This document shows positions 1 to 64,000 of a stretch of 64,000 nt of DNA, one piece after another. The stretch is taken from NCBI GenBank assembly GCA_017483605.1, contig JAFUWG010000036.1, forward strand, positions 1-64,000, read 5' to 3'. Every line of letters starts with the position of its first letter. Position 1 is the stretch's first letter. This DNA comes from Bacteroidaceae bacterium. GTDB lineage: Bacteria; Bacteroidota; Bacteroidia; Bacteroidales; Bacteroidaceae. The notes beneath the pieces were generated by a model that saw only the letters and a list, made by a program, of their open reading frames with translations, ran no database searches and had not been told where the DNA came from. The position numbers were made by a program, and so were the translations under genes.

Positions 1-78
1 CAAAGCTCAAACCCGTTTGGCTTTGCTCTCTCTTAACCGAAACATTCATATACATGACTTTTAATATTAATATAATTG

Positions 79-231
79 TTACTTGTTTTCTTTCTTGTCT
101 GCCTTAAAAACTTTCCGCCCGCGCCGCCGGTGGCGGTCGCTACTGATACAAACGGCATCCGCCGAGCCCACGCTGCGGTAGTCTCGGCGGATAAAATCTC
201 GTGGGGAATGTAGGGTAATGTGGACTTTTAT
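79..231 (-). pseudogene. 50-aa coding-like frame with lost start codon
   Basis: An open frame of 50 codons ends at a TAA (81-79) and reads as a basic small protein (IKVHITLHSPRDF at its start, an Arg-rich stretch and a Lys-rich tail). It has no in-frame ATG, GTG or TTG back to the preceding in-frame stop. Its natural first codon is ATA at 231-229, which overlaps the TAA stop of the upstream gene (ATAA). The upstream junction of the same operon uses an ATGA overlap. A single G-to-A change would turn ATGA into ATAA, removing this start while keeping the neighbour's stop (TGA to TAA). It may be a recently silenced gene or may start at ATA. I do not recognise the family. Confidence 0.45.
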
Positions 232-728
232 GGTTTTTGGTTTAGGAGGCTGATTGTAGAAGTGAATTCGGCAATCACCTCCACTAACCGAGGATTGTCG
301 TTTCTGACGATGATAGTGGCATAATTAGTAATGCCATCTTCATCAACTACCGATGAAGTGACCGATGTATAGAGTGCTTTCTTGCTGTAGGCAGAAAACC
401 ACCGCTCGAACAATCGGCTACGCAATCGTTGCTTGCCGTCACCTGTATCGCAGATGTAGAGCAATGTGGTGTTGTTCTTGTCGAAGAACTCGGCTACGAT
501 GGCCTGCACTGCATCTTTCACCTTACGGTCGCTGGGTGACGGTCGGTTGTCCACATTGACAATAATCAGATGGTAAGCCTCGCTTTGCATCAGGTTGTCA
601 TCGGGCATAAAGCCTACGGAGTAATGCACATCGTGTTCGGTAAAGAACTCGAAGTAGTTCTCCTCATCGGACTCCTCCACTTTGTATGGCGACTGACTGT
701 TAATAAGTTCTGTGTCCAGTCGGTTCAT
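228..728 (-). CDS. DUF6169-like small protein
   Basis: A 166-aa soluble protein with no signal peptide or membrane segment. The sequence (SPYKVEESDEENYFEFFT near the N terminus, then a beta-rich region ending near VEVIAEFTSTI) resembles the Bacteroidota DUF6169 family as I remember it; no function is known. I use the ATG at 728-726 because it overlaps the stop of the preceding 46-aa ORF (ATGA) and because the 27 residues of the longer open frame are simply the upstream gene read in another frame. Translation is probably coupled to the upstream ORF. Confidence 0.65.
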   Translation of the reverse strand: MNRLDTELINSQSPYKVEESDEENYFEFFTEHDVHYSVGFMPDDNLMQSEAYHLIIVNVDNRPSPSDRKVKDAVQAIVAEFFDKNNTTLLYICDTGDGKQRLRSRLFERWFSAYSKKALYTSVTSSVVDEDGITNYATIIVRNDNPRLVEVIAEFTSTISLLNQKP

Positions 729-865
729 AAGACGAAAGTGTAGTTGGCAGGCTTGCCAGTCCGCTGTTCGTAGGTCTTCTTCATCTTCTCTTCCAGCCGT
801 GCCACGCACTGGCGTTTCTTTTCCTTGGCCGCCATAAAGCGCACCATTGCTTCATTCTTTGTCAT
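725..865 (-). CDS. 46-aa basic protein, first gene of a three-ORF operon
   Basis: ATG at 865-863 opens a 46-aa Lys/Arg-rich frame (MTKNEAMVRFMAAKEKKR at the start) that ends in TGA at 727-725, overlapping the ATG of the DUF6169-like gene by 4 bases. A good Bacteroidota promoter box lies 25 bases upstream of the start. Size, promoter and stop/start overlap support a real gene. The function is unknown; the charge and likely helical content would suit a small nucleic-acid-binding or partner protein, but that is a guess. Confidence 0.55.
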   Translation of the reverse strand: MTKNEAMVRFMAAKEKKRQCVARLEEKMKKTYEQRTGKPANYTFVL

Positions 866-890
866 AACTTTATGCTTTTAATTACGCGTG

Positions 891-921
891 CAAAGATATG
901 ACAAATATCCGAGATTTCCAA
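891..921 (-). promoter_or_regulatory. Promoter of the 46-aa/DUF6169 operon
   Basis: On the minus strand TATCTTTG (898-891) matches the Bacteroidota -7 box TAnnTTTG, with TTG at 921-919, a 20-base spacer. The ATG follows 25 bases downstream. Confidence 0.6.
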
Positions 922-1084
922 GGAAATCCTCGAGATTTTATCCGTTTGTGTCAGTAAGTCAAAGAGCACTTCGAGTGTGCAGTGCTGGTTACATCTTGTT
1001 TCCATCCGCCCATGCCATCTCCGTCCCATTTGGGCTGCTGGCACAAAACGGGAAGAGGAAGCGTCAAAAAACATACCCTCGATG

Positions 1085-1165
1085 CGTCAAAAGTGGTCTG
1101 AGTCACACCGCCCGAGTGGTGTGACTCAGACCGCCGAGGCGGTGTGACTCAGACCACTTTTGACG
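1085..1165. repeat. Dispersed palindromic element, copy 1
   Basis: Three copies of the unit GGTCTGAGTCACACC lie here, one forward and two reverse, between perfectly complementary ends (CGTCAAAAGTGG and its complement). Related elements lie at 14782-14858, 50020-50084 and 55764-55843. Flanks resembling GACAAA extend the similarity to roughly 120 bp. Confidence 0.85.
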
Positions 1166-1379
1166 TGTCGAGACCGCCCTTTTTGACAAATCCTCATCAC
1201 ACATTTTAATGTCCATTCGGAGTGTTATCCGTTTGTGCCAGTCTGTAAGCCAAAGAACGATTTTGTTACACAAAATTACAAAAAAAAGCCCGTGCTGGCA
1301 ATAGCACGGACAAAATGCATCCTATTTTCGGACAAATTGCCTCCTCGTAAGGTCAATCAGAAAGAGAAATACTTATATG

Positions 1380-1467
1380 GTCACACAGAAATCACGGAAA
1401 TCATAGAAATATTTCGGTTGACCTATTATGCGTCAGCCTTTCTGTGATTTCCGTGATTTCTGTGTGA
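1380..1467. repeat. 24-bp perfect inverted repeat
   Basis: Arms 1380-1403 and 1444-1467 are perfect complements (the left begins GTCACACAGAAATCACGG), with a 40-base loop. A partial third unit, TTTCTGTGTGAGA, follows at about 1481-1493. It sits just past the 3' end of the TPR/AraC gene, so it may mark the end of the long minus-strand operon, although no T-run follows on that strand. Confidence 0.75.
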
Positions 1468-1506
1468 CAAAACCTCATGCTTTCTGTGTGAGATTCAACT
1501 CTACTC

Positions 1507-3102
1507 TCACTGCTCCCTAAATTCCGTGGGTGTCAGTCCGTACTTTGCCTTGAAACTGCGGGTGAAGGTGGTGCGGACACCGAAGCCAGAGGCAGCGGCA
1601 ATGTCGCCGATGCTCATGTCGGGACGGCTGACCAGCAGACGGCGGGCGTGGTCGAGGCGGCAGTCGGTGATGAAACTGCTGATGCTGCCGTGCTCGCTGC
1701 CCTGCGAGAAGACGCGGCTGGCCACGTCCTTCGTCAGGTGGAACCGCTCGATGATGCTCTGCCGACCAAAGCCCGGGTCGGTATAAAGTTGCAGGCGTAT
1801 CACCTCGGCGCGGATGTGTTGGTAGAGGTCCTCGGGACTCATGGAGTCCAACTCTTCACTATTCACTTTTACCTCTTCCTTTTCATTGGGTCTCGTGTTG
1901 TCATAAAACTCCACCAACTGCTGTGCCAGCACGCGGTTCTTCTGCCGGATGTCGCGGTTCTTTCGGAACAGGATGACGGCAAAACCGATAGCCAGCAGGG
2001 CAATGACGAGGATGCCAATGGCCTGCAGGCGTATGTTGTCGGCACGGGCCTGCTCCCGCTCGGCACGGGCTTCGGCCTCCTGCCGTTGCATCCGCTGCTC
2101 CAGGGCGTTGTAGCGGGCGATGTGCTCGCGGGCGGTGGCCGCCGTGACGCTGCGCTCTATCTGGAGGTAAGCCTCGGTCATGCTGCTGTACTGCCCCAGG
2201 GCGGTGTAGGCTGCCGAGATGTAGCCCTGCGCCTGGGTGCGGTAGAAGTTGATGTAACTGGCGCGGCAGGCAGAGTCGGCTGGCACGCGCTTGCTGTCGT
2301 CGGCATACTGGTCGGGATGCGCCTCGTAGTCCTCCAACCGCTCAATGATGCGGCGGGCCAGCGGCAGCGTCTCCACGTAGCGGCCCGTCGAACTGAGCAC
2401 GCCAATCTTCCGCTTGGAGGCAATGATGAAGGCGTCGAGTTCGTTGAACTTGAACTCGGGCATCGTACCCAAAACGGCTATCACGCTGTCGAGCGTGGCC
2501 ATGCCCTGCTCCGCCTGCCCGGCATAGCAGCGTGCCGCACCCAGTTCGGCCTCCGTGCGCAGGGCCTCCGTCATTCCCGAGCTATGCTCGCCTACCCGTA
2601 GCCTTTCGGCTCCCTCGCGGCGGCATACGTCAATGAGTTCGCGCGACCGCTGCATCCATTTCAGCGTGTCCTGCTGCATGCGGGCGGTATAGACCAGTAC
2701 CTCCAGCAACTGCTGCCGCAGATTAAGATCCAGTTTCAGCGAGTCGTGCCCCAGCACTCGCTCGCCAATCACCCGGCCTGAATCCAGGCTCGTCCCCTTC
2801 GGCCCGCCGAGCACCGAGTCCATCCGCGCTTTCATCTGCGTCTTGCTGTATATCCTCGCCCGCTCCACGTCAGCCCGCACCTCGCTCAGATTCCCCACGA
2901 TAACCGCCGAGTCGATAATCTGCAGCGCCCGCTCCGGCTGATAACCATACACCGCCATCGCCGCCTGTTGGGTATAGACGGTATCCCATGGCGGCACGCT
3001 CTCCGCGGCTGTCTGAGATTTCTTGCCCGTGCAGCCCATGAGGGTCAGCATTGCTACATATAATAATATAATGTGTAACCGATTTCTTTCTTCGTGTGCC
3101 AT
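1507..3102 (-). CDS. TPR-type membrane sensor with C-terminal AraC DNA-binding domain
   Basis: A 531-aa protein from ATG at 3102. The N terminus is a hydrophobic segment ending in a lipobox-like LMGC (Cys 24). A long helical region with TPR-like character (about 40-340) follows, then a short coiled coil rich in Glu/Arg, a second membrane span (about 361-379) and an AraC-type helix-turn-helix domain at the C terminus (about 430-531, with IGDIAAASGFG and the ending YGLTPTEFREQ). The layout suggests a one-piece sensor with an outer sensing domain and a cytoplasmic DNA-binding domain. A TTG start at 3135 is possible but lies against the sufS stop. The gene follows sufS by 36 bases and may be read from the suf operon; its target genes cannot be told from sequence. 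Confidence 0.75.
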   Translation of the reverse strand: MAHEERNRLHIILLYVAMLTLMGCTGKKSQTAAESVPPWDTVYTQQAAMAVYGYQPERALQIIDSAVIVGNLSEVRADVERARIYSKTQMKARMDSVLGGPKGTSLDSGRVIGERVLGHDSLKLDLNLRQQLLEVLVYTARMQQDTLKWMQRSRELIDVCRREGAERLRVGEHSSGMTEALRTEAELGAARCYAGQAEQGMATLDSVIAVLGTMPEFKFNELDAFIIASKRKIGVLSSTGRYVETLPLARRIIERLEDYEAHPDQYADDSKRVPADSACRASYINFYRTQAQGYISAAYTALGQYSSMTEAYLQIERSVTAATAREHIARYNALEQRMQRQEAEARAEREQARADNIRLQAIGILVIALLAIGFAVILFRKNRDIRQKNRVLAQQLVEFYDNTRPNEKEEVKVNSEELDSMSPEDLYQHIRAEVIRLQLYTDPGFGRQSIIERFHLTKDVASRVFSQGSEHGSISSFITDCRLDHARRLLVSRPDMSIGDIAAASGFGVRTTFTRSFKAKYGLTPTEFREQ

Positions 3103-3138
3103 AGTCTTTCGTTTTGAGGAACTGCTTTCAAGCAAAGA

Positions 3139-4368
3139 TTAGAACATCTGCACGACACGTCGAATGCCAGCCACGAGGGCATCGACTTCGGCGGTGGTGT
3201 TGTAGAGGCCGAAGGAAGCACGGACGGTGCCTTCGATGCCGAGGCGGTGCATGAGGGGTTCGGCACAGTGGTGACCGGTGCGGACGGCGATGCCGAGGCG
3301 GTCGAGGAGGGTGCCGAGGTCGAGGTGATGAATGTAGTGCCCATCTTTCCGAACGAGGAAAGAGATGACAGCGTCGGCAGTGTCACGGGTATGGCCAAAG
3401 ATAGTCATGCCGTCAATCGTGCGAAGTTGCTCGACGGCATAGCGGGTGAGTTGCTGCTCGTGGCGGAAGATGTTGTCCATGCCAAGGGCACTGACATAAT
3501 CGAGGGCAGTGGCAAGGGCATGGGTGGCGACATAGTCGGGGGTGCCTGCCTCGAATTTGTAGGGCAGGTCGTTGTAGGTGGTGTGCTCAAAAGTGACGTT
3601 CTTGATCATCTCGCCACCGCCCTGATAGGGGGGCAGACGGTCGAGCCACGCTTCTTTGCCGTAGAGGACACCCACACCTGTGGGGCCATAGACCTTGTGC
3701 CCGGAAAAGGCGAAGAAGTCGCAATCGAGGTCTTGCACATCGACGGGCATGTGGGGCACGGATTGTGCTCCGTCGATGAGGACGGGGATGTCGTGCTGAT
3801 GAGCGATGCGGATGATTTCTTTCACGGGGTTCACCGTGCCGAGCACATTGCTGACGTGGGTGCAACAAACGAGGCGTGTGCGTTCGGTCAGCAGGGCTTC
3901 GTAGGCATCCATGAGAAGTTCGCCCTCATCGGTCATGGGGATGACTTTCAGCACCGCCCCTTTGCGTTGGCACATCATCTGCCAAGGAACGATGTTGCTG
4001 TGGTGTTCCATGGTGCTGATGAGGATTTCGTCGCCCTCGTGGATGAAGGCTTCGCCAAAGGTGAAGGCGAGCAGGTTGATGCTCTCGGTGGTGCCTCGGG
4101 TGAAGAGGATTTCAGAGGTGGAACGGGCATTGACAAACGCCCTGACCGTCTCGCGGCTGGCTTCGTGGAGGTCGGTTGCCCGCTGAGAAAGGAAGTGTAC
4201 GCCACGATGCACGTTGGCGTTCACGTTGTAGTATTCGTCCACCATCGCCTCCACCACACATCGAGGCTTCTGGGTGGTGGCTCCGTTGTCGAGATAGACG
4301 AGGGGGTGTCCATAGACTTCGCGGGAAAGAATGGGGAAGTCGTTGCGTATGTCGTGGATGGAGTACAT
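3139..4368 (-). CDS. sufS: Cysteine desulfurase SufS
   Basis: A 409-aa PLP enzyme that takes sulfur from L-cysteine for Fe-S cluster assembly by the SUF system. The PLP lysine is in FSGHKVYGPTG (Lys 225), the histidine motif is in STMEHHSNIVPW, and the persulfide cysteine is Cys 368 in RTGHHCAEPLM, typical of group II (SufS/CsdA) desulfurases. Length fits the family. The gene is the last suf gene of the operon, 9 bases after sufD. No SufE or SufU partner is seen in this window, so the sulfur-transfer partner must be elsewhere. Confidence 0.95.
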   Translation of the reverse strand: MYSIHDIRNDFPILSREVYGHPLVYLDNGATTQKPRCVVEAMVDEYYNVNANVHRGVHFLSQRATDLHEASRETVRAFVNARSTSEILFTRGTTESINLLAFTFGEAFIHEGDEILISTMEHHSNIVPWQMMCQRKGAVLKVIPMTDEGELLMDAYEALLTERTRLVCCTHVSNVLGTVNPVKEIIRIAHQHDIPVLIDGAQSVPHMPVDVQDLDCDFFAFSGHKVYGPTGVGVLYGKEAWLDRLPPYQGGGEMIKNVTFEHTTYNDLPYKFEAGTPDYVATHALATALDYVSALGMDNIFRHEQQLTRYAVEQLRTIDGMTIFGHTRDTADAVISFLVRKDGHYIHHLDLGTLLDRLGIAVRTGHHCAEPLMHRLGIEGTVRASFGLYNTTAEVDALVAGIRRVVQMF

Positions 4369-4377
4369 GTTTGTGTC

Positions 4378-5595
4378 TTATTTGCAGAGTCGGCAGTCTT
4401 CGCACTTGTCGAGTTCGCCACGGAAGCGTTTTTCGACTTTGACGTAGAGACGCTGACGGAGGGGTTCGTACTTGATTTGGTCAATCACCTGCCCCATGAA
4501 GGCGTTCTTCAGCAGGGTGCGAGCCTCGGATTCAGGAATGCCGCGCTGACGCATGTAAAAGAGGGCTGCCTCGTCCATCACACCGACGGTGGATCCGTGG
4601 GCACATTTCACATCGTCGGCATAAATTTCGAGCATCGGCTGGGTGTACATCCGTGCGTCGGAGGAGGCACAGAGGTTGGCATTGGTCTCTTGCGAGGTGG
4701 TCTTCTGAGCGTCTTTCTCGACAAGGATTCTGCCGGCAAAGGCTCCCACGGCCTGGTCATCGACCACGTACTTGTAGAGTTCGTTGGATTGGCAGTTGGG
4801 CACCTGATGGTCGATGAGGGTATTGTTGTCGATGCGCTGCTTGCCACTACCGATGGCACATCCGTTGAGGGTGACCTCGGTGTTCTCGCCTGTGAGGTAA
4901 ACGTCGCAGAGGTTACGTGTCTGTCCGTTGAAAAGGGTGATGCTGTTGTGCTTGATGGAGCAATCACGCCCTGCACGCAGATAGACATTGGAGAATCGCG
5001 AGCACAGCGGGGTGGTCTCCTCGATTTCGTAGAGGTCGAGGCGACTGTTGTCATGGCAGACGATTTCCATCACTTGGGTGGTGAGGAAACGCTGCTTGTC
5101 GGCAGCGTGGTCGTTGATGATGAGGGTGGCTTCGGCTCCCATCTCAAGGATGACAAGCACACGACGGTTCATCATTGTGGCAGCAGAGCCGCGAAGCCAG
5201 TTGTCCACCACAATGGGGTCTTCCACCTGCGTGTTCTTCGGCACATAAATCAGCAGGGCATCGTGCACAAGTGCCGTATTGAGCGCCGTGAGGGGGTCGG
5301 CGGCGTCTGCCACATGGTGATAGTAGGGTGCCACATCGATGGGGGCATCCTTCAGGTGATAGATGTAGGGGGAGGGCTTGACCGTGAGAGGCGAGAGCGA
5401 GATGCCGTAGTTGGGGGCAAAGGCAGCATCCACATCGGTATAACGGTAGCGTTCCACCTTCTTGGAGGGGAAGCCCACCTGACTGAACGCGGCAAAAGCC
5501 TCGTCACGAACGGCATTCATCACAGGGCAACTGCGAGCCTTGATGGTGTCGGCAGCCTCTTGGTAAAGTTCTATGTATTGCTGTTCGCTGTTCAT
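4378..5595 (-). CDS. sufD: Fe-S assembly scaffold subunit SufD
   Basis: A 405-aa SufBD-family protein with the right-handed beta-helix core, for example the stretch ILEMGAEATLIINDHA, and the conserved Cys 331 and His 333 in VKCAHGSTVG, which in the family lie at the SufB-SufD interface where clusters form. The C terminus ends in a compact cysteine cluster, CEDCRLCK, which could bind metal. Its ATG overlaps the sufC stop by 4 bases, pointing to translational coupling and fixed stoichiometry in the SufBCD complex. Confidence 0.93.
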   Translation of the reverse strand: MNSEQQYIELYQEAADTIKARSCPVMNAVRDEAFAAFSQVGFPSKKVERYRYTDVDAAFAPNYGISLSPLTVKPSPYIYHLKDAPIDVAPYYHHVADAADPLTALNTALVHDALLIYVPKNTQVEDPIVVDNWLRGSAATMMNRRVLVILEMGAEATLIINDHAADKQRFLTTQVMEIVCHDNSRLDLYEIEETTPLCSRFSNVYLRAGRDCSIKHNSITLFNGQTRNLCDVYLTGENTEVTLNGCAIGSGKQRIDNNTLIDHQVPNCQSNELYKYVVDDQAVGAFAGRILVEKDAQKTTSQETNANLCASSDARMYTQPMLEIYADDVKCAHGSTVGVMDEAALFYMRQRGIPESEARTLLKNAFMGQVIDQIKYEPLRQRLYVKVEKRFRGELDKCEDCRLCK

Positions 5596-6341
5596 GCCAA
5601 TTCCTCTTTGAGCCAGTCAAATCCGTTGTCTTCAATCTTCTGTGCAAGGTCGGGACCTCCTGTCTTGACGATTTTACCGTCGATGAGCACATGCACCACA
5701 TCGGGACGGATGTAGTCGAGCAGGCGCTGATAGTGGGTGATGACGAGGGCTGATGTCTCGGCAGTACGGAGTTTGTTGAAGCCTTCTGCCACAATGCGGA
5801 GGGCATCGACATCAAGACCCGAATCCGTCTCGTCGAGGATGCAGAAGGTCGGTTCGAGCATCGCCATCTGGAAGATTTCGTTACGCTTCTTCTCGCCACC
5901 AGAGAAGCCTTCATTCACAGAGCGGTTCATCAGTTTCTGGTCAATCTCGACGAGTTTCCGCTTCTCACGCATCACCTTGAGGAAGTCGGTGCTCTTCAGC
6001 GGCTCCTTGCCCAATGCCTCACGACGGGCATTGACGGCGGCTCGCATGAAGTTGGTCATACTGACACCAGGGATTTCGATGGGTGCCTGAAACGACATGA
6101 AGATGCCAGCATGGGCACGCTCTTCGGTGTTCATGTCGAGCAGGTTCTTGCCATTGAAGGTAATGGTACCCTCTGTCACCTCGTAGGCAGGGTTGCCGAC
6201 GATGACGTTGCTCAGGGTGGATTTGCCAGCACCGTTCGTGCCCATCAAGGCATGAATCTCGCCATCCTTGATGGTCAGATTGACACCCTTCAGTATTTCT
6301 TTGTCGCCTACTTTGGCGTGTAAGTTCTTAATGTCTAACAT
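5592..6341 (-). CDS. sufC: SUF system ATPase SufC
   Basis: A 249-aa ABC-type ATPase that powers the SufBCD scaffold. Walker A is GTNGAGKS (34-41), the signature is FSGGEKKR (146-153) and Walker B is FCILDE (166-171). The start is ATG at 6341 (MLDIKNLHAK). The longer open frame upstream only covers the end of the preceding small gene, whose last 14 bases overlap this start. The stop overlaps the sufD start. Confidence 0.95.
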   Translation of the reverse strand: MLDIKNLHAKVGDKEILKGVNLTIKDGEIHALMGTNGAGKSTLSNVIVGNPAYEVTEGTITFNGKNLLDMNTEERAHAGIFMSFQAPIEIPGVSMTNFMRAAVNARREALGKEPLKSTDFLKVMREKRKLVEIDQKLMNRSVNEGFSGGEKKRNEIFQMAMLEPTFCILDETDSGLDVDALRIVAEGFNKLRTAETSALVITHYQRLLDYIRPDVVHVLIDGKIVKTGGPDLAQKIEDNGFDWLKEELA

Positions 6342-6699
6342 GTTTTTTCTTTTTCTTTGACGATGTAAGCCCGTCAGCCAAACCATTTATCACTCCAAGA
6401 AACAAAGCCTCTCCCAACGATGAGGGACAATCATCATCCTCAAACAAGGGAGGTGGGTCTGGCACATATATCGGGGGAAGATTAAAAGCCTCACGATTGT
6501 AAGTCATCTTTTCCGGCTCCCTCTGAAACATCACAGAACCCATTTCCACCATATCAGGAAGGCAAGACCGCCAGTTGTCATGTGAGACACGCCCCGACAA
6601 CACTTCCATGATAGAATCTGGAGCGACCCACAAAAGGGTTTGTGCCCTCATGACAAGAGGGAATACCAGACTCAATATGATGATGAGACTCTTTTTCAT
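6328..6699 (-). CDS. Small exported protein inserted in the suf operon
   Basis: A 123-aa protein with a clear signal peptide (MKKSLIIILSLVFPLVMRAQ), a Pro-rich middle (YVPDPPPLFEDDD), a Gly/Leu-rich hydrophobic stretch near 95-112 and a Lys-rich tail. It lies between sufB (13 bases away) and sufC (14-base overlap), where the common Bacteroidota order has sufB followed directly by sufC. I do not recognise the family. Its position would make it co-expressed with Fe-S assembly, but an exported protein need not act in that pathway. Confidence 0.75.
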   Translation of the reverse strand: MKKSLIIILSLVFPLVMRAQTLLWVAPDSIMEVLSGRVSHDNWRSCLPDMVEMGSVMFQREPEKMTYNREAFNLPPIYVPDPPPLFEDDDCPSSLGEALFLGVINGLADGLTSSKKKKKHVRH

Positions 6700-6712
6700 A
6701 CTTTTTCTTTCG

Positions 6713-8164
6713 TTATCCAACGGTTCCTTCGAGGGAGACGGAGAGCAGTTTCTGTGCCTCCACCGCAAACTCCATCGGCAACTTGTTGATGACCTCCTTG
6801 GCATAACCATTGACGATAAGCCCCACGGCTTCCTCTGTGGAGATGCCTCGCTGATTGCAGTAGAAGAGTTGTTCCTCATTGATTTTCGAGGTGGTGGCTT
6901 CGTGCTCCACGGTAGCGGTGTTGTTGTGGATGTCCATGTAGGGGAACGTATGTGCCCCACACTCGCTGCCCAGCAGCAGGGAGTCACACGACGAGTAGTT
7001 GCGTGCCCCGTCGGCATGTTTACCCACTCTCACCAAACCTCGATAGGAGTTCTGCGACTGACCTGCCGAGATACCTTTGGAGATGATGGTGGAACGGGTG
7101 TTCTTGCCCAGATGTATCATCTTCGTACCCGTGTCTGCCTCCTGATGATGGTTGGTCACAGCCACAGAATAGAACTCTGCCTGACTGTTGTCACCCCTCA
7201 GCACACAAGAGGGATACTTCCACGTGATGGCGGAACCCGTCTCCACCTGTGTCCACGAGAGTTTGCTGTTCACACCCCTGAGGTCGCCACGCTTCGTCAC
7301 GAGGTTCAGCACGCCGCCTCGTCCTTCCGCATCGCCAGGGTACCAGTTCTGCACCGTCGAATACTTCACCTCCGCATGATCCATCACCACGATTTCCACG
7401 ATGGCGGCATGAAGTTGGTTCTCGTCTCGCATCGGAGCCGTGCACCCTTCCAGATAAGACACGTAGGAACCCTCGTCGCACACGATAAGGGTACGCTCAA
7501 ACTGTCCTGTGTTCCTGGCATTGATACGGAAGTAGGTGGAGAGTTCCATAGGACAGCGGGTGTTCTTAGGGATATAGACAAAGGAGCCATCAGAGAACAC
7601 AGCACTGTTGAGGGCGGCAAAGTAGTTGTCCTTAGGAGGCACAACGCTGCCCAGATACTGACGCACCAAATCGGGATACTGACGCACCGCCTCGCTGATG
7701 GAACAGAAGATGATGCCTTTCTCCGAGAGTTTTTCCTTGAAGGTGGTCTTCACGGAGACGGAATCCATCACGGCATCGACGGCTGTGCCCGACAGGGCAA
7801 GACGCTCCTCCAGAGGGATGCCCAACTTGTCGAAGGTCTTCATCAGTTCGGGGTCAATCTCCTCCACACTCTTGGGACCCTTCTTGCTGTTGGCAGTTGG
7901 GTCGGCATAATAGGAGATGGCCTGATAGTCAATCTCAGGCAGATGCACATGTCCCCAGGTGGGTTGTGTCTGCGTCAGCCAATAGCGATAAGCATCAAGG
8001 CGGAACTGGAGCAACCACTCCGGCTCTGCCTTCTTCTGGGAGATGAGGCGTATCACGTCCTCATTAAGACCTTTCTCGATGATTTCGGTGTGTACATCGG
8101 TAGTAAAGCCAAACTCATACTTCTTCTCCGCCACCTGACGCACAAACTCATTCCTCTCACTCAT
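6713..8164 (-). CDS. sufB: Fe-S assembly scaffold SufB
   Basis: A 483-aa SufB, the scaffold subunit on which the Fe-S cluster is built. Family hallmarks include [50 protein letters not shown] and the C-terminal SSCDSLLLG with the conserved cysteine. Length fits. The start ATG overlaps the stop of the CvpA-family gene upstream by 8 bases. It is the first suf gene in the operon. Confidence 0.95.
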
Positions 8165-8735
8165 GCTCTTTCTTCGATGGGATAATCTTTTCTGTTGCCT
8201 TGTTCATCACGGGTTTCAAGCCATACTTCGGCTCCATGCCACTCTTCACCTCCGTCGAGTCCGTCACGAGCAGGATGTCAGGAATGACCGGTTGGGAAAT
8301 ATGCTTCATCGTGTAGTACAGCGGCACCCGTTCGTCCAACTTCTGTGGTTTGAAGCCTGCGTTGCTCGTCACGAAGTCGAGCAGGTTGAACGCCACGCTG
8401 AGTATCAAGCCGTAACCCACCACACCTACCACCGCACCGATGATGCGGTTGAGGAAGTTGAGTTTCAACTTCTTGAAGAATTCCGTCAAGAAGGCGGCTA
8501 TCCATCCCAAGGCAATCGGCACCACAATGACGATGACCACAAAGGCGATGACACGTCCGAACCCGATGCTGGCTCCCGTCTTGTCTGCCAAGAAGTCGCC
8601 AAACTGATGGTAGAGCGTTGCCGCAATGAGCAATCCCAAGGCGATGCCCAGAAAATGTGCTATCTGTTTGAAAGCCCCTTGATTGAAGCCCATGATGGCT
8701 CCAATCAAGAGGACAAAATATATCAGTATTTCCAT
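8157..8735 (-). CDS. CvpA-family membrane protein
   Basis: A 192-aa protein with four hydrophobic segments in the first 125 residues (the first is [18 protein letters not shown]) and a polar C-terminal tail, the layout of the CvpA (colicin V production) family. The RxxG-type turn in [13 protein letters not shown] is also typical. Its ATG follows the infB stop with no gap (TAAATG) and its end overlaps sufB. The position between infB and sufB appears usual in Bacteroidota. CvpA proteins have been linked to envelope stress and export, but the exact role here is unknown. Confidence 0.85.
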
Positions 8736-11666
8736 TTACAATTTAGCCTTTACTTCCACTTCTGTGTATGTCTCCAGCATGTCGCCTTCACGAATATCGT
8801 TGAAGTTCACGATGGAGATACCGCACTCGAAATCGCGGCCCACTTCCTTCACGTCGTCCTTGAAGCGTTTCAGGGCAAGGATTTCGCCTGTGTGAACAAC
8901 GATGCCGTCGCGAACCACACGAATCTTGTCCGAGCGATGCACCTTGCCTTCCGTCACCCAGCAACCAGCCACGGTGCCCACCTTCGTGATGCGGTAAACC
9001 TGACGCACTTCCACTTCGGCTGTGACTTCCTCCTTCAGCGTCGGAGCCAACATGCCCTCCATCGCATCCTTCACCTCTTCGATGGCGTCATAGATGATGG
9101 AGTAGAGGCGAATGTCCACACCATACTGCTCTGCCAAGCGGCGTGCGGCAGCCGATGGACGCACCTGGAAACCGATGATGATGACGTTCTCCGAAGCGTG
9201 TGCCAATTCCACATCGTTCTCGCTGATTTGACCCACAGCCTTGTGAATGACATTGACCTGAATCTTCTCCGTCGAGAGTTTGATGAGCGAGTCAGACAGA
9301 GCCTCGATAGAGCCGTCCACGTCGCCCTTCACCACAAGGTTCAACTCCTTGAAGTCGCCCAGAGCGATACGTCTGCCCAACTCGTCGAGCGTCAGACGCG
9401 TCTGGGTGCGAAGACCCTGCTCACGCTTCAGTTGCTCACGCTTGTTGCAGATGTCACGAGCCTCCTGCTCCGTCTCCATCACGTGGAAGGTGTCGCCAGC
9501 AGTTGGAGCACCGTTCAAGCCCAGAATCACGGCTGGTTCGGCAGGGAGTGCCTGCTGAATGCGTTGACCACGTTCGTTGAACATCGCCTTCACACGGCCG
9601 TAGTGAGTACCAGCCAGCACGATGTCGCCCTGATGCAGCGTACCGTTCTGTACCAGCACCGTTGCCACATAGCCACGACCCTTGTCGAGCGTTGACTCAA
9701 TCACCGAGCCAGTCGCCTTACGGTCGGGGTTGGCCTTCAGGTCGAGCATCTCGGCCTCCAGCAGCACCTTGTCCATCAGTTCTTCCACACCGATGCCCTT
9801 CTTGGCACTGATGTCCTGACTCTGATACTTGCCGCCCCACTCTTCCACCAGCAGGTTCATGTTGGCGAGTTGTTCCTTTATCTTGTCAGGATTGGCTCCT
9901 GGCTTATCAATCTTGTTGATGGCAAACACCATCGGCACACCTGCCGCCTGAGCGTGAGCAATCGCCTCCTTCGTCTGAGGCATCACGTCGTCGTCGGCAG
10001 CCACGATGATGATGGCGATGTCCGTCACCTTCGCACCACGGGCACGCATGGCGGTGAACGCTTCGTGACCCGGCGTGTCGAGGAAGGTGATGCGGCGACC
10101 GTCCTTCATCTTCACGTTGTAGGCACCGATGTGCTGAGTGATACCACCCGCCTCGCCAGCAATCACGTTCGTGTTGCGGATATAGTCGAGCAGCGAAGTC
10201 TTACCGTGGTCAACGTGACCCATCACCGTGATGATAGGAGCACGACGCACCAGATCTTCCTCCTTGTCAGCCACCTCTTCGATGGCATGAGAAACTTCCT
10301 CAGACACATACGTGGTCGTGTAGCCAAACTCTTCGGCAACGATGTTGATGGTCTCGGCGTCCAGACGCTGATTGATGCTCACCATCATGCCGATAGACAT
10401 ACAGGTTCCGATGACCTTTGTCACAGGCACATCCATCATCGTGGCAAGTTCGTTGGCAGTCACGAACTCCGTCAGTTTCAGCACCTTGCTCTCTGCATTC
10501 TCGGCTGCTTCCTCCTCCGCCATACGCTCGTGGATAGCCTGACGCTTGTCCTTGCGGTACTTCACGCCCTTCTTCTCCTGCTTGGCAGTGAGGCGAGCCA
10601 ACGTCTCCTTCACCTGCTTTGCCACTTCCTCCTCGCTCAGTTCCACTGGCTTCAAAGGCTGCTTCTGCTTCTTGTTTTTCTTCTTGCCCTGAGCCTGCTG
10701 CTGAGTCTGTTGGTTCTTCTGCTGATTAGGCTGAACACCACCCTGCTGCTTGCCAGGCTTCTGGCCGTTGTTCTGCTTGGCAGCCGCGTCAATGTCCACC
10801 TTGTTCGTGTTGATGCGGTTACGCTTTTTCTTCTTGCCAGAACCCTGTTCGCCCTGACCCTGCTGAGCACCATTGCCGCCCTGAGCGTTGGCAGCCTTCT
10901 GCTGAGCCTGCTGCTTGTGCTCCTTCCGGCGTTCAGCCTTGCTCTTGCGGTCGGGACGCGTCTTGCTGTTCAGGCTCGACAAGTCGATGAAACCCACCTG
11001 CTTGAACTGCACACCCGCCTCGTCGGGAGCCTCCAGATGGTACACACCATTCTCGTCCTGCTTCAAGCGGTCGGCAGGGCTCTGCTTTTTCTTCTTAGCC
11101 ACAGGAGCCTGTTCGGCAGGTTTCTGCACAGGCTCTTCAGGAGCCTCGTCCACCACGGCGGCAGGCTTCACCTCCTCCACTGGCTGCTGCTTCGGCTCCT
11201 CAGCGACGGGAGCATCCTCCTGCTTCGGCGTCTCCACCTGTGGGGCTGGCGTTTCCACCACTACGGGCTTCTCCTCCTCTTGTTTCGGAGCCTCCTCCAC
11301 CACCACGGCTGGTTCTTCCTTCTTGGCAGGTTTGTTCAGGTCGTTGATGTTGCCGACAATCTTCAGTTGAGGCTTCTTAGCCTTCCGTTCACGTTCAAGG
11401 CGTTCTCTCTCCTCTCGAAGAGCCTGTTGACGCTCCTTCTTCTCCTGCTGTTCCTTTTCCTTTTGTGTTTGAATCTGCTGTTTCGTGACGGCATTCTTCT
11501 TCATGTCCTCACCAAACTCCTTCACCAGCAGGTCATACTGTTCGTCCGTGATTTTCGCATTCGGCGTCGCATCTTGCAATGCGGCACCCTTCTTTTGCAG
11601 GAATTCAGCCACGGTGTTGATTCCCACATTCAGTTCCTTTAATGCCTTGTTCAGTCTTACTGCCAT
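8736..11666 (-). CDS. infB: Translation initiation factor IF-2
   Basis: A 976-aa GTPase that brings initiator tRNA to the ribosome. It has an IF-2 N-terminal fold ([19 protein letters not shown]), a long low-complexity Lys/Glu/Gln/Pro-rich linker to about residue 380, then the G domain with GHVDHGKT (about 484-491), DTPGHEAF and NKID, followed by domains II-IV. The long linker is usual for this phylum. The gene is in the rimP-nusA-infB operon, but about 450 bases, including an IVP-like gene between inverted repeats, separate it from nusA. Confidence 0.96.
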
Positions 11667-11675
11667 ACTTTTTTA

Positions 11676-12153
11676 TGTACCATTTACCATGTACAATGTA
11701 CAATTTTCATTGAGTCATTTTATCATCGCACATGGTACATGAATAGTTATTCTTCGTTTATCTTTTTTCGCATTGACTTGATGGATGCGACAATTATTTT
11801 AACAAGTTCCAAATTCTCGTTGTACAGATTTACCAATCTACTTTTGGGCAAAAGTTCACTTTCCATGATTAAATCCAACCAATGTGCTGTTTCGTCCAGT
11901 TCTTCCTCACACATTTTCAGTTTGTTGAGGAAATCCCTATCCGATTTTCCCACACATGCGGCTCGGTAATTGGCTGAGGGGGAGGTTCCCGAACGAACCA
12001 CCTGCTTGGCAATGGCATTCCCCGCCACCGTGTTGGGCATCTCATTCACCATCTTGATGATTCTGATGGAAAATTGCCTCAACCGCTCTTTCATGTCATC
12101 CCGAGTCATGTTGTCTCAATGGAAATTGTACATTGTACATGGTAAATGGTACA
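11676..12153. mobile_element. IVP-like gene bounded by perfect 31-bp inverted repeats
   Basis: The segment 11676-11706 (beginning TGTACCATTTACCATGTACA) is the exact reverse complement of 12123-12153, and the match runs about 8 bases further inward with one mismatch. Between them lies only the four-helix-bundle gene. The layout resembles the intervening sequences found in some bacterial 23S rRNA genes, where a helix-bundle ORF sits inside a long stem, but here it is in the nusA-infB spacer. No transposase is present and no target-site duplication could be identified. Confidence 0.6.
11747..12109 (-). CDS. Four-helix-bundle protein (23S rRNA intervening-sequence protein family)
   Basis: A 120-aa all-helical protein with the family pattern: a first helix around RLRQFSIRIIKMVNEMPN, the conserved IAKQVVRSGTSPSANYRAA, then DFLNKLKMCEEELDETAHWL and a last helix. 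This is the TIGR02436/IVP family; Avd proteins of diversity-generating retroelements have the same fold, but no reverse transcriptase is nearby. The gene is in the same direction as nusA and infB and lies inside a 31-bp perfect inverted repeat. Its role is unknown. Confidence 0.88.
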   Translation of the reverse strand: MTRDDMKERLRQFSIRIIKMVNEMPNTVAGNAIAKQVVRSGTSPSANYRAACVGKSDRDFLNKLKMCEEELDETAHWLDLIMESELLPKSRLVNLYNENLELVKIIVASIKSMRKKINEE

Positions 12154-12158
12154 TGAAT

Positions 12159-13421
12159 TTATTCGTCAAATTCCGCTTTCAGAACACGGAGCACGTCGTC
12201 CACCGTGTCTTCCTCAAGGTCAGCCTTCTCCACCAGCATCGCACGAGGTGCACCCAGCACACTCTTGGCGGTCTCCAGACCGATGCCCTTGATAGCCTCG
12301 ATAATCCAAGGCTCGATTTCATCCTTGAACTCATCCAGATAGATGTCCTCCTCGTCAGGCTCGTCGCCGTTCAACTCACGGAACACGTCAATCGTGTAAC
12401 CCGTCAGCATACTTGCCAACTTGATGTTGTCACCATTCTTACCGATGGCAAGACTCACCTGGTCAGGCTGCAAATACACCTCAGCCTTCTTCTTCTCCTC
12501 GTCCAGCGTGATAGAAGACACCGTCGCAGGACTCAACGAACGCTGAATGAACAACTTGATGTTGCTCGTGTAGTTGATCACGTCGATATTCTCATTGTGC
12601 AACTCACGCACGATGCCATGAATACGGCTACCCTTCACACCCACACAGGCACCCACAGGGTCAATACGCTCGTTGTAACTCTCCACCGCAATCTTCGCCC
12701 TTTCGCCAGGAATGCGGGCAATACGCTGCACCGTGATGAGACCATCGTTAATCTCAGGCACCTCCTGCTCCAGCAGACGCTTCAGGAACTCAGGCGAAGT
12801 ACGCGAAAGGATAATCTTCGGATTGTTGTTCAGGTTGTCCACCCTCAGCACCACCGCACGGGCAGCCTCACCCTTGCGGAAGAAGTCGCCAGGAATCTGC
12901 TCACTCTTCGGCAGCAGCAACTCGTTGCCCTCGTCGTCCAGCAGCAGCATCTCACGCTTCCAAATCTGGTACACCTCGCCACTCACAATCTGACCCACCT
13001 TGTCCACATACTTGTTGTACAGGTTGTCATGCTCCAAGTCCAGAATCTTGCTCGCCATCGTCTGACGCAGCGTCAAGATAGCACGTCTGCCAAACTTCGC
13101 AAACTCCACACGCTCGCTCACCTCTTCGCCCACCTCATAGTCCTCATCAATCTTCTGAGCATCCGTCAGGCTGATTTCAGCGTTGTCGTTCTGCACGGCA
13201 CCATCCTCCACCACCACACGGTTGCGGTAAATCTCAAAGTCACCCTTGTCAGGGTTCACAATCACGTCAAAATTCTCGTCAGAGCCATACGTCTTCTGCA
13301 GCACACTGCGAAAACTGTCCTCAATCACACTGACCAGCGTTGTCCTGTCAATGTTCTTCGTTTCCTTGAAGTCCTTAAAGGTGTCAATCAAGTTCACACG
13401 TTCTGGATTTTTCTTTGCCAT
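12159..13421 (-). CDS. nusA: Transcription termination/antitermination factor NusA
   Basis: A 420-aa NusA with the N-terminal RNA polymerase-binding domain, an S1 domain (about 130-200) and two KH domains (motifs such as GACVGVKGSRI and LAIGKNGDNIKLA). It ends soon after the KH region with a short acidic tail, without the extra acidic repeats of the E. coli protein. Located 24 bases after rimP, it is the second gene of the operon. The 3' end meets the inverted repeat of the IVP-like element within a few bases of the stop. Confidence 0.95.
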   Translation of the reverse strand: MAKKNPERVNLIDTFKDFKETKNIDRTTLVSVIEDSFRSVLQKTYGSDENFDVIVNPDKGDFEIYRNRVVVEDGAVQNDNAEISLTDAQKIDEDYEVGEEVSERVEFAKFGRRAILTLRQTMASKILDLEHDNLYNKYVDKVGQIVSGEVYQIWKREMLLLDDEGNELLLPKSEQIPGDFFRKGEAARAVVLRVDNLNNNPKIILSRTSPEFLKRLLEQEVPEINDGLITVQRIARIPGERAKIAVESYNERIDPVGACVGVKGSRIHGIVRELHNENIDVINYTSNIKLFIQRSLSPATVSSITLDEEKKKAEVYLQPDQVSLAIGKNGDNIKLASMLTGYTIDVFRELNGDEPDEEDIYLDEFKDEIEPWIIEAIKGIGLETAKSVLGAPRAMLVEKADLEEDTVDDVLRVLKAEFDE

Positions 13422-13445
13422 TATCTTAGTTTTTTAATTTTTCTT

Positions 13446-13913
13446 CTACTTAAAATCAATGATGCTCTTCACCCACTTCACATCCCCATAGCCAAAGGCC
13501 TTATCCACCTCCACCATCTGCGGACGCTTCTTGCCCTCCAGCCGCTGCTTCTCCAGCACCGTCACCACGAAGCCCTGCTCGTCGGCACTCTTCAGGCAGC
13601 CCTCCATCTTCTTCCCCTCAGCCGTCAGCACCTCCACGTCATAACCCACCGAGTTGGTGTACTGCTGCAGCACCTTGAAAGGCTGACCGATACCAGCCGA
13701 GCCCACCTCCAGTTCAAAGTCCTCCACGTCGCGGTCGAAGTGCTCCTCGATGAAGCGGCTCAGTTCGCAGCAGTCCTCAATCCATACACCATCCTTGTGG
13801 TCAATCTCCACAGTGATTTTGTTGTCGGCATCCACCGTGGCATCCACCAAGAAATACTCCTTGCCTTCCAGCCACTCGTTAGCCAAGTCCCTCACTTTGT
13901 TCTTGTCAATCAT
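13446..13913 (-). CDS. rimP: Ribosome maturation factor RimP
   Basis: A 155-aa protein of the RimP family, needed for 30S subunit maturation. It has the two-domain layout with the conserved N-terminal core (FLVDATVDADNKITVEID, then CCELSRFIEEHFD) and LEVGSAGIGQPFK at the domain junction. First gene of the long minus-strand operon, preceded by a good promoter. Confidence 0.92.
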   Translation of the reverse strand: MIDKNKVRDLANEWLEGKEYFLVDATVDADNKITVEIDHKDGVWIEDCCELSRFIEEHFDRDVEDFELEVGSAGIGQPFKVLQQYTNSVGYDVEVLTAEGKKMEGCLKSADEQGFVVTVLEKQRLEGKKRPQMVEVDKAFGYGDVKWVKSIIDFK

Positions 13914-14007
13914 AAAATATCTGTAATACGTATCTAAACCAAAAAATTACATTCTTTCCAAAGAATCAAAAGAGGGAACTTTTCAGTCCCCTCATTCAAT
14001 TTCGCTG

Positions 14008-14038
14008 CAAAGATACTACAAAAATCACACAACACCAA
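14008..14038 (-). promoter_or_regulatory. Promoter of the rimP-nusA-infB-suf operon
   Basis: On the minus strand TATCTTTG at 14015-14008 matches TAnnTTTG, with TTG at 14038-14036 and a 20-base spacer. It is 94 bases upstream of rimP. No other box this good was noticed between the operon's closely spaced genes. Confidence 0.65.
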
Positions 14039-14128
14039 ATAAAACGCCCCTTTTTTCACTTTTCCGGCACAAGAACAGTTCATTTCCTCAACAAGATGCA
14101 TCGTTTTTACAAAAATTGCCGTCTCCGC

Positions 14129-14158
14129 TTGGAGAATCAGAAAAATGTCGTACCTTTG
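14129..14158 (+). promoter_or_regulatory. Promoter of the 14238 membrane-protein gene
   Basis: TTG at 14129-14131 and TACCTTTG at 14151-14158, with a 19-base spacer. It is divergent from the rimP promoter. Confidence 0.6.
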
Positions 14159-14237
14159 CAAAGGATACAAGGCAAATTACAACAATAAATATGGCTATCA
14201 AGTCAACAAAACCTAATGGAATATGCACAAAGAGCCG

Positions 14238-14561
14238 ATGAAATACAAAACAATTATACATCATTCACTTTGGGTGCTATGGTGGACAATTCAAGGTGTT
14301 CTATTTGTATTGAGCAATAGTTTTACTGGTTTAGGCTTTGTCGGTCCTTTGTTATTTATTATTGCATTGTTGTCGATTATACCTAAACAGATAAACTACA
14401 GATGTTTAGGAAGGTCTTTATTGCTCTGCTATGCCATTGCGTCTATTTTCTTGGCTATTCTTTTGCAAATTGACAATCCGACCACTTTTGGTCGAATCCT
14501 TCCATTTGTTATTGCTGTCATCAATATTATAGGTCTGTTTGTTTCTTTATACAAGGATTAA
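14238..14561 (+). CDS. Small integral membrane protein, unknown function
   Basis: A 107-aa protein (112 aa if ATG 14223 is used) with three predicted membrane spans: around SLWVLWWTIQGVLFVLSN with GFVGPLLFIIALLSII, then SLLLCYAIASIFLAILL, then LPFVIAVINIIGLFVSLY. I prefer the second ATG because MKYKTIIHH is a normal membrane-protein start, but either works. It has its own promoter. No family is recognised. Confidence 0.6.
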   Translation: MKYKTIIHHSLWVLWWTIQGVLFVLSNSFTGLGFVGPLLFIIALLSIIPKQINYRCLGRSLLLCYAIASIFLAILLQIDNPTTFGRILPFVIAVINIIGLFVSLYKD

Positions 14562-14587
14562 AAGAAAAGGAAAATGAGAACAATTAG

Positions 14588-14716
14588 GGGTGCTTATATA
14601 ACCCTGAAAAATCTGATGTCATCGACCTCACTCGTCCTCGAAGCACCAAAGACCGTATCAAGGACTGGTTCTTTGTAGATGAGACAAGGAAATATTTGAA
14701 GAACCATAAAGGATGA
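14588..14716 (+). pseudogene. 3' remnant of an unidentified gene
   Basis: A 42-codon open frame with protein-like composition (NPEKSDVIDLTRPRSTKDR, then DWFFVDETRKYLKNHKG) ends at TGA 14714-14716 but has an in-frame TAG at 14585 and no start codon. A different frame does have an ATG at 14574 but looks less coding. It reads like the surviving C terminus of a truncated gene. The parent family is not recognised. Confidence 0.35.
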
Positions 14717-14781
14717 GTCGGCAAAACGGCTATCCTCATCGAGCAATTTTGTTTTACCACAAAAATGACATGCTCGTAGCC

Positions 14782-14858
14782 TCGAAAGTGGTCTGAGTCA
14801 CACCGCCTCGGTGGTCTGAGTCACACCACTTGGGCGGTGTGAGTCAGACCACTTTCGA
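14782..14858. repeat. Dispersed palindromic element, copy 2
   Basis: Two forward and one reverse copy of GGTCTGAGTCACACC between complementary ends (TCGAAAGTGG and its complement). The right flank, CATCGAGTGTGCAATTTTGT, is close to the reverse complement of the left flank of copy 4, so the element is longer than its palindromic core. Confidence 0.85.
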
Positions 14859-15318
14859 CGCATCGAGTGTGCAATTTTGTCCTATCTTTCGATGTCTATC
14901 GACAGGTACGCCGTATCCTGCCTCACCATTGGAACGAAGAAACGGCAAGAAGGTGAAACTTTCGTTAAAAATCCCTGTCCTTTACTTAAAAATGCTTGCT
15001 TTTAACAAATATTATCCTGCTGTGCAGACGATGTGTGGTGCTTTTTCGTTATTTTTGCAGTGGTTTTCACACAATTATGTTTTTATCGCAGGACTAACTA
15101 ATTATTTTTACTCAGTTTTCGTATGTTAAGAAGATATAGGAAGAAAAAGGAAGATAGCCGCTTATAGCGGCGGAAGATAGAGGACGATACTTGAGACAAC
15201 GCTCCCAAGAACTCTCTCAAAGAGACCTTGTCCAAAGGGAAAACATTCGTCTTTTATCTACTTCTATCTTCTTCTAACTCCCTCTATCTACATTGCGAAA
15301 CTTAAATTATTTTTATTT
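14859..15318. other. Long leader region upstream of the surface cluster
   Basis: No supported gene. TATTTTTG at 15050-15057 could be the -7 box for the cluster, which would give a leader of about 255 bases. The leader holds an imperfect inverted repeat built from GAAGATAG-type units (about 15125-15200 against 15246-15295), with a small perfect hairpin (GCCGCTTATAGCGGC) at about 15159-15173. An ORF over the first part has no recognisable content. Confidence 0.45.
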
Positions 15319-15729
15319 ATGAAAAAAACAGCAGTTATTTTATTGACAATGATGGGGATGGCGACGGCTCATGCCGAGGACTACGACTATCCCTATCTGG
15401 TGTTCGAGACGACGGACGGCTCGTTGCAGACGGTGGCGGCGGAAGGGCTGGTCATCACGTTTGCCGACGGGAAACTGGTTGCGTCAAACGGCGAGGGCTC
15501 GCGGACGTTCACGCTGAGCGACCTGAGCAAGATGTATTTCTCGACCTCTGCCGAGGAGGCGGACGCCATCGAGGATGTGGAGGCGGCGGACTCGCCTGTG
15601 GAGATTTTCACGGTGGCTGGCATCTGTGTGGGCAAGTACGGAAGTCTGCAGGATGCCCGAGGCTCGCTGGAGAAGGGCATCTATGTGGTGAAGAGCGGAA
15701 GTAGAACGACTAAAATGATGGTGAGATGA
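15319..15729 (+). CDS. Small exported protein with sorting-domain-like C terminus
   Basis: A 136-aa protein with a signal peptide (MKKTAVILLTMMGMATAHA). The middle has a beta motif ending in LSKMYFST, also seen in the protein downstream (ITKMYVDAT). The C-terminal 45 residues (VEIFTVAGICVGKYGS ... KGIYVVKSGSRTTKMMVR) look like the beta-rich tails of Bacteroidota secreted proteins that resemble type IX sorting domains. It overlaps the next gene by 4 bases. It is paralogous in layout to the gene at 20380, which also precedes a Cthe_2159-type gene. Confidence 0.8.
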   Translation: MKKTAVILLTMMGMATAHAEDYDYPYLVFETTDGSLQTVAAEGLVITFADGKLVASNGEGSRTFTLSDLSKMYFSTSAEEADAIEDVEAADSPVEIFTVAGICVGKYGSLQDARGSLEKGIYVVKSGSRTTKMMVR

Positions 15730-17636
15730 GAAGGGCTGTTTTCTGTTTTCTCCTGTCGGTGCTGACCCTGATGGGCAGTGCCCAGACACTGAACGTCACC
15801 ACAGGCGGCGTGACGTATCAGTTTCCCGCCTCGCAAGTGAGCGACATGACATACGCGGACGGCACCACGCTGACCATCATGGGCAAGGTGTTCGCCATCA
15901 GCGACATCACGAAGATGTATGTGGATGCGACGGAGGTGACGGACAATCTGGTGCAGATTGCCTACAGCGGCACGTCGGCAACGGTGACGGTGGCGGGCAA
16001 CGTGGCTCAGTATGTAGAGCCAACCATCAGCGGGGCTTACGTGTCGATAGCACAGAGCAACACGGCTGCCGTGGATGACGACGAGATTACCTACCAGTTG
16101 AGCGGCTCGACGACCGACGGGCAGTTTGCCCTATCGGGTTCGTACAAGTGTACGGTGGCTCTGGCGGGTGTCAACCTGACCTGCGGGACGGGGGAAGCCA
16201 TCAGCATCACGAATGGCAAACGCATCCAACTGAGTGCCAAGAAGGGCACGGAGAATACGCTGACCGACTGCTCCAACGGCGAGCAGAAGGCGTGCATCTA
16301 CAGCAAGGGACAACTGCAACTGCAAGGCAACGGCACGCTCAACGTGGCGGGCAAGACGAAACACGCCATCAAGAGCGGCGACTACATCACGGTGAAGAAC
16401 CTGACGCTGAACATCACCGGTGCGGTGAGCGACGGCATCTCGTGCAATGAGTATTTCCAGATGAAGAGCGGCACGGTGAGCATCAGCGGTGTGGGCGACG
16501 ACGGCATCCAGTGTGAACTGGACGGCACGACCTCGACGGGCGAGACCACCGACCACGACGATGAGGACAGCGGCAACGTCTATCTGGAAGGCGGCGTGCT
16601 GACGGTGAGCGTGACGGGTCAGGGTACGAAGGGCATCAAGAGCGAGGGCGACCTGAACATCAGCGACGGCACCATCAGCGTGACCACTTCGGGCAACGGC
16701 TACTACGACAGCGACGAGAAGGATGCCAAGGGCTGTGCCTGTCTGAAGAGCGACGGCAACATGGCCATCAGCGGCGGCACGCTGACGCTGAAGAGCACGG
16801 GCACGGGCGGCAAGGGCATCAAGGCGGACGGCACGCTGACCATCTCGGGCGGCACCGTGTCGGCCACTGCCACAGGCAGCCAGTATAAGTACAGCAGCAG
16901 CGTGACGGCTTCGCCCAAGGGCATCAAGAGCGACGGGGTGCTGACCATCAGCGGCGGCACAGTGACCGCCTCGTCGAGCAGTCACGAGGCCATCGAGAGC
17001 AAGAGCACGTTCTACGTGACGGGCGGCTACGTCTATGCGACGGCAAGCAACGACGCCCTGAACTCCAGCGGCGACATGTACCTGAAGGGTGGCTACATCT
17101 TTGCTCGCTCGACGGGCACATCGACGGGTGCCGACGGCATCGACGCCAACGGCAACCTGTACGTGCAGGGTGCGACGGCATACTCCATCGCCCACGGCTC
17201 GCCAGACGTTGCCTTCGACGCCAACTCGGAGGGGAAGAAGGTGCTCTATGTGCAGAGCGGCAACATCGTCGCCATCAGCGGACTGGAGAGCGGTGCGAGC
17301 CTCACGCAGTCGTGCTATCAGGCTTCGTCCTACAGCAAGGGCACATGGTACGGGCTCTACAGCAACGACACGCTGGTGCTTGCCTTCCAGGTGCCATCGA
17401 GCGGCACGATGGGTTCGCCCATGGTAGTATCGACGGCAGGAACGACCACGCTGAAGTCGGGCATCACCGTGAGCGGCGGCACGAAACTGTGGGATGGCTA
17501 CGGCTATATCGATGCGAGCGTCAGCGGCGGCTCGTCAGTCACCCTCTCGTCCTACACGGGTAGCAGCGGCGGTCCCGGTGGTGGCGGAGGCGGCGGAGGC
17601 CAACCCGGCGGCGGTGGTGGCGGCTGGGGTCGCTAA
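15726..17636 (+). CDS. Exported Cthe_2159-type beta-helix carbohydrate-binding protein
   Basis: A 636-aa protein with a signal peptide (MRRAVFCFLLSVLTLMGSAQ), an N-terminal beta motif shared with the gene before it, then many beta-helix turns of the form GxLTISGGTxxxxxxGxKGIKSDG (about 130-480), a C-terminal beta domain and a Gly-rich tail. This is the Cthe_2159 (carbohydrate-binding domain) family; the founding member binds acidic polysaccharides and cellulose. The start overlaps the upstream stop (ATGA). The high GC of the repeats and the poly-Gly tail set it apart from its neighbours. Likely surface or secreted; its ligand is unknown. Confidence 0.85.
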   Translation: MRRAVFCFLLSVLTLMGSAQTLNVTTGGVTYQFPASQVSDMTYADGTTLTIMGKVFAISDITKMYVDATEVTDNLVQIAYSGTSATVTVAGNVAQYVEPTISGAYVSIAQSNTAAVDDDEITYQLSGSTTDGQFALSGSYKCTVALAGVNLTCGTGEAISITNGKRIQLSAKKGTENTLTDCSNGEQKACIYSKGQLQLQGNGTLNVAGKTKHAIKSGDYITVKNLTLNITGAVSDGISCNEYFQMKSGTVSISGVGDDGIQCELDGTTSTGETTDHDDEDSGNVYLEGGVLTVSVTGQGTKGIKSEGDLNISDGTISVTTSGNGYYDSDEKDAKGCACLKSDGNMAISGGTLTLKSTGTGGKGIKADGTLTISGGTVSATATGSQYKYSSSVTASPKGIKSDGVLTISGGTVTASSSSHEAIESKSTFYVTGGYVYATASNDALNSSGDMYLKGGYIFARSTGTSTGADGIDANGNLYVQGATAYSIAHGSPDVAFDANSEGKKVLYVQSGNIVAISGLESGASLTQSCYQASSYSKGTWYGLYSNDTLVLAFQVPSSGTMGSPMVVSTAGTTTLKSGITVSGGTKLWDGYGYIDASVSGGSSVTLSSYTGSSGGPGGGGGGGGQPGGGGGGWGR

Positions 17637-17747
17637 ATCTCGCCTCTTCCAACAGGAATTTTCGACAAAAAGGAGAATCAGCCATCTTTTTCATGCTAAA
17701 AAAACTTATTTTACGTGAAAAAGGTGGTTGATTTCGGATTTAATCGT

Positions 17748-17755
17748 TACTTTTG
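17748..17755 (+). promoter_or_regulatory. -7 box upstream of the VTC-domain gene
   Basis: TACTTTTG matches TAnnTTTG, 45 bases upstream of the ATG at 17801. A TTG at 17728-17730 gives a 17-base spacer, shorter than usual. Confidence 0.4.
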
Positions 17756-17800
17756 CAAACGAAATCTTTTATTGACACCTAAAACGACACGTTGATAACC

Positions 17801-18592
17801 ATGCAAGCAACCGACAGCGAGATTCAGGCTCTGCTCAACCAGATGGAGCCTATCACCCTGGAACAAATGAGCGGCATACGGCTGATGAACCGCCTCGACA
17901 CCAAGTATGTGGCGTCGAAGGAGCAACTGGTGCGTCTGTTAGGGATGGTGCAGGATAAATACTACGTGCAGGAAACGCTGGAAAGGAGGATTATTCCGTA
18001 TCTGACCACCTACTACGACACGGACGACCACCTGATGTATCTGATGCACCATAACAAGCGGGCTCGCCGCATGAAGGTGAGGGTGAGGACGTATGTGGCA
18101 AGCGAACTGACGTTTCTGGAGGTGAAGAACAAGAACAACCACGCCCGAACGAAGAAGAAGCGGATTGAGGTGCCAGGGCAGGATGACTTCAGAGGGACGG
18201 AAGGGGCACACGAACTGGTGCAACGGAAGACGGGGCTGAATCTGGACAAGTTGAACGCTGTGGTGAGAAACCAGTTTGACCGCGTGACGCTGGTGAACAA
18301 GGGCAAGACGGAGCGGCTGACCATCGACTTCAACATCGGCTTCCACAACTTCGAGACGGAGCATGACCACGGCACCGACCAACTGGTCATCATCGAACTG
18401 AAACGTGACGGCAATGTGTATTCGCCGGTGTGCAACCTGCTGAGAGACATTCACGTACACCCCACGGGCTTCTCGAAGTGCTGCATCGGCATGGCTCTGA
18501 CCGACCCGGGACTGAAACAGAACAACTTCAAGCCGAAACTCCGCAATCTGGAGAAAATCAACGGACGGAAGTTTATTGACCACGAACTGTAA
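17801..18592 (+). CDS. Polyphosphate polymerase (VTC) domain protein
   Basis: A 263-aa protein of the VTC family, whose yeast member Vtc4 makes polyphosphate from ATP inside a beta-tunnel. Tunnel residues of the family can be seen: RLMNRLDTKYV near the N terminus, RARRMKVRVRTY, FLEVKNKNNHARTKKKRIEV and VIIELKRDG. ATG at 17801 is preferred to a TTG at 17792. It is followed by a DUF4956 membrane protein, a pairing known from many bacteria, often with CotH kinases and Cthe_2159 proteins; no CotH is present here. Whether it makes polyphosphate or modifies something else is not known. Confidence 0.88.
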   Translation: MQATDSEIQALLNQMEPITLEQMSGIRLMNRLDTKYVASKEQLVRLLGMVQDKYYVQETLERRIIPYLTTYYDTDDHLMYLMHHNKRARRMKVRVRTYVASELTFLEVKNKNNHARTKKKRIEVPGQDDFRGTEGAHELVQRKTGLNLDKLNAVVRNQFDRVTLVNKGKTERLTIDFNIGFHNFETEHDHGTDQLVIIELKRDGNVYSPVCNLLRDIHVHPTGFSKCCIGMALTDPGLKQNNFKPKLRNLEKINGRKFIDHEL

Positions 18593-18596
18593 TCAA

Positions 18597-18760
18597 AAAC
18601 AACGAATATGACGAATTTTCCGAATCGAAGGGAAATGCCGCAAGCGGCGGCTAATGGGACGAATGACATTGGTTTTCATTGGCTACGCCGAGCTAAAGGT
18701 TCGTTGTCGCTTGCGACATTCCTCTCTTGGGATTCGTTTCATTCGTAAAATTCGTTGTTA
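18597..18760. repeat. Imperfect inverted repeat in the VTC-DUF4956 spacer
   Basis: The left arm begins AACAACGAATATGACGAATT and the right arm ends with the matching complement (CATTCGTAAAATTCGTTGTT). Both arms continue inward to a GCAAGCG core (GCCGCAAGCGGC and TCGCTTGCGA). It may act as an attenuating hairpin between the two genes or be a decayed member of the palindromic families described elsewhere in the window. Confidence 0.6.
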
Positions 18761-18794
18761 AATACAAATTGTTAAATCGAAAACTTGTAATTAT

Positions 18795-19493
18795 ATGGAT
18801 GCTATCAACGACTTTCTTGCAGTGCTGTCGAGCGACACGTGTCGTCTTCTCGACCTTTTCCTGCGACTCATCATCAACACCGTGTTCACCATCCTCATTG
18901 CCCGTGCCTTCTACTTTCCGAAGGCTCGCCGCAAGGACTTTTTCTTCACCTACATTCTGGTGGGATTCTGCATCTTCATGCTGATTCACCTGATGGGCGA
19001 CGCAAAGATCAAGACGGGCATCGCCATGGGTCTGTTCGCCATCTTCTGCATCATGCGTTACAGGACGGAATCGGTGCCTATCCGTGAGATGACGTACCTG
19101 TTCCTTATCATCTCGCTGGCAGCCATCAACGGTTTGGCTTGGGCAGCCGACATCAGTCCAAAGCACCCCGAGTTTGCAGGGCCACTGCTCACCAGCATGG
19201 GCGAGTTGCTACTGACGGACTTGGTGTTTGTGGGTGGCGTGTGGATTGCCGAGGCAAACCTGTCCATCAAGGGACTTTCGTCGAAGTATGTGAAGTATGA
19301 CAAGATTGACCTCATCAAGCCAGAGTGCCGTCAGGAACTGATTGCCGACCTGAAGGCTCGCACGGGTCTCGACATCACGAGCGTGTCTATCGGCTCCATC
19401 GACTTCCTGAAGGACATGGCTCTCATCAAGATTTACTACAACACGGACGAGGAGGACGAGTCTGTACAAAAAATGCCGAAGGAATATGCGTAA
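18795..19493 (+). CDS. DUF4956 membrane protein, VTC partner
   Basis: A 232-aa protein with four membrane segments in the first 150 residues (around LRLIINTVFTILIARAFYF, FTYILVGFCIFMLIHLMG, KTGIAMGLFAIFCIMRYRT and MTYLFLIISLAAINGLAWA), then a cytoplasmic C-terminal domain (about 165-232, with DLKARTGLDITSVSIG). This is the DUF4956 layout. Families with this domain lie next to VTC-domain genes in many genomes, and I infer that it anchors the polymerase or forms a membrane path for its product. The 3' end overlaps the next gene by 8 bases. Confidence 0.88.
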   Translation: MDAINDFLAVLSSDTCRLLDLFLRLIINTVFTILIARAFYFPKARRKDFFFTYILVGFCIFMLIHLMGDAKIKTGIAMGLFAIFCIMRYRTESVPIREMTYLFLIISLAAINGLAWAADISPKHPEFAGPLLTSMGELLLTDLVFVGGVWIAEANLSIKGLSSKYVKYDKIDLIKPECRQELIADLKARTGLDITSVSIGSIDFLKDMALIKIYYNTDEEDESVQKMPKEYA

Positions 19494-20370
19494 CCATGCA
19501 CCATGTACCATGTACCATGTACAATTGAGGAAACGAGGGCTGGCGTTCTTGGCAGCACTCATCCTTCAGTCTTCATTTTTCATTCTTCATTCAGCCGCTC
19601 AGAGCGATGACTTCGGATTGGACTTCTCGCTCGAAGCCGAGAAGAAACTCTGCAAGGGGGTGGACTTCTCGCTGGAAGGAGAGGCTCGCACACAGGACAA
19701 CACGGGGAAGATGGAGCGTTGGACAGTGGGCGGAACCTTGGGCGTGAGGCTCTTCCAGAACGCATCGAAGACATTCAGCCTGAAGGCTTCGGCTGGATGG
19801 AAATACATGTGGAAGTATGACCTGACGGAGAGGAAGGACAAGTATGACACGGCGATGGATGGCGACGGCAATCCTGTGGCGTATTACGAGGGCTACAACG
19901 AGACGTTGGCTTCGTGGCGGCATCGCCATCGCACCAGCGTGAGTCTGGCTGCCAACTTCAAGCCCAACAAGCGATGGAGTTTCCAACTGAAGGAAACGGT
20001 TCAATACACGCACTTCTGCAAGGACTCGACCGACGTGAACAAATATCGTCTGGAGGACGAAGATGACCCCACTTCGCTCTACCTGAAGAAGACGGAGGGA
20101 AAGACCTACCGTGCGAAGGACAAGACGGTGCTCCGCTCGAAGTTGACGGCTCAGTATGATATTCGTCATTGCAAGTTCGACCCCTACGCCTCGGTGGATT
20201 ACGGCTGCGGACTCAACTACTCGACCAACAAGTGGAAATTCACGGTGGGCACTGACTATAAACTGACGAAACAAAGCAAATTCAACCTGTTTTATCGCTA
20301 CACGACCGAGGACGATGACGAAGACCCTAACGGCCACCTCATCGGTGTCGGTTATAGTTACAAATTCTAA
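19486..20370 (+). CDS. DUF2490-like outer-membrane beta-barrel
   Basis: A 294-aa protein of alternating polar and aromatic beta strands ending in aromatic YSYKF, typical of outer-membrane barrels, and close to the DUF2490 family. The start is unclear: ATG 19486 overlaps the DUF4956 stop, and ATG 19510 is inside a run of ACCATGT units. Either way the first codons come from a repeat also seen near the IVP-like element. A signal peptide follows (LAFLAALILQSSFFILHSAA). It probably gives the VTC cluster an outer-membrane component, but whether it works as a channel is unknown. Confidence 0.78.
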   Translation: MRNHAPCTMYHVQLRKRGLAFLAALILQSSFFILHSAAQSDDFGLDFSLEAEKKLCKGVDFSLEGEARTQDNTGKMERWTVGGTLGVRLFQNASKTFSLKASAGWKYMWKYDLTERKDKYDTAMDGDGNPVAYYEGYNETLASWRHRHRTSVSLAANFKPNKRWSFQLKETVQYTHFCKDSTDVNKYRLEDEDDPTSLYLKKTEGKTYRAKDKTVLRSKLTAQYDIRHCKFDPYASVDYGCGLNYSTNKWKFTVGTDYKLTKQSKFNLFYRYTTEDDDEDPNGHLIGVGYSYKF

Positions 20371-20379
20371 AAGCACAAC

Positions 20380-20769
20380 ATGAAAAAAATCATCACTTTC
20401 GCTACCGCCCTGCTGTTTTGTGGCGGATGGGCTTGGGGTGAGGACTTCACCTTGAGTTATGTTGACAGTGACGGTGTGAAGCACACCTACTCGTGGGATG
20501 CCTCTACCCTGCAGAAAATCACCTTCACCGACGGCGAGATGAAGGTCATCACTACGGATAACGTCACCACCAACACGGTGACCATCTCCGAGATGCAGAG
20601 TCTGGAACTCTACAATGATGAGTATGCCAACGACATCCAGAAGATTGACCAACCCAACGAACAGCCAAAGGCTTGTTATGACCTGATGGGGCGTCGCCTC
20701 ACCACCGAACTGGACAAACTGCCCAAAGGAATCTATATTATAGACGGTAAGAAAACCCTCATCAAGTGA
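20380..20769 (+). CDS. Small exported protein, paralogue of the 15319 gene
   Basis: A 129-aa protein with a signal peptide (MKKIITFATALLFCGGWAWG), a beta region (FTLSYVDSDGVKHTYSWD, then LQKITFTDGEMKV) and a C-terminal stretch (ACYDLMGRRLTTELDKLPKG ending in GKKTLIK) like the sorting-type tails of secreted Bacteroidota proteins. The motif DLMGRRL is common in such tails. Lies 9 bases after the barrel gene and 7 before the second Cthe_2159-type gene. Confidence 0.75.
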   Translation: MKKIITFATALLFCGGWAWGEDFTLSYVDSDGVKHTYSWDASTLQKITFTDGEMKVITTDNVTTNTVTISEMQSLELYNDEYANDIQKIDQPNEQPKACYDLMGRRLTTELDKLPKGIYIIDGKKTLIK

Positions 20770-20776
20770 TAGCCCT

Positions 20777-22000
20777 ATGAAAAAAATAGCATTACTCTTA
20801 CTTTTCAGTTTCTCTTTTTTCGCCTCTAACGCCCAAACGGTGTATGTCTGTAAGGACGGCGACTATACCACTCGGAGTCTGAGCGAAGGTTACACGCTCG
20901 ACCTCTCCAACCTGCCTGACTCCATCACGTTCAGCAAGCCACAAATCACTCCCGTCGTAACGATAGTCTATAACGGTACGACTGCCACGGTGAGCATTCC
21001 TACGTTTCTGAGCAATGAGGTGACGTGTAGCAGCGGCACGAGTTCGCAGGTGGTGATTGTCAACACGAACACCACGGACGAAATCACATACGACGTGAGC
21101 GGCAGCAGTTCGGCTGGTTCGCTCACCATCACGAGCGACTACAAGATGACGGTCAAGTTGAATGGGGTCTCGCTGACCTCCACCAAGGGTGAAGCCCTAC
21201 GTTTCAAGTGTGGCAAGCGTATTGAACTGGAGATGGCAGACGGAACGACCAACACCTTTGCCGACACGGCTGACAATGGTGCGGCTGTGTATGCCGACGA
21301 CTCCCACAAGGCTTGTATCTACACGAAGGGGCACCTCGAACTGTCGGGTGCCGGAACACTGAACGTGAGTGGCAACTATAACCATGCCATCGCATCGAAG
21401 GAGTATTTCCAAATCAAGAAGACGGTCAAGACGGTCAACATTGTGAAGGCTGCCAACGACGCCATCCATGTGGGACAATACTTCCAGATGAACGGCGGCA
21501 CGCTGAACATCGACAAGAACACGGTGAGCGACGGTGTGCAGGTGGAGTATAAGACGGACGACAACGACAACATCGTCGTCGACGAAGAGAATACGGCTGG
21601 CGTCATCATTAAGGGTGGCACCCTCAACATCACGATGGACAACAGCGAGGATGCAAAGGGCATCAAGGCTGAAGGCGACATCACCATCAGCGGCGGCACT
21701 TTCACCATCAACGCCGTGGCCAATGGTTCGCGTGGCATCCAGGCGGACGGCAACGTGACCATCAGCGAGAATGACAACACTACCGCCATGACTATCGCCG
21801 CCACAGGTGGCAAGTGTACCGTAGCAGCCGACAGCGATGATCCTCACAAGTGCTGGGGCATGAAGATTGATGGCAACTTGACGGTCAACGCTGGCACCAT
21901 CACCGTGACCAAAGACGGAAGCACCAGCAAGAAGGGTATCAAGGTGGGTGGCACCTACACGAAGAATGGAGGTTCGGTTTCGGCAACCATCAGCAACTAA
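20777..22000 (+). CDS. Second exported Cthe_2159-type beta-helix protein
   Basis: A 407-aa protein with a signal peptide (MKKIALLLLFSFSFFASNAQ), the same N-terminal motif as the protein at 15726 (LDLSNLPDSITF) and beta-helix turns (LNITMDNSEDAKGIKAEGDI and similar). It lacks the C-terminal domain and Gly-rich tail of the first copy, so the two probably arose by duplication with later change. Likely binds an acidic or plant polysaccharide at the cell surface; not shown here. Confidence 0.82.
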   Translation: MKKIALLLLFSFSFFASNAQTVYVCKDGDYTTRSLSEGYTLDLSNLPDSITFSKPQITPVVTIVYNGTTATVSIPTFLSNEVTCSSGTSSQVVIVNTNTTDEITYDVSGSSSAGSLTITSDYKMTVKLNGVSLTSTKGEALRFKCGKRIELEMADGTTNTFADTADNGAAVYADDSHKACIYTKGHLELSGAGTLNVSGNYNHAIASKEYFQIKKTVKTVNIVKAANDAIHVGQYFQMNGGTLNIDKNTVSDGVQVEYKTDDNDNIVVDEENTAGVIIKGGTLNITMDNSEDAKGIKAEGDITISGGTFTINAVANGSRGIQADGNVTISENDNTTAMTIAATGGKCTVAADSDDPHKCWGMKIDGNLTVNAGTITVTKDGSTSKKGIKVGGTYTKNGGSVSATISN

Positions 22001-22036
22001 GCATCACGGCACACAAGAAGGGAAAGCAGAGAGAAA

Positions 22037-22070
22037 AGCAGACTTGCGAACAGGCAGGTCTGCTTTCTTT
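22037..22070 (+). terminator. Intrinsic terminator after the surface cluster
   Basis: AGCAGAC (22037-22043) pairs with GTCTGCT (22058-22064), followed by TTCTTT. It lies between converging genes. Confidence 0.6.
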
Positions 22071-22095
22071 ATATATATAAAATATGTAGGCTTTA

Positions 22096-23187
22096 TCATT
22101 CGGCAGCGAAGAGGGGCTGGAACTGAGGTGTCACCTCTTGCGGTTCGCCAAAAGTGTCGATGATACGTTCGCCCTCCTGGGTGGAGATGTCCTTGTCGTC
22201 GAAACTGTAGGAGTGACTGACCTCGTCGGTCTCGTAGTTGTACTCTTGGAAATCGACGAAGGAGTGCTTGGACTTGCTCTTCTCTATGAGAACGTACTCG
22301 GCGGAGAAGCAACCTGTTCCGCATCCTCCTGCCGCACCTATCACGCTGGGGTGGAACATGAAGTGGGTCTTGTAGTAGGTGGCGGAAAGCATCTGGGCGT
22401 CGCCATCCACGACGGAGAAGATGGCTTGGTATTCCTCATTCTCGGAGGAAAGCCAAAGTTCGGGGTTGTCATCCTCGTCGAAATCGTAGAGGGCGAACTT
22501 GGTAAATTTGGAGACCTCGCCATTGTCAAACCGCACATCATAGAGGCTACGCATCTTGTCGATGTGAGCGACGTTGACATGAGAGAAATGGGGTTTCATG
22601 CCATCCCACTTGTAGGTATGCTCGATGGAGGCGTGCCAACCCATCAGATATTCCTGCACCACGACATCCTTTCCGTGCTGAGGCAGTTGAATGTGGACGG
22701 CATCTACCGTCGCATCCGTGTAGGCAGGCTTGAAACGTGAGAGTCCATTCGGCTCTGGGGTCAGGGTCTGCTTGGTGGCATCGTAGTCGTAGAAAAGTGC
22801 GATGGGATGAGGGAAAAGCCCGTGGTAGCGGGTATAAACGACGGCAAAAAGTTTGTGGCCATTCGAGCGTTTCCACACACAAGCGGCAATGTCTTCTCCG
22901 TCGTCGCCCAACTCTTGGGCACTGACATAGCCATTGGGACGGTCAACAACAATGTCGTAGGAATCGCCATCATTGTTGGTGATGGGGCGTTTCAACAACT
23001 CCGTGGCAGGGGTGGTTGGCCACACCTTGTTGAAAGCGGTGAGGAGGGTAAGAATGTTGCCATCTTTCACGCCTGTCAAGTTCTTCTGAGCCCAACCGTC
23101 GCTCAACTGGTCGAGGGTGACGTATCGCTGTGCGGATGCCGCCATGAGCGATAGGCTCAAAACGAAAAGTGAGAATAACTTCTTCAT
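22096..23187 (-). CDS. Exported protein of unknown function
   Basis: A 363-aa protein with a signal peptide (MKKLFSLFVLSLSLMAASAQ). The rest is soluble, with many Asp residues and an EF-hand-like phrase (DFDEDDNPELW) that may bind calcium. GGCGTGCF around residue 290 is a Gly/Cys-rich loop. No family is recognised. Transcribed toward the surface cluster from its own promoter (TACCTTTG at 23243-23236). Confidence 0.7.
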   Translation of the reverse strand: MKKLFSLFVLSLSLMAASAQRYVTLDQLSDGWAQKNLTGVKDGNILTLLTAFNKVWPTTPATELLKRPITNNDGDSYDIVVDRPNGYVSAQELGDDGEDIAACVWKRSNGHKLFAVVYTRYHGLFPHPIALFYDYDATKQTLTPEPNGLSRFKPAYTDATVDAVHIQLPQHGKDVVVQEYLMGWHASIEHTYKWDGMKPHFSHVNVAHIDKMRSLYDVRFDNGEVSKFTKFALYDFDEDDNPELWLSSENEEYQAIFSVVDGDAQMLSATYYKTHFMFHPSVIGAAGGCGTGCFSAEYVLIEKSKSKHSFVDFQEYNYETDEVSHSYSFDDKDISTQEGERIIDTFGEPQEVTPQFQPLFAAE

Positions 23188-23235
23188 AGGGTTTTGTTTT
23201 TAGAGTGTCGGAAATAGTTTTTGTGGTTTCGACGG

Positions 23236-23243
23236 CAAAGGTA
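23236..23243 (-). promoter_or_regulatory. -7 box of the 22096-23187 gene
   Basis: TACCTTTG on the minus strand, 48 bases from the ATG. No well-placed TTG is seen upstream. Confidence 0.45.
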
Positions 23244-23338
23244 CATCTTTTTGTTCAATATGTCGTGCTCTTTGAGCATTTTTCGACCAAACTCCATAAG
23301 AAATGATGGATTTTTTTTCTTCTGTCTCCAATTCTCAC

Positions 23339-23346
23339 TATCTTTG
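23339..23346 (+). promoter_or_regulatory. -7 box of the GT9/acyltransferase operon
   Basis: TATCTTTG, 26 bases before the ATG at 23373. The -33 region is a T-run rather than a clear TTG. Confidence 0.45.
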
Positions 23347-23372
23347 CATTCCAACTCTCAAAGAGAACGTCT

Positions 23373-24425
23373 ATGTTTGGAAAAAGAAACACAGCCCCTA
23401 TCAAACGCCTGCTCATCATCAGGTTCAGTGCCATGGGTGACGTGGCGATGACCACTCCTGTGCTGTATGCTCTGGCATCCCAACACCCAGAACTACGCAT
23501 CACTGTGCTGACTCGCAACCGTCTGGTGCCGCTCTTCGAGTGGATGCCGGCAAATGTGCAGGCGAAGGGGGTTGACCTGAAGGAACATGACGGAGTGATT
23601 GGATTGGCAAAATTGTATCGCCAACTGCGAAAAGGGCATTTCGATGCGGTGGCAGACCTGCACGACGTGCTTCGGAGCAAGTATCTGTGTGCCTGTTTCA
23701 GAGCCGGCGGTACACGGGTGGTCACGGTGGACAAAGGCAGGAAGGAGAAAAAGGGGCTGACAGGCAAGGGCTCGTCGGCAACCTCTTTGACACCGATGAT
23801 TGAACGATATGCCGATGTCTTTCGGAAGATGGGGCTTTCGGTTGATTTGCAGAAGAAGATGCACCTCGACTTGCGAGGCGAAAGTTATACGGACGTCTAT
23901 GCGTTGACTGGCAGGAAACAGGCTGGTGACACATGGATTGGTGTGGCACCCTTTGCCGCCCATGTACAGAAAATCTATCCGCTGGAAAAGATGCACGCCG
24001 TCGTCAAGCAGTTGGCTGACAAAGGGCACAAGGTCTTCCTGTTTGGAGCAGGCGAATCGGAAACCGAAGAACTGGAAACATGGGAGCAGAAGAATGTCGT
24101 CAGCACTTGCGGAAAACTGGGTGGGCTCAAAAATGAGATGTTGCTGATGAGCCGCCTCAACCTGATGATTTCGATGGACTCTGCCAACATGCACATCGCC
24201 TCGATGCTTGGTGTGCCTGTGCTGTCTATCTGGGGAGCCACACATCCCAAGGCTGGTTTTGGCGGATATGGGCAGCACCATGACAATGCCGTGCAGCGAG
24301 ACCTTCCTTGCCGCCCTTGCTCCATCTATGGAAACAAGCCTTGCCAATATGGCGACCTGAGGTGCATGGACATCAGCCCTGAGACGATTGTGGAGAAAGT
24401 TCTGAACATGTTGAAAGAATCCTAA
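23373..24425 (+). CDS. Glycosyltransferase family 9 (heptosyltransferase-like)
   Basis: A 350-aa GT-B fold enzyme of family GT9. The N terminus has LLIIRFSAMGDVAMTTPVL, the usual loop that contacts the acceptor, and the C-terminal half has FLFGAGESE and SMDSANMHIASMLGVPVLSIWGATHP, the nucleotide-sugar site. GT9 enzymes add heptose or related sugars to the LPS inner core; the sugar here cannot be told. Four cysteines near the C terminus (LPCRPC, CQYGDLRC) are common in this group. Ten bases ahead of an acyltransferase, so both probably serve LPS synthesis. Confidence 0.88.
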   Translation: MFGKRNTAPIKRLLIIRFSAMGDVAMTTPVLYALASQHPELRITVLTRNRLVPLFEWMPANVQAKGVDLKEHDGVIGLAKLYRQLRKGHFDAVADLHDVLRSKYLCACFRAGGTRVVTVDKGRKEKKGLTGKGSSATSLTPMIERYADVFRKMGLSVDLQKKMHLDLRGESYTDVYALTGRKQAGDTWIGVAPFAAHVQKIYPLEKMHAVVKQLADKGHKVFLFGAGESETEELETWEQKNVVSTCGKLGGLKNEMLLMSRLNLMISMDSANMHIASMLGVPVLSIWGATHPKAGFGGYGQHHDNAVQRDLPCRPCSIYGNKPCQYGDLRCMDISPETIVEKVLNMLKES

Positions 24426-24435
24426 AGCAAAAAGC

Positions 24436-25347
24436 ATGACAAGAAAATATAGAATCATCAAGAAACTTTTGTGGGTGGTCAGCCTCCTCCCCTTCGGAGT
24501 CCTCTATGCCCTGTCTGATTTCTGTTGTTTGTTTGTCAGGCGTTTCTATCGCACCCAAGTGGTGAGGGAGAATCTGCGGACGGCTTTCCCAGAGAAATCG
24601 GAAGACGAGTTGCGAAGGATAGAGAAAAAGTTCTATCACCAATTCTGCGACAATTTTGTGGAGGACATCAAGATGCTGTCCATATCGAAAGAAGAGACGA
24701 TGCGTCGCATGACCTTCAGCGGGCTGGACGAAATCAAACGCCGTCACGATGCTGGACAACCTTTGCACTTCCTCTATCTGAGCCATTTTGGCAATTGGGA
24801 GTGGATTTCTTCCATCAACTACAGTATGCAGCCGTGGGGGACATCGGCACAGATTTACCACCACATTTATAATAAAGTGATGAATCAGTTGTTCCTTGAC
24901 CTGAGGGGGCAATATGGGGGTGTGAACATCGAAATGAAAGAGACCTTCCGTCGTATCCTTCAACTCCGCAAAGAGGGCAAGAACTACACCATCGGCTTCA
25001 TCAGCGACCAGCAGCCCAAATGGAGCAGCATCCACCATTTCGTACCTTTCCTCAACCACGACACCGCCGTTTTCATTGGGGCAGAACATATCGCCCGCAA
25101 GGTTGATGCCTTCATGATGTACGGAAGGATGTCTCGCCCCAAGCGTGGCTATTATCATCTGGACATCATTCCGATGGAAGACCACCCTGCCACCCTGCCA
25201 GAAAACACCATGACGGACTGGTATTTCCGGCTCTTGGAAGCGGACATCAAGGAGCACCCCGAAATGTGGCTATGGACGCACAAACGCTGGAGCCGCACCA
25301 AGGAGGAGTGGCTGAAACGGCAAGAAGGAAACGAAGAAAAGGAATAA
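24436..25347 (+). CDS. LpxL/HtrB-like lipid A acyltransferase
   Basis: A 303-aa protein with an N-terminal membrane anchor (LLWVVSLLPFGVLYALSDF), NLRTAFPEKS and the HFGNWEW motif (His 117) that forms the H-x4-D/E active site of the LpxL/LpxM family, then ISDQQPK and an ELW-like PEMWLWTHKRW near the end. It is predicted to add a secondary acyl chain to lipid A at the inner membrane. Ends about 12 bases before a bidirectional terminator shared with rpsO. Confidence 0.88.
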   Translation: MTRKYRIIKKLLWVVSLLPFGVLYALSDFCCLFVRRFYRTQVVRENLRTAFPEKSEDELRRIEKKFYHQFCDNFVEDIKMLSISKEETMRRMTFSGLDEIKRRHDAGQPLHFLYLSHFGNWEWISSINYSMQPWGTSAQIYHHIYNKVMNQLFLDLRGQYGGVNIEMKETFRRILQLRKEGKNYTIGFISDQQPKWSSIHHFVPFLNHDTAVFIGAEHIARKVDAFMMYGRMSRPKRGYYHLDIIPMEDHPATLPENTMTDWYFRLLEADIKEHPEMWLWTHKRWSRTKEEWLKRQEGNEEKE

Positions 25348-25359
25348 ACACAATAAAAA

Positions 25360-25390
25360 ACCGCGGCGTTCCGACGAGGAATGCTGCGGT
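25360..25390. terminator. Bidirectional terminator between the acyltransferase and rpsO
   Basis: ACCGCGGCGTTCC pairs with GGAATGCTGCGGT (with G-U or mismatch positions) around the loop GACGA. The minus strand has a run of six T after the stem, so it ends rpsO strongly; the plus side has only a weak T-rich tail. Confidence 0.75.
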
Positions 25391-25415
25391 TACTTGTCTT
25401 AGGGCATCCGAAGAA

Positions 25416-25685
25416 TTACTTACGGAGACCAAGAGCCTTAACGATTGCACGATAGCGTTCGATGTCCTTCTTCTTAAGATAAGCGAGGAAACGACGACGC
25501 TGACCTACAAGTTTCACAAGAGAGCGGTTGGTGACATAATCCTTGTGATTAGCCTTCACGTGCTCTGTGAGGTGCTTGATACGATAAGTGAGAAGTGCAA
25601 TCTGGCTCTCGCAAGAACCTGTGTCAGTGGCAGAAGCACCATACTGTGCGAAAATCTCTGCCTTCTTTGCTGAATCAAGATACAT
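25416..25685 (-). CDS. rpsO: 30S ribosomal protein S15
   Basis: An 89-aa S15, the usual length. Signature regions are GSCESQIALLTYRIKHLTEH and VGQRRRFLAYLKKKD. Start at ATG 25685 (MYLDSAKKAEIF); the longer frame adds 14 residues with no homology. S15 binds 16S rRNA at the platform. Confidence 0.96.
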   Translation of the reverse strand: MYLDSAKKAEIFAQYGASATDTGSCESQIALLTYRIKHLTEHVKANHKDYVTNRSLVKLVGQRRRFLAYLKKKDIERYRAIVKALGLRK

Positions 25686-25776
25686 AATAATAAATAATGT
25701 GTATTTAATGAATAATATGTTATCCAACGGGTGGGTATTCTTTCAGCCGAATGGCTCACTCGTCGGAAATCGGGTG

Positions 25777-25807
25777 CAAAGGTAAGGAAAAAATTGTTAC
25801 ATTGCAA
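25777..25807 (-). promoter_or_regulatory. rpsO promoter
   Basis: TACCTTTG on the minus strand (25784-25777) with TTG at 25807-25805, a 20-base spacer. It interleaves with the typA promoter on the other strand. Confidence 0.65.
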
Positions 25808-25824
25808 ATAATTCCGTAACTTTG
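25794..25824 (+). promoter_or_regulatory. typA promoter
   Basis: TTG at 25794-25796 and TAACTTTG at 25817-25824, a 20-base spacer, 24 bases before the ATG. Its -33 box lies inside the rpsO promoter spacer. Confidence 0.65.
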
Positions 25825-25848
25825 CAGCCGATTTTGAAGAAAACACTT

Positions 25849-27654
25849 ATGCAAGACATCAGAAACATCGCAATTATCGCACACGTTGACCACGGAAAGA
25901 CAACACTGGTTGACAAGATGCTTTTAGCAGGCAACCTCTTCCGTGAGAATCAGCAGACAGGGGACTTGATTTTGGATAACAACGAACTGGAACGAGAGCG
26001 TGGCATCACGATTCTCTCGAAAAACGTCTCTATCAATTATAAAGGCACAAAGATTAACGTGATTGACACGCCGGGACACTCTGACTTCGGCGGTGAGGTG
26101 GAGCGTGTGCTGAACATGGCAGACGGGTGCATCCTTTTGGTGGACGCATTTGAGGGTCCCATGCCACAGACGAGATTTGTGTTGCAGAAGGCATTGGAGA
26201 TTGGGCTGAAGCCTGTGGTGGTGGTGAACAAAGTGGACAAGCCGAACTGCCGTCCTGAGGAAGTGTACGAGATGGTGTTCGACCTGATGTTCTCGCTGAA
26301 CGCGACAGAAGACCAACTGGACTTCCCTGTGGTGTATGGTTCTGCAAAACAAGGATGGATGGGTCCTGATTACAGCAAACCCACCACGGATATCACCTAC
26401 CTGCTGGATGTGATTCTGAAGACCATTCCTGCCCCTGTGCAACTGGAAGGGTCGCCTCAGATGCTGATTACGAGCCTTGACTACTCGACTTACACAGGAC
26501 GTATTGCCGTGGGACGTGTGCATCGAGGCACGCTGAAAGCAGGGCAGAATATCACCATCGCCCATCGGGACGGCAGCACAGAGAAGACAAAAATCAAGGA
26601 GTTGCACACATTTGAAGGCATGGGACACCGTTCCACAGAAGAAGTCAGTTCTGGCGACATCTGTGCAGTTATCGGTCTGTCGAACTTTGAGATTGGTGAC
26701 ACCATCTGCGACTATGAAGAGCCAGAGGCATTGCCCACCATCTCGATTGACGAACCTACGATGTCGATGCTCTTCACCATCAACAACTCACCTTTCTTCG
26801 GCAAGGAAGGTAAATATTGTACGAGCCGCCACATCGGCGACCGCTTGTACAAGGAGTTGGAAAAGAACCTCGCCCTGAGAGTAGAGGTGAAAGAAGGCAC
26901 GACTGACCAATGGATTGTCAGCGGACGAGGCGTGTTGCACCTTTCGGTACTGATTGAAACCATGCGTCGAGAAGGATATGAATTGCAAGTGGGTCAGCCG
27001 CAAGTGATTTATAAAGAGATTGACGGCGTGAGATGCGAACCGGTGGAGGAACTGACCATCAACGTGCCTGAAGAGTCTGCCAGCAAGATGATTGACATGG
27101 TGACTCGCCGCAAGGGTGACATGCTGAGCATGGAGGCTCAAGGCGACCGTGTGAACATCGAGTTTGAGATTCCATCACGTGGCATCATCGGACTTCGCAC
27201 CAACGTGTTGACAGCCAGCCAGGGAGAAGCCATCATGGCACACCGCTTCAAGAGTTACCAACCCTTCAAGGGTGAAATCACTCGACGCACCAATGGCTCG
27301 CTGATTGCATTGGAAGGAGGTACGGCTTTCGCTTATGCTATCGACCACCTGCAAGACCGTGGTAAGTTCTTCATCTTCCCACAAGACACGGTGTATGCTG
27401 GACAAGTGGTTGGCGAACACGTACATGAAATTGACCTCGTCATCAATGTGACGAAAGCCAAACAATTAACCAATGTACGTGCCAGCGGAACGGACGAGAA
27501 AGCCCACATCATTCCACCCGTCGTGCTTTCGCTCGAAGAAGCCCTGGAATACATCAAAGCGGATGAGTATGTGGAAGTGACTCCAAAGAGCATGAGAATC
27601 CGCAAAATCATCCTCGACCATCTGGAAAGGAAGCGAGCCAACCGCGAAGATTAA
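25849..27654 (+). CDS. typA: Ribosome-associated GTPase TypA/BipA
   Basis: A 601-aa translational GTPase. The G domain has AHVDHGKTTL (G1, 11-20), ITILSKN (switch I), DTPGHSDFGGEVERV (G3) and VVNKVDKP (G4), followed by EF-G-like domains and the TypA-specific C-terminal domain (for example GGTAFAYAIDHLQDRGKFFI). BipA is involved in 50S assembly and stress or cold growth. The ATG at 25849 is used; the upstream frame would begin inside the promoter box. Confidence 0.96.
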   Translation: MQDIRNIAIIAHVDHGKTTLVDKMLLAGNLFRENQQTGDLILDNNELERERGITILSKNVSINYKGTKINVIDTPGHSDFGGEVERVLNMADGCILLVDAFEGPMPQTRFVLQKALEIGLKPVVVVNKVDKPNCRPEEVYEMVFDLMFSLNATEDQLDFPVVYGSAKQGWMGPDYSKPTTDITYLLDVILKTIPAPVQLEGSPQMLITSLDYSTYTGRIAVGRVHRGTLKAGQNITIAHRDGSTEKTKIKELHTFEGMGHRSTEEVSSGDICAVIGLSNFEIGDTICDYEEPEALPTISIDEPTMSMLFTINNSPFFGKEGKYCTSRHIGDRLYKELEKNLALRVEVKEGTTDQWIVSGRGVLHLSVLIETMRREGYELQVGQPQVIYKEIDGVRCEPVEELTINVPEESASKMIDMVTRRKGDMLSMEAQGDRVNIEFEIPSRGIIGLRTNVLTASQGEAIMAHRFKSYQPFKGEITRRTNGSLIALEGGTAFAYAIDHLQDRGKFFIFPQDTVYAGQVVGEHVHEIDLVINVTKAKQLTNVRASGTDEKAHIIPPVVLSLEEALEYIKADEYVEVTPKSMRIRKIILDHLERKRANRED

Positions 27655-27753
27655 AATTTGCAATGCTCGGAGGCTAAAACTCCATTTTTTAAGAATCTTT
27701 TTGCACAAAAGCAGGGCGTTTGTGCATTCAGAGTGCATTTTATAGCAATATTT

Positions 27754-27785
27754 TTGCATAATTAAAAGAAATATTCCTACCTTTG
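27754..27785 (+). promoter_or_regulatory. acpP-fabF promoter
   Basis: TTG at 27754-27756 and TACCTTTG at 27778-27785 with a 21-base spacer, giving a leader of about 60 bases before acpP. Confidence 0.55.
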
Positions 27786-27852
27786 CACCCGAAACGTGTA
27801 AGAACGGACTAATAAACGAAAATAATCATTAACATTCAAAAACATTAAGATT

Positions 27853-28089
27853 ATGTCTGAAATTGAATCAAGAGTAAAATCTATCATCGTTGAGAAACTC
27901 AACGTTGACGAAGCAGAAGTAAAGCCAGAAGCAAGTTTCACAAACGACCTCGGTGCTGACTCACTTGACACTGTAGAACTTATCATGGAGTTCGAGAAGG
28001 CTTTCGGTATCAATATTCCTGACGATCAGGCTGAAAAGATTGCTACTGTAGGCGACGCTATCGCTTACATCGAGGCTAACGCTAAGTAA
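27853..28089 (+). CDS. acpP: Acyl carrier protein
   Basis: A 78-aa acidic helical protein with the phosphopantetheine site [10 protein letters not shown] (Ser 37). It carries acyl chains in type II fatty acid synthesis. Followed 3 bases later by fabF, the classic pairing. Confidence 0.97.
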
Positions 28090-28092
28090 ATT

Positions 28093-29355
28093 ATGGAGTT
28101 AAAAAGAGTTGTTGTAACAGGCATTGGTGCCCTCACTCCACTTGGCAACACAGCGGAGGAGTCTTGGGAGAATCTCAAGGCTGGTAAGAGCGGTGCCGGT
28201 CCTATTACTCATTTCGACGCTTCACAGTTCAAGACTCAGTTCGCATGCGAAGTGAAAGGTTTTGACTCGGCTGCTTACATCGACCGTAAGGAAAGCCGCA
28301 AGATGGACCTCTACACTCAGTATGCCCTTGCCGCTGCTAAAATGGCCATCGAAGATTCTGGTATGGACCTTGAGACAGTGGACAGGAACGAAATCGGAGT
28401 GGTGCTCGGTGTAGGTATCGGAGGTATCAAGACTTTTGAGGAAGAGGCTGGCAACTATGCCATCAACGGTCCTCAACTCGGCCCTAAGTTCAATCCGTTC
28501 TTCATTCCAAAGATGATTGCGGACATCGCTTCGGGTCATATCTCCATCCAGTATGGGTTCCGCGGACCTAACTACACAACAACTTCGGCATGTGCTTCAT
28601 CTTCAAGTGCTCTTGCTGACGCATTCAACCTCATCCGCCTGGGTAAGGCAAACGCTATTGTTGCAGGTGGTGCAGAAGCAGCAATCTGGGCATCAGGTGT
28701 GGGTGGCTTCAACGCAATGAAGGCACTCTCTACTCGCAACGAGGAGCCAGAGAAGGCAAGCCGCCCATTCAGTGCGAGCCGCGACGGTTTCGTGATGGGT
28801 GAAGGTGCAGGCATTCTGATTCTTGAAGAACTTGAGCACGCCAAGGCTCGTGGTGCTAAGATTTATGCTGAGATGGTAGGTGCAGGCATGTCTGCCGATG
28901 CTTATCACATCACAGCCACTCACCCAGAGGGTCTCGGTGCCAAACTTGTGATGGAACGTGCACTCAAAGATGCAGGAATGAAGCCAGAGGACATCGACTA
29001 TATCAATGTTCACGGCACATCCACTCACGTAGGCGACATCTCTGAGGCAAAAGCCATCAAGGAAGTGTTCGGAGACGCGGCTTATAGGCTCAACATCAGT
29101 TCAACAAAATCCATGACAGGTCACCTTCTTGGTGCTGCCGGTGCTGTTGAAGCGATGATTAGCGTACTCGCTGTCAAGAACGACATTGTACCTCCGACCA
29201 TTAACCACGCTGAAGGAGATGAAGACCCAGAGATTGACTACAGTCTCAACTTCACATTCAACAAGGCTCAAGAGCGTCCTGTACGTGCCGCTCTCAGCAA
29301 CACCTTCGGCTTCGGTGGTCACAATGCAAGTGTCATCTTTAAGAAATACCAGTAA
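28093..29355 (+). CDS. fabF: Beta-ketoacyl-ACP synthase II
   Basis: A 420-aa condensing enzyme of fatty acid elongation. The catalytic triad is Cys 167 (TTTSACASSSSAL), the first His in INVHGTSTHVGD and the second in FGFGGHNA. The GHLLGAAGAVEA motif is also present. Length fits FabF. Confidence 0.96.
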   Translation: MELKRVVVTGIGALTPLGNTAEESWENLKAGKSGAGPITHFDASQFKTQFACEVKGFDSAAYIDRKESRKMDLYTQYALAAAKMAIEDSGMDLETVDRNEIGVVLGVGIGGIKTFEEEAGNYAINGPQLGPKFNPFFIPKMIADIASGHISIQYGFRGPNYTTTSACASSSSALADAFNLIRLGKANAIVAGGAEAAIWASGVGGFNAMKALSTRNEEPEKASRPFSASRDGFVMGEGAGILILEELEHAKARGAKIYAEMVGAGMSADAYHITATHPEGLGAKLVMERALKDAGMKPEDIDYINVHGTSTHVGDISEAKAIKEVFGDAAYRLNISSTKSMTGHLLGAAGAVEAMISVLAVKNDIVPPTINHAEGDEDPEIDYSLNFTFNKAQERPVRAALSNTFGFGGHNASVIFKKYQ

Positions 29356-29425
29356 TACTGGAGTAAAGTCCCTAAGAAAAACGTTTCGAAGGGGCAAGAC
29401 CTTCAGGAACTTTCCAAAAGTTTAT

Positions 29426-30310
29426 ATGGTGATTTCAGATTTATTTGATAGAATTAGGCTTCTTTTCGTCACTGAAAAGAAGCCTTTTTTACGACTCAAG
29501 TCCATCTTAGGATTCTACCCACACAACATCAGGCTATACAGATTGGCGCTGATGCACAAATCTGTTGCCTACTACGAGCGAGAAAAAGAGAAAGAGGAAC
29601 GTCAAGGACGAAGCAAAACCTGCAAGGTAGAACAGACAAAGAGAAAGCCATCCCATGACGCCTTGTCCAATCATGTCAACAACGAGCGGTTGGAGTTCCT
29701 TGGAGATGCTGTGTTGGGAGCCATCGTTGCCGATATTCTCTACAAGCATTACGGCACCAAGCAAGAAGGTTTCCTGACCAACCTCCGCAGCAAAATCGTG
29801 TGTCGCAATTCGCTCAACAGGTTGGCGGTTGACCTCGGACTTGACAAACTCATTCAGCACACAGGGGCTGTGACGACAGGTCATAACAGTTTCATGAACG
29901 GAAACGCTTTCGAAGCATTCTTCGGTGCCATCTATCTCGACCGAGGCTATAACTATTGCTATCGCTTTTTGGAAGAGAAAGTATTCAAGCACTACATCGA
30001 CATCGACAACATTGCCAAGCAAGAAGGAAACTTCAAGAGCGCACTCATCGAATGGTGCCAGAAGCACCAGTACCAATTTGCATTCCAGCAGAAAGAAACG
30101 CGAGACCGTCGGAATCACAATACCCCCATGTTTCATTCCAGTGTTTTGATAGAAGGCATTTCGTGTGGCACAGGAGATGGTTACAGCAAGAAAGAAAGTG
30201 ACCAGAACGCTGCCAAACAAGCACTGAAACGCATCAAGCGAGAGAAAGAACTATTGAACGGCATCAGGAATGCCGCTCAGCAGAAAAAGAATCAAGCCAC
30301 GCAAGAATAG
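29426..30310 (+). CDS. rnc: Ribonuclease III
   Basis: A 294-aa RNase III. The signature NERLEFLGDAVLG (86-98) holds catalytic acidic residues, and GNAFEAFFGAIYLDRGY is the second acidic motif. A dsRNA-binding domain fills the C terminus (GDGYSKKESDQNAAKQAL). The charged segment EREKEKEERQGRSKTCKVEQ before the signature is longer than in E. coli. The ATG at 29426 is used because the frame further upstream lies inside fabF. It processes rRNA and other double-stranded RNA; the many long hairpins of this window would be possible substrates. Confidence 0.93.
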   Translation: MVISDLFDRIRLLFVTEKKPFLRLKSILGFYPHNIRLYRLALMHKSVAYYEREKEKEERQGRSKTCKVEQTKRKPSHDALSNHVNNERLEFLGDAVLGAIVADILYKHYGTKQEGFLTNLRSKIVCRNSLNRLAVDLGLDKLIQHTGAVTTGHNSFMNGNAFEAFFGAIYLDRGYNYCYRFLEEKVFKHYIDIDNIAKQEGNFKSALIEWCQKHQYQFAFQQKETRDRRNHNTPMFHSSVLIEGISCGTGDGYSKKESDQNAAKQALKRIKREKELLNGIRNAAQQKKNQATQE

Positions 30311-30386
30311 GATAAAAGAAACTTAAAATCCAAAGTTCAAGACACGATTCATGTCACAAGTTTCGCTCTATTTGATAATTTATGTG

Positions 30387-30394
30387 TAACTTTG
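30387..30394 (+). promoter_or_regulatory. -7 box upstream of the GH3-family gene
   Basis: TAACTTTG, 16 bases before ATG 30411. No well-placed -33 box was found. Confidence 0.4.
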
Positions 30395-30410
30395 CATCGT
30401 AAATTACAAA

Positions 30411-31940
30411 ATGATGAATACTACAGGGTTTCTAAACAAGATATATTTCTCAAAACGGCAGAAACAACTTGACAAGTACACGACCCATGCCAAAGACTTG
30501 CAGTTGAAGATTTTACGCCACCTTGTTCGCCAAGGAGCCAAAACCGAATGGGGCGAACAACATCATTATGACCAGATAGCCTCCTACGAGCAATTCTGTC
30601 AGAATGTGCCCGTCAACACGTATGAAGAGTTGAAAGGCTACATCCACAAGATGCGAGAAGGCAAAGAAAATGTGCTTTGGCCCGGAGTGGTACGTTGGTA
30701 CGCCAAATCTTCTGGCACCACCAACGACAAGAGCAAGTTCATTCCCGTCAGTGGAGAAGGGTTGAAGAATATTCACTACCGAGGCGGCACCGATTGTGTC
30801 GTCAGTTATCTGCACATCAACCCCAACAGCAAGTTTTTCTCAGGCAAGAGCCTCATCCTTGGAGGCAGCCATTCCCCCAATCTCAACACCCCTAACAGTT
30901 TGGTCGGTGACCTCAGTGCCATCCTCATTGAGAACATCCCGACGGCAGCCAAAATCATCCGTGTTCCCAAGAAGAAAATCGCCCTGTTGAGCGACTTCGA
31001 AGAGAAACGTGACAAGATTGCCCGTGCAGCCATGGACATGAACATCACCAACCTGAGCGGTGTGCCCTCATGGATGCTCAGCGTGCTCAACCGTGTGATG
31101 GAACTGAAAGGCGTGGACAGCCTCGACCAAGTGTGGCCCAACCTCGAAGTGTTCTTCCACGGCGGCGTAGCGTTCACCCCCTATCGAGAGCAGTACAAGA
31201 ACATCATCAAGTTGCCCAACATGCACTATCTGGAGACCTACAACGCCAGCGAAGGTTTCTTTGGCTTGCAGAACGACCTCCACGACCCGAACATGCTCCT
31301 GATGATTGACTACGGCATCTTCTACGAGTTCTGTCCGATGGACAATCTGGGCGACAATGGCTATCCATTGGACGAAAGCAAGATTGTGCCACTTTGGGGC
31401 ATCGAGCCTGGTGTCAACTACGCCATGATTATCAGCACCAGTTGCGGACTTTGGCGTTACCTCATCGGCGACACCGTCAAGTTCTCACAGAAAGACCCCT
31501 ACAAGTTCTCCATCACCGGTCGCACCAAGCACTTCATCAACGCCTTTGGTGAAGAACTCATCGTTGACAATGCCGAGAAGGGACTTCTTCAGGCATGTGT
31601 CGCCACAGGAGCACAGGTGAAGGACTACACCGCTGCCCCCATCTTCATGGACAGCAACGCCAAGTGCCGCCACCAGTGGGTCATCGACTTTGCCAAGATG
31701 CCTGGGTCTATTGAAGAGTTTGCCGCCATTCTCGACCGTTCTCTCCAAGCCATCAACTCCGACTACGAGGCAAAACGTCATAAGGACATCACCCTTCAGC
31801 CACTCGAAATCATCGTTGCCAAACCAGGTCTTTTCGACGAATGGCTCAAGAGCAAGGGCAAACTGGGTGGACAACACAAGATTCCACGCCTCAGCAACTC
31901 ACGCCAATACATCGAGGAACTCATCTCCATGAACAAATGA
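30411..31940 (+). CDS. GH3-family adenylating enzyme
   Basis: A 509-aa protein of the GH3 family of acyl-adenylating enzymes, named for plant auxin amido synthetases. Visible motifs are WYAKSSGTTNDKSKFIPVS (the phosphate-binding SSGTT), ETYNASEGFFGLQ and LWRYLIGDTVKFS with TGRTKHFINAFGEEL. These indicate ATP-dependent activation of a carboxylate and transfer to an amine or other acceptor; the bacterial substrate is unknown. Overlaps the lipoprotein gene downstream by 4 bases. Confidence 0.9.
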   Translation: MMNTTGFLNKIYFSKRQKQLDKYTTHAKDLQLKILRHLVRQGAKTEWGEQHHYDQIASYEQFCQNVPVNTYEELKGYIHKMREGKENVLWPGVVRWYAKSSGTTNDKSKFIPVSGEGLKNIHYRGGTDCVVSYLHINPNSKFFSGKSLILGGSHSPNLNTPNSLVGDLSAILIENIPTAAKIIRVPKKKIALLSDFEEKRDKIARAAMDMNITNLSGVPSWMLSVLNRVMELKGVDSLDQVWPNLEVFFHGGVAFTPYREQYKNIIKLPNMHYLETYNASEGFFGLQNDLHDPNMLLMIDYGIFYEFCPMDNLGDNGYPLDESKIVPLWGIEPGVNYAMIISTSCGLWRYLIGDTVKFSQKDPYKFSITGRTKHFINAFGEELIVDNAEKGLLQACVATGAQVKDYTAAPIFMDSNAKCRHQWVIDFAKMPGSIEEFAAILDRSLQAINSDYEAKRHKDITLQPLEIIVAKPGLFDEWLKSKGKLGGQHKIPRLSNSRQYIEELISMNK

Positions 31941-34165
31941 ATCGCTTCTCATCACGATTTTTCCACTACACGCTCTTAGCAGCCATCCTCATGCTGCTCA
32001 TTGCGTGTGCCAACATGGGAACACCCGACGGAGGTCCCTACGACGAGACCCCTCCGAAGGTGGTACGCACATCGCCCAAGTTCGGCATGACCAACGCCAA
32101 GAGCGTGAAGAAAATCGTGATTGAGTTCGACGAAATGGTGAAGATAGAAAACGCCATGGAGAAAGTCGTCATCTCGCCGCCGCAGATTGAGCAGCCCGAG
32201 ATAGAGGCGGTGGGCAAGAAGGTCAACATCACCCTGCTCGACTCCCTCAAGCCCAACATGACCTACACCATCGACTTTGCCGATGCCATTGTCGATAACA
32301 ACGAAGGCAACCCCTATGGCGACTACGCCTTCACCTTCTCCACAGGCGAACGGCTCGACACCTTCCAAGTGTCGGGCAATGTGCTTGATGCCAGCAACCT
32401 CGAGCCCATCAAGGGTATGCTGGTCGGATTGTACAAAATCGGCGGAAACGAAGAAGGCGACAGCATCATCACACTCCCCGACTCCACCTTCCGCACCGTT
32501 CCTTTCGAGCGAATTTCACGCACCGACGGCAGCGGCCACTTCGTCATCAAGGGGCTCTCGCCAGGCAAATACCATGCCTTCGCCCTCAACGACCAGAACC
32601 AGAACTTCGTCTATGACCAACGTGCCGAGAAGATTGCCTTCTCCGACCGCATCCTCGAGACCTCCAGCAAGCCAGACCTTCGTCCCGACACCGTTTGGCA
32701 CGACAGCATCCATTACGACTCCATCGTAATGACCCCCTACACCCACTATTTCCCCGACGACATCGTCCTGCTCGCTTTCGAGTCAGCCATCCAAGACCGC
32801 TACTTGCTCAAAAGCGAACGTCCCATCCTCCAGCAGTTCACCCTCTATTTCACCTCGCCCAGCGACACCCTACCCTTGCTCACCGGGCTCAACTTCGATG
32901 CCACCGATGCTTTCATCATCGATGCCTCGCCCAAGAAGGACACCATCAACTACTGGATTAAGGACTCCCTCATCTACAACCTCGACACCCTCGACATCCG
33001 CATAGACTTCTTTGCCACCGACACCACGGGCAACCTCGCCCTCACTTTCGACACCCTCAACCTCGAATCCAAACTCACCAAAGAGAAACTTGCCAAGCAA
33101 CAGAAAGACAAGTTCGAAGAGTGGGCGAAAGAGTACAGGCAGAAAGTGAAAGACGAGAGACGTGCCGCCAAGCGAGCCGAGAAGAAAGCAGAAAAAGAGA
33201 CGGAAGAAGAAAAGCCCGAACCTGTCGAGCCAGCCGAAGCCGTGTCCGAACCGACGGCCGCCGAAGCAGAGCCGCTGGATTCTGTCGCTCCGCCTGCAAA
33301 CATCGAGGTAGAGCCCGAAAACACCGTCGCTCCGTCAACCCCAACAGAAGCAGAACCAGCAAAGGCATCCACCGACAAAGGCGACAAAAAGAAGAAGAAA
33401 AAGAAAGACGAAGACGAGGACATCGAGATACCCCCGATGCCCGAAGAGTTCTTGGAGTTCAAGATGAGCAACTCCCAGGCGTTAGACCCCGACAAGAACA
33501 TCGACTTCGAGTTCAACGAGCCCCTCGACTCCTTCGACCTCTCCAAGATACACTTCAGCCTCAAGGTTGACTCCCTTTTCGAGCCAGCCAAGTTCCTCTT
33601 CCGGCAGGTGCCAGGCAAAATCCTCACCTACCGCCTCTATGCCGAGTGGGAGGCAGATTCCACCTATCAACTCGACATCGACACCGCTGCCTTTGTCAAC
33701 ATCTACGGCAAACGCAACGAGGCACAGAAGCGTACCATCAAGGTCAAGTCCCTCGACACGTACTCCACCCTTTTCGTCGTCCTGCAAGGAGCCGACCCCT
33801 CTGCCATCGTGCAACTGCTGGATGGCAGCGACAAAATCGTCAAGAGTGTCAAGGCAAAAGACGGCAAAGCCGACTTCTACTTCATCAACCCAGGCACCTA
33901 CTACATGCGTCTTTTCAACGACCTCAACGGCAACGGCGAATGGGACACCGGCGACTACGACACCCATCTCCAGCCCGAAGACGTCTATTACTATCCCGAT
34001 GCCCTCACCCTCAAGGCACAGTGGGAGGTCACCCAAAACTGGAACCCCACCGCTCGCCCACGAGCCAAGCAGAAGCCCGAGAAAATCACCAAGCAGAAGC
34101 CCGACAAGGCAAAGAGCACCAAGAACAAAAACGAAGAGAGGTTGAGAAACAAGAACAAAAAGTAA
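31937..34165 (+). CDS. Large Ig-like (Big_5) domain lipoprotein
   Basis: A 742-aa lipoprotein from ATG 31937, which overlaps the GH3 stop (ATGA). Signal with lipobox LIAC (Cys 24), then a bacterial Ig-like domain (ETPPKVVRTSPKFGMTNAKS through YAFTFSTGERLDTF), a carboxypeptidase-regulatory-like fold (LEPIKGMLVGLYKI) and further beta domains. The middle (about 380-500) is Lys/Glu/Pro-rich and likely disordered, and the C terminus is Lys-rich. The GH3-lipoprotein pair looks conserved in this phylum. Function unknown; probably an envelope scaffold. Confidence 0.82.
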   Translation: MNRFSSRFFHYTLLAAILMLLIACANMGTPDGGPYDETPPKVVRTSPKFGMTNAKSVKKIVIEFDEMVKIENAMEKVVISPPQIEQPEIEAVGKKVNITLLDSLKPNMTYTIDFADAIVDNNEGNPYGDYAFTFSTGERLDTFQVSGNVLDASNLEPIKGMLVGLYKIGGNEEGDSIITLPDSTFRTVPFERISRTDGSGHFVIKGLSPGKYHAFALNDQNQNFVYDQRAEKIAFSDRILETSSKPDLRPDTVWHDSIHYDSIVMTPYTHYFPDDIVLLAFESAIQDRYLLKSERPILQQFTLYFTSPSDTLPLLTGLNFDATDAFIIDASPKKDTINYWIKDSLIYNLDTLDIRIDFFATDTTGNLALTFDTLNLESKLTKEKLAKQQKDKFEEWAKEYRQKVKDERRAAKRAEKKAEKETEEEKPEPVEPAEAVSEPTAAEAEPLDSVAPPANIEVEPENTVAPSTPTEAEPAKASTDKGDKKKKKKKDEDEDIEIPPMPEEFLEFKMSNSQALDPDKNIDFEFNEPLDSFDLSKIHFSLKVDSLFEPAKFLFRQVPGKILTYRLYAEWEADSTYQLDIDTAAFVNIYGKRNEAQKRTIKVKSLDTYSTLFVVLQGADPSAIVQLLDGSDKIVKSVKAKDGKADFYFINPGTYYMRLFNDLNGNGEWDTGDYDTHLQPEDVYYYPDALTLKAQWEVTQNWNPTARPRAKQKPEKITKQKPDKAKSTKNKNEERLRNKNKK

Positions 34166-34315
34166 GACCTCTCGTGTTCTCAGATGAAACGAACAAAAGG
34201 GAGGGAAATACTTTTTGTACAGAAGATTTTGATAAAAATTTCTATTTTTGATGCAGTATTTTATCCTTCTGTACGTTTAAATAGAAAAACAAAGAATATC
34301 AAAAAGACAAAGAAA

Positions 34316-34810
34316 ATGAAAAAATTCTTATTTACGCTTTTCTGTTTGGGAATCATTGTGGTTGGATGCAGCAATGACGAGGATACAACTCCTCAGAACT
34401 GTGAACTTCACATACCTGTACTATGTTATGAGGTTACCGACAATGAGTTTTTACTTGCAACAGTATATAACCAAACGACAAGTTTGGCATCTCGTCTGGA
34501 GTCTGTGCACCTATTGGATGCGGACGAGAATTTTATAGCCAACCGATCTGCCTATTTGGAAGGAGACAGTATATATACAGACCCTTGTTTCGTTATTACT
34601 CGCATTGATTCTTGCAACTACAATATCAAGTTCCCAGATAGGCCAGAGAATAGCACTTGTACCCGCATAGGTTTGGGTTTTGATGTTCCTGCTTCTCCCC
34701 CAAATTATTTTTATGCCATAACTTTTGAGTACAACGATGGCAGATGGAGTACACTCGACGCTGCACCGAAAGACATTTGGAACGAGTATAACGTAAATCA
34801 TAAAATTTGA
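34316..34810 (+). CDS. Small lipoprotein of unknown function
   Basis: A 164-aa lipoprotein (MKKFLFTLFCLGIIVVGCSN, lipobox VVGC) with six or so further cysteines and a beta-rich body. Start at ATG 34316, since the upstream frame lacks coding character. Lower GC than the gene before it, which may mean more recent acquisition. No family is recognised. Followed by a strong terminator. Confidence 0.7.
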   Translation: MKKFLFTLFCLGIIVVGCSNDEDTTPQNCELHIPVLCYEVTDNEFLLATVYNQTTSLASRLESVHLLDADENFIANRSAYLEGDSIYTDPCFVITRIDSCNYNIKFPDRPENSTCTRIGLGFDVPASPPNYFYAITFEYNDGRWSTLDAAPKDIWNEYNVNHKI

Positions 34811-34835
34811 GACAATTAAAATACAAGAACCATCC

Positions 34836-34876
34836 AAGAGGTCTCTCCGTTTTCGGAAGACCTCTTTTCTTTTTTC
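34836..34876 (+). terminator. Intrinsic terminator after the small lipoprotein
   Basis: AAGAGGTCT pairs with AGACCTCTT, with inner CTCCG/CGGA pairing, and is followed by TTCTTTTTTCC. It lies between converging genes and may also serve xerD. Confidence 0.7.
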
Positions 34877-34980
34877 CATACTTTCAACTTGCGTTACCTT
34901 GATGCGTATCAATTCGTGTCGAGGTATTGTAATTATATAATACCCGTGCATGAATTGATATGAGACGAGGGAACGACTTG

Positions 34981-35892
34981 TCACTTTTTCATATTTCGAG
35001 GGTGATGCTCAAGAATTTCTTCTCGGAGGTGGGAGGTGTCGATATGGGTATAGATTTGGGTGGTGGCAATGGATTCGTGACCCAACATCGCCTGAATGGC
35101 ACGGAGATTGGCTCCACCTTCGAGCAGGGAGGTGGCAAAGGAATGGCGAAAGGTGTGGGGAGAGACGGTTTTCTTGATGCCGGCTTTCTCAACGAGTTCT
35201 TTTATCATGAGAAACACCATGACACGGGTGAGGGGTTTCTTCCGACGGGCACTGACAAAGACGTAGTCCTGATATTCGAGGGGAATGGCCAACTGGTTGC
35301 GGTCGATGAAGTAGAGTCTGATTTCATGCACCGCCTTGCTCGAGATAGGCACAAGCCGCTGTTTGGAGCCTTTGCCTTCCACCTTGATAAACTCATCGTC
35401 GAGAAACATATTGCTGATTTTCAGTCCAATCAGTTCGCTCACCCGAAGTCCGCAACTGAACAGGGTCTCGATGATGGCTTTGTTACGCTGCCCCTCGGGT
35501 TGGCTGAGGTCGATGACTGATTCGATGGCATCAATCTCTTCCACCGAAAGCACATCGGGCAGATGCTGAGGCCGCTTGGGAAACTCCAGCAGTTCGGTGG
35601 GGTTGATTTCGAGCACATCGCTCAGCACCAGAAAATGGTAGAAACTACGCACGCCCGACAGAATCCGCGAGAGCGAGATGGGGCTGATGCCGATGTCACG
35701 CATCAAGGCAGAGAAGTTGTGGAGGTCCTCCAACTGCACCGTCAGGAAGTCCCTGCCCTCATCCTGAATGAAGCGGAGGAACTTGTCGAGGTCACGCATA
35801 TAGGCATCGATGGTGTTGGAGGAATATGACTTCTCCAACTTCAGATACTGGTAGTAACGACGCACCAGACGTTGCTGTTCTTTTCTGTCCAT
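34981..35892 (-). CDS. xerD: Tyrosine recombinase XerD
   Basis: A 303-aa recombinase with the SAM-like N-terminal domain (1-105) and catalytic domain. Catalytic residues are Arg 150 (SCGLRVSEL), His 246 and Arg 249 (HTFRHSFAT), His 272 (LGHES) and Tyr 281 (QIYTHID). Length and the ending fit chromosomal XerD, which resolves dimers at dif, rather than an integron or conjugative-element integrase. The ATG at 35892 lies 4 bases beyond the promoter box, so the message may be leaderless. Confidence 0.88.
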   Translation of the reverse strand: MDRKEQQRLVRRYYQYLKLEKSYSSNTIDAYMRDLDKFLRFIQDEGRDFLTVQLEDLHNFSALMRDIGISPISLSRILSGVRSFYHFLVLSDVLEINPTELLEFPKRPQHLPDVLSVEEIDAIESVIDLSQPEGQRNKAIIETLFSCGLRVSELIGLKISNMFLDDEFIKVEGKGSKQRLVPISSKAVHEIRLYFIDRNQLAIPLEYQDYVFVSARRKKPLTRVMVFLMIKELVEKAGIKKTVSPHTFRHSFATSLLEGGANLRAIQAMLGHESIATTQIYTHIDTSHLREEILEHHPRNMKK

Positions 35893-35896
35893 ATTG

Positions 35897-35926
35897 CAAA
35901 GATAGGAAATAATTGATAATTGACAA
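35897..35926 (-). promoter_or_regulatory. xerD promoter, probably leaderless
   Basis: TATCTTTG (35904-35897) with TTG at 35926-35924, a 19-base spacer. Only 4 bases separate the box from the ATG, so transcription should begin at or near the start codon. Confidence 0.6.
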
Positions 35927-35945
35927 TTGACAATTGACAATTTAT
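35910..35945. repeat. Short tandem AATTGACAATTGAC repeat
   Basis: Tandem ATTGACA units (AATTGACAATTGACAATTG) lie directly upstream of xerD, partly in its promoter. A second AT-rich tandem stretch (AAATTGTAAATCGTAAATTG) lies at about 36013-36045, beside the protease promoter. Confidence 0.55.
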
Positions 35946-36029
35946 TTTGCAATTGAGCCTTTTGGGCATGAGTATATCGCCTGAAAATCGAAAAATCATT
36001 AAATCGACTCATAAATTGTAAATCGTAAA

Positions 36030-36059
36030 TTGTAAAATCGTAAATATTCCTTACCTTTG
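36030..36059 (+). promoter_or_regulatory. Promoter of the S41 protease gene
   Basis: TTG at 36030-36032 and TACCTTTG at 36052-36059, a 19-base spacer, 21 bases before the ATG. Confidence 0.65.
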
Positions 36060-36080
36060 TACCCAAAATCGCGAAGAACA

Positions 36081-37745
36081 ATGAAAAGAACGCTTTTGAT
36101 ACTCCTGACACTGGTGGGAATGCTACCCGTCAGAGCACAATCGGAACATAGTTTTGAGGTGGCGAAGAACCTTGATGTCTTCAACAGCCTGTATCGCCAG
36201 TTGGACATCTTCTACGTGGACACGCTGGAGGCGGACAAACTCATCCGCATCGGCATCAACGCCATGCTGCAAGAGTTGGACCCTTACACCGTCTATTATC
36301 CCGAAGAGAAGATGAGCAGTCTGAAGATGATGACGACGGGCAAGTATGGCGGCATGGGTGCGTACATTCGCCAACGCAAGGATTCAACGGTCATCATCCA
36401 AGAACCTTTTGCCGACTCGCCGGCTGCCGAGGCAGGGCTGCATGTGGGCGATGTGCTGCTGAAGATTGACGACAAGAACCTGACAGGCCTGAACTCTACC
36501 GAGGTGAGCGAACTGCTGAGGGGTGAACCGGGCACGACCATCGTACTTCGGGTGCAGCGGCCCGGCGAGAAGAAACCTCGCGACTTCAAAATCACTCGCC
36601 GCAGCATCAAGAAAGCCCCCATCCCATTCTATGGGCTGATGGAAGATGCAGGCTACATCAACCTGATAGAATTTACCGAAGGGTGTGCCAAGGACTTGCG
36701 AAAGGCGGTCATTGCCCTGAAGGAGAAAGGTGCCAAGAGCATCATCATCGACCTGCGTGGCAACCGCGGCGGCTTGCTGAACGAGGCGGTGGACATTGTG
36801 AACCTGTTCGTGCCGAAGGACTTGCAGATTGTGGAGATGAAAGGCAAGTTGGCGGCTGTGCATCATAGTTACGTGACACAAAACGAGCCTTTGGATATGG
36901 AGATTCCACTGGTGGTGCTGGTGGACGACGACACCGCCAGTGCGTCGGAGATTGTGGCGGGTTCGCTGCAAGACCTTGACCGTGCGGTGGTCGTGGGCAG
37001 CAACACCTACGGAAAGGGGCTGGTGCAGAGTTCTCGCGAACTGCCCTACAACGGAAGCCTCAAACTGACCACGGCAAAGTATTACATCCCGTCGGGCCGC
37101 TGCATTCAGGAAATCGATTACAAGCAGAAACGTAAGGAGGCTGAAATCTATCGCGAGACGGGCAGACGTGTGTCGCTGAAGGACAGCGTGAAGAGCCAGA
37201 TTTTCCACACGGCTGGCGGTCGTGAGGTGACGGAAAGCAATGGCATCAAGCCCGACGTGGAGGTGAAGCACGACACCATCGCCAATGTGGTCTTCTACAT
37301 CTCCCGAGATGGTATCGACGAACTGACCGACTGGGGTACGAAGTATGTAGAGAAGCATCCAACCATCCCTGCTGTGAAGGATTTCACCATCACCGACGAG
37401 GACTATGACACATTCAAGAAGATGCTGAAAGACAGCGGCTTCAAGTATGACCAACTGAGCGAGAAGCGTCTGGAAGACCTGAAAAAGACGGCTGAGTTTG
37501 AGGGCTACTATGAGGAGGCGAAGGAGGAGTTTGAAGCCCTGGAGAAGAAACTCACCCACAACCTCGACCGCGACATGGACAAGCACCAGAAGAACATCCG
37601 CAAACTGATGGCGAACGAAGTGGTGAAACGCTACTACTACGAGGCGGGAGCGGTGGAAGAAGCCATCAAGGACGACGAGGACATCGAGAAAGCCCTCGAA
37701 GTGCTGCACAACGAAAGTGAATACAAGAAAATACTGAGCAAGTGA
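36081..37745 (+). CDS. S41-family C-terminal processing protease
   Basis: A 554-aa exported serine protease: signal peptide (MKRTLLILLTLVGMLPVRAQ), PDZ domain (about 85-175), and S41 core with RGNRGGLLNEAVDIVNLF, the serine in DDDTASASEI (285-291) and Lys 312 in NTYGKGLVQ. The C-terminal 150 residues are helical. These proteases cut proteins at their C termini in the periplasm. ATG 36081 is used because it begins the signal peptide. Confidence 0.92.
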   Translation: MKRTLLILLTLVGMLPVRAQSEHSFEVAKNLDVFNSLYRQLDIFYVDTLEADKLIRIGINAMLQELDPYTVYYPEEKMSSLKMMTTGKYGGMGAYIRQRKDSTVIIQEPFADSPAAEAGLHVGDVLLKIDDKNLTGLNSTEVSELLRGEPGTTIVLRVQRPGEKKPRDFKITRRSIKKAPIPFYGLMEDAGYINLIEFTEGCAKDLRKAVIALKEKGAKSIIIDLRGNRGGLLNEAVDIVNLFVPKDLQIVEMKGKLAAVHHSYVTQNEPLDMEIPLVVLVDDDTASASEIVAGSLQDLDRAVVVGSNTYGKGLVQSSRELPYNGSLKLTTAKYYIPSGRCIQEIDYKQKRKEAEIYRETGRRVSLKDSVKSQIFHTAGGREVTESNGIKPDVEVKHDTIANVVFYISRDGIDELTDWGTKYVEKHPTIPAVKDFTITDEDYDTFKKMLKDSGFKYDQLSEKRLEDLKKTAEFEGYYEEAKEEFEALEKKLTHNLDRDMDKHQKNIRKLMANEVVKRYYYEAGAVEEAIKDDEDIEKALEVLHNESEYKKILSK

Positions 37746-37766
37746 AACTTTTGAACCAGTGATAAC

Positions 37767-37988
37767 ATGTCTCTTCGTAACAACAAAGCCACACGGCTGA
37801 ACCGCTACATGATGTTCGGCACCCTCTTCCTTGGCGTCATTGTCCTCGGATGCGTTTTTGCCTTCCTCTATCTGTCGTACAACAAGACGGACAACCCGTT
37901 TGTGCAGCAGCCCAACACAGAAGAGGAAGCCCCTGCCGTGGATAGCATCGTATTCATCGTCAACGACTCCACCCTATTGGAAGAATGA
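37767..37988 (+). CDS. Small single-span membrane protein
   Basis: A 73-aa protein with one membrane span (MMFGTLFLGVIVLGCVFAFL) and an acidic outer tail with TEEEAPAVDS. It lies 21 bases after the S41 protease gene and just before a long inverted repeat. No family is recognised. Confidence 0.65.
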   Translation: MSLRNNKATRLNRYMMFGTLFLGVIVLGCVFAFLYLSYNKTDNPFVQQPNTEEEAPAVDSIVFIVNDSTLLEE

Positions 37989-38006
37989 AGAATAAAAGTA
38001 CACAGG

Positions 38007-38127
38007 TAAAAGTGAAAAATGAAAAATGAAAAATGAAAAGTGAAAAATTTGCTACCGCAACAATATGTCACCTGTTTCCGCACAAGTGCGGCAGCAAATT
38101 TTTCACTTTTCATTTTTCACTTTTACT
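38007..38127. repeat. GTGAAAAATG-type inverted repeat, copy 1
   Basis: The left arm (GTAAAAGTGAAAAATG units repeated, then GTGAAAAATTTGCTACCGCA) matches the complement in the right arm (TGCGGCAGCAAATTTTTCAC and on to CACTTTTAC). The inner stem AATTTGCTACCGCA is shared with copy 3 at 59417-59516. The DUF3108 gene starts inside the left arm. Confidence 0.8.
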
Positions 38128-38929
38128 ATTTAGTTTCTCTTTTTTAGCGTCCTACGCTCAGTGTCCCACCGAGAACAAAGCCTTCAAGGCAGGGGAGAGC
38201 CTGACGTATGACCTCTATTTCAACTGGAAATTCGTGTGGGTGAAGTGTGGTGCCGCCTACTACACGATGAAGTCCACGACCTACAAGGGACAACCAGCCC
38301 TCCGCAACGACCTGCTCTTCACCAGCAACAAGCGGTGCGATGCAGTCTTCACCATGCGTGACACCCTCATCTCCTACATCACCCCACAACTCGTCCCCCT
38401 CTACTTCCGCAAAGGCTCGCTGGAAGGCAAGCACTACACCGTCGATGAGGTGTGGTACACCTATCCCAAAGGCAAGAGCCACGTCAAGCAGCACTTCCTC
38501 AATCGGCATGGTGAATGGTCGGAGCATCACCACGAATCTGACGACTGCAACTACGACATGCTTTCCATCCTATCCTTAGCACGCAACTGGAATATAACTC
38601 CCTCCCCATTACGGGGGAGGGTTGGGGAGAGGGTCTCTCTACAGGGCAAGATTGGAGAGAGGGTCTTTTTCCCCATGGCCACAGGCAAGAAAGTGGAGCG
38701 ACAAACCCTCGTCTTCCGAGGTAAAAAAGACTGGAAAGCCAACGACGGCAAGAAGTACCACTGCCTCGTCTTCTCCCTTCTCGACTACGAAGAGACCCAA
38801 AAGGACAAAGAACTCCTCCGCTTCTACGTCACCGACGACCCACGCCACCTCCCCATCCGCATCGACTTCTACCTCCGCTTCGGCACCGCCAAAGCATTTT
38901 TAGCAAAATCCACAGGTATAAACAACTAA
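38033..38929 (+). CDS. DUF3108 exported protein with repeat-derived segments
   Basis: A 298-aa protein matching DUF3108 in the body (GESLTYDLYFNWKFVWVKCG, then LRFYVTDDPRHLPIRID). The first 40 residues come from the inverted repeat at 38007-38127, and the hydrophobic stretch (TFHFSLLLFSFSFLASYAQ) could serve as its signal peptide. No other start exists downstream. Residues about 189-211 (PSPLRGRVGERV and a second GERV) come from an in-frame palindromic insert at 38596-38665. Whether the protein tolerates both is unknown. Two genes downstream of the S41 protease. Confidence 0.75.
   Translation: MKSEKFATATICHLFPHKCGSKFFTFHFSLLLFSFSFLASYAQCPTENKAFKAGESLTYDLYFNWKFVWVKCGAAYYTMKSTTYKGQPALRNDLLFTSNKRCDAVFTMRDTLISYITPQLVPLYFRKGSLEGKHYTVDEVWYTYPKGKSHVKQHFLNRHGEWSEHHHESDDCNYDMLSILSLARNWNITPSPLRGRVGERVSLQGKIGERVFFPMATGKKVERQTLVFRGKKDWKANDGKKYHCLVFSLLDYEETQKDKELLRFYVTDDPRHLPIRIDFYLRFGTAKAFLAKSTGINN
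38596..38665. repeat. Palindromic insert inside the DUF3108 gene
   Basis: CTCCCTCCCC and GGGGGAGGG form a stem around ATTAC, and GTTGGGGAGAGGGTCT recurs 30 bases on as ATTGGAGAGAGGGTCT. It keeps the reading frame and encodes PSPLRGRVGERV, a phrase that looks like repeat DNA rather than part of the protein family. Confidence 0.65.
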
Positions 38930-38944
38930 AAACACCCACAACAA

Positions 38945-38964
38945 GTCACACAACATTGTGTGAC
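38945..38964. repeat. Perfect 9-bp hairpin after DUF3108
   Basis: GTCACACAA and TTGTGTGAC flank a CA loop. A run of seven A follows, so it is not a standard terminator for the plus strand. Confidence 0.5.
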
Positions 38965-39027
38965 AAAAAAATCGTGTGGGTGAAAATGTTTGTACCTCCA
39001 CCACCTCATGCTCATCATCTTTCCAGC

Positions 39028-39134
39028 ATTTAGCCTGATTACAAATTTTAATTTGGCTTGAATACAACTTCCAATTTGGCTTGAATACACTAATTTGTAT
39101 TCAAGCCAAATTGGAAGTTGTAATCAGGCTAAAT
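39028..39134. repeat. Three-unit inverted repeat with AATTTGGCTTGAATAC unit
   Basis: Two forward copies of AATTTGGCTTGAATAC (39050-39065 and 39073-39088) and one reverse copy (39097-39112) sit inside complementary ends ATTTAGCCTGATTACA (39028-39043) and TGTAATCAGGCTAAAT (39119-39134). The layout matches the dispersed element at 14782 and 55764, although the sequence is unrelated. It lies in the 425-base spacer before the YaaW gene, where I see no gene. Confidence 0.8.
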
Positions 39135-39314
39135 ATTAGATTATATTCAAGCGAAAAACGAAAGACATTGTGGGCAGGAGCAGGAAAGGACGATGGGTAG
39201 AAGGCGTTTTTCATGTTGGGACGCAGGATTTCCTAACGCACCTTGTCTGCATTCGATGAAAAAAAATGTAACATTTTCTTTTGTACTCGGACACCTTTTG
39301 TCCATACCCCCTCC

Positions 39315-39322
39315 TAACTTTG
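39315..39322 (+). promoter_or_regulatory. -7 box of the YaaW-M48 operon
   Basis: TAACTTTG, 32 bases before ATG 39355. The nearest TTG-like runs upstream are badly spaced (14 bases). Confidence 0.45.
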
Positions 39323-39354
39323 CAGCGATAACCTAAAAACAAGGAGGAGAGAAT

Positions 39355-40083
39355 ATGAAACCTGACTGCGATTTAACCTTTTTGGCAACTTGCCCAAACG
39401 GAGAACTACGCACCCTGTGCGACATCCTCACCCACGACAAGGATGGCGAATTGAGATTGAGCGAACAACTGAGCAATAGCAGCATCTACTTGCGATGCTA
39501 TCCTCAGCACATGGCACTCATGGCAAAGGAGATGGGCGAAGAATTGAGAAAGTTCGGGAGCAACACCTTGATGACCCTCTACCGACGAGGTGAGGCAGAC
39601 AGTTACAAGACCATCGTGCAACGTGTGTGCCGCAAGATGGATGTGAAGGTTTGCGACGATGACAGTACCCCTGCGATGGAACGTTCCCTGCTCCTGTCGC
39701 TCTGCGAATCCGCCACCCAAAAGATGTCAGACGAAGAACTACGCAACATGGCAACAACAGCAGGCATACCACACAAGAACCTCAATCGGCAACTCCTTAT
39801 TGGCCTCCTGATGAGTGCCATCCGTAGCAACATGTGTTTGATGGCAAAACTGGCATGTTACATCACCTCACGCATTCTGCAAGTCCTTTTGGGTAGAAGT
39901 GTCATGATGATAGGGCTCGGCACTGTAGGACGATACCTTGGCACTGCCACCGGTCCCCTCGGATGGGCACTCTTGGCAGGATGGACCGTGAAAGACTTGG
40001 CATCACCCGCCTATCGGGTCATCGTCCCTGCCGTGATACAAGTGGCAGCCATGAGAGCACGTCAAACCACTTTACTCACTTAA
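39355..40083 (+). CDS. yaaW: YaaW/UPF0174-family protein
   Basis: A 242-aa protein that matches my memory of E. coli YaaW across its length: an N-terminal DUF3944-like part (LTFLATCPNGELRTLCDILT, then GELRLSEQL), a helical middle, and the C-terminal hydrophobic/Gly region ending in LASPAYRVIVPAVIQVAAMR. The C terminus could associate with membrane. The family has no settled function. It shares an apparent promoter with an M48 protease 10 bases downstream and begins an accessory block of unknown genes. Confidence 0.8.
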   Translation: MKPDCDLTFLATCPNGELRTLCDILTHDKDGELRLSEQLSNSSIYLRCYPQHMALMAKEMGEELRKFGSNTLMTLYRRGEADSYKTIVQRVCRKMDVKVCDDDSTPAMERSLLLSLCESATQKMSDEELRNMATTAGIPHKNLNRQLLIGLLMSAIRSNMCLMAKLACYITSRILQVLLGRSVMMIGLGTVGRYLGTATGPLGWALLAGWTVKDLASPAYRVIVPAVIQVAAMRARQTTLLT

Positions 40084-40093
40084 TACATTTCTT

Positions 40094-40876
40094 ATGATGA
40101 AAGCGAAAGACATCATGCATCCCGACGATGCCAAGGCTTTGCAGATACTCAAGAAAGTGAAAGGGCTGGACGGTGTCGTGCGGTTGTTCATGGAGAATGG
40201 CTACGAGCAGTTGTTCAGAGGAGAGAACCTGGGTTGTATGCTCAAGGTGAATGCCCATAACTTCCCCTCCGTATGGAAAATTTTTAGGGCTGTAGTTCGG
40301 AAGGTCGGCATTCGCGAACCCGAACTCTACATCTACAACGACCCCATCATGAATGCCTACACCTACGGAGAGACCCACACCTTCATCGCTCTCAGCAGTT
40401 CGTTGGTGGAACGGCTGAATCCAGAGGAACTGAAAAGCATCATTGCCCACGAGTGCGACCACATCCTCTGCAAGCACACACTCTACCAGACCCTTTTAGA
40501 CACCATCGAAGATCTGGGATTCCTCGCTGGCATCCTCACCTACTCTGTGGCAGGTCCCCTCTATCTCGCCATGCAATACTGGAGCCGCAAGAGCGAACTC
40601 TCAGCCGACCGATGCGCCGCAGCCATCGTAGGTGAACGCACCTTCCAATCCGCCATGCTGAAACTCACCTGTGGCATCGCCGCCACAGGAGGTGACCCTT
40701 ACCAACTCGTCCGTCAAGCCCAAGAGTACCACCGCATGGAAAACTCCTCATGGTGGAACCGCATCCAACAAAACTGCCGCATCGCCCTCTACACCCATCC
40801 CCAAATGTGCGAACGTGCATGGGAAATAGACCGGTGGAAAGAATCGTGGCAATACAGAAGATTACGTCAGTCATAA
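40094..40876 (+). CDS. M48-family membrane metalloprotease
   Basis: A 260-aa zinc protease with HECDH (His 119, Glu 120, His 123) and the third ligand in SELSADR (Glu 168). A membrane stretch lies between them (LGFLAGILTYSVAGPLYLAM), and an acidic/basic C terminus follows. M48 enzymes such as HtpX cut misfolded or damaged membrane proteins. Paired with YaaW here, so it may act on, or be controlled by, that protein; this is inference. Confidence 0.88.
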   Translation: MMKAKDIMHPDDAKALQILKKVKGLDGVVRLFMENGYEQLFRGENLGCMLKVNAHNFPSVWKIFRAVVRKVGIREPELYIYNDPIMNAYTYGETHTFIALSSSLVERLNPEELKSIIAHECDHILCKHTLYQTLLDTIEDLGFLAGILTYSVAGPLYLAMQYWSRKSELSADRCAAAIVGERTFQSAMLKLTCGIAATGGDPYQLVRQAQEYHRMENSSWWNRIQQNCRIALYTHPQMCERAWEIDRWKESWQYRRLRQS

Positions 40877-40893
40877 AATAAAAGCAGTTCGTT

Positions 40894-41220
40894 ATGCACA
40901 AAAAAGAGAAGAAAAATTTTGTTGCTTTTAGAAAAGTCACTATATTTGCCATCGGAAACATAGCCGATGGGAGCAACGATGCTCTTCTTGGCACATTGTG
41001 TGACAGGCTGGCAAACTTTGACCTAGTTAAATCTGGAAAATTTACACTGAGGTGTCAAAAACTGTTTAGTCAAGTCAGTCATGTTCCTTTCGAGGGACAC
41101 GGACTGCTTTTCTATCATTTGTTGACACCAGGTATTTTCCAGAACCTTACTAGGACAAGTGTAGCGAAAGTTAGGGCGTGCCCTTTTTTCGTCATAGTCA
41201 AAAGAAAAAACATATTATGA
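40894..41220 (+). CDS. Hypothetical small protein
   Basis: A 108-aa frame with a basic N terminus (MHKKEKKNFVAFRKVTIFAI). It lies in the spacer between the M48 gene and the HNH-like gene, in the same direction and within 30 bases of both. Composition is only weakly protein-like and no family is seen, so it may be a real short gene or a decayed one. The AT content rises from here. Confidence 0.4.
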   Translation: MHKKEKKNFVAFRKVTIFAIGNIADGSNDALLGTLCDRLANFDLVKSGKFTLRCQKLFSQVSHVPFEGHGLLFYHLLTPGIFQNLTRTSVAKVRACPFFVIVKRKNIL

Positions 41221-41247
41221 CTCTTTAATTAAAACCAAAAGACCTTT

Positions 41248-42996
41248 ATGGATACCACAACGAAACCTTTGCAAGAATTTGAATCATCAATTGAAGGGAT
41301 TACTCTTCAACAAATTGACAACTTCGACTTATATTTGTCAGAGCAAGAGGAAAAAGATTTGCAGGAGATAGATAAGTTATTCAGCGAAACGCCCCCCAAA
41401 AATCTTGCCTCTGAAATTTGGAGTACAATTAAAACTGCGGCACTTGATTCTGTAGAACAAATCATAGGCTTGGATGACAGAGGCGATTGGCGGTCAGAAC
41501 AAGGAGCCGTTGTCACAACCCCTTTGAACTTTAGAGCAGGGGTTGTTGCAACGGAGAACGACAGAAAACGATACGAAATGTGGAAACAACGTGTAGAGGA
41601 GAAAATAGAAACCCCAAAGCAATTTAGAGAAAGAGTCATTAACCCAGATTTTCAAAAGACCCGAGATGCTTATAAAAAAAGCCTGCAACGTCCTGATGGT
41701 TCTTATGAGAATGCCTATAATGGGAAACCTCTTTATGACCGTGATAACCCCAAAGCATATTATGCTCCAGACTCAAGTGGGGATATGACGCTTAATACAA
41801 AAGCCACGGTAGATGTTGACCATATCAATTCTGTAAAGAAACTAGTAAAAGATGACAAAGTTGCTCTATATAGTTTGTCTGACAAAGAGGGGTTTGAACA
41901 GGATATAAAAACAATTGCAAATGATGAACGCAACCTTGCTATAACTGATGCACATGGGAACCGTTCCATAAAAGACAAAGACACTTACGAACAAGCCAAA
42001 AATAACCCAGATTTAGAATGGGATGCAGACAGAGTGAAACAGGTCCAAAATAAAGCAAACAACGCAAAAAACAAACATCTCTTACAAAACGCATGGAAGG
42101 AGAAAGGTTTAGATTTGGCAAAGGGGGTAGGTAAATCCACTTTAGCAGCAACAGGAAAAATGCTTGTGGGGAAAACTATCAAGATTACCATAAATGAGAC
42201 ATATTTAGAATTTACAAAACCTGCAAATACTTTAACCGAAGCAGACAGTTATTTGGAAAGAGCCAAACGCCTAATAAAAAAAATTCTTGCTCGTGCAAAG
42301 CGAGAATTATGGGATTCATGGCACGGCATCGCTATATATGCAGGACAAAATGCTTTAGCAGAAATCACCAACCTCATTATTAACTATTTTCTATCAACAG
42401 TTAAAAATCTATTCAAACTCATACGATGTATGATTGGTTCTATTTTGAAAGCCATCAAAATGATTTTCGACTCATCAAGACCATGGGAAGAGAGACTTTT
42501 TGAAGCCATCAAAATCATCTCTGGGGGAATTGTTTTAGCAGCAGGAGTGGAACTTAACGAACTTTTGGACAAGGCGATTTCCACAAATATACCATTCCTA
42601 GCCCCTATCTCCACAGAGATTTCTGCTGTCATTTCAGGATTAGTGAGCAGTATTTTGTCCGCATTAGTTTTACTCGCTTTTGATAACATCAAAGGAGAAC
42701 TCTTTGCAGAATCGCCTTACGACCAACTTCATTTTCTTAACAGAAAGATATTGTGTACAACATCGGCGCGCATTAGTTTGGCGGCACTCAGAACCGATAT
42801 GATGATGAGAGATACGTATGATTTTATGGGTCATGCTTTTTATCAGATTGGCACCACTCGAACAAACATCATACATCAGCATGAGATTGGCAAACAACTT
42901 GACAATGAGATTGCCAGCGAGACTGAGAAACTAAAAGATCGCAACAGAAGGTTAGGTGCATTAGCCGACGAATTTATCAATGATGACAATTTTTAA
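41248..42996 (+). CDS. HNH-like domain protein with C-terminal membrane segments
   Basis: A 582-aa protein of unknown family. The N-terminal 150 residues are charged and helical. Residues about 160-245 have the pattern of an HNH-type fold: YNGKPLYDRDNPKAYYAP, then DVDHINSV (about 189-196) and NLAITDAHGNRSIKDKD (about 229-245). After a Lys-rich stretch, the C-terminal half has several hydrophobic helices (for example IKIISGGIVLAAGVELNELL and AVISGLVSSILSALVLLAF) before a polar tail. If the HNH part is active it would be a membrane-attached nuclease, but it may be a non-catalytic relative. Strongly AT-rich compared with the housekeeping genes around it. Confidence 0.55.
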   Translation: MDTTTKPLQEFESSIEGITLQQIDNFDLYLSEQEEKDLQEIDKLFSETPPKNLASEIWSTIKTAALDSVEQIIGLDDRGDWRSEQGAVVTTPLNFRAGVVATENDRKRYEMWKQRVEEKIETPKQFRERVINPDFQKTRDAYKKSLQRPDGSYENAYNGKPLYDRDNPKAYYAPDSSGDMTLNTKATVDVDHINSVKKLVKDDKVALYSLSDKEGFEQDIKTIANDERNLAITDAHGNRSIKDKDTYEQAKNNPDLEWDADRVKQVQNKANNAKNKHLLQNAWKEKGLDLAKGVGKSTLAATGKMLVGKTIKITINETYLEFTKPANTLTEADSYLERAKRLIKKILARAKRELWDSWHGIAIYAGQNALAEITNLIINYFLSTVKNLFKLIRCMIGSILKAIKMIFDSSRPWEERLFEAIKIISGGIVLAAGVELNELLDKAISTNIPFLAPISTEISAVISGLVSSILSALVLLAFDNIKGELFAESPYDQLHFLNRKILCTTSARISLAALRTDMMMRDTYDFMGHAFYQIGTTRTNIIHQHEIGKQLDNEIASETEKLKDRNRRLGALADEFINDDNF

Positions 42997-43030
42997 TCTA
43001 TTCCTTGATTATTAACACTCTATAAACACA

Positions 43031-44170
43031 ATGGAAAATCAACAAAAAACTCATGGCACAATCGTTGCCGCTAATCCACAAAAAGAAATCTTGCCTATCA
43101 CACAAAATGTTTTTAAAGAATTAACAGACATATCTACAAAAATAGGACAAGACAAGGAAGACATTCTGAAACAACTAGAACAAATCAGAAACCTAAAAAA
43201 GCCTATTGATATAAAACGACATTGGTATGGAACGGATAAAGAAAGCATTAAAAAAGCAATAGGGGGAGTTTCTTCTGATATTCGGGATTTTGCAGGTGCG
43301 TGTGAGAAAGCCTTTATCTCTCAAAGTGACAACATGTCCAATATTCTTAGACTTCTGATGTGGATTACAAATGTTGAGGTTGATTTATACAAACTCATAG
43401 ACAATCAATCTGTTGAAGGAAATGAATTTAAGAATCTTATTAGAGACTGGTGTAAAGAGCATGGTATCAAGGATGAGGAAATAGAGAAGTTGCTAAACTC
43501 TTCAGTACAACGTGCCTATACTCTTAGAGATAGAATTGAGAACTTGAGGAATGACTGCAATCTTAAAATTGGACAGAACAGCAAAGATTTGGAAGAAATA
43601 AAGCAGTATTTGTCCAATTATGACCATGTGATTCAAGAAAAAGTTGCAGAAGTGAAACGTCTTTTGAATGAAGAAGTTGAAGAACATAAAGCAGGACTAA
43701 ATGACGAATTTCGTAAGAAACAAGAAGAATTCTCTGAACTTCATAATCAGTTAGAAAGAAAAATCTCCGAGAATCGCAATGAAATAGATGCCACATTTAA
43801 AAAAATTGTTGAACAAAAGGAGGATTTAAGGCAACAACATGAAACACAAAAAGAACTTTTATCCTCTATCATAGAAGACCATCGTGCTGCTATAGAAACC
43901 AAGAATCAAGAGTTCTCACAAAACATCGAAAAACTAAGAGAATCTTGTCACTCTGATTTTTCCAATCAAAAAGATGCATTGCAAGGATGTATCACCATCT
44001 TTGAAAATCGACTTCAAGAGTTCTGCGAACAACAAGAAAACGCATCCAGCAAACAGAAAGAAGAACTATGCAATCTACAAAAAAACATTAAGCGGTGGAT
44101 TGTATGGGGTGGCATTGCCATTATTGGCATATCAAGTGTTGCATGCACAATAATAAATATTGTACTATAA
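43031..44170 (+). CDS. Coiled-coil protein with C-terminal membrane anchor
   Basis: A 379-aa protein. Residues 1-170 are mixed helical, with KRHWYGTDKESIKKAIGG and DVSSDIRDF-like segments. About 175-345 form a long coiled coil rich in Glu, Lys and Gln, and the end is one membrane span (WIVWGGIAIIGISSVACTII). It follows the HNH-like gene by 34 bases and shares its AT-rich base use, so the two are probably one unit. The layout would suit a tail-anchored partner or a membrane tether. No family is recognised. Confidence 0.65.
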   Translation: MENQQKTHGTIVAANPQKEILPITQNVFKELTDISTKIGQDKEDILKQLEQIRNLKKPIDIKRHWYGTDKESIKKAIGGVSSDIRDFAGACEKAFISQSDNMSNILRLLMWITNVEVDLYKLIDNQSVEGNEFKNLIRDWCKEHGIKDEEIEKLLNSSVQRAYTLRDRIENLRNDCNLKIGQNSKDLEEIKQYLSNYDHVIQEKVAEVKRLLNEEVEEHKAGLNDEFRKKQEEFSELHNQLERKISENRNEIDATFKKIVEQKEDLRQQHETQKELLSSIIEDHRAAIETKNQEFSQNIEKLRESCHSDFSNQKDALQGCITIFENRLQEFCEQQENASSKQKEELCNLQKNIKRWIVWGGIAIIGISSVACTIINIVL

Positions 44171-44257
44171 CCTCCATAGACTCACGTTTTTCATATTGTA
44201 TGATGCATCTATAGACAAGAGAAGAGGTGAATACTGCAACGTCTGAATTTTGCTTTT

Positions 44258-45157
44258 ATGTCGAAACTAAAGAAATGCCTATACCTCATCAATCTGCTGG
44301 AGCGGAGAGGGGCAATGAGTCTGAAGGAAATCAACGAGTGTTTTCGGCATTCGAATTTGTATGATGGGGAGATTCTGCCGAGAACTTTTGCGAGGTATAA
44401 AGAGTATATCGCCGAAACCTTCCCTTGCTATGTGGAGTTTAACGCAAGAACGGGGAAGTATGAGTTGGTGCGTGATGGAGAACTGGATGGAGAGGCGGAG
44501 GCACTGTACAACTACTTGCTGTCGGCTTACCACATAGAGGGCATGTCGGAACTGGCTTTGAAGCACCGTGACAAAATCATGCTGATGGATGCTCCGAACG
44601 GGGTGGAGAATGTGCAGATGGTGCTGGAGGCGATTGACCAAAAGAAGGGATTGGAGTGTGACTATTGGTCGTATAACAAGAAATCGAAGAAGCATCTGAC
44701 TATCATTCCTTACTTCTTGCGGACTTGGGAACAGCGATGGTATCTGGTGGCTGAGCCTTTGAATCACCACCATGGACAATCGGTGTTTGCCTTGGAACGA
44801 ATGTACAGCATGTGGTTGACGGAGGAGAAGATGTTGCCATCGAAGAACATCCATGTGGAGGAGTATTTCGAGGGGTGTTTCGGCATTAACCACAGCGACG
44901 AGCCGAAACCTGAGAGAATACGAATCAAGGTGTATGACACACAAGTGGAGTATGTACGTGCCTTACCCATCCACGAATCACAAAGGGAGGTGGAAACGAC
45001 CAAGGAGTGGAGCCTTTTTGAGTATCGAGTGGAACCTTGCTATAACTTCTACCAACAACTACTTTGGCATCGCGAGAAACTGGAAGTCGTGGAGCCTCAA
45101 CACGTCAGGGACGAAATGCGTGGCATTGTGGAAAAGATGCTGAAAGCGTATTCATAA
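44258..45157 (+). CDS. WYL-domain transcriptional regulator
   Basis: A 299-aa regulator with an N-terminal helix-turn-helix (about 10-60) and a WYL domain, in which YFLRTWEQRWYLVAEPLN holds the W-Y-L trio. A C-terminal WCX-like region follows (IRIKVYDTQVEYVRALP). WYL proteins sense nucleic-acid or nucleotide ligands and are common next to defence genes. GC is back near that of the housekeeping genes. It could control the YaaW-to-coiled-coil block before it or the ATPase after it. Confidence 0.85.
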   Translation: MSKLKKCLYLINLLERRGAMSLKEINECFRHSNLYDGEILPRTFARYKEYIAETFPCYVEFNARTGKYELVRDGELDGEAEALYNYLLSAYHIEGMSELALKHRDKIMLMDAPNGVENVQMVLEAIDQKKGLECDYWSYNKKSKKHLTIIPYFLRTWEQRWYLVAEPLNHHHGQSVFALERMYSMWLTEEKMLPSKNIHVEEYFEGCFGINHSDEPKPERIRIKVYDTQVEYVRALPIHESQREVETTKEWSLFEYRVEPCYNFYQQLLWHREKLEVVEPQHVRDEMRGIVEKMLKAYS

Positions 45158-45234
45158 TAAAAAATGTCTCCAATATTTGGTAAAGTCAAAAAAAATGACG
45201 TAATTTGCGCTTCATAAAAAGCGAAGCGTAAAAT

Positions 45235-46368
45235 ATGAAAGATTTGAACAACCCCTTTGTAACATACGGCTATAAGGGTGCAGCCTACTTTTGTGACCGT
45301 GATATTGAGACCGAAAAAGTAATGACTGGCCTCTATAATGAACGTAACATCACACTGATTGCCCCTCGCCGAATAGGGAAAACAGGACTCATCCACCACG
45401 TTTTCACGAAAATTAAAACGGACCAACCCGAGGTTCGTTGTTTCTACATTGACATCTTTGCGACAAAAACGTTAGAGCAGTTCATACAATTATTAGCCCG
45501 CAATATTGTTGGGAAACTGGATTCTCCCACACAAGCCACGCTGCGAAAAGTTTCTGAATTTTTCAGCAGTTTCCGCCCAACCATGACCTTTGACCCGCAA
45601 ACGGGCATACCCACATTTTCATTAGATATTGTCGCAAATCAAGAAGAACAGTCGTTGCGACGCATCTTCGAATATCTACAGCAATCGGGAAAAAGGTGTT
45701 ACATAGCCATTGACGAATTCCAACGCATCACGGAATACACAGAAACCAACACAGAGGCACTACTGCGTTCTTACATCCAATTTCTTCCCAATGTCTATTT
45801 CATCTTTGCAGGCAGTCAACACCATTTAATGACAGATATGTTCTTATCTGCCAAACGCCCTTTCTACCAGAGTTCTCAAATGGTCTTGCTCAAGGAAATC
45901 GAAGAACCTGTTTATTACCAGTTCGCTGCTCATTTCTTTAAGGCGACGCAGACAGCCCTTTCCTGCGAGGTTTTCCAACGACTTTATCAACAACTGGAAG
46001 GTCAGACATGGTATCTGCAAGCCACCCTCAACCGCCTATACTCCTACCACTTAAAAGAAATTAGCGAGGAAAACATCTGTCAAGCCATTGAGGAACTCAT
46101 TGATGAGCAGGAGGTGGCTTTTGAAAATTATTACGCATCGCTTACTTCCAACCAGTGTGCCCTCCTTTTGGCTATTGCAAAAGAAATGGGTGTCAAGTCA
46201 CCTATGGCACGTTCTTTCATTCAGAAGTACCGCCTTCCAGCATTAAGCAGTGTAAAAACAGCCTTGAATGCCTTGCAAGAACGTCAACTCATCTACCAAT
46301 ATCAAGGTGCTTACATTGTCTATGACCGCTTTTTCTCCATGTGGTTGAGAAAACGAGTTGCAAGTTAA
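45235..46368 (+). CDS. Archaeal-type (DUF234-like) AAA ATPase
   Basis: A 377-aa STAND/AAA-type ATPase with Walker A APRRIGKTG (43-51), Walker B CYIAIDEFQ (Asp 160, Glu 161), sensor FIFAGSQHHLM and a C-terminal winged helix (LTSNQCALLLAIAKEMG to the end). This is the archaeal ATPase family common in Bacteroidota, which often occurs alone. A small palindrome (GCGCTTC and GAAGCG) lies just upstream of the start. No nuclease domain is fused, unlike some relatives with a DUF234 tail. Role unknown. Confidence 0.85.
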   Translation: MKDLNNPFVTYGYKGAAYFCDRDIETEKVMTGLYNERNITLIAPRRIGKTGLIHHVFTKIKTDQPEVRCFYIDIFATKTLEQFIQLLARNIVGKLDSPTQATLRKVSEFFSSFRPTMTFDPQTGIPTFSLDIVANQEEQSLRRIFEYLQQSGKRCYIAIDEFQRITEYTETNTEALLRSYIQFLPNVYFIFAGSQHHLMTDMFLSAKRPFYQSSQMVLLKEIEEPVYYQFAAHFFKATQTALSCEVFQRLYQQLEGQTWYLQATLNRLYSYHLKEISEENICQAIEELIDEQEVAFENYYASLTSNQCALLLAIAKEMGVKSPMARSFIQKYRLPALSSVKTALNALQERQLIYQYQGAYIVYDRFFSMWLRKRVAS

Positions 46369-46435
46369 AAAGTGGAGTGTCGGACTTTTTTTCCTTACCC
46401 CATCAGATGAAACTTCTTCCTTGGATTTATCATAG

Positions 46436-46471
46436 AGGCGAGCCATTCGGAACAATCCGAATGGCTCGCCT
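46436..46471. terminator. Strong bidirectional hairpin between the ATPase gene and carB
   Basis: AGGCGAGCCATTCGGA (46436-46451) pairs perfectly over 16 bases with TCCGAATGGCTCGCCT (46456-46471) around a 4-base loop. It is placed between converging genes and followed by a T-rich stretch on the plus strand. Confidence 0.75.
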
Positions 46472-46601
46472 CCTATAGAGAATTTATTTTCAAGTAAAAC
46501 CGATATTGTTCGCCTTCCGCTTATTCGAAAAAGGCACTCGGTCTTTTTCTTTAAGCATCATACTCCTTGGGAGAAGTTCTTGGGTGCTTTGCCCCAAGAA
46601 G

Positions 46602-49600
46602 TCAGGAGTCATACTCCTGCCAAGACTTGATTTGCAGGTCTTCCATGCCTTTCTCGCAGAAGGCTTCGATGAAGGCGGAGGCGAGGCGGGCATTGGTGAT
46701 AAGCGGAATGTTGTGGTCGATGGCGGCACGACGGATGCGGTAGCCGTTGGTGAGTTCGCGTTTGGTGTGGTTCTTGGGGATGTTCACCACGAGGTCGAAC
46801 TTATGGTCGGCAATCATCTGCATCACGTTGGGCTTGTCGCTGCCTTCCTCGTCGGGCCATGCTACGGCAGTGGCAGGGGCACCGTTGTCATTGAGGAACT
46901 TGGCTGTGCCTTCGCTGGCGTAGATGGCATAACCGTTCTTCACCAGAGCACGGGCAGCATCGAGCATCGCCACTTTCTCCTTGGTCTCACCAGAAGAAAT
47001 CATGATGGCTTTGTCCTTGGATGGAATCTTGTAACCTGTGGCAATCATGGAGTTGAGAAGGGCTTCTTCGTAGGTGTCGCCCATGCAACCCACTTCACCC
47101 GTACTGCTCATATCGACACCCAAGACAGGGTCGGCGTTCTGCAAACGTGCGAAAGAGAACTGGCTTGCCTTCACACCCATGCGGTCGATGTCGAACTCGC
47201 TCTTGTCGGGCTTTGAGTATGGAGCATCGAGCATGATGCGTGTAGCGGTCTCGATGAAGTTACGCTTGAGCACCTTGCTGACGAATGGGAAGGAACGAGA
47301 GGCACGAAGGTTACACTCGATGACCTTCACATCGCGACCCTTTGCCAAATACTGGATGTTGAATGGGCCCGAGATGTTCAGTTCCTTCGCAATGGCACGG
47401 CTAATCTTCTTAATCTGACGGATGGTGGCAAAACTGATTTGCTGGGCAGGGAACACCATCGTGGCGTCGCCTGAGTGAACACCAGCAAACTCAACGTGCT
47501 CGGAGATAGCATATTCCACCACCTCGCCGTTCTGAGCCACAGCATCAAATTCCACCTCGTTGGTCTCCTGCATGAACTGTGAAATCACCACAGGATATTC
47601 CTTGCTGACCTCGCTTGCCATCTGGAGGAAACGCTCCAGTTCTTCGTAGTCGTAGCAGACGTTCATGGCAGCACCCGAGAGCACGTAGGAAGGACGCACC
47701 AGCACAGGGAAGCCGACACGCTCCACGAATGCCTTCACGTCGTCCATCGAGGTGAGCGCACTCCACTGAGGCTGGTCGATGCCGAGTTGGTCGAGCATGG
47801 CAGAGAACTTGTTGCGGTTCTCGGCACGGTCGATGCTGATTGGGCTGGTGCCGAGGATTGGCACGCTCTGGCGATAGAGTTTCATTGCCAGATTGTTTGG
47901 AATCTGACCACCCACAGAGACGATGACACCACGAGGATTCTCCAAGTCAATCACATCCAGCACACGCTCGAAGGAGAGTTCGTCGAAGTAGAGGCGGTCG
48001 CACATATCGTAGTCGGTCGAAACGGTCTCGGGGTTATAGTTAATCATGATGCTCTTATAGCCGAGTTTGCGAGCCGTGGTGATGGCATTGACCGAACACC
48101 AGTCGAACTCCACGGAAGAGCCGATGCGGTAAGCACCCGAACCGAGCACAATGACCGATTTCTCATTATTATAATAGTTCACATCGTAACCTTCCACGGC
48201 ATACGTCATGTAGAGGTAGTTGGTCAAATCGGGATGCTCGCTTGCCACCGTCGGGATACGCTTCACGGCTGGCAGGATGCCCAACTTCTTACGGTAGGCA
48301 CGCACGGCAAGGTTCTCCTTCTCCATGTTGCCAGCCGTCTGCTTCAGCACGAAACGGGCAATCTGGAAGTCAGAGAAGCCATAAATCTTTGCCTGACGCA
48401 GCACGTCGGCAGGAACATCCTCGATGGCGTTGTACTGCTCCAGTTTGTGCTTATAGTCAACGATGTTCTTCAGTCGTTCGATGAACCAAGGGTCAATCTT
48501 GGTCAATTCATAGATGCGGTCAATCGTGTAGCCCTCTTCCAACGCCTGAGCAATGGCGAAGATGCGGAGGTCGGTGGGGTTTGCCAACTCCTCGTCGAGA
48601 TTGTCAAACTTCGTGTGGTCGTTGCCCACAAAGCCGTGCATACCCTGACCAATCATGCGGAGACCCTTCTGAATCAGTTCCTCGAAGGTGCGGCCAATGG
48701 ACATGATTTCGCCCACCGACTTCATGCTGGAGCCAATCTTGCGGCTCACACCCACAAACTTCGTCAAGTCCCAGCGAGGAATCTTGCAAATGAGGTAATC
48801 GAGCGATGGAGCCACGTATGCCGAGTTCGTCGTGCCCATCTCGCCAATCTGGTCGAGGGTGTAACCGAGGGCAATCTTGGCAGCCACGAAAGCGAGCGGA
48901 TAGCCCGTTGCCTTCGATGCCAAAGCAGAAGAACGAGAGAGACGTGCATTGATTTCGATGATGCGGTAGTCGTTCGTCTCGGCGTTGAATGCAAACTGGA
49001 TGTTGCACTCGCCCACAATGTTGAGGTGACGCACACAACGGATGGTGATGTCTTGCAGCATCTTCACCTGCTCCTCCGTGAGTGAGCAGGTAGGAGCCAC
49101 CACGATGGATTCGCCCGTGTGGATGCCCAGCGGGTCGAAGTTCTCCATCGAAGCCACCGTGAAGCAGTGGTCGTTGGCATCGCGGATGCACTCAAACTCT
49201 ATCTCTTTCCAGCCCTTCAGACTCTCCTCCACCAGCACCTGTGGGGCAAACGTGAAGGCAGACTCTGCAATCTTGATGAAGGTCTCTTCGTCAGGACACA
49301 CACCCGAACCGAGACCGCCCAGTGCGTAGGCAGAACGAATCATGATGGGGTAGCCGATGCGACGAGCCGTGGCAATGGCATCCTCCATCGTCTCACAAGC
49401 CTGGCTCACAGGCACTTTCAGGTTCACCTTGCCCAGTTCCTTCACGAAGAGGTCGCGGTCCTCGGTGTTCATAATCGCCTCCACACTCGTGCCCAGCACT
49501 TCCACGCCATACTCCTTCAGGATGCCCTTCTGGAACAGTTCTGTGCCGCAGTTCAAGGCTGTCTGTCCGCCAAACGCCAGCAGGATGCCGTCGGGACGCT

Positions 49601-49835
49601 CCTTCTTGATGATTTCGGTTACAAAAAAGGTATTGACGGGCAAAAAGTAAACTTTGTCTGCAATACCTTCACTTGTTTGAATCGTTGCCACGTTCGGATT
49701 CACGAGCACCGAACGAATACCCTCTTCTCTGAGGGCCTTGAGCGCCTGACTACCCGAGTAGTCGAACTCGCCAGCCTGTCCAATCTTCAGGGCACCAGAG
49801 CCCAGAACAAGCACCTTCTTCAACTGTTTCTTCAT
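46602..49835 (-). CDS. carB: Carbamoyl-phosphate synthase, large subunit
   Basis: A 1077-aa enzyme with two ATP-grasp halves that makes carbamoyl phosphate for arginine and pyrimidine synthesis. The N terminus (KKVLVLGSGALKIGQAGEFD) and the second half (SVIVLGSGAYRIGSSVEFDW) show the internal duplication; ATP-grasp motifs such as MIRSAYALGGLGSGV and VLVRPSYVLSGAAM are present, and an MGS-like domain ends the protein. No carA is next to it. Its 5' leader and first codons are repeated upstream of the AraC gene at 52577-53668. Confidence 0.96.
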   Translation of the reverse strand: MKKQLKKVLVLGSGALKIGQAGEFDYSGSQALKALREEGIRSVLVNPNVATIQTSEGIADKVYFLPVNTFFVTEIIKKERPDGILLAFGGQTALNCGTELFQKGILKEYGVEVLGTSVEAIMNTEDRDLFVKELGKVNLKVPVSQACETMEDAIATARRIGYPIMIRSAYALGGLGSGVCPDEETFIKIAESAFTFAPQVLVEESLKGWKEIEFECIRDANDHCFTVASMENFDPLGIHTGESIVVAPTCSLTEEQVKMLQDITIRCVRHLNIVGECNIQFAFNAETNDYRIIEINARLSRSSALASKATGYPLAFVAAKIALGYTLDQIGEMGTTNSAYVAPSLDYLICKIPRWDLTKFVGVSRKIGSSMKSVGEIMSIGRTFEELIQKGLRMIGQGMHGFVGNDHTKFDNLDEELANPTDLRIFAIAQALEEGYTIDRIYELTKIDPWFIERLKNIVDYKHKLEQYNAIEDVPADVLRQAKIYGFSDFQIARFVLKQTAGNMEKENLAVRAYRKKLGILPAVKRIPTVASEHPDLTNYLYMTYAVEGYDVNYYNNEKSVIVLGSGAYRIGSSVEFDWCSVNAITTARKLGYKSIMINYNPETVSTDYDMCDRLYFDELSFERVLDVIDLENPRGVIVSVGGQIPNNLAMKLYRQSVPILGTSPISIDRAENRNKFSAMLDQLGIDQPQWSALTSMDDVKAFVERVGFPVLVRPSYVLSGAAMNVCYDYEELERFLQMASEVSKEYPVVISQFMQETNEVEFDAVAQNGEVVEYAISEHVEFAGVHSGDATMVFPAQQISFATIRQIKKISRAIAKELNISGPFNIQYLAKGRDVKVIECNLRASRSFPFVSKVLKRNFIETATRIMLDAPYSKPDKSEFDIDRMGVKASQFSFARLQNADPVLGVDMSSTGEVGCMGDTYEEALLNSMIATGYKIPSKDKAIMISSGETKEKVAMLDAARALVKNGYAIYASEGTAKFLNDNGAPATAVAWPDEEGSDKPNVMQMIADHKFDLVVNIPKNHTKRELTNGYRIRRAAIDHNIPLITNARLASAFIEAFCEKGMEDLQIKSWQEYDS

Positions 49836-49902
49836 TATAAATACAAATATGTGTTAGTGATTTCCGCAAATTTCTGTGCAAAGTTACGACAAAAAAGTGA
49901 AA
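49811..49902 (-). promoter_or_regulatory. carB leader and promoter, with a second copy at 53672-53763
   Basis: The minus strand has TAACTTTG at 49886-49879, 44 bases before the carB ATG. The block from the promoter to carB codon 8 is about 85% identical, counted by eye, to 53672-53763 upstream of the AraC regulator. Confidence 0.65.
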
Positions 49903-50019
49903 ACAGAAAAAGGAAAAGTGAAAAATTTTGAGAAATAAGCCTACCCTTTTGCCGGTGCAGGGGCTACCCCTTCACCGACACAAGGATATGCCAGAATGGC
50001 ACGCTCCGAACCCCCAAAA

Positions 50020-50084
50020 GTGGTCTGAGTCACACCACCGAAGCGGTGTGACTCAGACCGCCGAGGTGGTGTGACTCAGACCAC
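50020..50084. repeat. Dispersed palindromic element, copy 3
   Basis: One forward and two reverse copies of GGTCTGAGTCACACC. Flanks (ATGCCAGAATGGCACGCTCC on the left, and GGTGCGTCAATTTGTCATAT on the right) resemble those of copies 2 and 4, so the element is again longer than its core. It fills most of the 316-base spacer between carB and the MACPF gene, where I see no gene. Confidence 0.85.
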
Positions 50085-50151
50085 CTGAGAGGATACGAGG
50101 TGCGTCAATTTGTCATATCGCCGTATCGATGGAGAGGCTTTTGGGGAACAG

Positions 50152-52476
50152 TCACTCCCCCCAACGCTTGGGCTGGTGGATTTCCTTGATGCTCTTGATG
50201 CGGAGCCGATCTGTACTATGACTCATGTAAACGTTCCAACCATAGCCTTTGTCACTATCGTGGTGCTCAAAGTTGCGAAACCAAATTCCTGCCTTCCCTA
50301 GGGCTTCCCATTCACGATTATGCCACTCATCATATATTTGTGTCTGCGTGCTGCCTCCTGGAGCCAGTTCTGCACCACCTGAATTTGCAATACCCGTCTG
50401 GTTCCCATCATAACCACATTTCATTCGAACAGCACGAATGGGGTGATTGGAGTCTTTCGCTTCCTTGAAATAGCGAATATAGACATACCTGTCTTCCGCA
50501 TCCTTCCATTTTATACCTGTTTTAGCACTTTCGCCTCTGCGAATATAATCATCATGAAACTCACCACGGTCTTCCGTGAAATGAACATTCTCGATTCCCG
50601 GTGTCTCATTGATAGGTGCCAAAGCATAATACCAATATTGGTTCTTATCCACATTGTCGTCGTTGATATAAGTTTTCGTCTTCAGTGCTTTAGGCTGTCC
50701 AGTCTCAAAGGCATAGCCTCTGTCAACAGGAGCATAGTCGTTTGCCATCATGGGGTAGTAGATACGCTTCACGCCAAAGGGGTCGCTGCGGACGATGGGC
50801 TTGGGCTCGCCTGCCGGATGGCCAGTCTTCGGGTCGGCGTCGGTGGAGACCATCATCAAGTCTGCCAGCACGTATTCCTGATCTGCCCAGTCCTGCGCCA
50901 GCGAGTTGAGGTAGTCCTGCCGGGCTTCGGCCAATTTCTTGGCGTTGGCTTCCATACGGTTGACAAGGATAGAGTCACGGTGGGTAAGACCCTCTAAAGC
51001 GAACATCGCCTTATAGCCAGTGGAGAGGTTCTCTGCCATCTTGTGCAGCGGATAGAGCGTGCCGCCCTGGTTGTTGGTCTCAGTGCTCGTCTCTTGGGTG
51101 TTAGAGTGGGCACTGTAACTGACAAGTGCCCAGTTGTCGTTGTTGTCGAAGCCGCTCATCCATGCTGCATCGGTAGAGCCATTGCCGCCGCCCCACCTGA
51201 AGTCGAGCGAGAAGGCCTTGGATGCTTCATGATACTCTGAGTCTTCGGAGCCAATGTCAAAAGCAAAGTTGCCGCCAACCTTAGACGCCGCCTCGCTTTT
51301 GAACTTCCAGAGCAGAACCTGTGCCGTGGTGGCAGAGTCTGCCTTGGGAGCAGCATTATCTCCGAGTTTGGTGTGCAGTCCCAGGTCCAAGCCGGCATCC
51401 CATCCGGTCGTACTGCCGCAAGCGTTCTCCTGACGTCCGTAGATGTAGGTGTAGAGTCCACCGAACGTTCCTTCTTGTATCATGTCGGTTCCCCAGTAGT
51501 CATAGACGGCCTCTGCATTCATGTTACTATTGAGAATGTGGTCCCAAAAAGTGATGTTGGTAAGCATGGCAAGCACCCTGAAGTGGTGGCTGAGCATAAT
51601 GGATGAGTTCAACCCGTTGTCTTCAAACTTCCGCATGTCGAACTGCACCGTTGCCTTCTCTATGCGCCGCATGGCCAGCATGTATTCGTAGGCCGAACTG
51701 GAGAACTCCGTCTTGTGGTATCCAAAGTCGAAGGCACCATTAAACAGCATCTTGCCTAAAGGAAAGAGCCATGAGAGTCCGATGTTCAGATTGAACGAAT
51801 TGGTCACCTCGTCCATGCTCTGGTTGTCGTAGGCAAAGTCAACAATGCGCGAGTTGGAGGTGTTGGCTGCCAGATAGTCTGTCTCGTTGTAGGTCAGTCG
51901 CGGGAAGTCTGGGTCTGTCATTCCGGTGACATTCTTCAGTCGGGGCATATCGAGAAGTATTTGCTCCTGATGGTTCAACTCGTTGGTGGGCAGGGTTGTG
52001 CGGCCAATGATGTCGCTGTAGTTGCTGGTCACTCCGCCTCCAGCACGAGTGGATGCCTCATCTGTCCGTTTGTAAATGATGACGACAGCGTTACGTGCCT
52101 CGTCGGAACGCTTCTTGGGCATGACACGCACGCGAAGGGCCTCGATGGTGCCAGCCTTGGGCTCTTTCTTCTGGTAAGGTACAAGCACCCGCTCGCCTTG
52201 GCGTTTCTCCACACGCACACCATAGTAGTCGCTGCGGTCGTAAACATGAAGGTCAACATCGCTTAGCGAGGCGAGAGGCATTTCGTATTGGTCAAGGCTG
52301 TCTGCATCCAATGCATAAACCAGCCTACCCTTCAGTACGTCCTGTTCGCCCTCAACGATGACAGGTGCAGAGGGGTCGAACGAATCGTCGTCGTTTGAGC
52401 AGTTCGCAAATAGCGGACTAAACAATACTGCCAACATCATTGGCAGCCATGCGGTAAGGTCTTTTACGTTTTTCAT
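50152..52476 (-). CDS. MACPF-domain lipoprotein (BSAP-like)
   Basis: A 774-aa protein with a lipoprotein signal (lipobox LFANC, Cys 26) and a MACPF domain whose core motif is DYWGTDMIQEGTFGG (about 326-340). The rest is beta-rich with a Gly/Asn-rich segment. In Bacteroidales such MACPF lipoproteins include the BSAP toxins, which kill close relatives, but many have other or unknown roles. An AraC-type regulator gene with a strong terminator lies just upstream. No immunity gene is evident; BSAP resistance usually comes from a changed receptor elsewhere. Confidence 0.85.
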   Translation of the reverse strand: MKNVKDLTAWLPMMLAVLFSPLFANCSNDDDSFDPSAPVIVEGEQDVLKGRLVYALDADSLDQYEMPLASLSDVDLHVYDRSDYYGVRVEKRQGERVLVPYQKKEPKAGTIEALRVRVMPKKRSDEARNAVVIIYKRTDEASTRAGGGVTSNYSDIIGRTTLPTNELNHQEQILLDMPRLKNVTGMTDPDFPRLTYNETDYLAANTSNSRIVDFAYDNQSMDEVTNSFNLNIGLSWLFPLGKMLFNGAFDFGYHKTEFSSSAYEYMLAMRRIEKATVQFDMRKFEDNGLNSSIMLSHHFRVLAMLTNITFWDHILNSNMNAEAVYDYWGTDMIQEGTFGGLYTYIYGRQENACGSTTGWDAGLDLGLHTKLGDNAAPKADSATTAQVLLWKFKSEAASKVGGNFAFDIGSEDSEYHEASKAFSLDFRWGGGNGSTDAAWMSGFDNNDNWALVSYSAHSNTQETSTETNNQGGTLYPLHKMAENLSTGYKAMFALEGLTHRDSILVNRMEANAKKLAEARQDYLNSLAQDWADQEYVLADLMMVSTDADPKTGHPAGEPKPIVRSDPFGVKRIYYPMMANDYAPVDRGYAFETGQPKALKTKTYINDDNVDKNQYWYYALAPINETPGIENVHFTEDRGEFHDDYIRRGESAKTGIKWKDAEDRYVYIRYFKEAKDSNHPIRAVRMKCGYDGNQTGIANSGGAELAPGGSTQTQIYDEWHNREWEALGKAGIWFRNFEHHDSDKGYGWNVYMSHSTDRLRIKSIKEIHQPKRWGE

Positions 52477-52514
52477 CTTGATAAGTAATTAGGTTTTTGT
52501 TAGTGATGTTGTTG

Positions 52515-52522
52515 CGAAGATA
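52515..52522 (-). promoter_or_regulatory. Weak -7 box upstream of the MACPF gene
   Basis: TATCTTCG on the minus strand differs from TAnnTTTG at one base. It lies 38 bases before the ATG and just after the terminator of the AraC gene, so the MACPF gene probably has its own start. Confidence 0.3.
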
Positions 52523-52523
52523 T

Positions 52524-52560
52524 AAAAAAGCGGCGGCTCCCCGAAAGGAACCGCCGCCGT
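52524..52560 (-). terminator. Terminator of the AraC regulator gene
   Basis: On the minus strand GGCGGCGG pairs with CCGCCGC around TTCCTTTCGGGGAG, followed by six T. It separates the AraC gene from the MACPF gene. Confidence 0.8.
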
Positions 52561-52576
52561 GTGGGTAACATTTTGG

Positions 52577-53668
52577 CTAAACCATGGTAACAATTTGGCT
52601 ACGATATTCCGAAGGTGTCATTCCATACGCCTCTTTAAACACACGATTAAAGGTCACCTTACTGGTGTAGCCACAATCCTCCATAATGGCATGAAGGGTG
52701 TAGTTGGGATGCTGGCGCATCAGTTCGACGGCGTATTTCATGCGTTTCTTGTTCAGGTAGCCGGCAAGGTTTGGGCAACCACTCTGCTCGGCTATGATGC
52801 GGCTGAACGTGGTGCGGTCAACGCCCATCATACGGCAGAGGTCGTCACGAGATAAGCCAACTTGGGTGTATAGTTTTCGGCTTTCTACCTGCTCGTTGAA
52901 GTTTCGGAAACGGACGGCATCATTATTCTCATTGTCATCCGAAACAAGGTTTACGCTCGGGAGGGGTGCGGTGTATGTCCGTTCATACAGTTCATAGTAC
53001 GTCCAATAAGCAAAAAAGAGAGCCACACATACCTGATGGATATAGTGGAACACCAACAGGTGGAATAACGAGAAAGCAGAAACCAACGTCAGAAGCATCA
53101 AAGCACCAAGAATATAGGAGCGTACCCACAGGCTGCTGACACCCGTTTTGCGGATGTTGACCTGCACGAACAGCAGCACCAAACTATACACTACAATAAA
53201 GGGATACTGGAAGGCACGAAACCACACGTTGGGTTCCGCAATGTGCAGACAGACATCCTCGAAAGAATAGAGGATGCGATAAGACGGGATGCTATAGAAA
53301 ACAGCCATCATCAAGAAACCTGGCAAAAGGAATCCTAACACGCCTTTCCACGACTTGAACCACTCGGGTTTCACCACCGACACACCATAAGCCAACAGCA
53401 GAAGCGTGGATAGCAATCCATACTTGGTTGATGCAGGTGACAATGCTTCATGATACAGATGGGCTGTAGGCGAAAACAGTATCTGCACGTACTTCAGCAG
53501 CGAGGTGATGACACAATGGGCAGCCCCCAAGGCCAACATCAGACGGGAGTTGTCTGGCATTTTCTTACGCTTGTACCATAACAAAATGGCACAAGCCAAA
53601 CAGACCACTAACTCTATGGTCGAAACGATGAGGGTAATCAATGTTGTAGTTAGTGCTGAGTATTCCAT
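52577..53668 (-). CDS. Membrane-bound AraC-family regulator
   Basis: A 363-aa protein with six hydrophobic spans in the first 230 residues (LITLIVSTIELVVCLACAIL is the first) and a C-terminal AraC DNA-binding domain (about 265-363, SRDDLCRMMGVDRTTFSRII and GYTSKVTFNRVFKEAYG). It has no separate sensor domain, so the membrane part probably senses. It ends 100 bases before the MACPF gene and is a likely regulator of it, though the terminator between them means they are not co-transcribed. Its start follows a copy of the carB leader. Confidence 0.85.
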   Translation of the reverse strand: MEYSALTTTLITLIVSTIELVVCLACAILLWYKRKKMPDNSRLMLALGAAHCVITSLLKYVQILFSPTAHLYHEALSPASTKYGLLSTLLLLAYGVSVVKPEWFKSWKGVLGFLLPGFLMMAVFYSIPSYRILYSFEDVCLHIAEPNVWFRAFQYPFIVVYSLVLLFVQVNIRKTGVSSLWVRSYILGALMLLTLVSAFSLFHLLVFHYIHQVCVALFFAYWTYYELYERTYTAPLPSVNLVSDDNENNDAVRFRNFNEQVESRKLYTQVGLSRDDLCRMMGVDRTTFSRIIAEQSGCPNLAGYLNKKRMKYAVELMRQHPNYTLHAIMEDCGYTSKVTFNRVFKEAYGMTPSEYRSQIVTMV

Positions 53669-53671
53669 ATC

Positions 53672-53763
53672 ACACCTTCTTCGGCTGTTTCTTCATGCTG
53701 AATATAAATATGTGTCGGTGATTTCCACAAATTTCCATACAAAGTTACGAATAAAAAACAAAA
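53672..53763 (-). promoter_or_regulatory. Duplicated carB leader upstream of the AraC gene
   Basis: This block is about 85% identical by eye to 49811-49902, including the promoter box (TAACTTTG at 53747-53740) and the start of carB. The copied start now encodes only eight residues, MKKQPKKV, and a TGA that ends 2 bases before the AraC ATG at 53668. Confidence 0.65.
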
Positions 53764-53768
53764 AAAAC

Positions 53769-53776
53769 TTATCTTT
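53769..53776 (+). promoter_or_regulatory. -7 box of the Sel1-repeat gene
   Basis: TATCTTTG, 23 bases before ATG 53800. Divergent from the AraC promoter, whose box is only about 20 bases away. Confidence 0.5.
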
Positions 53777-53799
53777 GCACCAATAATTCACAAAACGAA

Positions 53800-54252
53800 A
53801 TGACGATGAAAGGATTTATCACCACTTTGTTGCTGATATTGTGTACAATTGTTCGTGCACAAACAGCAGACGCTCTTTACGATGAGGGCAAGAAACTGTA
53901 TGACCAAAAGAAGTATGAATTGGCCTTGAAGAAACTCCTTCCTGCCGCTCAGAAAGGGCACAAGAAGGCACAGTACCGTGTCGGTCGTTGCTACGACAAG
54001 GGACACGGCGTGGCAGAAGACAACCAAAAAGCCTATCAGTGGTATCTGAAAGGTGCCCAGCAAGGGCACGGCAAGTCTCAATACCAATTGGCAAAGTGCT
54101 ACATGAAAGGTAAGGGAGTTGCCAAAGACACCGCCAAGGCAAAGGCATGGATACTTAAGGCCGTGAAGACTTCCGGGGGGAAAGAAAAACTGGACGAGGA
54201 CGTTGCTGAAGGCGACAAGACCGCGATTGCACTCAAGAAACTGATTAAGTGA
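53800..54252 (+). CDS. Exported Sel1-repeat protein
   Basis: A 150-aa protein with a signal peptide (MKGFITTLLLILCTIVRAQ, using either of two close ATGs) and Sel1-like TPR repeats: ALKKLLPAAQKGHKKAQYRV, AYQWYLKGAQQGHGKSQYQL and a partial third (KAWILKAVK). Such proteins act as binding scaffolds in the periplasm. It stands alone between a divergent regulator and a repeat cluster. Confidence 0.82.
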   Translation: MTMKGFITTLLLILCTIVRAQTADALYDEGKKLYDQKKYELALKKLLPAAQKGHKKAQYRVGRCYDKGHGVAEDNQKAYQWYLKGAQQGHGKSQYQLAKCYMKGKGVAKDTAKAKAWILKAVKTSGGKEKLDEDVAEGDKTAIALKKLIK

Positions 54253-54414
54253 AAAGTGAAGAGTGAAAAATATAAGTGAAAAGTGAAGAGTGAAAAATAT
54301 AAGTGAAAAGTGAAGAGTGAAGAGTGAAAAATCTAAGTTACCTGCCATCCGGATTGTTAGTCATTGGCAAAAGTAACTTAGATTTTTCACTCTTCACTCT
54401 TCACTTTTCACTTT
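54247..54414. repeat. GTGAAAAATG-type inverted repeat, copy 2, with tandem arms
   Basis: A 27-base unit (AAGTGAAAAGTGAAGAGTGA and on) occurs twice exactly (54247-54273 and 54274-54300). The third, longer copy (54301-54341) is the complement of 54373-54414. The stem tip CTAAGTTAC/GTAACTTAG differs from copies 1 and 3. The repeat reaches the stop codons of both converging genes. Confidence 0.8.
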
Positions 54415-55124
54415 CAATTATGCACCAAGGTGCCGATGTCCTCACCCTCCATCACCTTTTTCAAGTTGCCGAGGACGTCCATGTTGAAGACATAAATGGG
54501 CAGGTTGTTTTCCATGCACATGGCGGTGGCTGAGATGTCCATCACCTTCAAGCCCCGTGCAATCACATCTGCGTAGGTAATATCGTGATACTTCGTGGCA
54601 GTCGGGTCTTTCTCGGGGTCTGCCGTATAGACACCATCCACACGGGTGCCTTTCAGCATCACGTCTGCCTCGATCTCGATGCCATGCAGGGAAGAGCCTG
54701 TGTCTGTCGTGAAGTAGGGAGAGCCTGTGCCAGCACCCATGATGACCACTTCGCCTGCCTCCAGAGCCTCAATCGCCTTCCACTTATTGTAGAACTCGCC
54801 AATCGGCTCCATACGGATGGCGGTGAGCACACGATTTTTCTGGCCAATCGCACCCAACGCACTCGACAACGCCAACGAGTTGATGACCGTGGCACACATG
54901 CCCATCTGGTCGCCCTTCACGCGGTCGAAGCCCTTGCCTGCTCCGCTCAATCCGCGGAAGATATTACCGCCACCGATGACAATGCCAATCTGTACTCCCA
55001 TCTCTGCAATCTCTTTGATTTGCTGGGCATACTGGTTCAGTCGTTCCACATTGATGCCCTGCTTCTGCTCTCCTGCCAAACTCTCACCCGAAAGTTTGAG
55101 AAGAATACGTTTGAATTTTGCCAT
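54414..55124 (-). CDS. pyrH: UMP kinase
   Basis: A 236-aa bacterial UMP kinase of the amino-acid kinase fold that makes UDP. Motifs: RILLKLSGESLAG, GIVIGGGNIFRGL, DQMGMCATVINSLAL and GTGSPYFTTDT. Length fits. A -7 box (TACCTTTG at 55161-55154) precedes it. The stop codon touches the inverted repeat downstream. Confidence 0.96.
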   Translation of the reverse strand: MAKFKRILLKLSGESLAGEQKQGINVERLNQYAQQIKEIAEMGVQIGIVIGGGNIFRGLSGAGKGFDRVKGDQMGMCATVINSLALSSALGAIGQKNRVLTAIRMEPIGEFYNKWKAIEALEAGEVVIMGAGTGSPYFTTDTGSSLHGIEIEADVMLKGTRVDGVYTADPEKDPTATKYHDITYADVIARGLKVMDISATAMCMENNLPIYVFNMDVLGNLKKVMEGEDIGTLVHN

Positions 55125-55153
55125 AACTTTCTATTTTTAACATTTTTGTACTG

Positions 55154-55161
55154 CAAAGGTA
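55154..55161 (-). promoter_or_regulatory. -7 box of pyrH
   Basis: TACCTTTG on the minus strand, 29 bases before the pyrH ATG. No well-spaced TTG was found. Confidence 0.45.
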
Positions 55162-55234
55162 CACAAAAATTGGCATCTAATATTTCTATCTCCCATTTTT
55201 TCTATAATTTTGTATTCCAAAAATCAAAAATCCA

Positions 55235-55657
55235 ATGAAGAATATAACGATTCCATCCGAAAACGGAGAGTTAAGCCTAACGGTGACAGGTCGAAGCAAT
55301 GATTCGTGGTATGACGTGGAAGTTCACGCACAGGTGCAAAGGTTTGAAGCACGACATGGCATCTGCCTGATGAACGATGATTTTGTGTGGTTGTATGACA
55401 AACTTGTCACCCTACAAAACGAAAGGGAGGCATACTTGAAAAATGAGCCGACAAAGAAGGCTGTCTTTGAAGCCACCGAAGAGGAGTTGGGCATAACGGT
55501 TTATTATTCAACAGAAGAACTCGGAAAAATTGTCTGGGAATGTTGCATACAATCCATGTACACAGGCACCAGTCTCACGTTCTCTCTGAAAACATACCTT
55601 GATGATTTGGACGTTATTATTTCACAAGTCAAGGACGTGATTGACCACCTATCATGA
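55235..55657 (+). CDS. Hypothetical cytoplasmic protein
   Basis: A 140-aa protein with no signal or membrane span (MKNITIPSENGELSLTVTGR at the start, then WYDVEVHAQVQRFEARHGI). The beta-strand start followed by a helical region is reminiscent of small immunity-type proteins such as WapI, but I cannot support that. It is divergent from pyrH, with a 110-base spacer. It is followed by the fourth dispersed palindromic element. Confidence 0.55.
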   Translation: MKNITIPSENGELSLTVTGRSNDSWYDVEVHAQVQRFEARHGICLMNDDFVWLYDKLVTLQNEREAYLKNEPTKKAVFEATEEELGITVYYSTEELGKIVWECCIQSMYTGTSLTFSLKTYLDDLDVIISQVKDVIDHLS

Positions 55658-55763
55658 AAGGGAGCCATTCCACCTGCTGGCGATTTCTGTTTCAACTTCA
55701 AGACAGGACAGGCAGACCAGTTCAGTGACGGCGAAAGATAGGACAAAATTGCACGCTCGAAGC

Positions 55764-55843
55764 CTCAAAGGTGGTCTGAGTCACACCACCGAGGCGGTCT
55801 GAGTCACACCACTTGGGCGGTGTGACTCAGACCACTTTTGAGG
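55764..55843. repeat. Dispersed palindromic element, copy 4
   Basis: Two forward and one reverse copy of GGTCTGAGTCACACC between CTCAAAGGTGG and CCACTTTTGAG. Outer ends pair again (CGCTCGA at 55754-55760 and TCGAGCG at 55846-55852). The left flank GGACAAAATTGCACGCTCGA matches the complement of the right flank of copy 2. Confidence 0.88.
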
Positions 55844-55914
55844 TATCGAGCGTGTCCTTTTTATGGTAAAACAATATTGTTCAACGGGGATTGCCGTTTT
55901 TGCCGGTCACGACA

Positions 55915-56985
55915 TCAGCGACCGAACTTCTGCCGCTTCCACTCCGACCAAGGTACGGAGTAGCCGTTCTGCTTGTTGTCCTGCACGTAGGCATAGAGCA
56001 ACGGAACAAGGTAACTCGTTTCGGTGAAGAGGCTTACACGCCACTTCTGCTCACCTGGGCGTTTGCCCTGATAGAACAGGCTGGTGCCGCCAAGTTGTGT
56101 CTGACGATAAAGAATGTCCTTCATCGGAAGGTCGGGATTACGCAACATATCGAAGAACGACATCCAGAGCGTGGTGCGACCACGACCTGCCTGACAATGC
56201 ATGTGTACCCACGCACGTTCGGGCAGCGAACGGTAGATGTCGAGGAACTGGTCGATGACATAGTCGCAAGGGAACACGTGGTCGAGTGCGGCAAGACGCA
56301 GGTAATTCAGTCCGTAACGCTCCACCATCTCTTTCTCCGTCCATGCACTATCTACATCGACAAGAAGATTCTGAGCGTTGGTCATGACATAGTTGTTTGA
56401 ACCGCTGATATTGCCCACCACGATGCGTTGTCCCTTGAGCGAGTGGAAAATCGAATCCTCTTCACGCAAGATGTCCTCACGACGGCGACCGATATTGGAC
56501 CAATTGATATAGCCATACCACGACACGTGGTTACCATTCACATATCCGTGTGTCTCCTGACGCAAGTCGAGGATGTAGATGGGCATATCGCCTGCATGTT
56601 CCTTCAGCCAAGGGAGGACAACCTGCATATCCTTGTCCGACAAGCGAGAACTGCCGGAGAGGTAGAGGTGGTCGAGCCCCTCTCGCGTAGGCACATAGGA
56701 GGTGTCGGGCAGTTCGCTCGCCGCACCTACGTTGCGGAACGGACCGCCCATCCAGCGGAAGGCAAAAATGTCGTCAACACTCTTGATGTCTTTGTTCGGT
56801 GCCTCCATACGCCACTCCTGTGCCCTGTAGCCCCAGCGGCTCACATCGTCGAGGTTTTCACGCTCGTTGGCTTTGTTGATGAACTTGTAGATGGTGGAGG
56901 AGAACTCCGTCTGGGCTGTCACGGTTCCGTGTGCCCCTAAGAATACGGCAACGATGGCTGCCAACTTGATTGTTCTGTTTCTCAT
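55915..56985 (-). CDS. Exported PTP-like phosphatase (possible phytase)
   Basis: A 356-aa protein from ATG 56985, which begins a signal peptide (MRNRTIKLAAIVAVFLGA). The catalytic loop is HCQAGRGRTT (Cys 264, Arg 270), the CX5R motif of cysteine phosphatases; this H-C-x-A-G-x-G-R-T form occurs in bacterial PTP-like phytases that remove phosphate from inositol hexaphosphate. Substrate not proven. It lies 31 bases downstream of a 5'-nucleotidase, so the two probably form a periplasmic phosphate-release pair. Confidence 0.82.
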   Translation of the reverse strand: MRNRTIKLAAIVAVFLGAHGTVTAQTEFSSTIYKFINKANERENLDDVSRWGYRAQEWRMEAPNKDIKSVDDIFAFRWMGGPFRNVGAASELPDTSYVPTREGLDHLYLSGSSRLSDKDMQVVLPWLKEHAGDMPIYILDLRQETHGYVNGNHVSWYGYINWSNIGRRREDILREEDSIFHSLKGQRIVVGNISGSNNYVMTNAQNLLVDVDSAWTEKEMVERYGLNYLRLAALDHVFPCDYVIDQFLDIYRSLPERAWVHMHCQAGRGRTTLWMSFFDMLRNPDLPMKDILYRQTQLGGTSLFYQGKRPGEQKWRVSLFTETSYLVPLLYAYVQDNKQNGYSVPWSEWKRQKFGR

Positions 56986-57016
56986 TTTTTCGTTATTTTT
57001 GTCATTTGTCAAATCG

Positions 57017-58588
57017 TCAATTCACCGTCACCCGCCCTTGTGGCTTGGCATATCGCTTGCCCAGTTTGCCCTTGAGCCGATGCTTCAGATAGTCAGCCAG
57101 CATGTCGCGACTGAGTTTGGTGCTGCCTTCGATGAGACGGCACTCCTTCAGGGTGCTGTAGAAGCCGCCCGAACTGTAATAGTCGTTGGTGCCCACCGTG
57201 TAACGGCGTGTCGGCTCCAAGGGCTTGTAGCGTCCTGTGTGACCTTCCTCCACCTCGACGTTGCTCACCGTGTGAGTGGCGGTGTCGATGGTGTAACGCA
57301 TTCCGGCGACATGCGGGAACGAGCCGTCGGCCTTCGGGCACTTCTCCGTACACTTTTGCAACATGCCAAGCAGTTGCTCGCCTGTTGCCTCTATCAGACA
57401 GACATGATTGTCGAAAGGCTGCACAGAGATAATGTCGCCATAGTTGATTTTTCCCTTGGGCAACCCGTTACGCAGACTTCCGCCATTCACCAATCCTATT
57501 TCCGCCCCTGTCTCGGCACGATAAGCGTCTGCCACCATGTCGCCGATGGCGGCGGTGCTGCGTCTTACAATCCACGAACCATCGGCATCCTTCACCGGCA
57601 GGTCGTATGGCGACTTTGCGATGTGCCGCGATGACACCTGGTCAATCAAGGCTTTCACGCTGTCGGTGGTGAGTGCCACACGTTCGCTGACGTAGGGGAT
57701 GTTGTCAATCGGTATCAACTCCGTCAGCATACGACCGTCTGGCGTGATGGTCAACTTGCCCACCGTGGCAAACTGCGTGCCTGTCTGCGTGAGCGGCACC
57801 TGCAACCCGATGTTGTTGACGACGCTGTCACGCTCTATTCTGGCATGGGTATGGCCGTCAAGCACCACGTCGATGCCGTGAGTGTTCTCCACAAGCCCAT
57901 GCGACCAGATGCCCGTAGAGCGTATTTCTTCGCCCAAATGTGACAACACCACCACGTAGTCGGCACCCTCAGCCCGAGCCTTGTCCACCGCCTGCTGCAC
58001 CAGTCGGTAGGTATCATCGGCACACAGGTCATAGAGTTTTTTCCCGTCATTGTCGAAGAAAGCGTATGCCTCCGAACGCATCGACTCGGGGGTGGTGACG
58101 CCCACAAAGGCGACACTTCGATTGCCATAACGCTTGATGAGGTAGGGCAGGAACATCGGGGCATCTTCGCCAACGGCAAAGAAATTGGCCGCGGTCACCG
58201 GCACGTCAAGGTCTGCCAGCAGTTCCCTCATGCGTGGCACACCATAGTCAAACTCATGGTTCCCCAAGGTCAAGGCATCATAACTCATCTGCCGCATGAT
58301 GTCAATAATGTACTGCCCGTGGGAAATCGCTCCAGCCAAAGCCCCTTGCAGGAAGTCGCCGCAGCAGACCATGCCCACATCACACGTGTCGGCCTTGAGA
58401 ATGGCATCATACAGCCCCTGCATACGTTGGTAACCGTCGATGCCACAATGGACATCGTTCTCATAGAGTATCACGATGGTTTTCCCATCGGCACTCTGAC
58501 TGGTGGCATCGGCTACTTGCTGATGGGCACAAAGGCACTGTGCCACCGCCATTGCCACACAAAAAACAAAAATTTCCATCTTCTTCAT
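57017..58588 (-). CDS. Exported 5'-nucleotidase (metallophosphatase)
   Basis: A 523-aa protein with a signal peptide (MKKMEIFVFCVAMAVAQCLC; a Cys at its end could be a lipobox). The metallophosphatase domain has ENDVHCG (Asp 45, His 47), CCGDFLQG (Asp 78), GNHEFDYG (Asn 110, His 111) and VLDGHTHARI. The C-terminal 5'-nucleotidase domain has VNGGSLRNGLPKGKINYGDI. It releases phosphate from nucleotides in the periplasm. Confidence 0.9.
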   Translation of the reverse strand: MKKMEIFVFCVAMAVAQCLCAHQQVADATSQSADGKTIVILYENDVHCGIDGYQRMQGLYDAILKADTCDVGMVCCGDFLQGALAGAISHGQYIIDIMRQMSYDALTLGNHEFDYGVPRMRELLADLDVPVTAANFFAVGEDAPMFLPYLIKRYGNRSVAFVGVTTPESMRSEAYAFFDNDGKKLYDLCADDTYRLVQQAVDKARAEGADYVVVLSHLGEEIRSTGIWSHGLVENTHGIDVVLDGHTHARIERDSVVNNIGLQVPLTQTGTQFATVGKLTITPDGRMLTELIPIDNIPYVSERVALTTDSVKALIDQVSSRHIAKSPYDLPVKDADGSWIVRRSTAAIGDMVADAYRAETGAEIGLVNGGSLRNGLPKGKINYGDIISVQPFDNHVCLIEATGEQLLGMLQKCTEKCPKADGSFPHVAGMRYTIDTATHTVSNVEVEEGHTGRYKPLEPTRRYTVGTNDYYSSGGFYSTLKECRLIEGSTKLSRDMLADYLKHRLKGKLGKRYAKPQGRVTVN

Positions 58589-58674
58589 GCTACAAATTTA
58601 CGTCTCTTTTTATATCTCACAGCACTTATTTGTAAAAAAATAATGAAATAACCCTCAAAAAGTTGAAAAATCAG

Positions 58675-58725
58675 TACCTTTGCAACGGAAACGGATTCAT
58701 AATGACAAAAATATCCGTATCTTTG
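58675..58725 (+). promoter_or_regulatory. Two tandem -7 boxes upstream of pyrE
   Basis: TACCTTTG at 58675-58682 and TATCTTTG at 58718-58725, 43 bases apart, both followed by GCAAC, upstream of ATG 58777. Neither has a well-placed TTG. Confidence 0.45.
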
Positions 58726-58776
58726 CAACAAGCATTCGATACAATCAATAAAACAATCATATACAGAAAGAAAATT

Positions 58777-59409
58777 ATGAAAGCATTGGAGAAGATTTTT
58801 GCGGCAAAACTGCTGAACATTAAGGCAATCAAGTTGCAGCCGGAGAACCCGTTCACATGGGCAAGCGGCTGGAAATCGCCGTTCTATTGCGATAACCGAA
58901 AGACATTGAGTTATCCCGAGTTGCGTAACTTTGTGAAGTTGGAAATCTGCCGCATCATCGAGGAAAACTTCCAAGATGTAGATGCCATCGCAGGTGTGGC
59001 TACGGGCGCCATTCCACAGGGAGCATTGGTGGCTGATGCCCTGCACAAGCCTTTCGTATATGTACGCAGCAAACCCAAGGACCACGGGCTGGAGAACCTC
59101 ATCGAGGGCGAGTTGAAGCCAGGCATGAAAGTGGTGGTGATTGAAGACCTCATCTCCACGGGTGGCTCGTCGCTGAAGGCGGTAGAGGCAATCCGCAACA
59201 ACGGATGCGAGGTGATTGGCATGGTGGCAAGTTACACGTATGGCTTCGATGTGGCAAAGAAAGCCTTCGACGATGCCAAGGTGAAACTCATCACCCTGAC
59301 CAACTACGAGGCGGTGCTGGATGTGGCATTGAAGACTGGCTACATCACGGAAAATCAGATTCCTGTATTGAACGAATGGAGGGCTAACCCAAGCGAGTGG
59401 CAAAAGTAA
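58777..59409 (+). CDS. pyrE: Orotate phosphoribosyltransferase
   Basis: A 210-aa enzyme that joins orotate and PRPP in pyrimidine synthesis. The PRPP motif VVVIEDLISTGGSS and the loop VRSKPKDHGLENLIEG are clear. Start at ATG 58777 (MKALEKIFAAKL); the upstream frame runs through the promoter boxes. First gene of a pyrE-SRPBCC-argH group. Confidence 0.94.
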   Translation: MKALEKIFAAKLLNIKAIKLQPENPFTWASGWKSPFYCDNRKTLSYPELRNFVKLEICRIIEENFQDVDAIAGVATGAIPQGALVADALHKPFVYVRSKPKDHGLENLIEGELKPGMKVVVIEDLISTGGSSLKAVEAIRNNGCEVIGMVASYTYGFDVAKKAFDDAKVKLITLTNYEAVLDVALKTGYITENQIPVLNEWRANPSEWQK

Positions 59410-59416
59410 AGTAAAA

Positions 59417-59516
59417 GTGAAAAATGAAAAGTGAAAAATTTGCTACCGCATTTGTGTCAACAGGTAGCATACTGTTGCGGTAGCAAATTTTTCACTTTTC
59501 ACTCTTCATTTTTCAC
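59417..59516. repeat. GTGAAAAATG-type inverted repeat, copy 3
   Basis: Left arm 59417-59450 (GTGAAAAATGAAAAGTGAAA, then AATTTGCTACCGCA) pairs with the right arm 59476-59516. The tip TGCTACCGCA/TGCGGTAGCA is the same as in copy 1. It lies between pyrE and the SRPBCC gene and could limit read-through or protect the pyrE message. Confidence 0.82.
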
Positions 59517-59533
59517 TCAAAACTTTAGTTTTT

Positions 59534-59995
59534 ATGGCAAAATACGAAAGTCAAATTAAGCAAGTGCCGTACACACAAAGTGCGGTTTATGCGAAGGTTG
59601 CCGACCTGACCAACCTGGCAGTTATCAAGGAGCGTATCAACGACCCCAAAGTGCAGGAACAAATCCCTGCCGGCAAGATTGATGAGGTACGCAAAGCGAT
59701 TGAGCAGATGGATTTTACGACCGACACAGCGAGCGGTCCTGCAGGTCCTGTCGGCAACATCTCCGTGCAAATCGTGGAACGTGAACCCGAGAAATGCGTG
59801 AAGTTCGCTTCGACCAGTTCACCTGTCAGTTTCAAACTGTGGATTCAAGTGCTCCCCACCAGCGAGACATCCAGCAAAATCAAGGTGACGATTGATGCCG
59901 ACCTCAACTTCTTCATGAAGCAGATTCTGGAGAAGCCCCTCAAACAAGGTGTGGACAAATTTGCCGACATGCTGGCAATGATACCGTATGAATAA
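59534..59995 (+). CDS. SRPBCC (START-like) fold protein
   Basis: A 153-aa protein with the SRPBCC layout: N-terminal strand and helix (YESQIKQVPYTQSAVYAKVA), central strands and a long C-terminal helix (LEKPLKQGVDKFADMLAMIP). The family binds hydrophobic ligands in a cavity; no ligand is known here. Kept between pyrE and argH. Confidence 0.75.
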   Translation: MAKYESQIKQVPYTQSAVYAKVADLTNLAVIKERINDPKVQEQIPAGKIDEVRKAIEQMDFTTDTASGPAGPVGNISVQIVEREPEKCVKFASTSSPVSFKLWIQVLPTSETSSKIKVTIDADLNFFMKQILEKPLKQGVDKFADMLAMIPYE

Positions 59996-60009
59996 GGGAA
60001 AAACTAAAA

Positions 60010-61350
60010 ATGGAAAGTGAAAAACTTTGGACAAAGAACGTCTCCATGACGGAGGAGATAGAAAAGTTCACCGTGGGCAGAGACCGCGAGATGGACTTGT
60101 ATCTGGCAAAGTACGACGTGCTTGGCTCGATGGCTCACATCACCATGTTGCAGTCGATTGACCTGTTGACTGCGGATGAGTTGAAGGTGCTCTTGAAGGA
60201 GTTGAAAGCCATCTATCAGCAGGCAGAGAAGGGTGAGTTTGTGATTGAGGAGGGCGTGGAGGATGTGCACTCACAGGTTGAGATGCTGCTGACTCGCAAA
60301 CTCGGCGACATCGGCAAGAAGATTCACTCGGGCCGCAGCCGCAACGACCAGGTGCTGGTGGACTTGAAACTCTTCATCCGCGACCAAATCAAGGAGATAG
60401 CAGGGCTGGTGAAGAGCCTCTTCGACGAACTCATCGCCCAGTCGGAACGGTACAAGAACGTGCTCATGCCTGGCTACACCCATCTGCAAGTGGCGATGCC
60501 CAGCAGTTTCGGCCTGTGGTTCGGTGCCTACGCCGAAGGACTGGTGGATGACATGCAGTATCTGCAAGCGGCATGGAAAATCACCAACCGCAACCCGCTC
60601 GGCTCGGCTGCAGGTTACGGCAGTTCGTTCCCCCTCAACCGCCAGATGACCACCGACCTTCTCGGCTTCGACTCGATGGACTACAACGTGGTCTATGCCC
60701 AGATGGGACGCGGAAAGACGGAAAGGAATGTGGCGTTCTCAATGGCAAGCATCGCCGGCACCCTCGCCAAGTTGGCGTTCGATGCCTGCATGTTCAACTC
60801 GCAGAACTTCGGCTTCGTCAAACTTCCTGCCGACTGCACCACTGGCTCCAGCATCATGCCCCACAAGAAGAACCCCGACGTGTTTGAGTTGACCCGTGCC
60901 AAGTGCAACAAACTCCAATCGCTGCCTGTCACGGTCACGATGATTATGAACAACCTGCCCGTCGGCTACTTCCGCGACCTGCAAATCATCAAGGAGGTCT
61001 TCCTTCCCGCCTTCGACGAACTGAAGGACTGCCTTCAGATGGCGGCATACATTATCAATAAGATGGAGGTAAACGAACACATTCTCGACAACCCCATCTA
61101 CGACCCGATGTTCTCCGTCGAAGAGGTGAACCGCCTCGCCCGTGAGGGGATGCCTTTCCGCGATGCCTACAAGAAAGTGGGTCTCGACATCGAGGCTGGC
61201 AACTTCACCCCCAACAAGGACATCCACCACACCCACGAAGGCTCCATCGGCAACCTCTGCAACGACAAAATCCAAGCCCTCATGGATGATGTGATGGCTG
61301 GCTTCAAGTTCGAGAAGATGGAAGAGGCAGTGAAGAAATTGTTAAATTAA
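60010..61350 (+). CDS. argH: Argininosuccinate lyase
   Basis: A 446-aa enzyme that makes arginine and fumarate from argininosuccinate. The fumarase-family signature GSSIMPHKKNPDVFE is present, as are HSGRSRNDQVLVDLKLF and PGYTHLQVAMPSSFG. The start ATGGAAAGTGAAAAAC is very close to the arms of the GTGAAAAATG repeats, so the first few codons (MESEKLW) may come from such a repeat. Confidence 0.95.
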   Translation: MESEKLWTKNVSMTEEIEKFTVGRDREMDLYLAKYDVLGSMAHITMLQSIDLLTADELKVLLKELKAIYQQAEKGEFVIEEGVEDVHSQVEMLLTRKLGDIGKKIHSGRSRNDQVLVDLKLFIRDQIKEIAGLVKSLFDELIAQSERYKNVLMPGYTHLQVAMPSSFGLWFGAYAEGLVDDMQYLQAAWKITNRNPLGSAAGYGSSFPLNRQMTTDLLGFDSMDYNVVYAQMGRGKTERNVAFSMASIAGTLAKLAFDACMFNSQNFGFVKLPADCTTGSSIMPHKKNPDVFELTRAKCNKLQSLPVTVTMIMNNLPVGYFRDLQIIKEVFLPAFDELKDCLQMAAYIINKMEVNEHILDNPIYDPMFSVEEVNRLAREGMPFRDAYKKVGLDIEAGNFTPNKDIHHTHEGSIGNLCNDKIQALMDDVMAGFKFEKMEEAVKKLLN

Positions 61351-61360
61351 AAGAATCATC

Positions 61361-61724
61361 ATGAACAACGCAGATTTTTGGGCATCCATCCGCACCATTA
61401 TTGCCGAGGGTTTCACACCCGAAGGTCTGCACAAACTGGAAGAGTATGCAGAAGATTTCATCAGTGGACGGTTGGTATATCAACGCTTTTCACCGCACGA
61501 ACAGCATGGCTGCGCAACGGGAGGTGCAACAAATGTCATTGCATCCCTGCTCGCGGGAGCAGAAGATAGAACAGATTCAGATGCTGCGAAAACTCTCAGC
61601 GAGTTCCAAAGAGAGTGCCAACACGGAGCGAAGCAGGAGGGATTGCAATATTCGCATCAACACACCAGATTTACGGCAAGGTGGAAAACGAGTATTGAAT
61701 ACAAATGTGGTATTTTATCCTTAA
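61361..61724 (+). pseudogene. Internally deleted, frameshifted kinase-like gene
   Basis: The first frame (MNNADFWASIRTIIAEGFTP, EDFISGRLVYQRFSPHEQHG) resembles the N terminus of putative polyvalent protein kinases of Bacteroidota. After about 90 residues, the match continues only in another frame with the family's tail (CNIRINTPDLRQGGKR), which ends at TAA 61722-61724. Most of the kinase-like middle is missing. I recall the family rather than having searched it. Downstream of argH by 10 bases. Confidence 0.55.
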
Positions 61725-62038
61725 AGAGTGTAATATGAACAAATAGACATAACAACATAAAGAAGCGTTGACTTTTTGATTCTTGTTCCAGAAAATTCGC
61801 CAAAAATATCTCTCAAGATGATAGAAGTTGATGCTCGCGTTTTGGCGCGGGCTGATACTTGTATTTGAGAGAACGGCGTTTGGCGATGCCTCTGGAACGA
61901 ACACACAGAATCAGACTCGTGCCGTTTTTATGCCCTTTGATTAAGAAAGTTTAACACCTTTGAAAGTTAACATTGCCGCATGTATTGCGTATATATAATA
62001 TATATAAATAGTAGGAACAAATATAAACGAAACGAACA
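61725..62038. other. Gene-free, AT-rich spacer before the thioredoxin-like gene
   Basis: Short frames here have no recognisable content. There is a weak CACCTTTG box at about 61956 and an AT dinucleotide run (TATATATAATATATATAA) at about 61989-62006. Confidence 0.4.
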
Positions 62039-63331
62039 ATGAACAAGAAAACCATCATCACCGCACTGTTCGCCCTCGTCACAATAGCGGGGCAGGCACA
62101 AGTGAAATGCCACATTGAAGGCAAGTTTGTTGATAACAATTGGGGCGACGAAGTCGTCATCTGCAAAATGGGGACCGACCTGCGCGTCAATGATGCACCA
62201 GAATGGCATCACAAGGCCGTGAACGGGCACTTCGAGTGTGACATAGAAACGGACGTTCCCGAAATGTACGAGATTATTCCCTATAAACAGTACATAGAGA
62301 CTTCCAGTTACTATTACGGTTGGTTCATCGTGGAGAACGGAACGGTAAGCATAGAAATCTTTGGCGACAAGGCTCCAAAGATAGAGAGTACTGGCGACGA
62401 GGGCCGATTGCATCAGGCAATGGATAGCGTTGCAGGAGTTCGGTTTCGTAACGAAATGGAGAGGATAGACCGCGAATTGGAGGAACACAAGGAAAAATAC
62501 TTCAAACCCGAATTCCTGTCACTCATGGAGATAGTCAAAAACATGGATAGGGAAAGCCTACCCAAGACATACGTTGACAGTATCAACAATGTGATGGACT
62601 ACTATTATGACAACGAACGCGAGAGCTACACCGACGAAGGCTGGCAACTTTTTCAGCGCAGTGACAGCCTAAGCCGTCTCAGTTATCCGTTCCGAGCAGA
62701 ATATTACGAGCAACACCCCATGCTTTGGGCTTACTACCACGTATTGCAGTCAATCGAAATGCTCAGGTATGCGGACGTAGACCGGAATTTCGACGCCACG
62801 CCACATGAGCAAATGGTCTCACTCTACGAAACAAAGCTATGCAATTTGTATAAAGGTCATCCCGTTCACGGACAGATTGCCACAGCCTTAACAGCACTTC
62901 GCTTTCAGCCCGGCAAGCCCTACATTGATTATAATGTTCGCAACACCGATGGTCAAATCGTCCCCATCTCTTCGCTCATCCGTGGAAAAGTGGCGCTTAT
63001 CGACCTCTGGGCATCGTGGTGCGGCCCCTGCCGTCGGCATAGCAAGGCCATGATTCCCGTCTATGAGAAGTACAAAGACAAAGGATTTACTGTCGTAGCC
63101 ATAGCCCGCGAACGCAAGCGAGAAGACATGGAAAACGCGGTGCGAAAGGATGGCTACCCATGGACGAGCCTGTTGGAACTGAACGACGAGAATCAGGTGT
63201 GGCGTAAGAACGGTGCCGGCAATGCAGGCGGAGCCATGTTCCTTATCGATCGCGACGGCACCATTCTCTCCACCTCCACCGATGCAGAGGAATTAGAGCC
63301 ACTCATCAAGAAAGCACTAAACATCGAATAA
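62039..63331 (+). CDS. Exported TlpA/ResA-like thioredoxin protein
   Basis: A 430-aa protein with a signal peptide (MNKKTIITALFALVTIAGQA), a DUF4369-like N-terminal domain, a helical middle and a C-terminal thioredoxin fold with WASWCGPCRR (Cys 328 and Cys 331). Such proteins reduce disulfides in the periplasm, for example in cytochrome c maturation or stress repair; the partner is not known here. Confidence 0.88.
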   Translation: MNKKTIITALFALVTIAGQAQVKCHIEGKFVDNNWGDEVVICKMGTDLRVNDAPEWHHKAVNGHFECDIETDVPEMYEIIPYKQYIETSSYYYGWFIVENGTVSIEIFGDKAPKIESTGDEGRLHQAMDSVAGVRFRNEMERIDRELEEHKEKYFKPEFLSLMEIVKNMDRESLPKTYVDSINNVMDYYYDNERESYTDEGWQLFQRSDSLSRLSYPFRAEYYEQHPMLWAYYHVLQSIEMLRYADVDRNFDATPHEQMVSLYETKLCNLYKGHPVHGQIATALTALRFQPGKPYIDYNVRNTDGQIVPISSLIRGKVALIDLWASWCGPCRRHSKAMIPVYEKYKDKGFTVVAIARERKREDMENAVRKDGYPWTSLLELNDENQVWRKNGAGNAGGAMFLIDRDGTILSTSTDAEELEPLIKKALNIE

Positions 63332-63360
63332 GCAACGAACAAAAACAATTATTGCCCTTA

Positions 63361-63429
63361 AACCGACGTCCCCGATGTCGGTCAACCGATGTCCCCGATG
63401 TCGGTCGACCGATGTCGGGGACGTCGGTT
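63361..63429. repeat. Three-unit inverted repeat with GATGTCGGT unit
   Basis: Two forward units (ACCGACGTCCCCGATGTCGG and a near copy) and one reverse unit; the ends 63361-63383 and 63407-63429 are perfect complements over 23 bases. The layout is the same as in the elements at 14782, 39028 and 55764, with unrelated sequence. Confidence 0.82.
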
Positions 63430-63600
63430 TTGTGGCTGTGGAAGCACCCCATCCGAGACTTCGCCACGAAACCATCCGAGGCAACACCGTAAAACCACAC
63501 AGAGCCGTGAGTTTGTTCGTGGAAAATTTGGCGAAAAAGGAGATTTGTCGTACCGTTCGCTTCGCGCAAGGTACTCACGCTCGGAAAAACCCCAATAAAT

Positions 63601-63631
63601 TTGTTTTTTCTCTCACTTTGTCGTACCTTTG
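63601..63631 (+). promoter_or_regulatory. Promoter of the aldo/keto reductase gene
   Basis: TTG at 63601-63603 and TACCTTTG at 63624-63631, a 20-base spacer, 24 bases before the ATG. Confidence 0.6.
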
Positions 63632-63655
63632 CGACCGACAAAACTAATAAGACGT

Positions 63656-64000
63656 ATGATTTACAAATACAGCGGACATTCGGGGGTGCAACTCCCTGTG
63701 CTGAGCCTTGGCTTGTGGCACAATTTTGGTTCTGTCGATGACTTCTCGGTAGCCACGCAGATGGTGGTGAAGGCATTCGATGCGGGCATTTGCCATTTTG
63801 ATTTGGCGAACAATTATGGGCCTGTGCCGGGGTCGGCAGAGACGAATTTTGGTAGAATCTTGAAGAATCAGTTGGCAAGCCATCGCGATGAGATGTTCAT
63901 TTCGTCGAAGGCTGGGCACGATATGTGGCCAGGCGTGTATGGTGGCAACAGCAGTCGCAAGAACTTGATTGCCAGTTGCGACCAGAGTTTGAAGCGGACA
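63656..64000 (+). CDS. Aldo/keto reductase, 5' part only
   Basis: The first 115 residues of an aldo/keto reductase that runs off the window. The N terminus (GVQLPVLSLGLWHNFG), HFDLANNYGPVPGSAETNFG with the catalytic Asp and Tyr, and EMFISSKAG with the catalytic Lys match the family and resemble the YghZ group. It reduces aldehydes or ketones with NADPH; substrate unknown. Confidence 0.85.
   Translation, partial: MIYKYSGHSGVQLPVLSLGLWHNFGSVDDFSVATQMVVKAFDAGICHFDLANNYGPVPGSAETNFGRILKNQLASHRDEMFISSKAGHDMWPGVYGGNSSRKNLIASCDQSLKRT

What the first reader, a model, noticed from the sequence alone, without database searches (positions are those of the whole stretch)
39355..44170. Candidate membrane-associated module: YaaW + M48 protease + HNH-like protein + coiled-coil anchor
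A YaaW/UPF0174 protein and an M48 metalloprotease share one apparent promoter. They are followed in the same direction by a small ORF, a 582-aa protein with an HNH-like segment plus several membrane helices, and a coiled-coil protein with a C-terminal membrane anchor. The last three are clearly AT-richer than the housekeeping genes around them. The mix of a protease, a nuclease-like domain and membrane tethers, followed by a WYL regulator and an ATPase, has the look of a defence or stress module. Seen: order, motifs, membrane segments, base composition. Inferred: that they work together.
Basis: partly seen in the sequence, partly recalled or inferred. Interest (0 to 1): 0.8.

Follow-up and report, generated by a model that had tools for sequence, protein, structure and literature searches.

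The report
Anti-jumbo-phage island with protease partner
An acquired block of genes in a gut-type bacterium pairs a known sensor of giant viruses with an unexpected protein-cutting enzyme, next to a second, membrane-tied, probably DNA-cutting module and an uncatalogued structured RNA.

Summary
The genes are real and form a defence-like island, but not quite as described. 39355-40083 (YaaW) is a JukA, the sensor of the Juk anti-jumbo-phage system (PADLOC 5e-45). An M48 protease with an intact active site follows it. The ten nearest of 80 JukA loci have this M48 as next gene, none of the other 70 does, and the eleven M48-paired JukAs form one clade (100/99). M48 has probably replaced JukB as effector in Bacteroidales. 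41248-42996 matches phage-defence candidate PDC-M40B (1.6e-29); its HNH-like motif is kept in 11 of 14 ORFs compared. M40B lies near JukA in four of the 80 loci (two with identical JukA). Five of eight close WYL homologues lie near JukA. Seven of 17 same-genus loci lack the whole 7.6-kb block. The 108-aa "small ORF" is probably not a gene but a structured RNA with strong covariation, unmatched in Rfam; similar RNAs precede M40B or JukA elsewhere. JukA-M48 and M40B-M40C are separable and differ in base composition, so I read two co-located modules; coupling is unproved. No structure prediction or experiment was possible.

The parts
38909..46528 (.). Inserted island, absent at the same site in relatives
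   Evidence: DUF3108 and carB are neighbours in 7 of 17 same-genus loci; homology to L131 stops at 38908 and resumes at 46529
39355..40083 (+). JukA (YaaW/DUF3944), inferred sensor
   Evidence: PADLOC JukA 5.4e-45; DUF3944 6e-13; clade of M48-paired JukAs 100/99
40094..40876 (+). M48 metalloprotease, inferred effector of the Juk-type module
   Evidence: Pfam M48 7.5e-22; HECDH and SELSAD present; homologue directly after JukA in 10 of 80 loci
40997..41190 (+). Structured RNA, long extended hairpin plus terminator-like end; occupies the place of the supposed 108-aa ORF
   Evidence: z -6.1; double changes in 49 of 57 pairs over 12 sequences, on an alignment fitted to the structure; no Rfam match
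41248..42996 (+). PDC-M40B-like protein: HNH-like motif (about residues 185-245) and hydrophobic segments at 388-487
   Evidence: PADLOC 1.6e-29; invariant D, H, A, N, N in 11 sequences
43031..44170 (+). Coiled-coil-like protein with C-terminal membrane anchor (M40C position)
   Evidence: C-terminal segment 361-379; homologue after M40B in L022; PDC-M40C match only E=0.14
44258..45157 (+). WYL regulator associated with JukA loci
   Evidence: WYL and WCX domains; 5 of 8 homologues of at least 50% identity lie near JukA
45235..46368 (+). ATPase_2-type ATPase, inside the island but membership in the system doubtful
   Evidence: Pfam; four further relatives in the same genome

Best explanation
A composite anti-phage island of two co-located modules. 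Module 1 is a Juk-type system: JukA senses an early jumbo-phage infection structure (inferred from the Pseudomonas system) and, in this Bacteroidales clade, works with an M48 metalloprotease in place of JukB. The protease would cut phage early proteins or membrane-associated proteins at the site (inferred), and a WYL protein would set expression (inferred). Module 2 is a PDC-M40-like pair: an HNH-motif protein with membrane segments and a coiled-coil, tail-anchored partner, headed by a structured RNA. It would act as a membrane-tethered nuclease (inferred). Shown here: families, intact motifs, clade-wide JukA-M48 pairing, recurrence of M40B near JukA, empty sites, RNA covariation. Not shown: phage resistance, coupling of the modules, nuclease or protease activity, or what the RNA does.
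For: JukA and M40B profile matches. M48 next to JukA in the 10 nearest of 80 loci and none of the other 70, one clade, distances correlated (r 0.85). The four other M48s of 54-58% identity over their length in 301 genomes all follow JukA. WYL near JukA in 5 of 8. M40B near JukA in 4 of 80 loci plus the window, in two JukA lineages. Empty site. HNH-like motif. Base composition splits the two modules.
Against: No activity was tested. M40B-JukA co-occurrence in the family set is modest without the window (2 of 7 JukA genomes, P=0.028). JukA is a long branch in the tree (1.1). The PDC-M40C match of the partner is not significant, and no PDC-M40A was returned. The M40B profile A4 found no solved HNH structure, and L022, the closest M40B by its C-terminal half, lacks the motif. 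The ATPase may be unrelated.
Confidence: 0.6

Rival explanations
1. One integrated system: JukA senses, M48 activates the M40B/M40C pair by proteolysis, and the RNA and WYL protein control it.
For: Same strand and short gaps in the window; M40B recurs near JukA in four of 80 loci; one inserted block.
Against: M40B not seen in nine of eleven JukA-M48 loci, and JukA not found in 10 of 13 M40B genomes; gene order differs; the other lineage with M40B next to JukA (L175, L177, L179) has no M48 partner; composition differs.
Confidence: 0.2
2. Not defence: JukA/YaaW and M48 are an envelope-stress pair, and M40B/C is an unrelated mobile gene pair that landed beside it.
For: M48/HtpX proteins commonly serve membrane quality control (recalled); YaaW is annotated as a conserved E. 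coli protein (control rings in E. coli).
Against: JukA is sporadic (8 of 301 family genomes); the block is absent from seven of 17 same-genus sites; JukA and M40B are PADLOC families; WYL partner.
Confidence: 0.12
3. The RNA is a common Bacteroidales element unrelated to defence that happens to lie here.
For: Members also lie at window 61768-61929 and L131 12178-12345, away from JukA. With filters off, a palindrome at the end of L018 scores 32 bits on both strands, so some weak hits may be generic hairpins.
Against: After collapsing near copies, 4 of 7 hits (3 of 6 without the window seed, P=2e-4) lie within 1 kb 5' of JukA or M40B on the same strand, a region of 4.4% of the bases. The base set is mostly JukA and M40B loci, so the background is not a fair genome sample.
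Confidence: 0.5

Closest known systems
Juk (jumbo phage killer, JukA-JukB) of Pseudomonas aeruginosa
   Same: JukA sensor family; partner gene directly after it; the review says JukA works with diverse effectors (PMC13282480, passages)
   Different: No JukB match among the window proteins; an M48 protease stands in its place; Bacteroidales host; WYL regulator and an M40 module nearby
PADLOC phage-defence candidate PDC-M40
   Same: M40B match over residues 84-481, followed by a coiled-coil-like anchored protein
   Different: M40C match not significant (E=0.14); no M40A returned; structured RNA in front; the candidate has no paper in the library searched
HNH nucleases (Cas9 HNH domain and others)
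   Same: DH...N...N motif; profile match to a Cas9 HNH chain, E=0.0043
   Different: No RuvC or other Cas9 part recognised; longer insert between H and the first N; hydrophobic C-terminal half
HtpX-type M48 proteases
   Same: HEXXH and SELSAD, HtpX-like core
   Different: 260 aa with one weak hydrophobic segment; below the HtpX equivalog cut-offs

Membership tests
Juk system | JukA homologue | tested here: met
   PADLOC JukA 5.4e-45 and two further JukA models
Juk system | JukB effector beside JukA | tested here: not met
   no JukB match returned among eight window proteins; M48 instead
Juk system | protection against nucleus-forming jumbo phages | not testable with these tools
   needs phage challenge
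PDC-M40 | M40B protein | tested here: met
   1.6e-29
PDC-M40 | M40C protein | tested here: inconclusive
   E=0.14, weaker than other coiled-coil models
PDC-M40 | M40A protein | tested here: inconclusive
   no M40A match returned; whether the library holds such a model was not checked
HNH nuclease | conserved catalytic H and N residues | tested here: met
   11 of 14 ORFs compared carry DH; invariant D, H, A, N, N in those 11
HNH nuclease | beta-beta-alpha-metal fold | not testable with these tools
   structure prediction switched off
Peptidase M48 | HEXXH zinc site and downstream glutamate | tested here: met
   Pfam 7.5e-22; alignment
known Rfam RNA families (6S and others) | match at gathering score | tested here: not met
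   none in the window and only a tRNA in eight relatives' loci; E-value searches gave chance-level hits

The most novel reading that the evidence does not exclude
A new anti-jumbo-phage architecture in Bacteroidales: JukA-guided proteolysis by an M48 enzyme, joined to a membrane-tethered HNH nuclease pair whose activity or expression depends on a new structured RNA family that recurs 5' of M40B and JukA genes.
Probability: 0.15. Interest if true: 0.88.

Novelty: new variant of a known kind. Interest (0 to 1): 0.62.

Why it matters
Juk is known from Pseudomonas with a pore-forming effector. A clade-wide protease partner would mean that JukA is a sensor with exchangeable killing arms, and that proteolysis at the infection site may stop a jumbo phage. 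It makes the question of what JukA recruits directly testable in named Bacteroidales (Phocaeicola faecium L147 and Xylanibacter ruminicola L151 carry the pair). The RNA, unmatched in Rfam, gives a concrete handle on whether structured RNAs act in or regulate such islands.

Tried and rejected
Rejected or not supported: the 108-aa small ORF as a gene. The island as prophage debris: no phage structural or replication gene recognised in the eight proteins scanned with PHROGs, though JukA matches phrog_13238 of unknown function; M40B gave no relative in viral contigs by pattern search and none in plasmids by tblastn. The RNA as a known family. An exact 30-mer of the RNA in viral contigs: none; blastn in phages and plasmids: none. 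PF03981 was not the right family for this YaaW protein (no match in the own genome).

Literature (search listings only unless stated): no paper with PDC-M40; JukA with M48, YaaW or DUF3944 gave two irrelevant papers; combinations of defence, HNH, coiled-coil, protease and RNA terms gave none or, apart from the review, nothing relevant in the rows listed. Passages only were seen of PMC13282480 and PMC12571901. The primary Juk paper (PMC12147104) was not held, so I do not claim that JukA-M48 is unreported.

Rows dropped: two of the 13 M40B genomes (G245, G094) match only marginally at loci where no M40B gene was recognised; probable false positives. Alignment A1 used 10 M40B ORFs and left out the split L023. 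The RNA statistics left out L271 (fetched because of the RNA), L172 (E 0.11), L151 and L178 (E above 0.5), and L018 (found later). L150 was left out of the distance test.

Full report
What is there. The window is part of a 3.06-Mb, 56-contig genome. A genome of the same genus, G063, has a contig (L068) with the length and gene positions of a record titled uncultured Prevotellaceae RUG242 (L153), so the host is probably a rumen- or gut-type Prevotellaceae. The ORFs named in the finding exist at the stated places. The first is a JukA: three PADLOC JukA models match, best 5.4e-45, with Pfam DUF3944. The second is an M48 protease (7.5e-22) with HECDH and SELSAD. The 582-aa protein matches PADLOC PDC-M40B at 1.6e-29. 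The 379-aa protein looks like a coiled coil with a C-terminal anchor; its PDC-M40C match is only E=0.14.

It is an island. Seventeen same-genus loci were taken at the DUF3108 gene. DUF3108 and carB are neighbours in seven of them (L131, L133, L136, L137, L138, L140, L145; gaps 108-360 bp, with at most a short ORF between), and L130 has one other gene between them. The remaining nine have other genes there, a contig end, or no carB or DUF3108 in view. In the window the gap is 7672 bp. Homology to L131 stops at 38908 and resumes at 46529. All seven called genes, WYL and ATPase included, therefore lie in one inserted stretch, though it need not have entered in one step.

JukA and M48 are a pair. 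In 301 family genomes JukA is in 8. M48-like sequences are in 96. The four full-length ones at 54-58% identity outside the window (G058, G063, G182, G101) all directly follow JukA; a 33-residue piece at 67% in G200 was not followed up. A scan of genome contigs for JukA found 207 relatives, of which the best 80 were kept. The ten nearest (L146-L155, all Bacteroidales) have M48 as next gene on the same strand; none of the other 70 does, though L181 and L192 have a weak M48 match three genes on and L202 one two genes upstream. By all-against-all comparison this M48 cluster occurs in ten of the 80 loci, each time beside JukA. A maximum-likelihood tree of 83 JukA rows puts the eleven M48-paired ones in one clade, 100/99; the window's JukA is on a long branch. 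JukA and M48 distances correlate (r 0.85, 10 genomes, L150 left out, 0 of 5000 permutations); shared descent of the hosts may contribute. The zinc-site motif is intact in 10 of 11; in L150 the gene breaks off.

Regulator. WYL homologues of at least 50% identity are in 8 of 301 genomes. In G063 and G251 the gene is next to JukA, in G113 one gene away, in the window four called genes downstream (one of them the RNA stretch), and in G182 in the same run of genes. G162 and G134 have it with no JukA nearby, and G141 has a broken copy. Three JukA-M48 loci have it just upstream (L153, which is G063, L154, L155). A Citrobacter plasmid also has a WYL gene overlapping a JukA-like gene.

The M40 module. 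PDC-M40B is in 13 of 301 family genomes, two of them marginal, and in 2 of 296 phylum genomes, one being the window's. It lies in the same locus as JukA in L147, L175, L177 and L179 of 80 (L177 and L179 have identical JukA) and in the window. In the family set, 3 of 8 JukA genomes also have M40B, one of them on another contig (P=0.003; 2 of 7 without the window, P=0.028). M40B is followed by a coiled-coil-like anchored protein (window, L022), by a small CxxCxxCC protein, mostly a TerB protein, and a PDC-M09A-like membrane protein (L015, L016 without TerB, L017, L175, L177; identities by profile for L017 only), or by other genes such as an AAA ATPase. Eleven homologues share invariant D, H, A, N and N; L022 and the split L023 lack the motif. 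The profile matches the HNH domain of a Cas9 chain (E=0.0043; 0.02 on the segment alone), but profile A4 found no chain. Single members weakly match WHH, GmrSD_C, HNH_4, GH-E and HNH, among unrelated families of similar E-value. An HNH-type active site is likely; the fold is untested because structure prediction was off.

The small ORF is probably an RNA. Its reading frame recurs in one other of 45 genus genomes, with three stops, while the DNA there is 77% identical over 314 bp with frame-breaking indels. The + strand folds at -86 kcal/mol, z -6.1. Covariance models found related RNAs upstream of M40B in L024 (68.6 bits), upstream of JukA in L181 and L192, and between JukA and M40B in L177, L179 and L175 (26-32 bits). 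Others are in L164, L166, L172, elsewhere in the window (61768-61929) and in L131. Seven further sequences folded alone gave z from -3.5 to -7.4. Twelve sequences aligned by the model show 92% of cells paired and double changes in 49 of 57 pairs, against 13-20 in slid controls; the alignment was fitted to the structure and so leans towards it. A palindrome in L018 also scores 32 bits with filters off, so scores near 30 alone are not proof. A separate motif scan recovers ten of these twelve members (not L131 or L172) and L179, with AAA before and (A/G)CC after the second stem. It gave 22 rows, six of them other short matches, against 2-12 in resampled controls; the motif was written after seeing the members. 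Four of seven collapsed hits lie within 1 kb 5' of JukA or M40B on the same strand (3 of 6 without the seed, P=2e-4). With filters off, no good hit was found near M40B in L015-L017, L019, L020 or L022, nor near JukA in L146, L148, L153, L154, L158 or L206. So the RNA is not a constant partner. That it is a real RNA family is likely (my estimate 0.85); that it serves defence is open.

How it probably works. From passages of a review (PMC13282480): JukA detects early phage proteins on the early infection vesicle and works with diverse effectors, including phospholipases and transcriptional regulators; JukB forms pores. By analogy I infer that JukA recruits M48 here. The HNH/membrane pair would be a second, separable arm. 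Composition supports two sources: JukA, M48 and WYL have host-like GC3, whereas M40B and M40C are lower than all 36 genes compared. In G063 the order is WYL-JukA-M48 and no M40B is seen on that 3.7-kb contig, as if the RNA-M40B-M40C part had joined later.

Limits. No experiment or structure was possible. Gene calls in relatives come from a simple ORF caller of mine. Several loci are short contigs, so absences are lower bounds on presence. The primary Juk paper was not readable here. I could not test whether jumbo phages of the relevant kind infect this host.

Noticed in passing
window 39028-39134: A 43-nt inverted repeat (91% complementary arms) at the left edge of the island; similar sequence occurs at eight places in the genome, a palindromic repeat family.
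   Followed up: partly
window 61768-61929: A second candidate member of the structured RNA family (33 bits, z -5.8 on 61750-61945), before a gene at 62039 and away from JukA; L131 has a counterpart.
   Followed up: partly
L271 8593-13976 (G211): The RNA's closest relative lies before genes for a zinc-ribbon-like protein (by eye), an EcsC protein and a 430-aa protein, with a Schlafen AlbA_2 gene upstream on the other strand: another possible defence or stress island.
   Followed up: partly
L072-L080: M48 relatives at 35-39% identity, most with C-terminal zinc ribbons, lie in a different recurrent neighbourhood with RyR-domain and zinc-ribbon proteins.
   Followed up: partly
L022 8845-10653: This M40B homologue keeps the membrane half (33% identity to the window's residues 291-582) but has a different N-terminal half without the HNH motif, as if the effector domain had been swapped.
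   Followed up: no
L148 3888-5451 and L218: Two JukA-like genes in tandem.
   Followed up: no
L158, L175, L177, L179, L206: A 566-583-aa protein family without Pfam match (one member scanned) lies directly before JukA in five loci: another candidate Juk partner.
   Followed up: no
L149, L150, L151, L152: A 375-381-aa family lies upstream of JukA in these JukA-M48 loci and has a 463-aa relative in L159; one member scanned gave no Pfam match.
   Followed up: no
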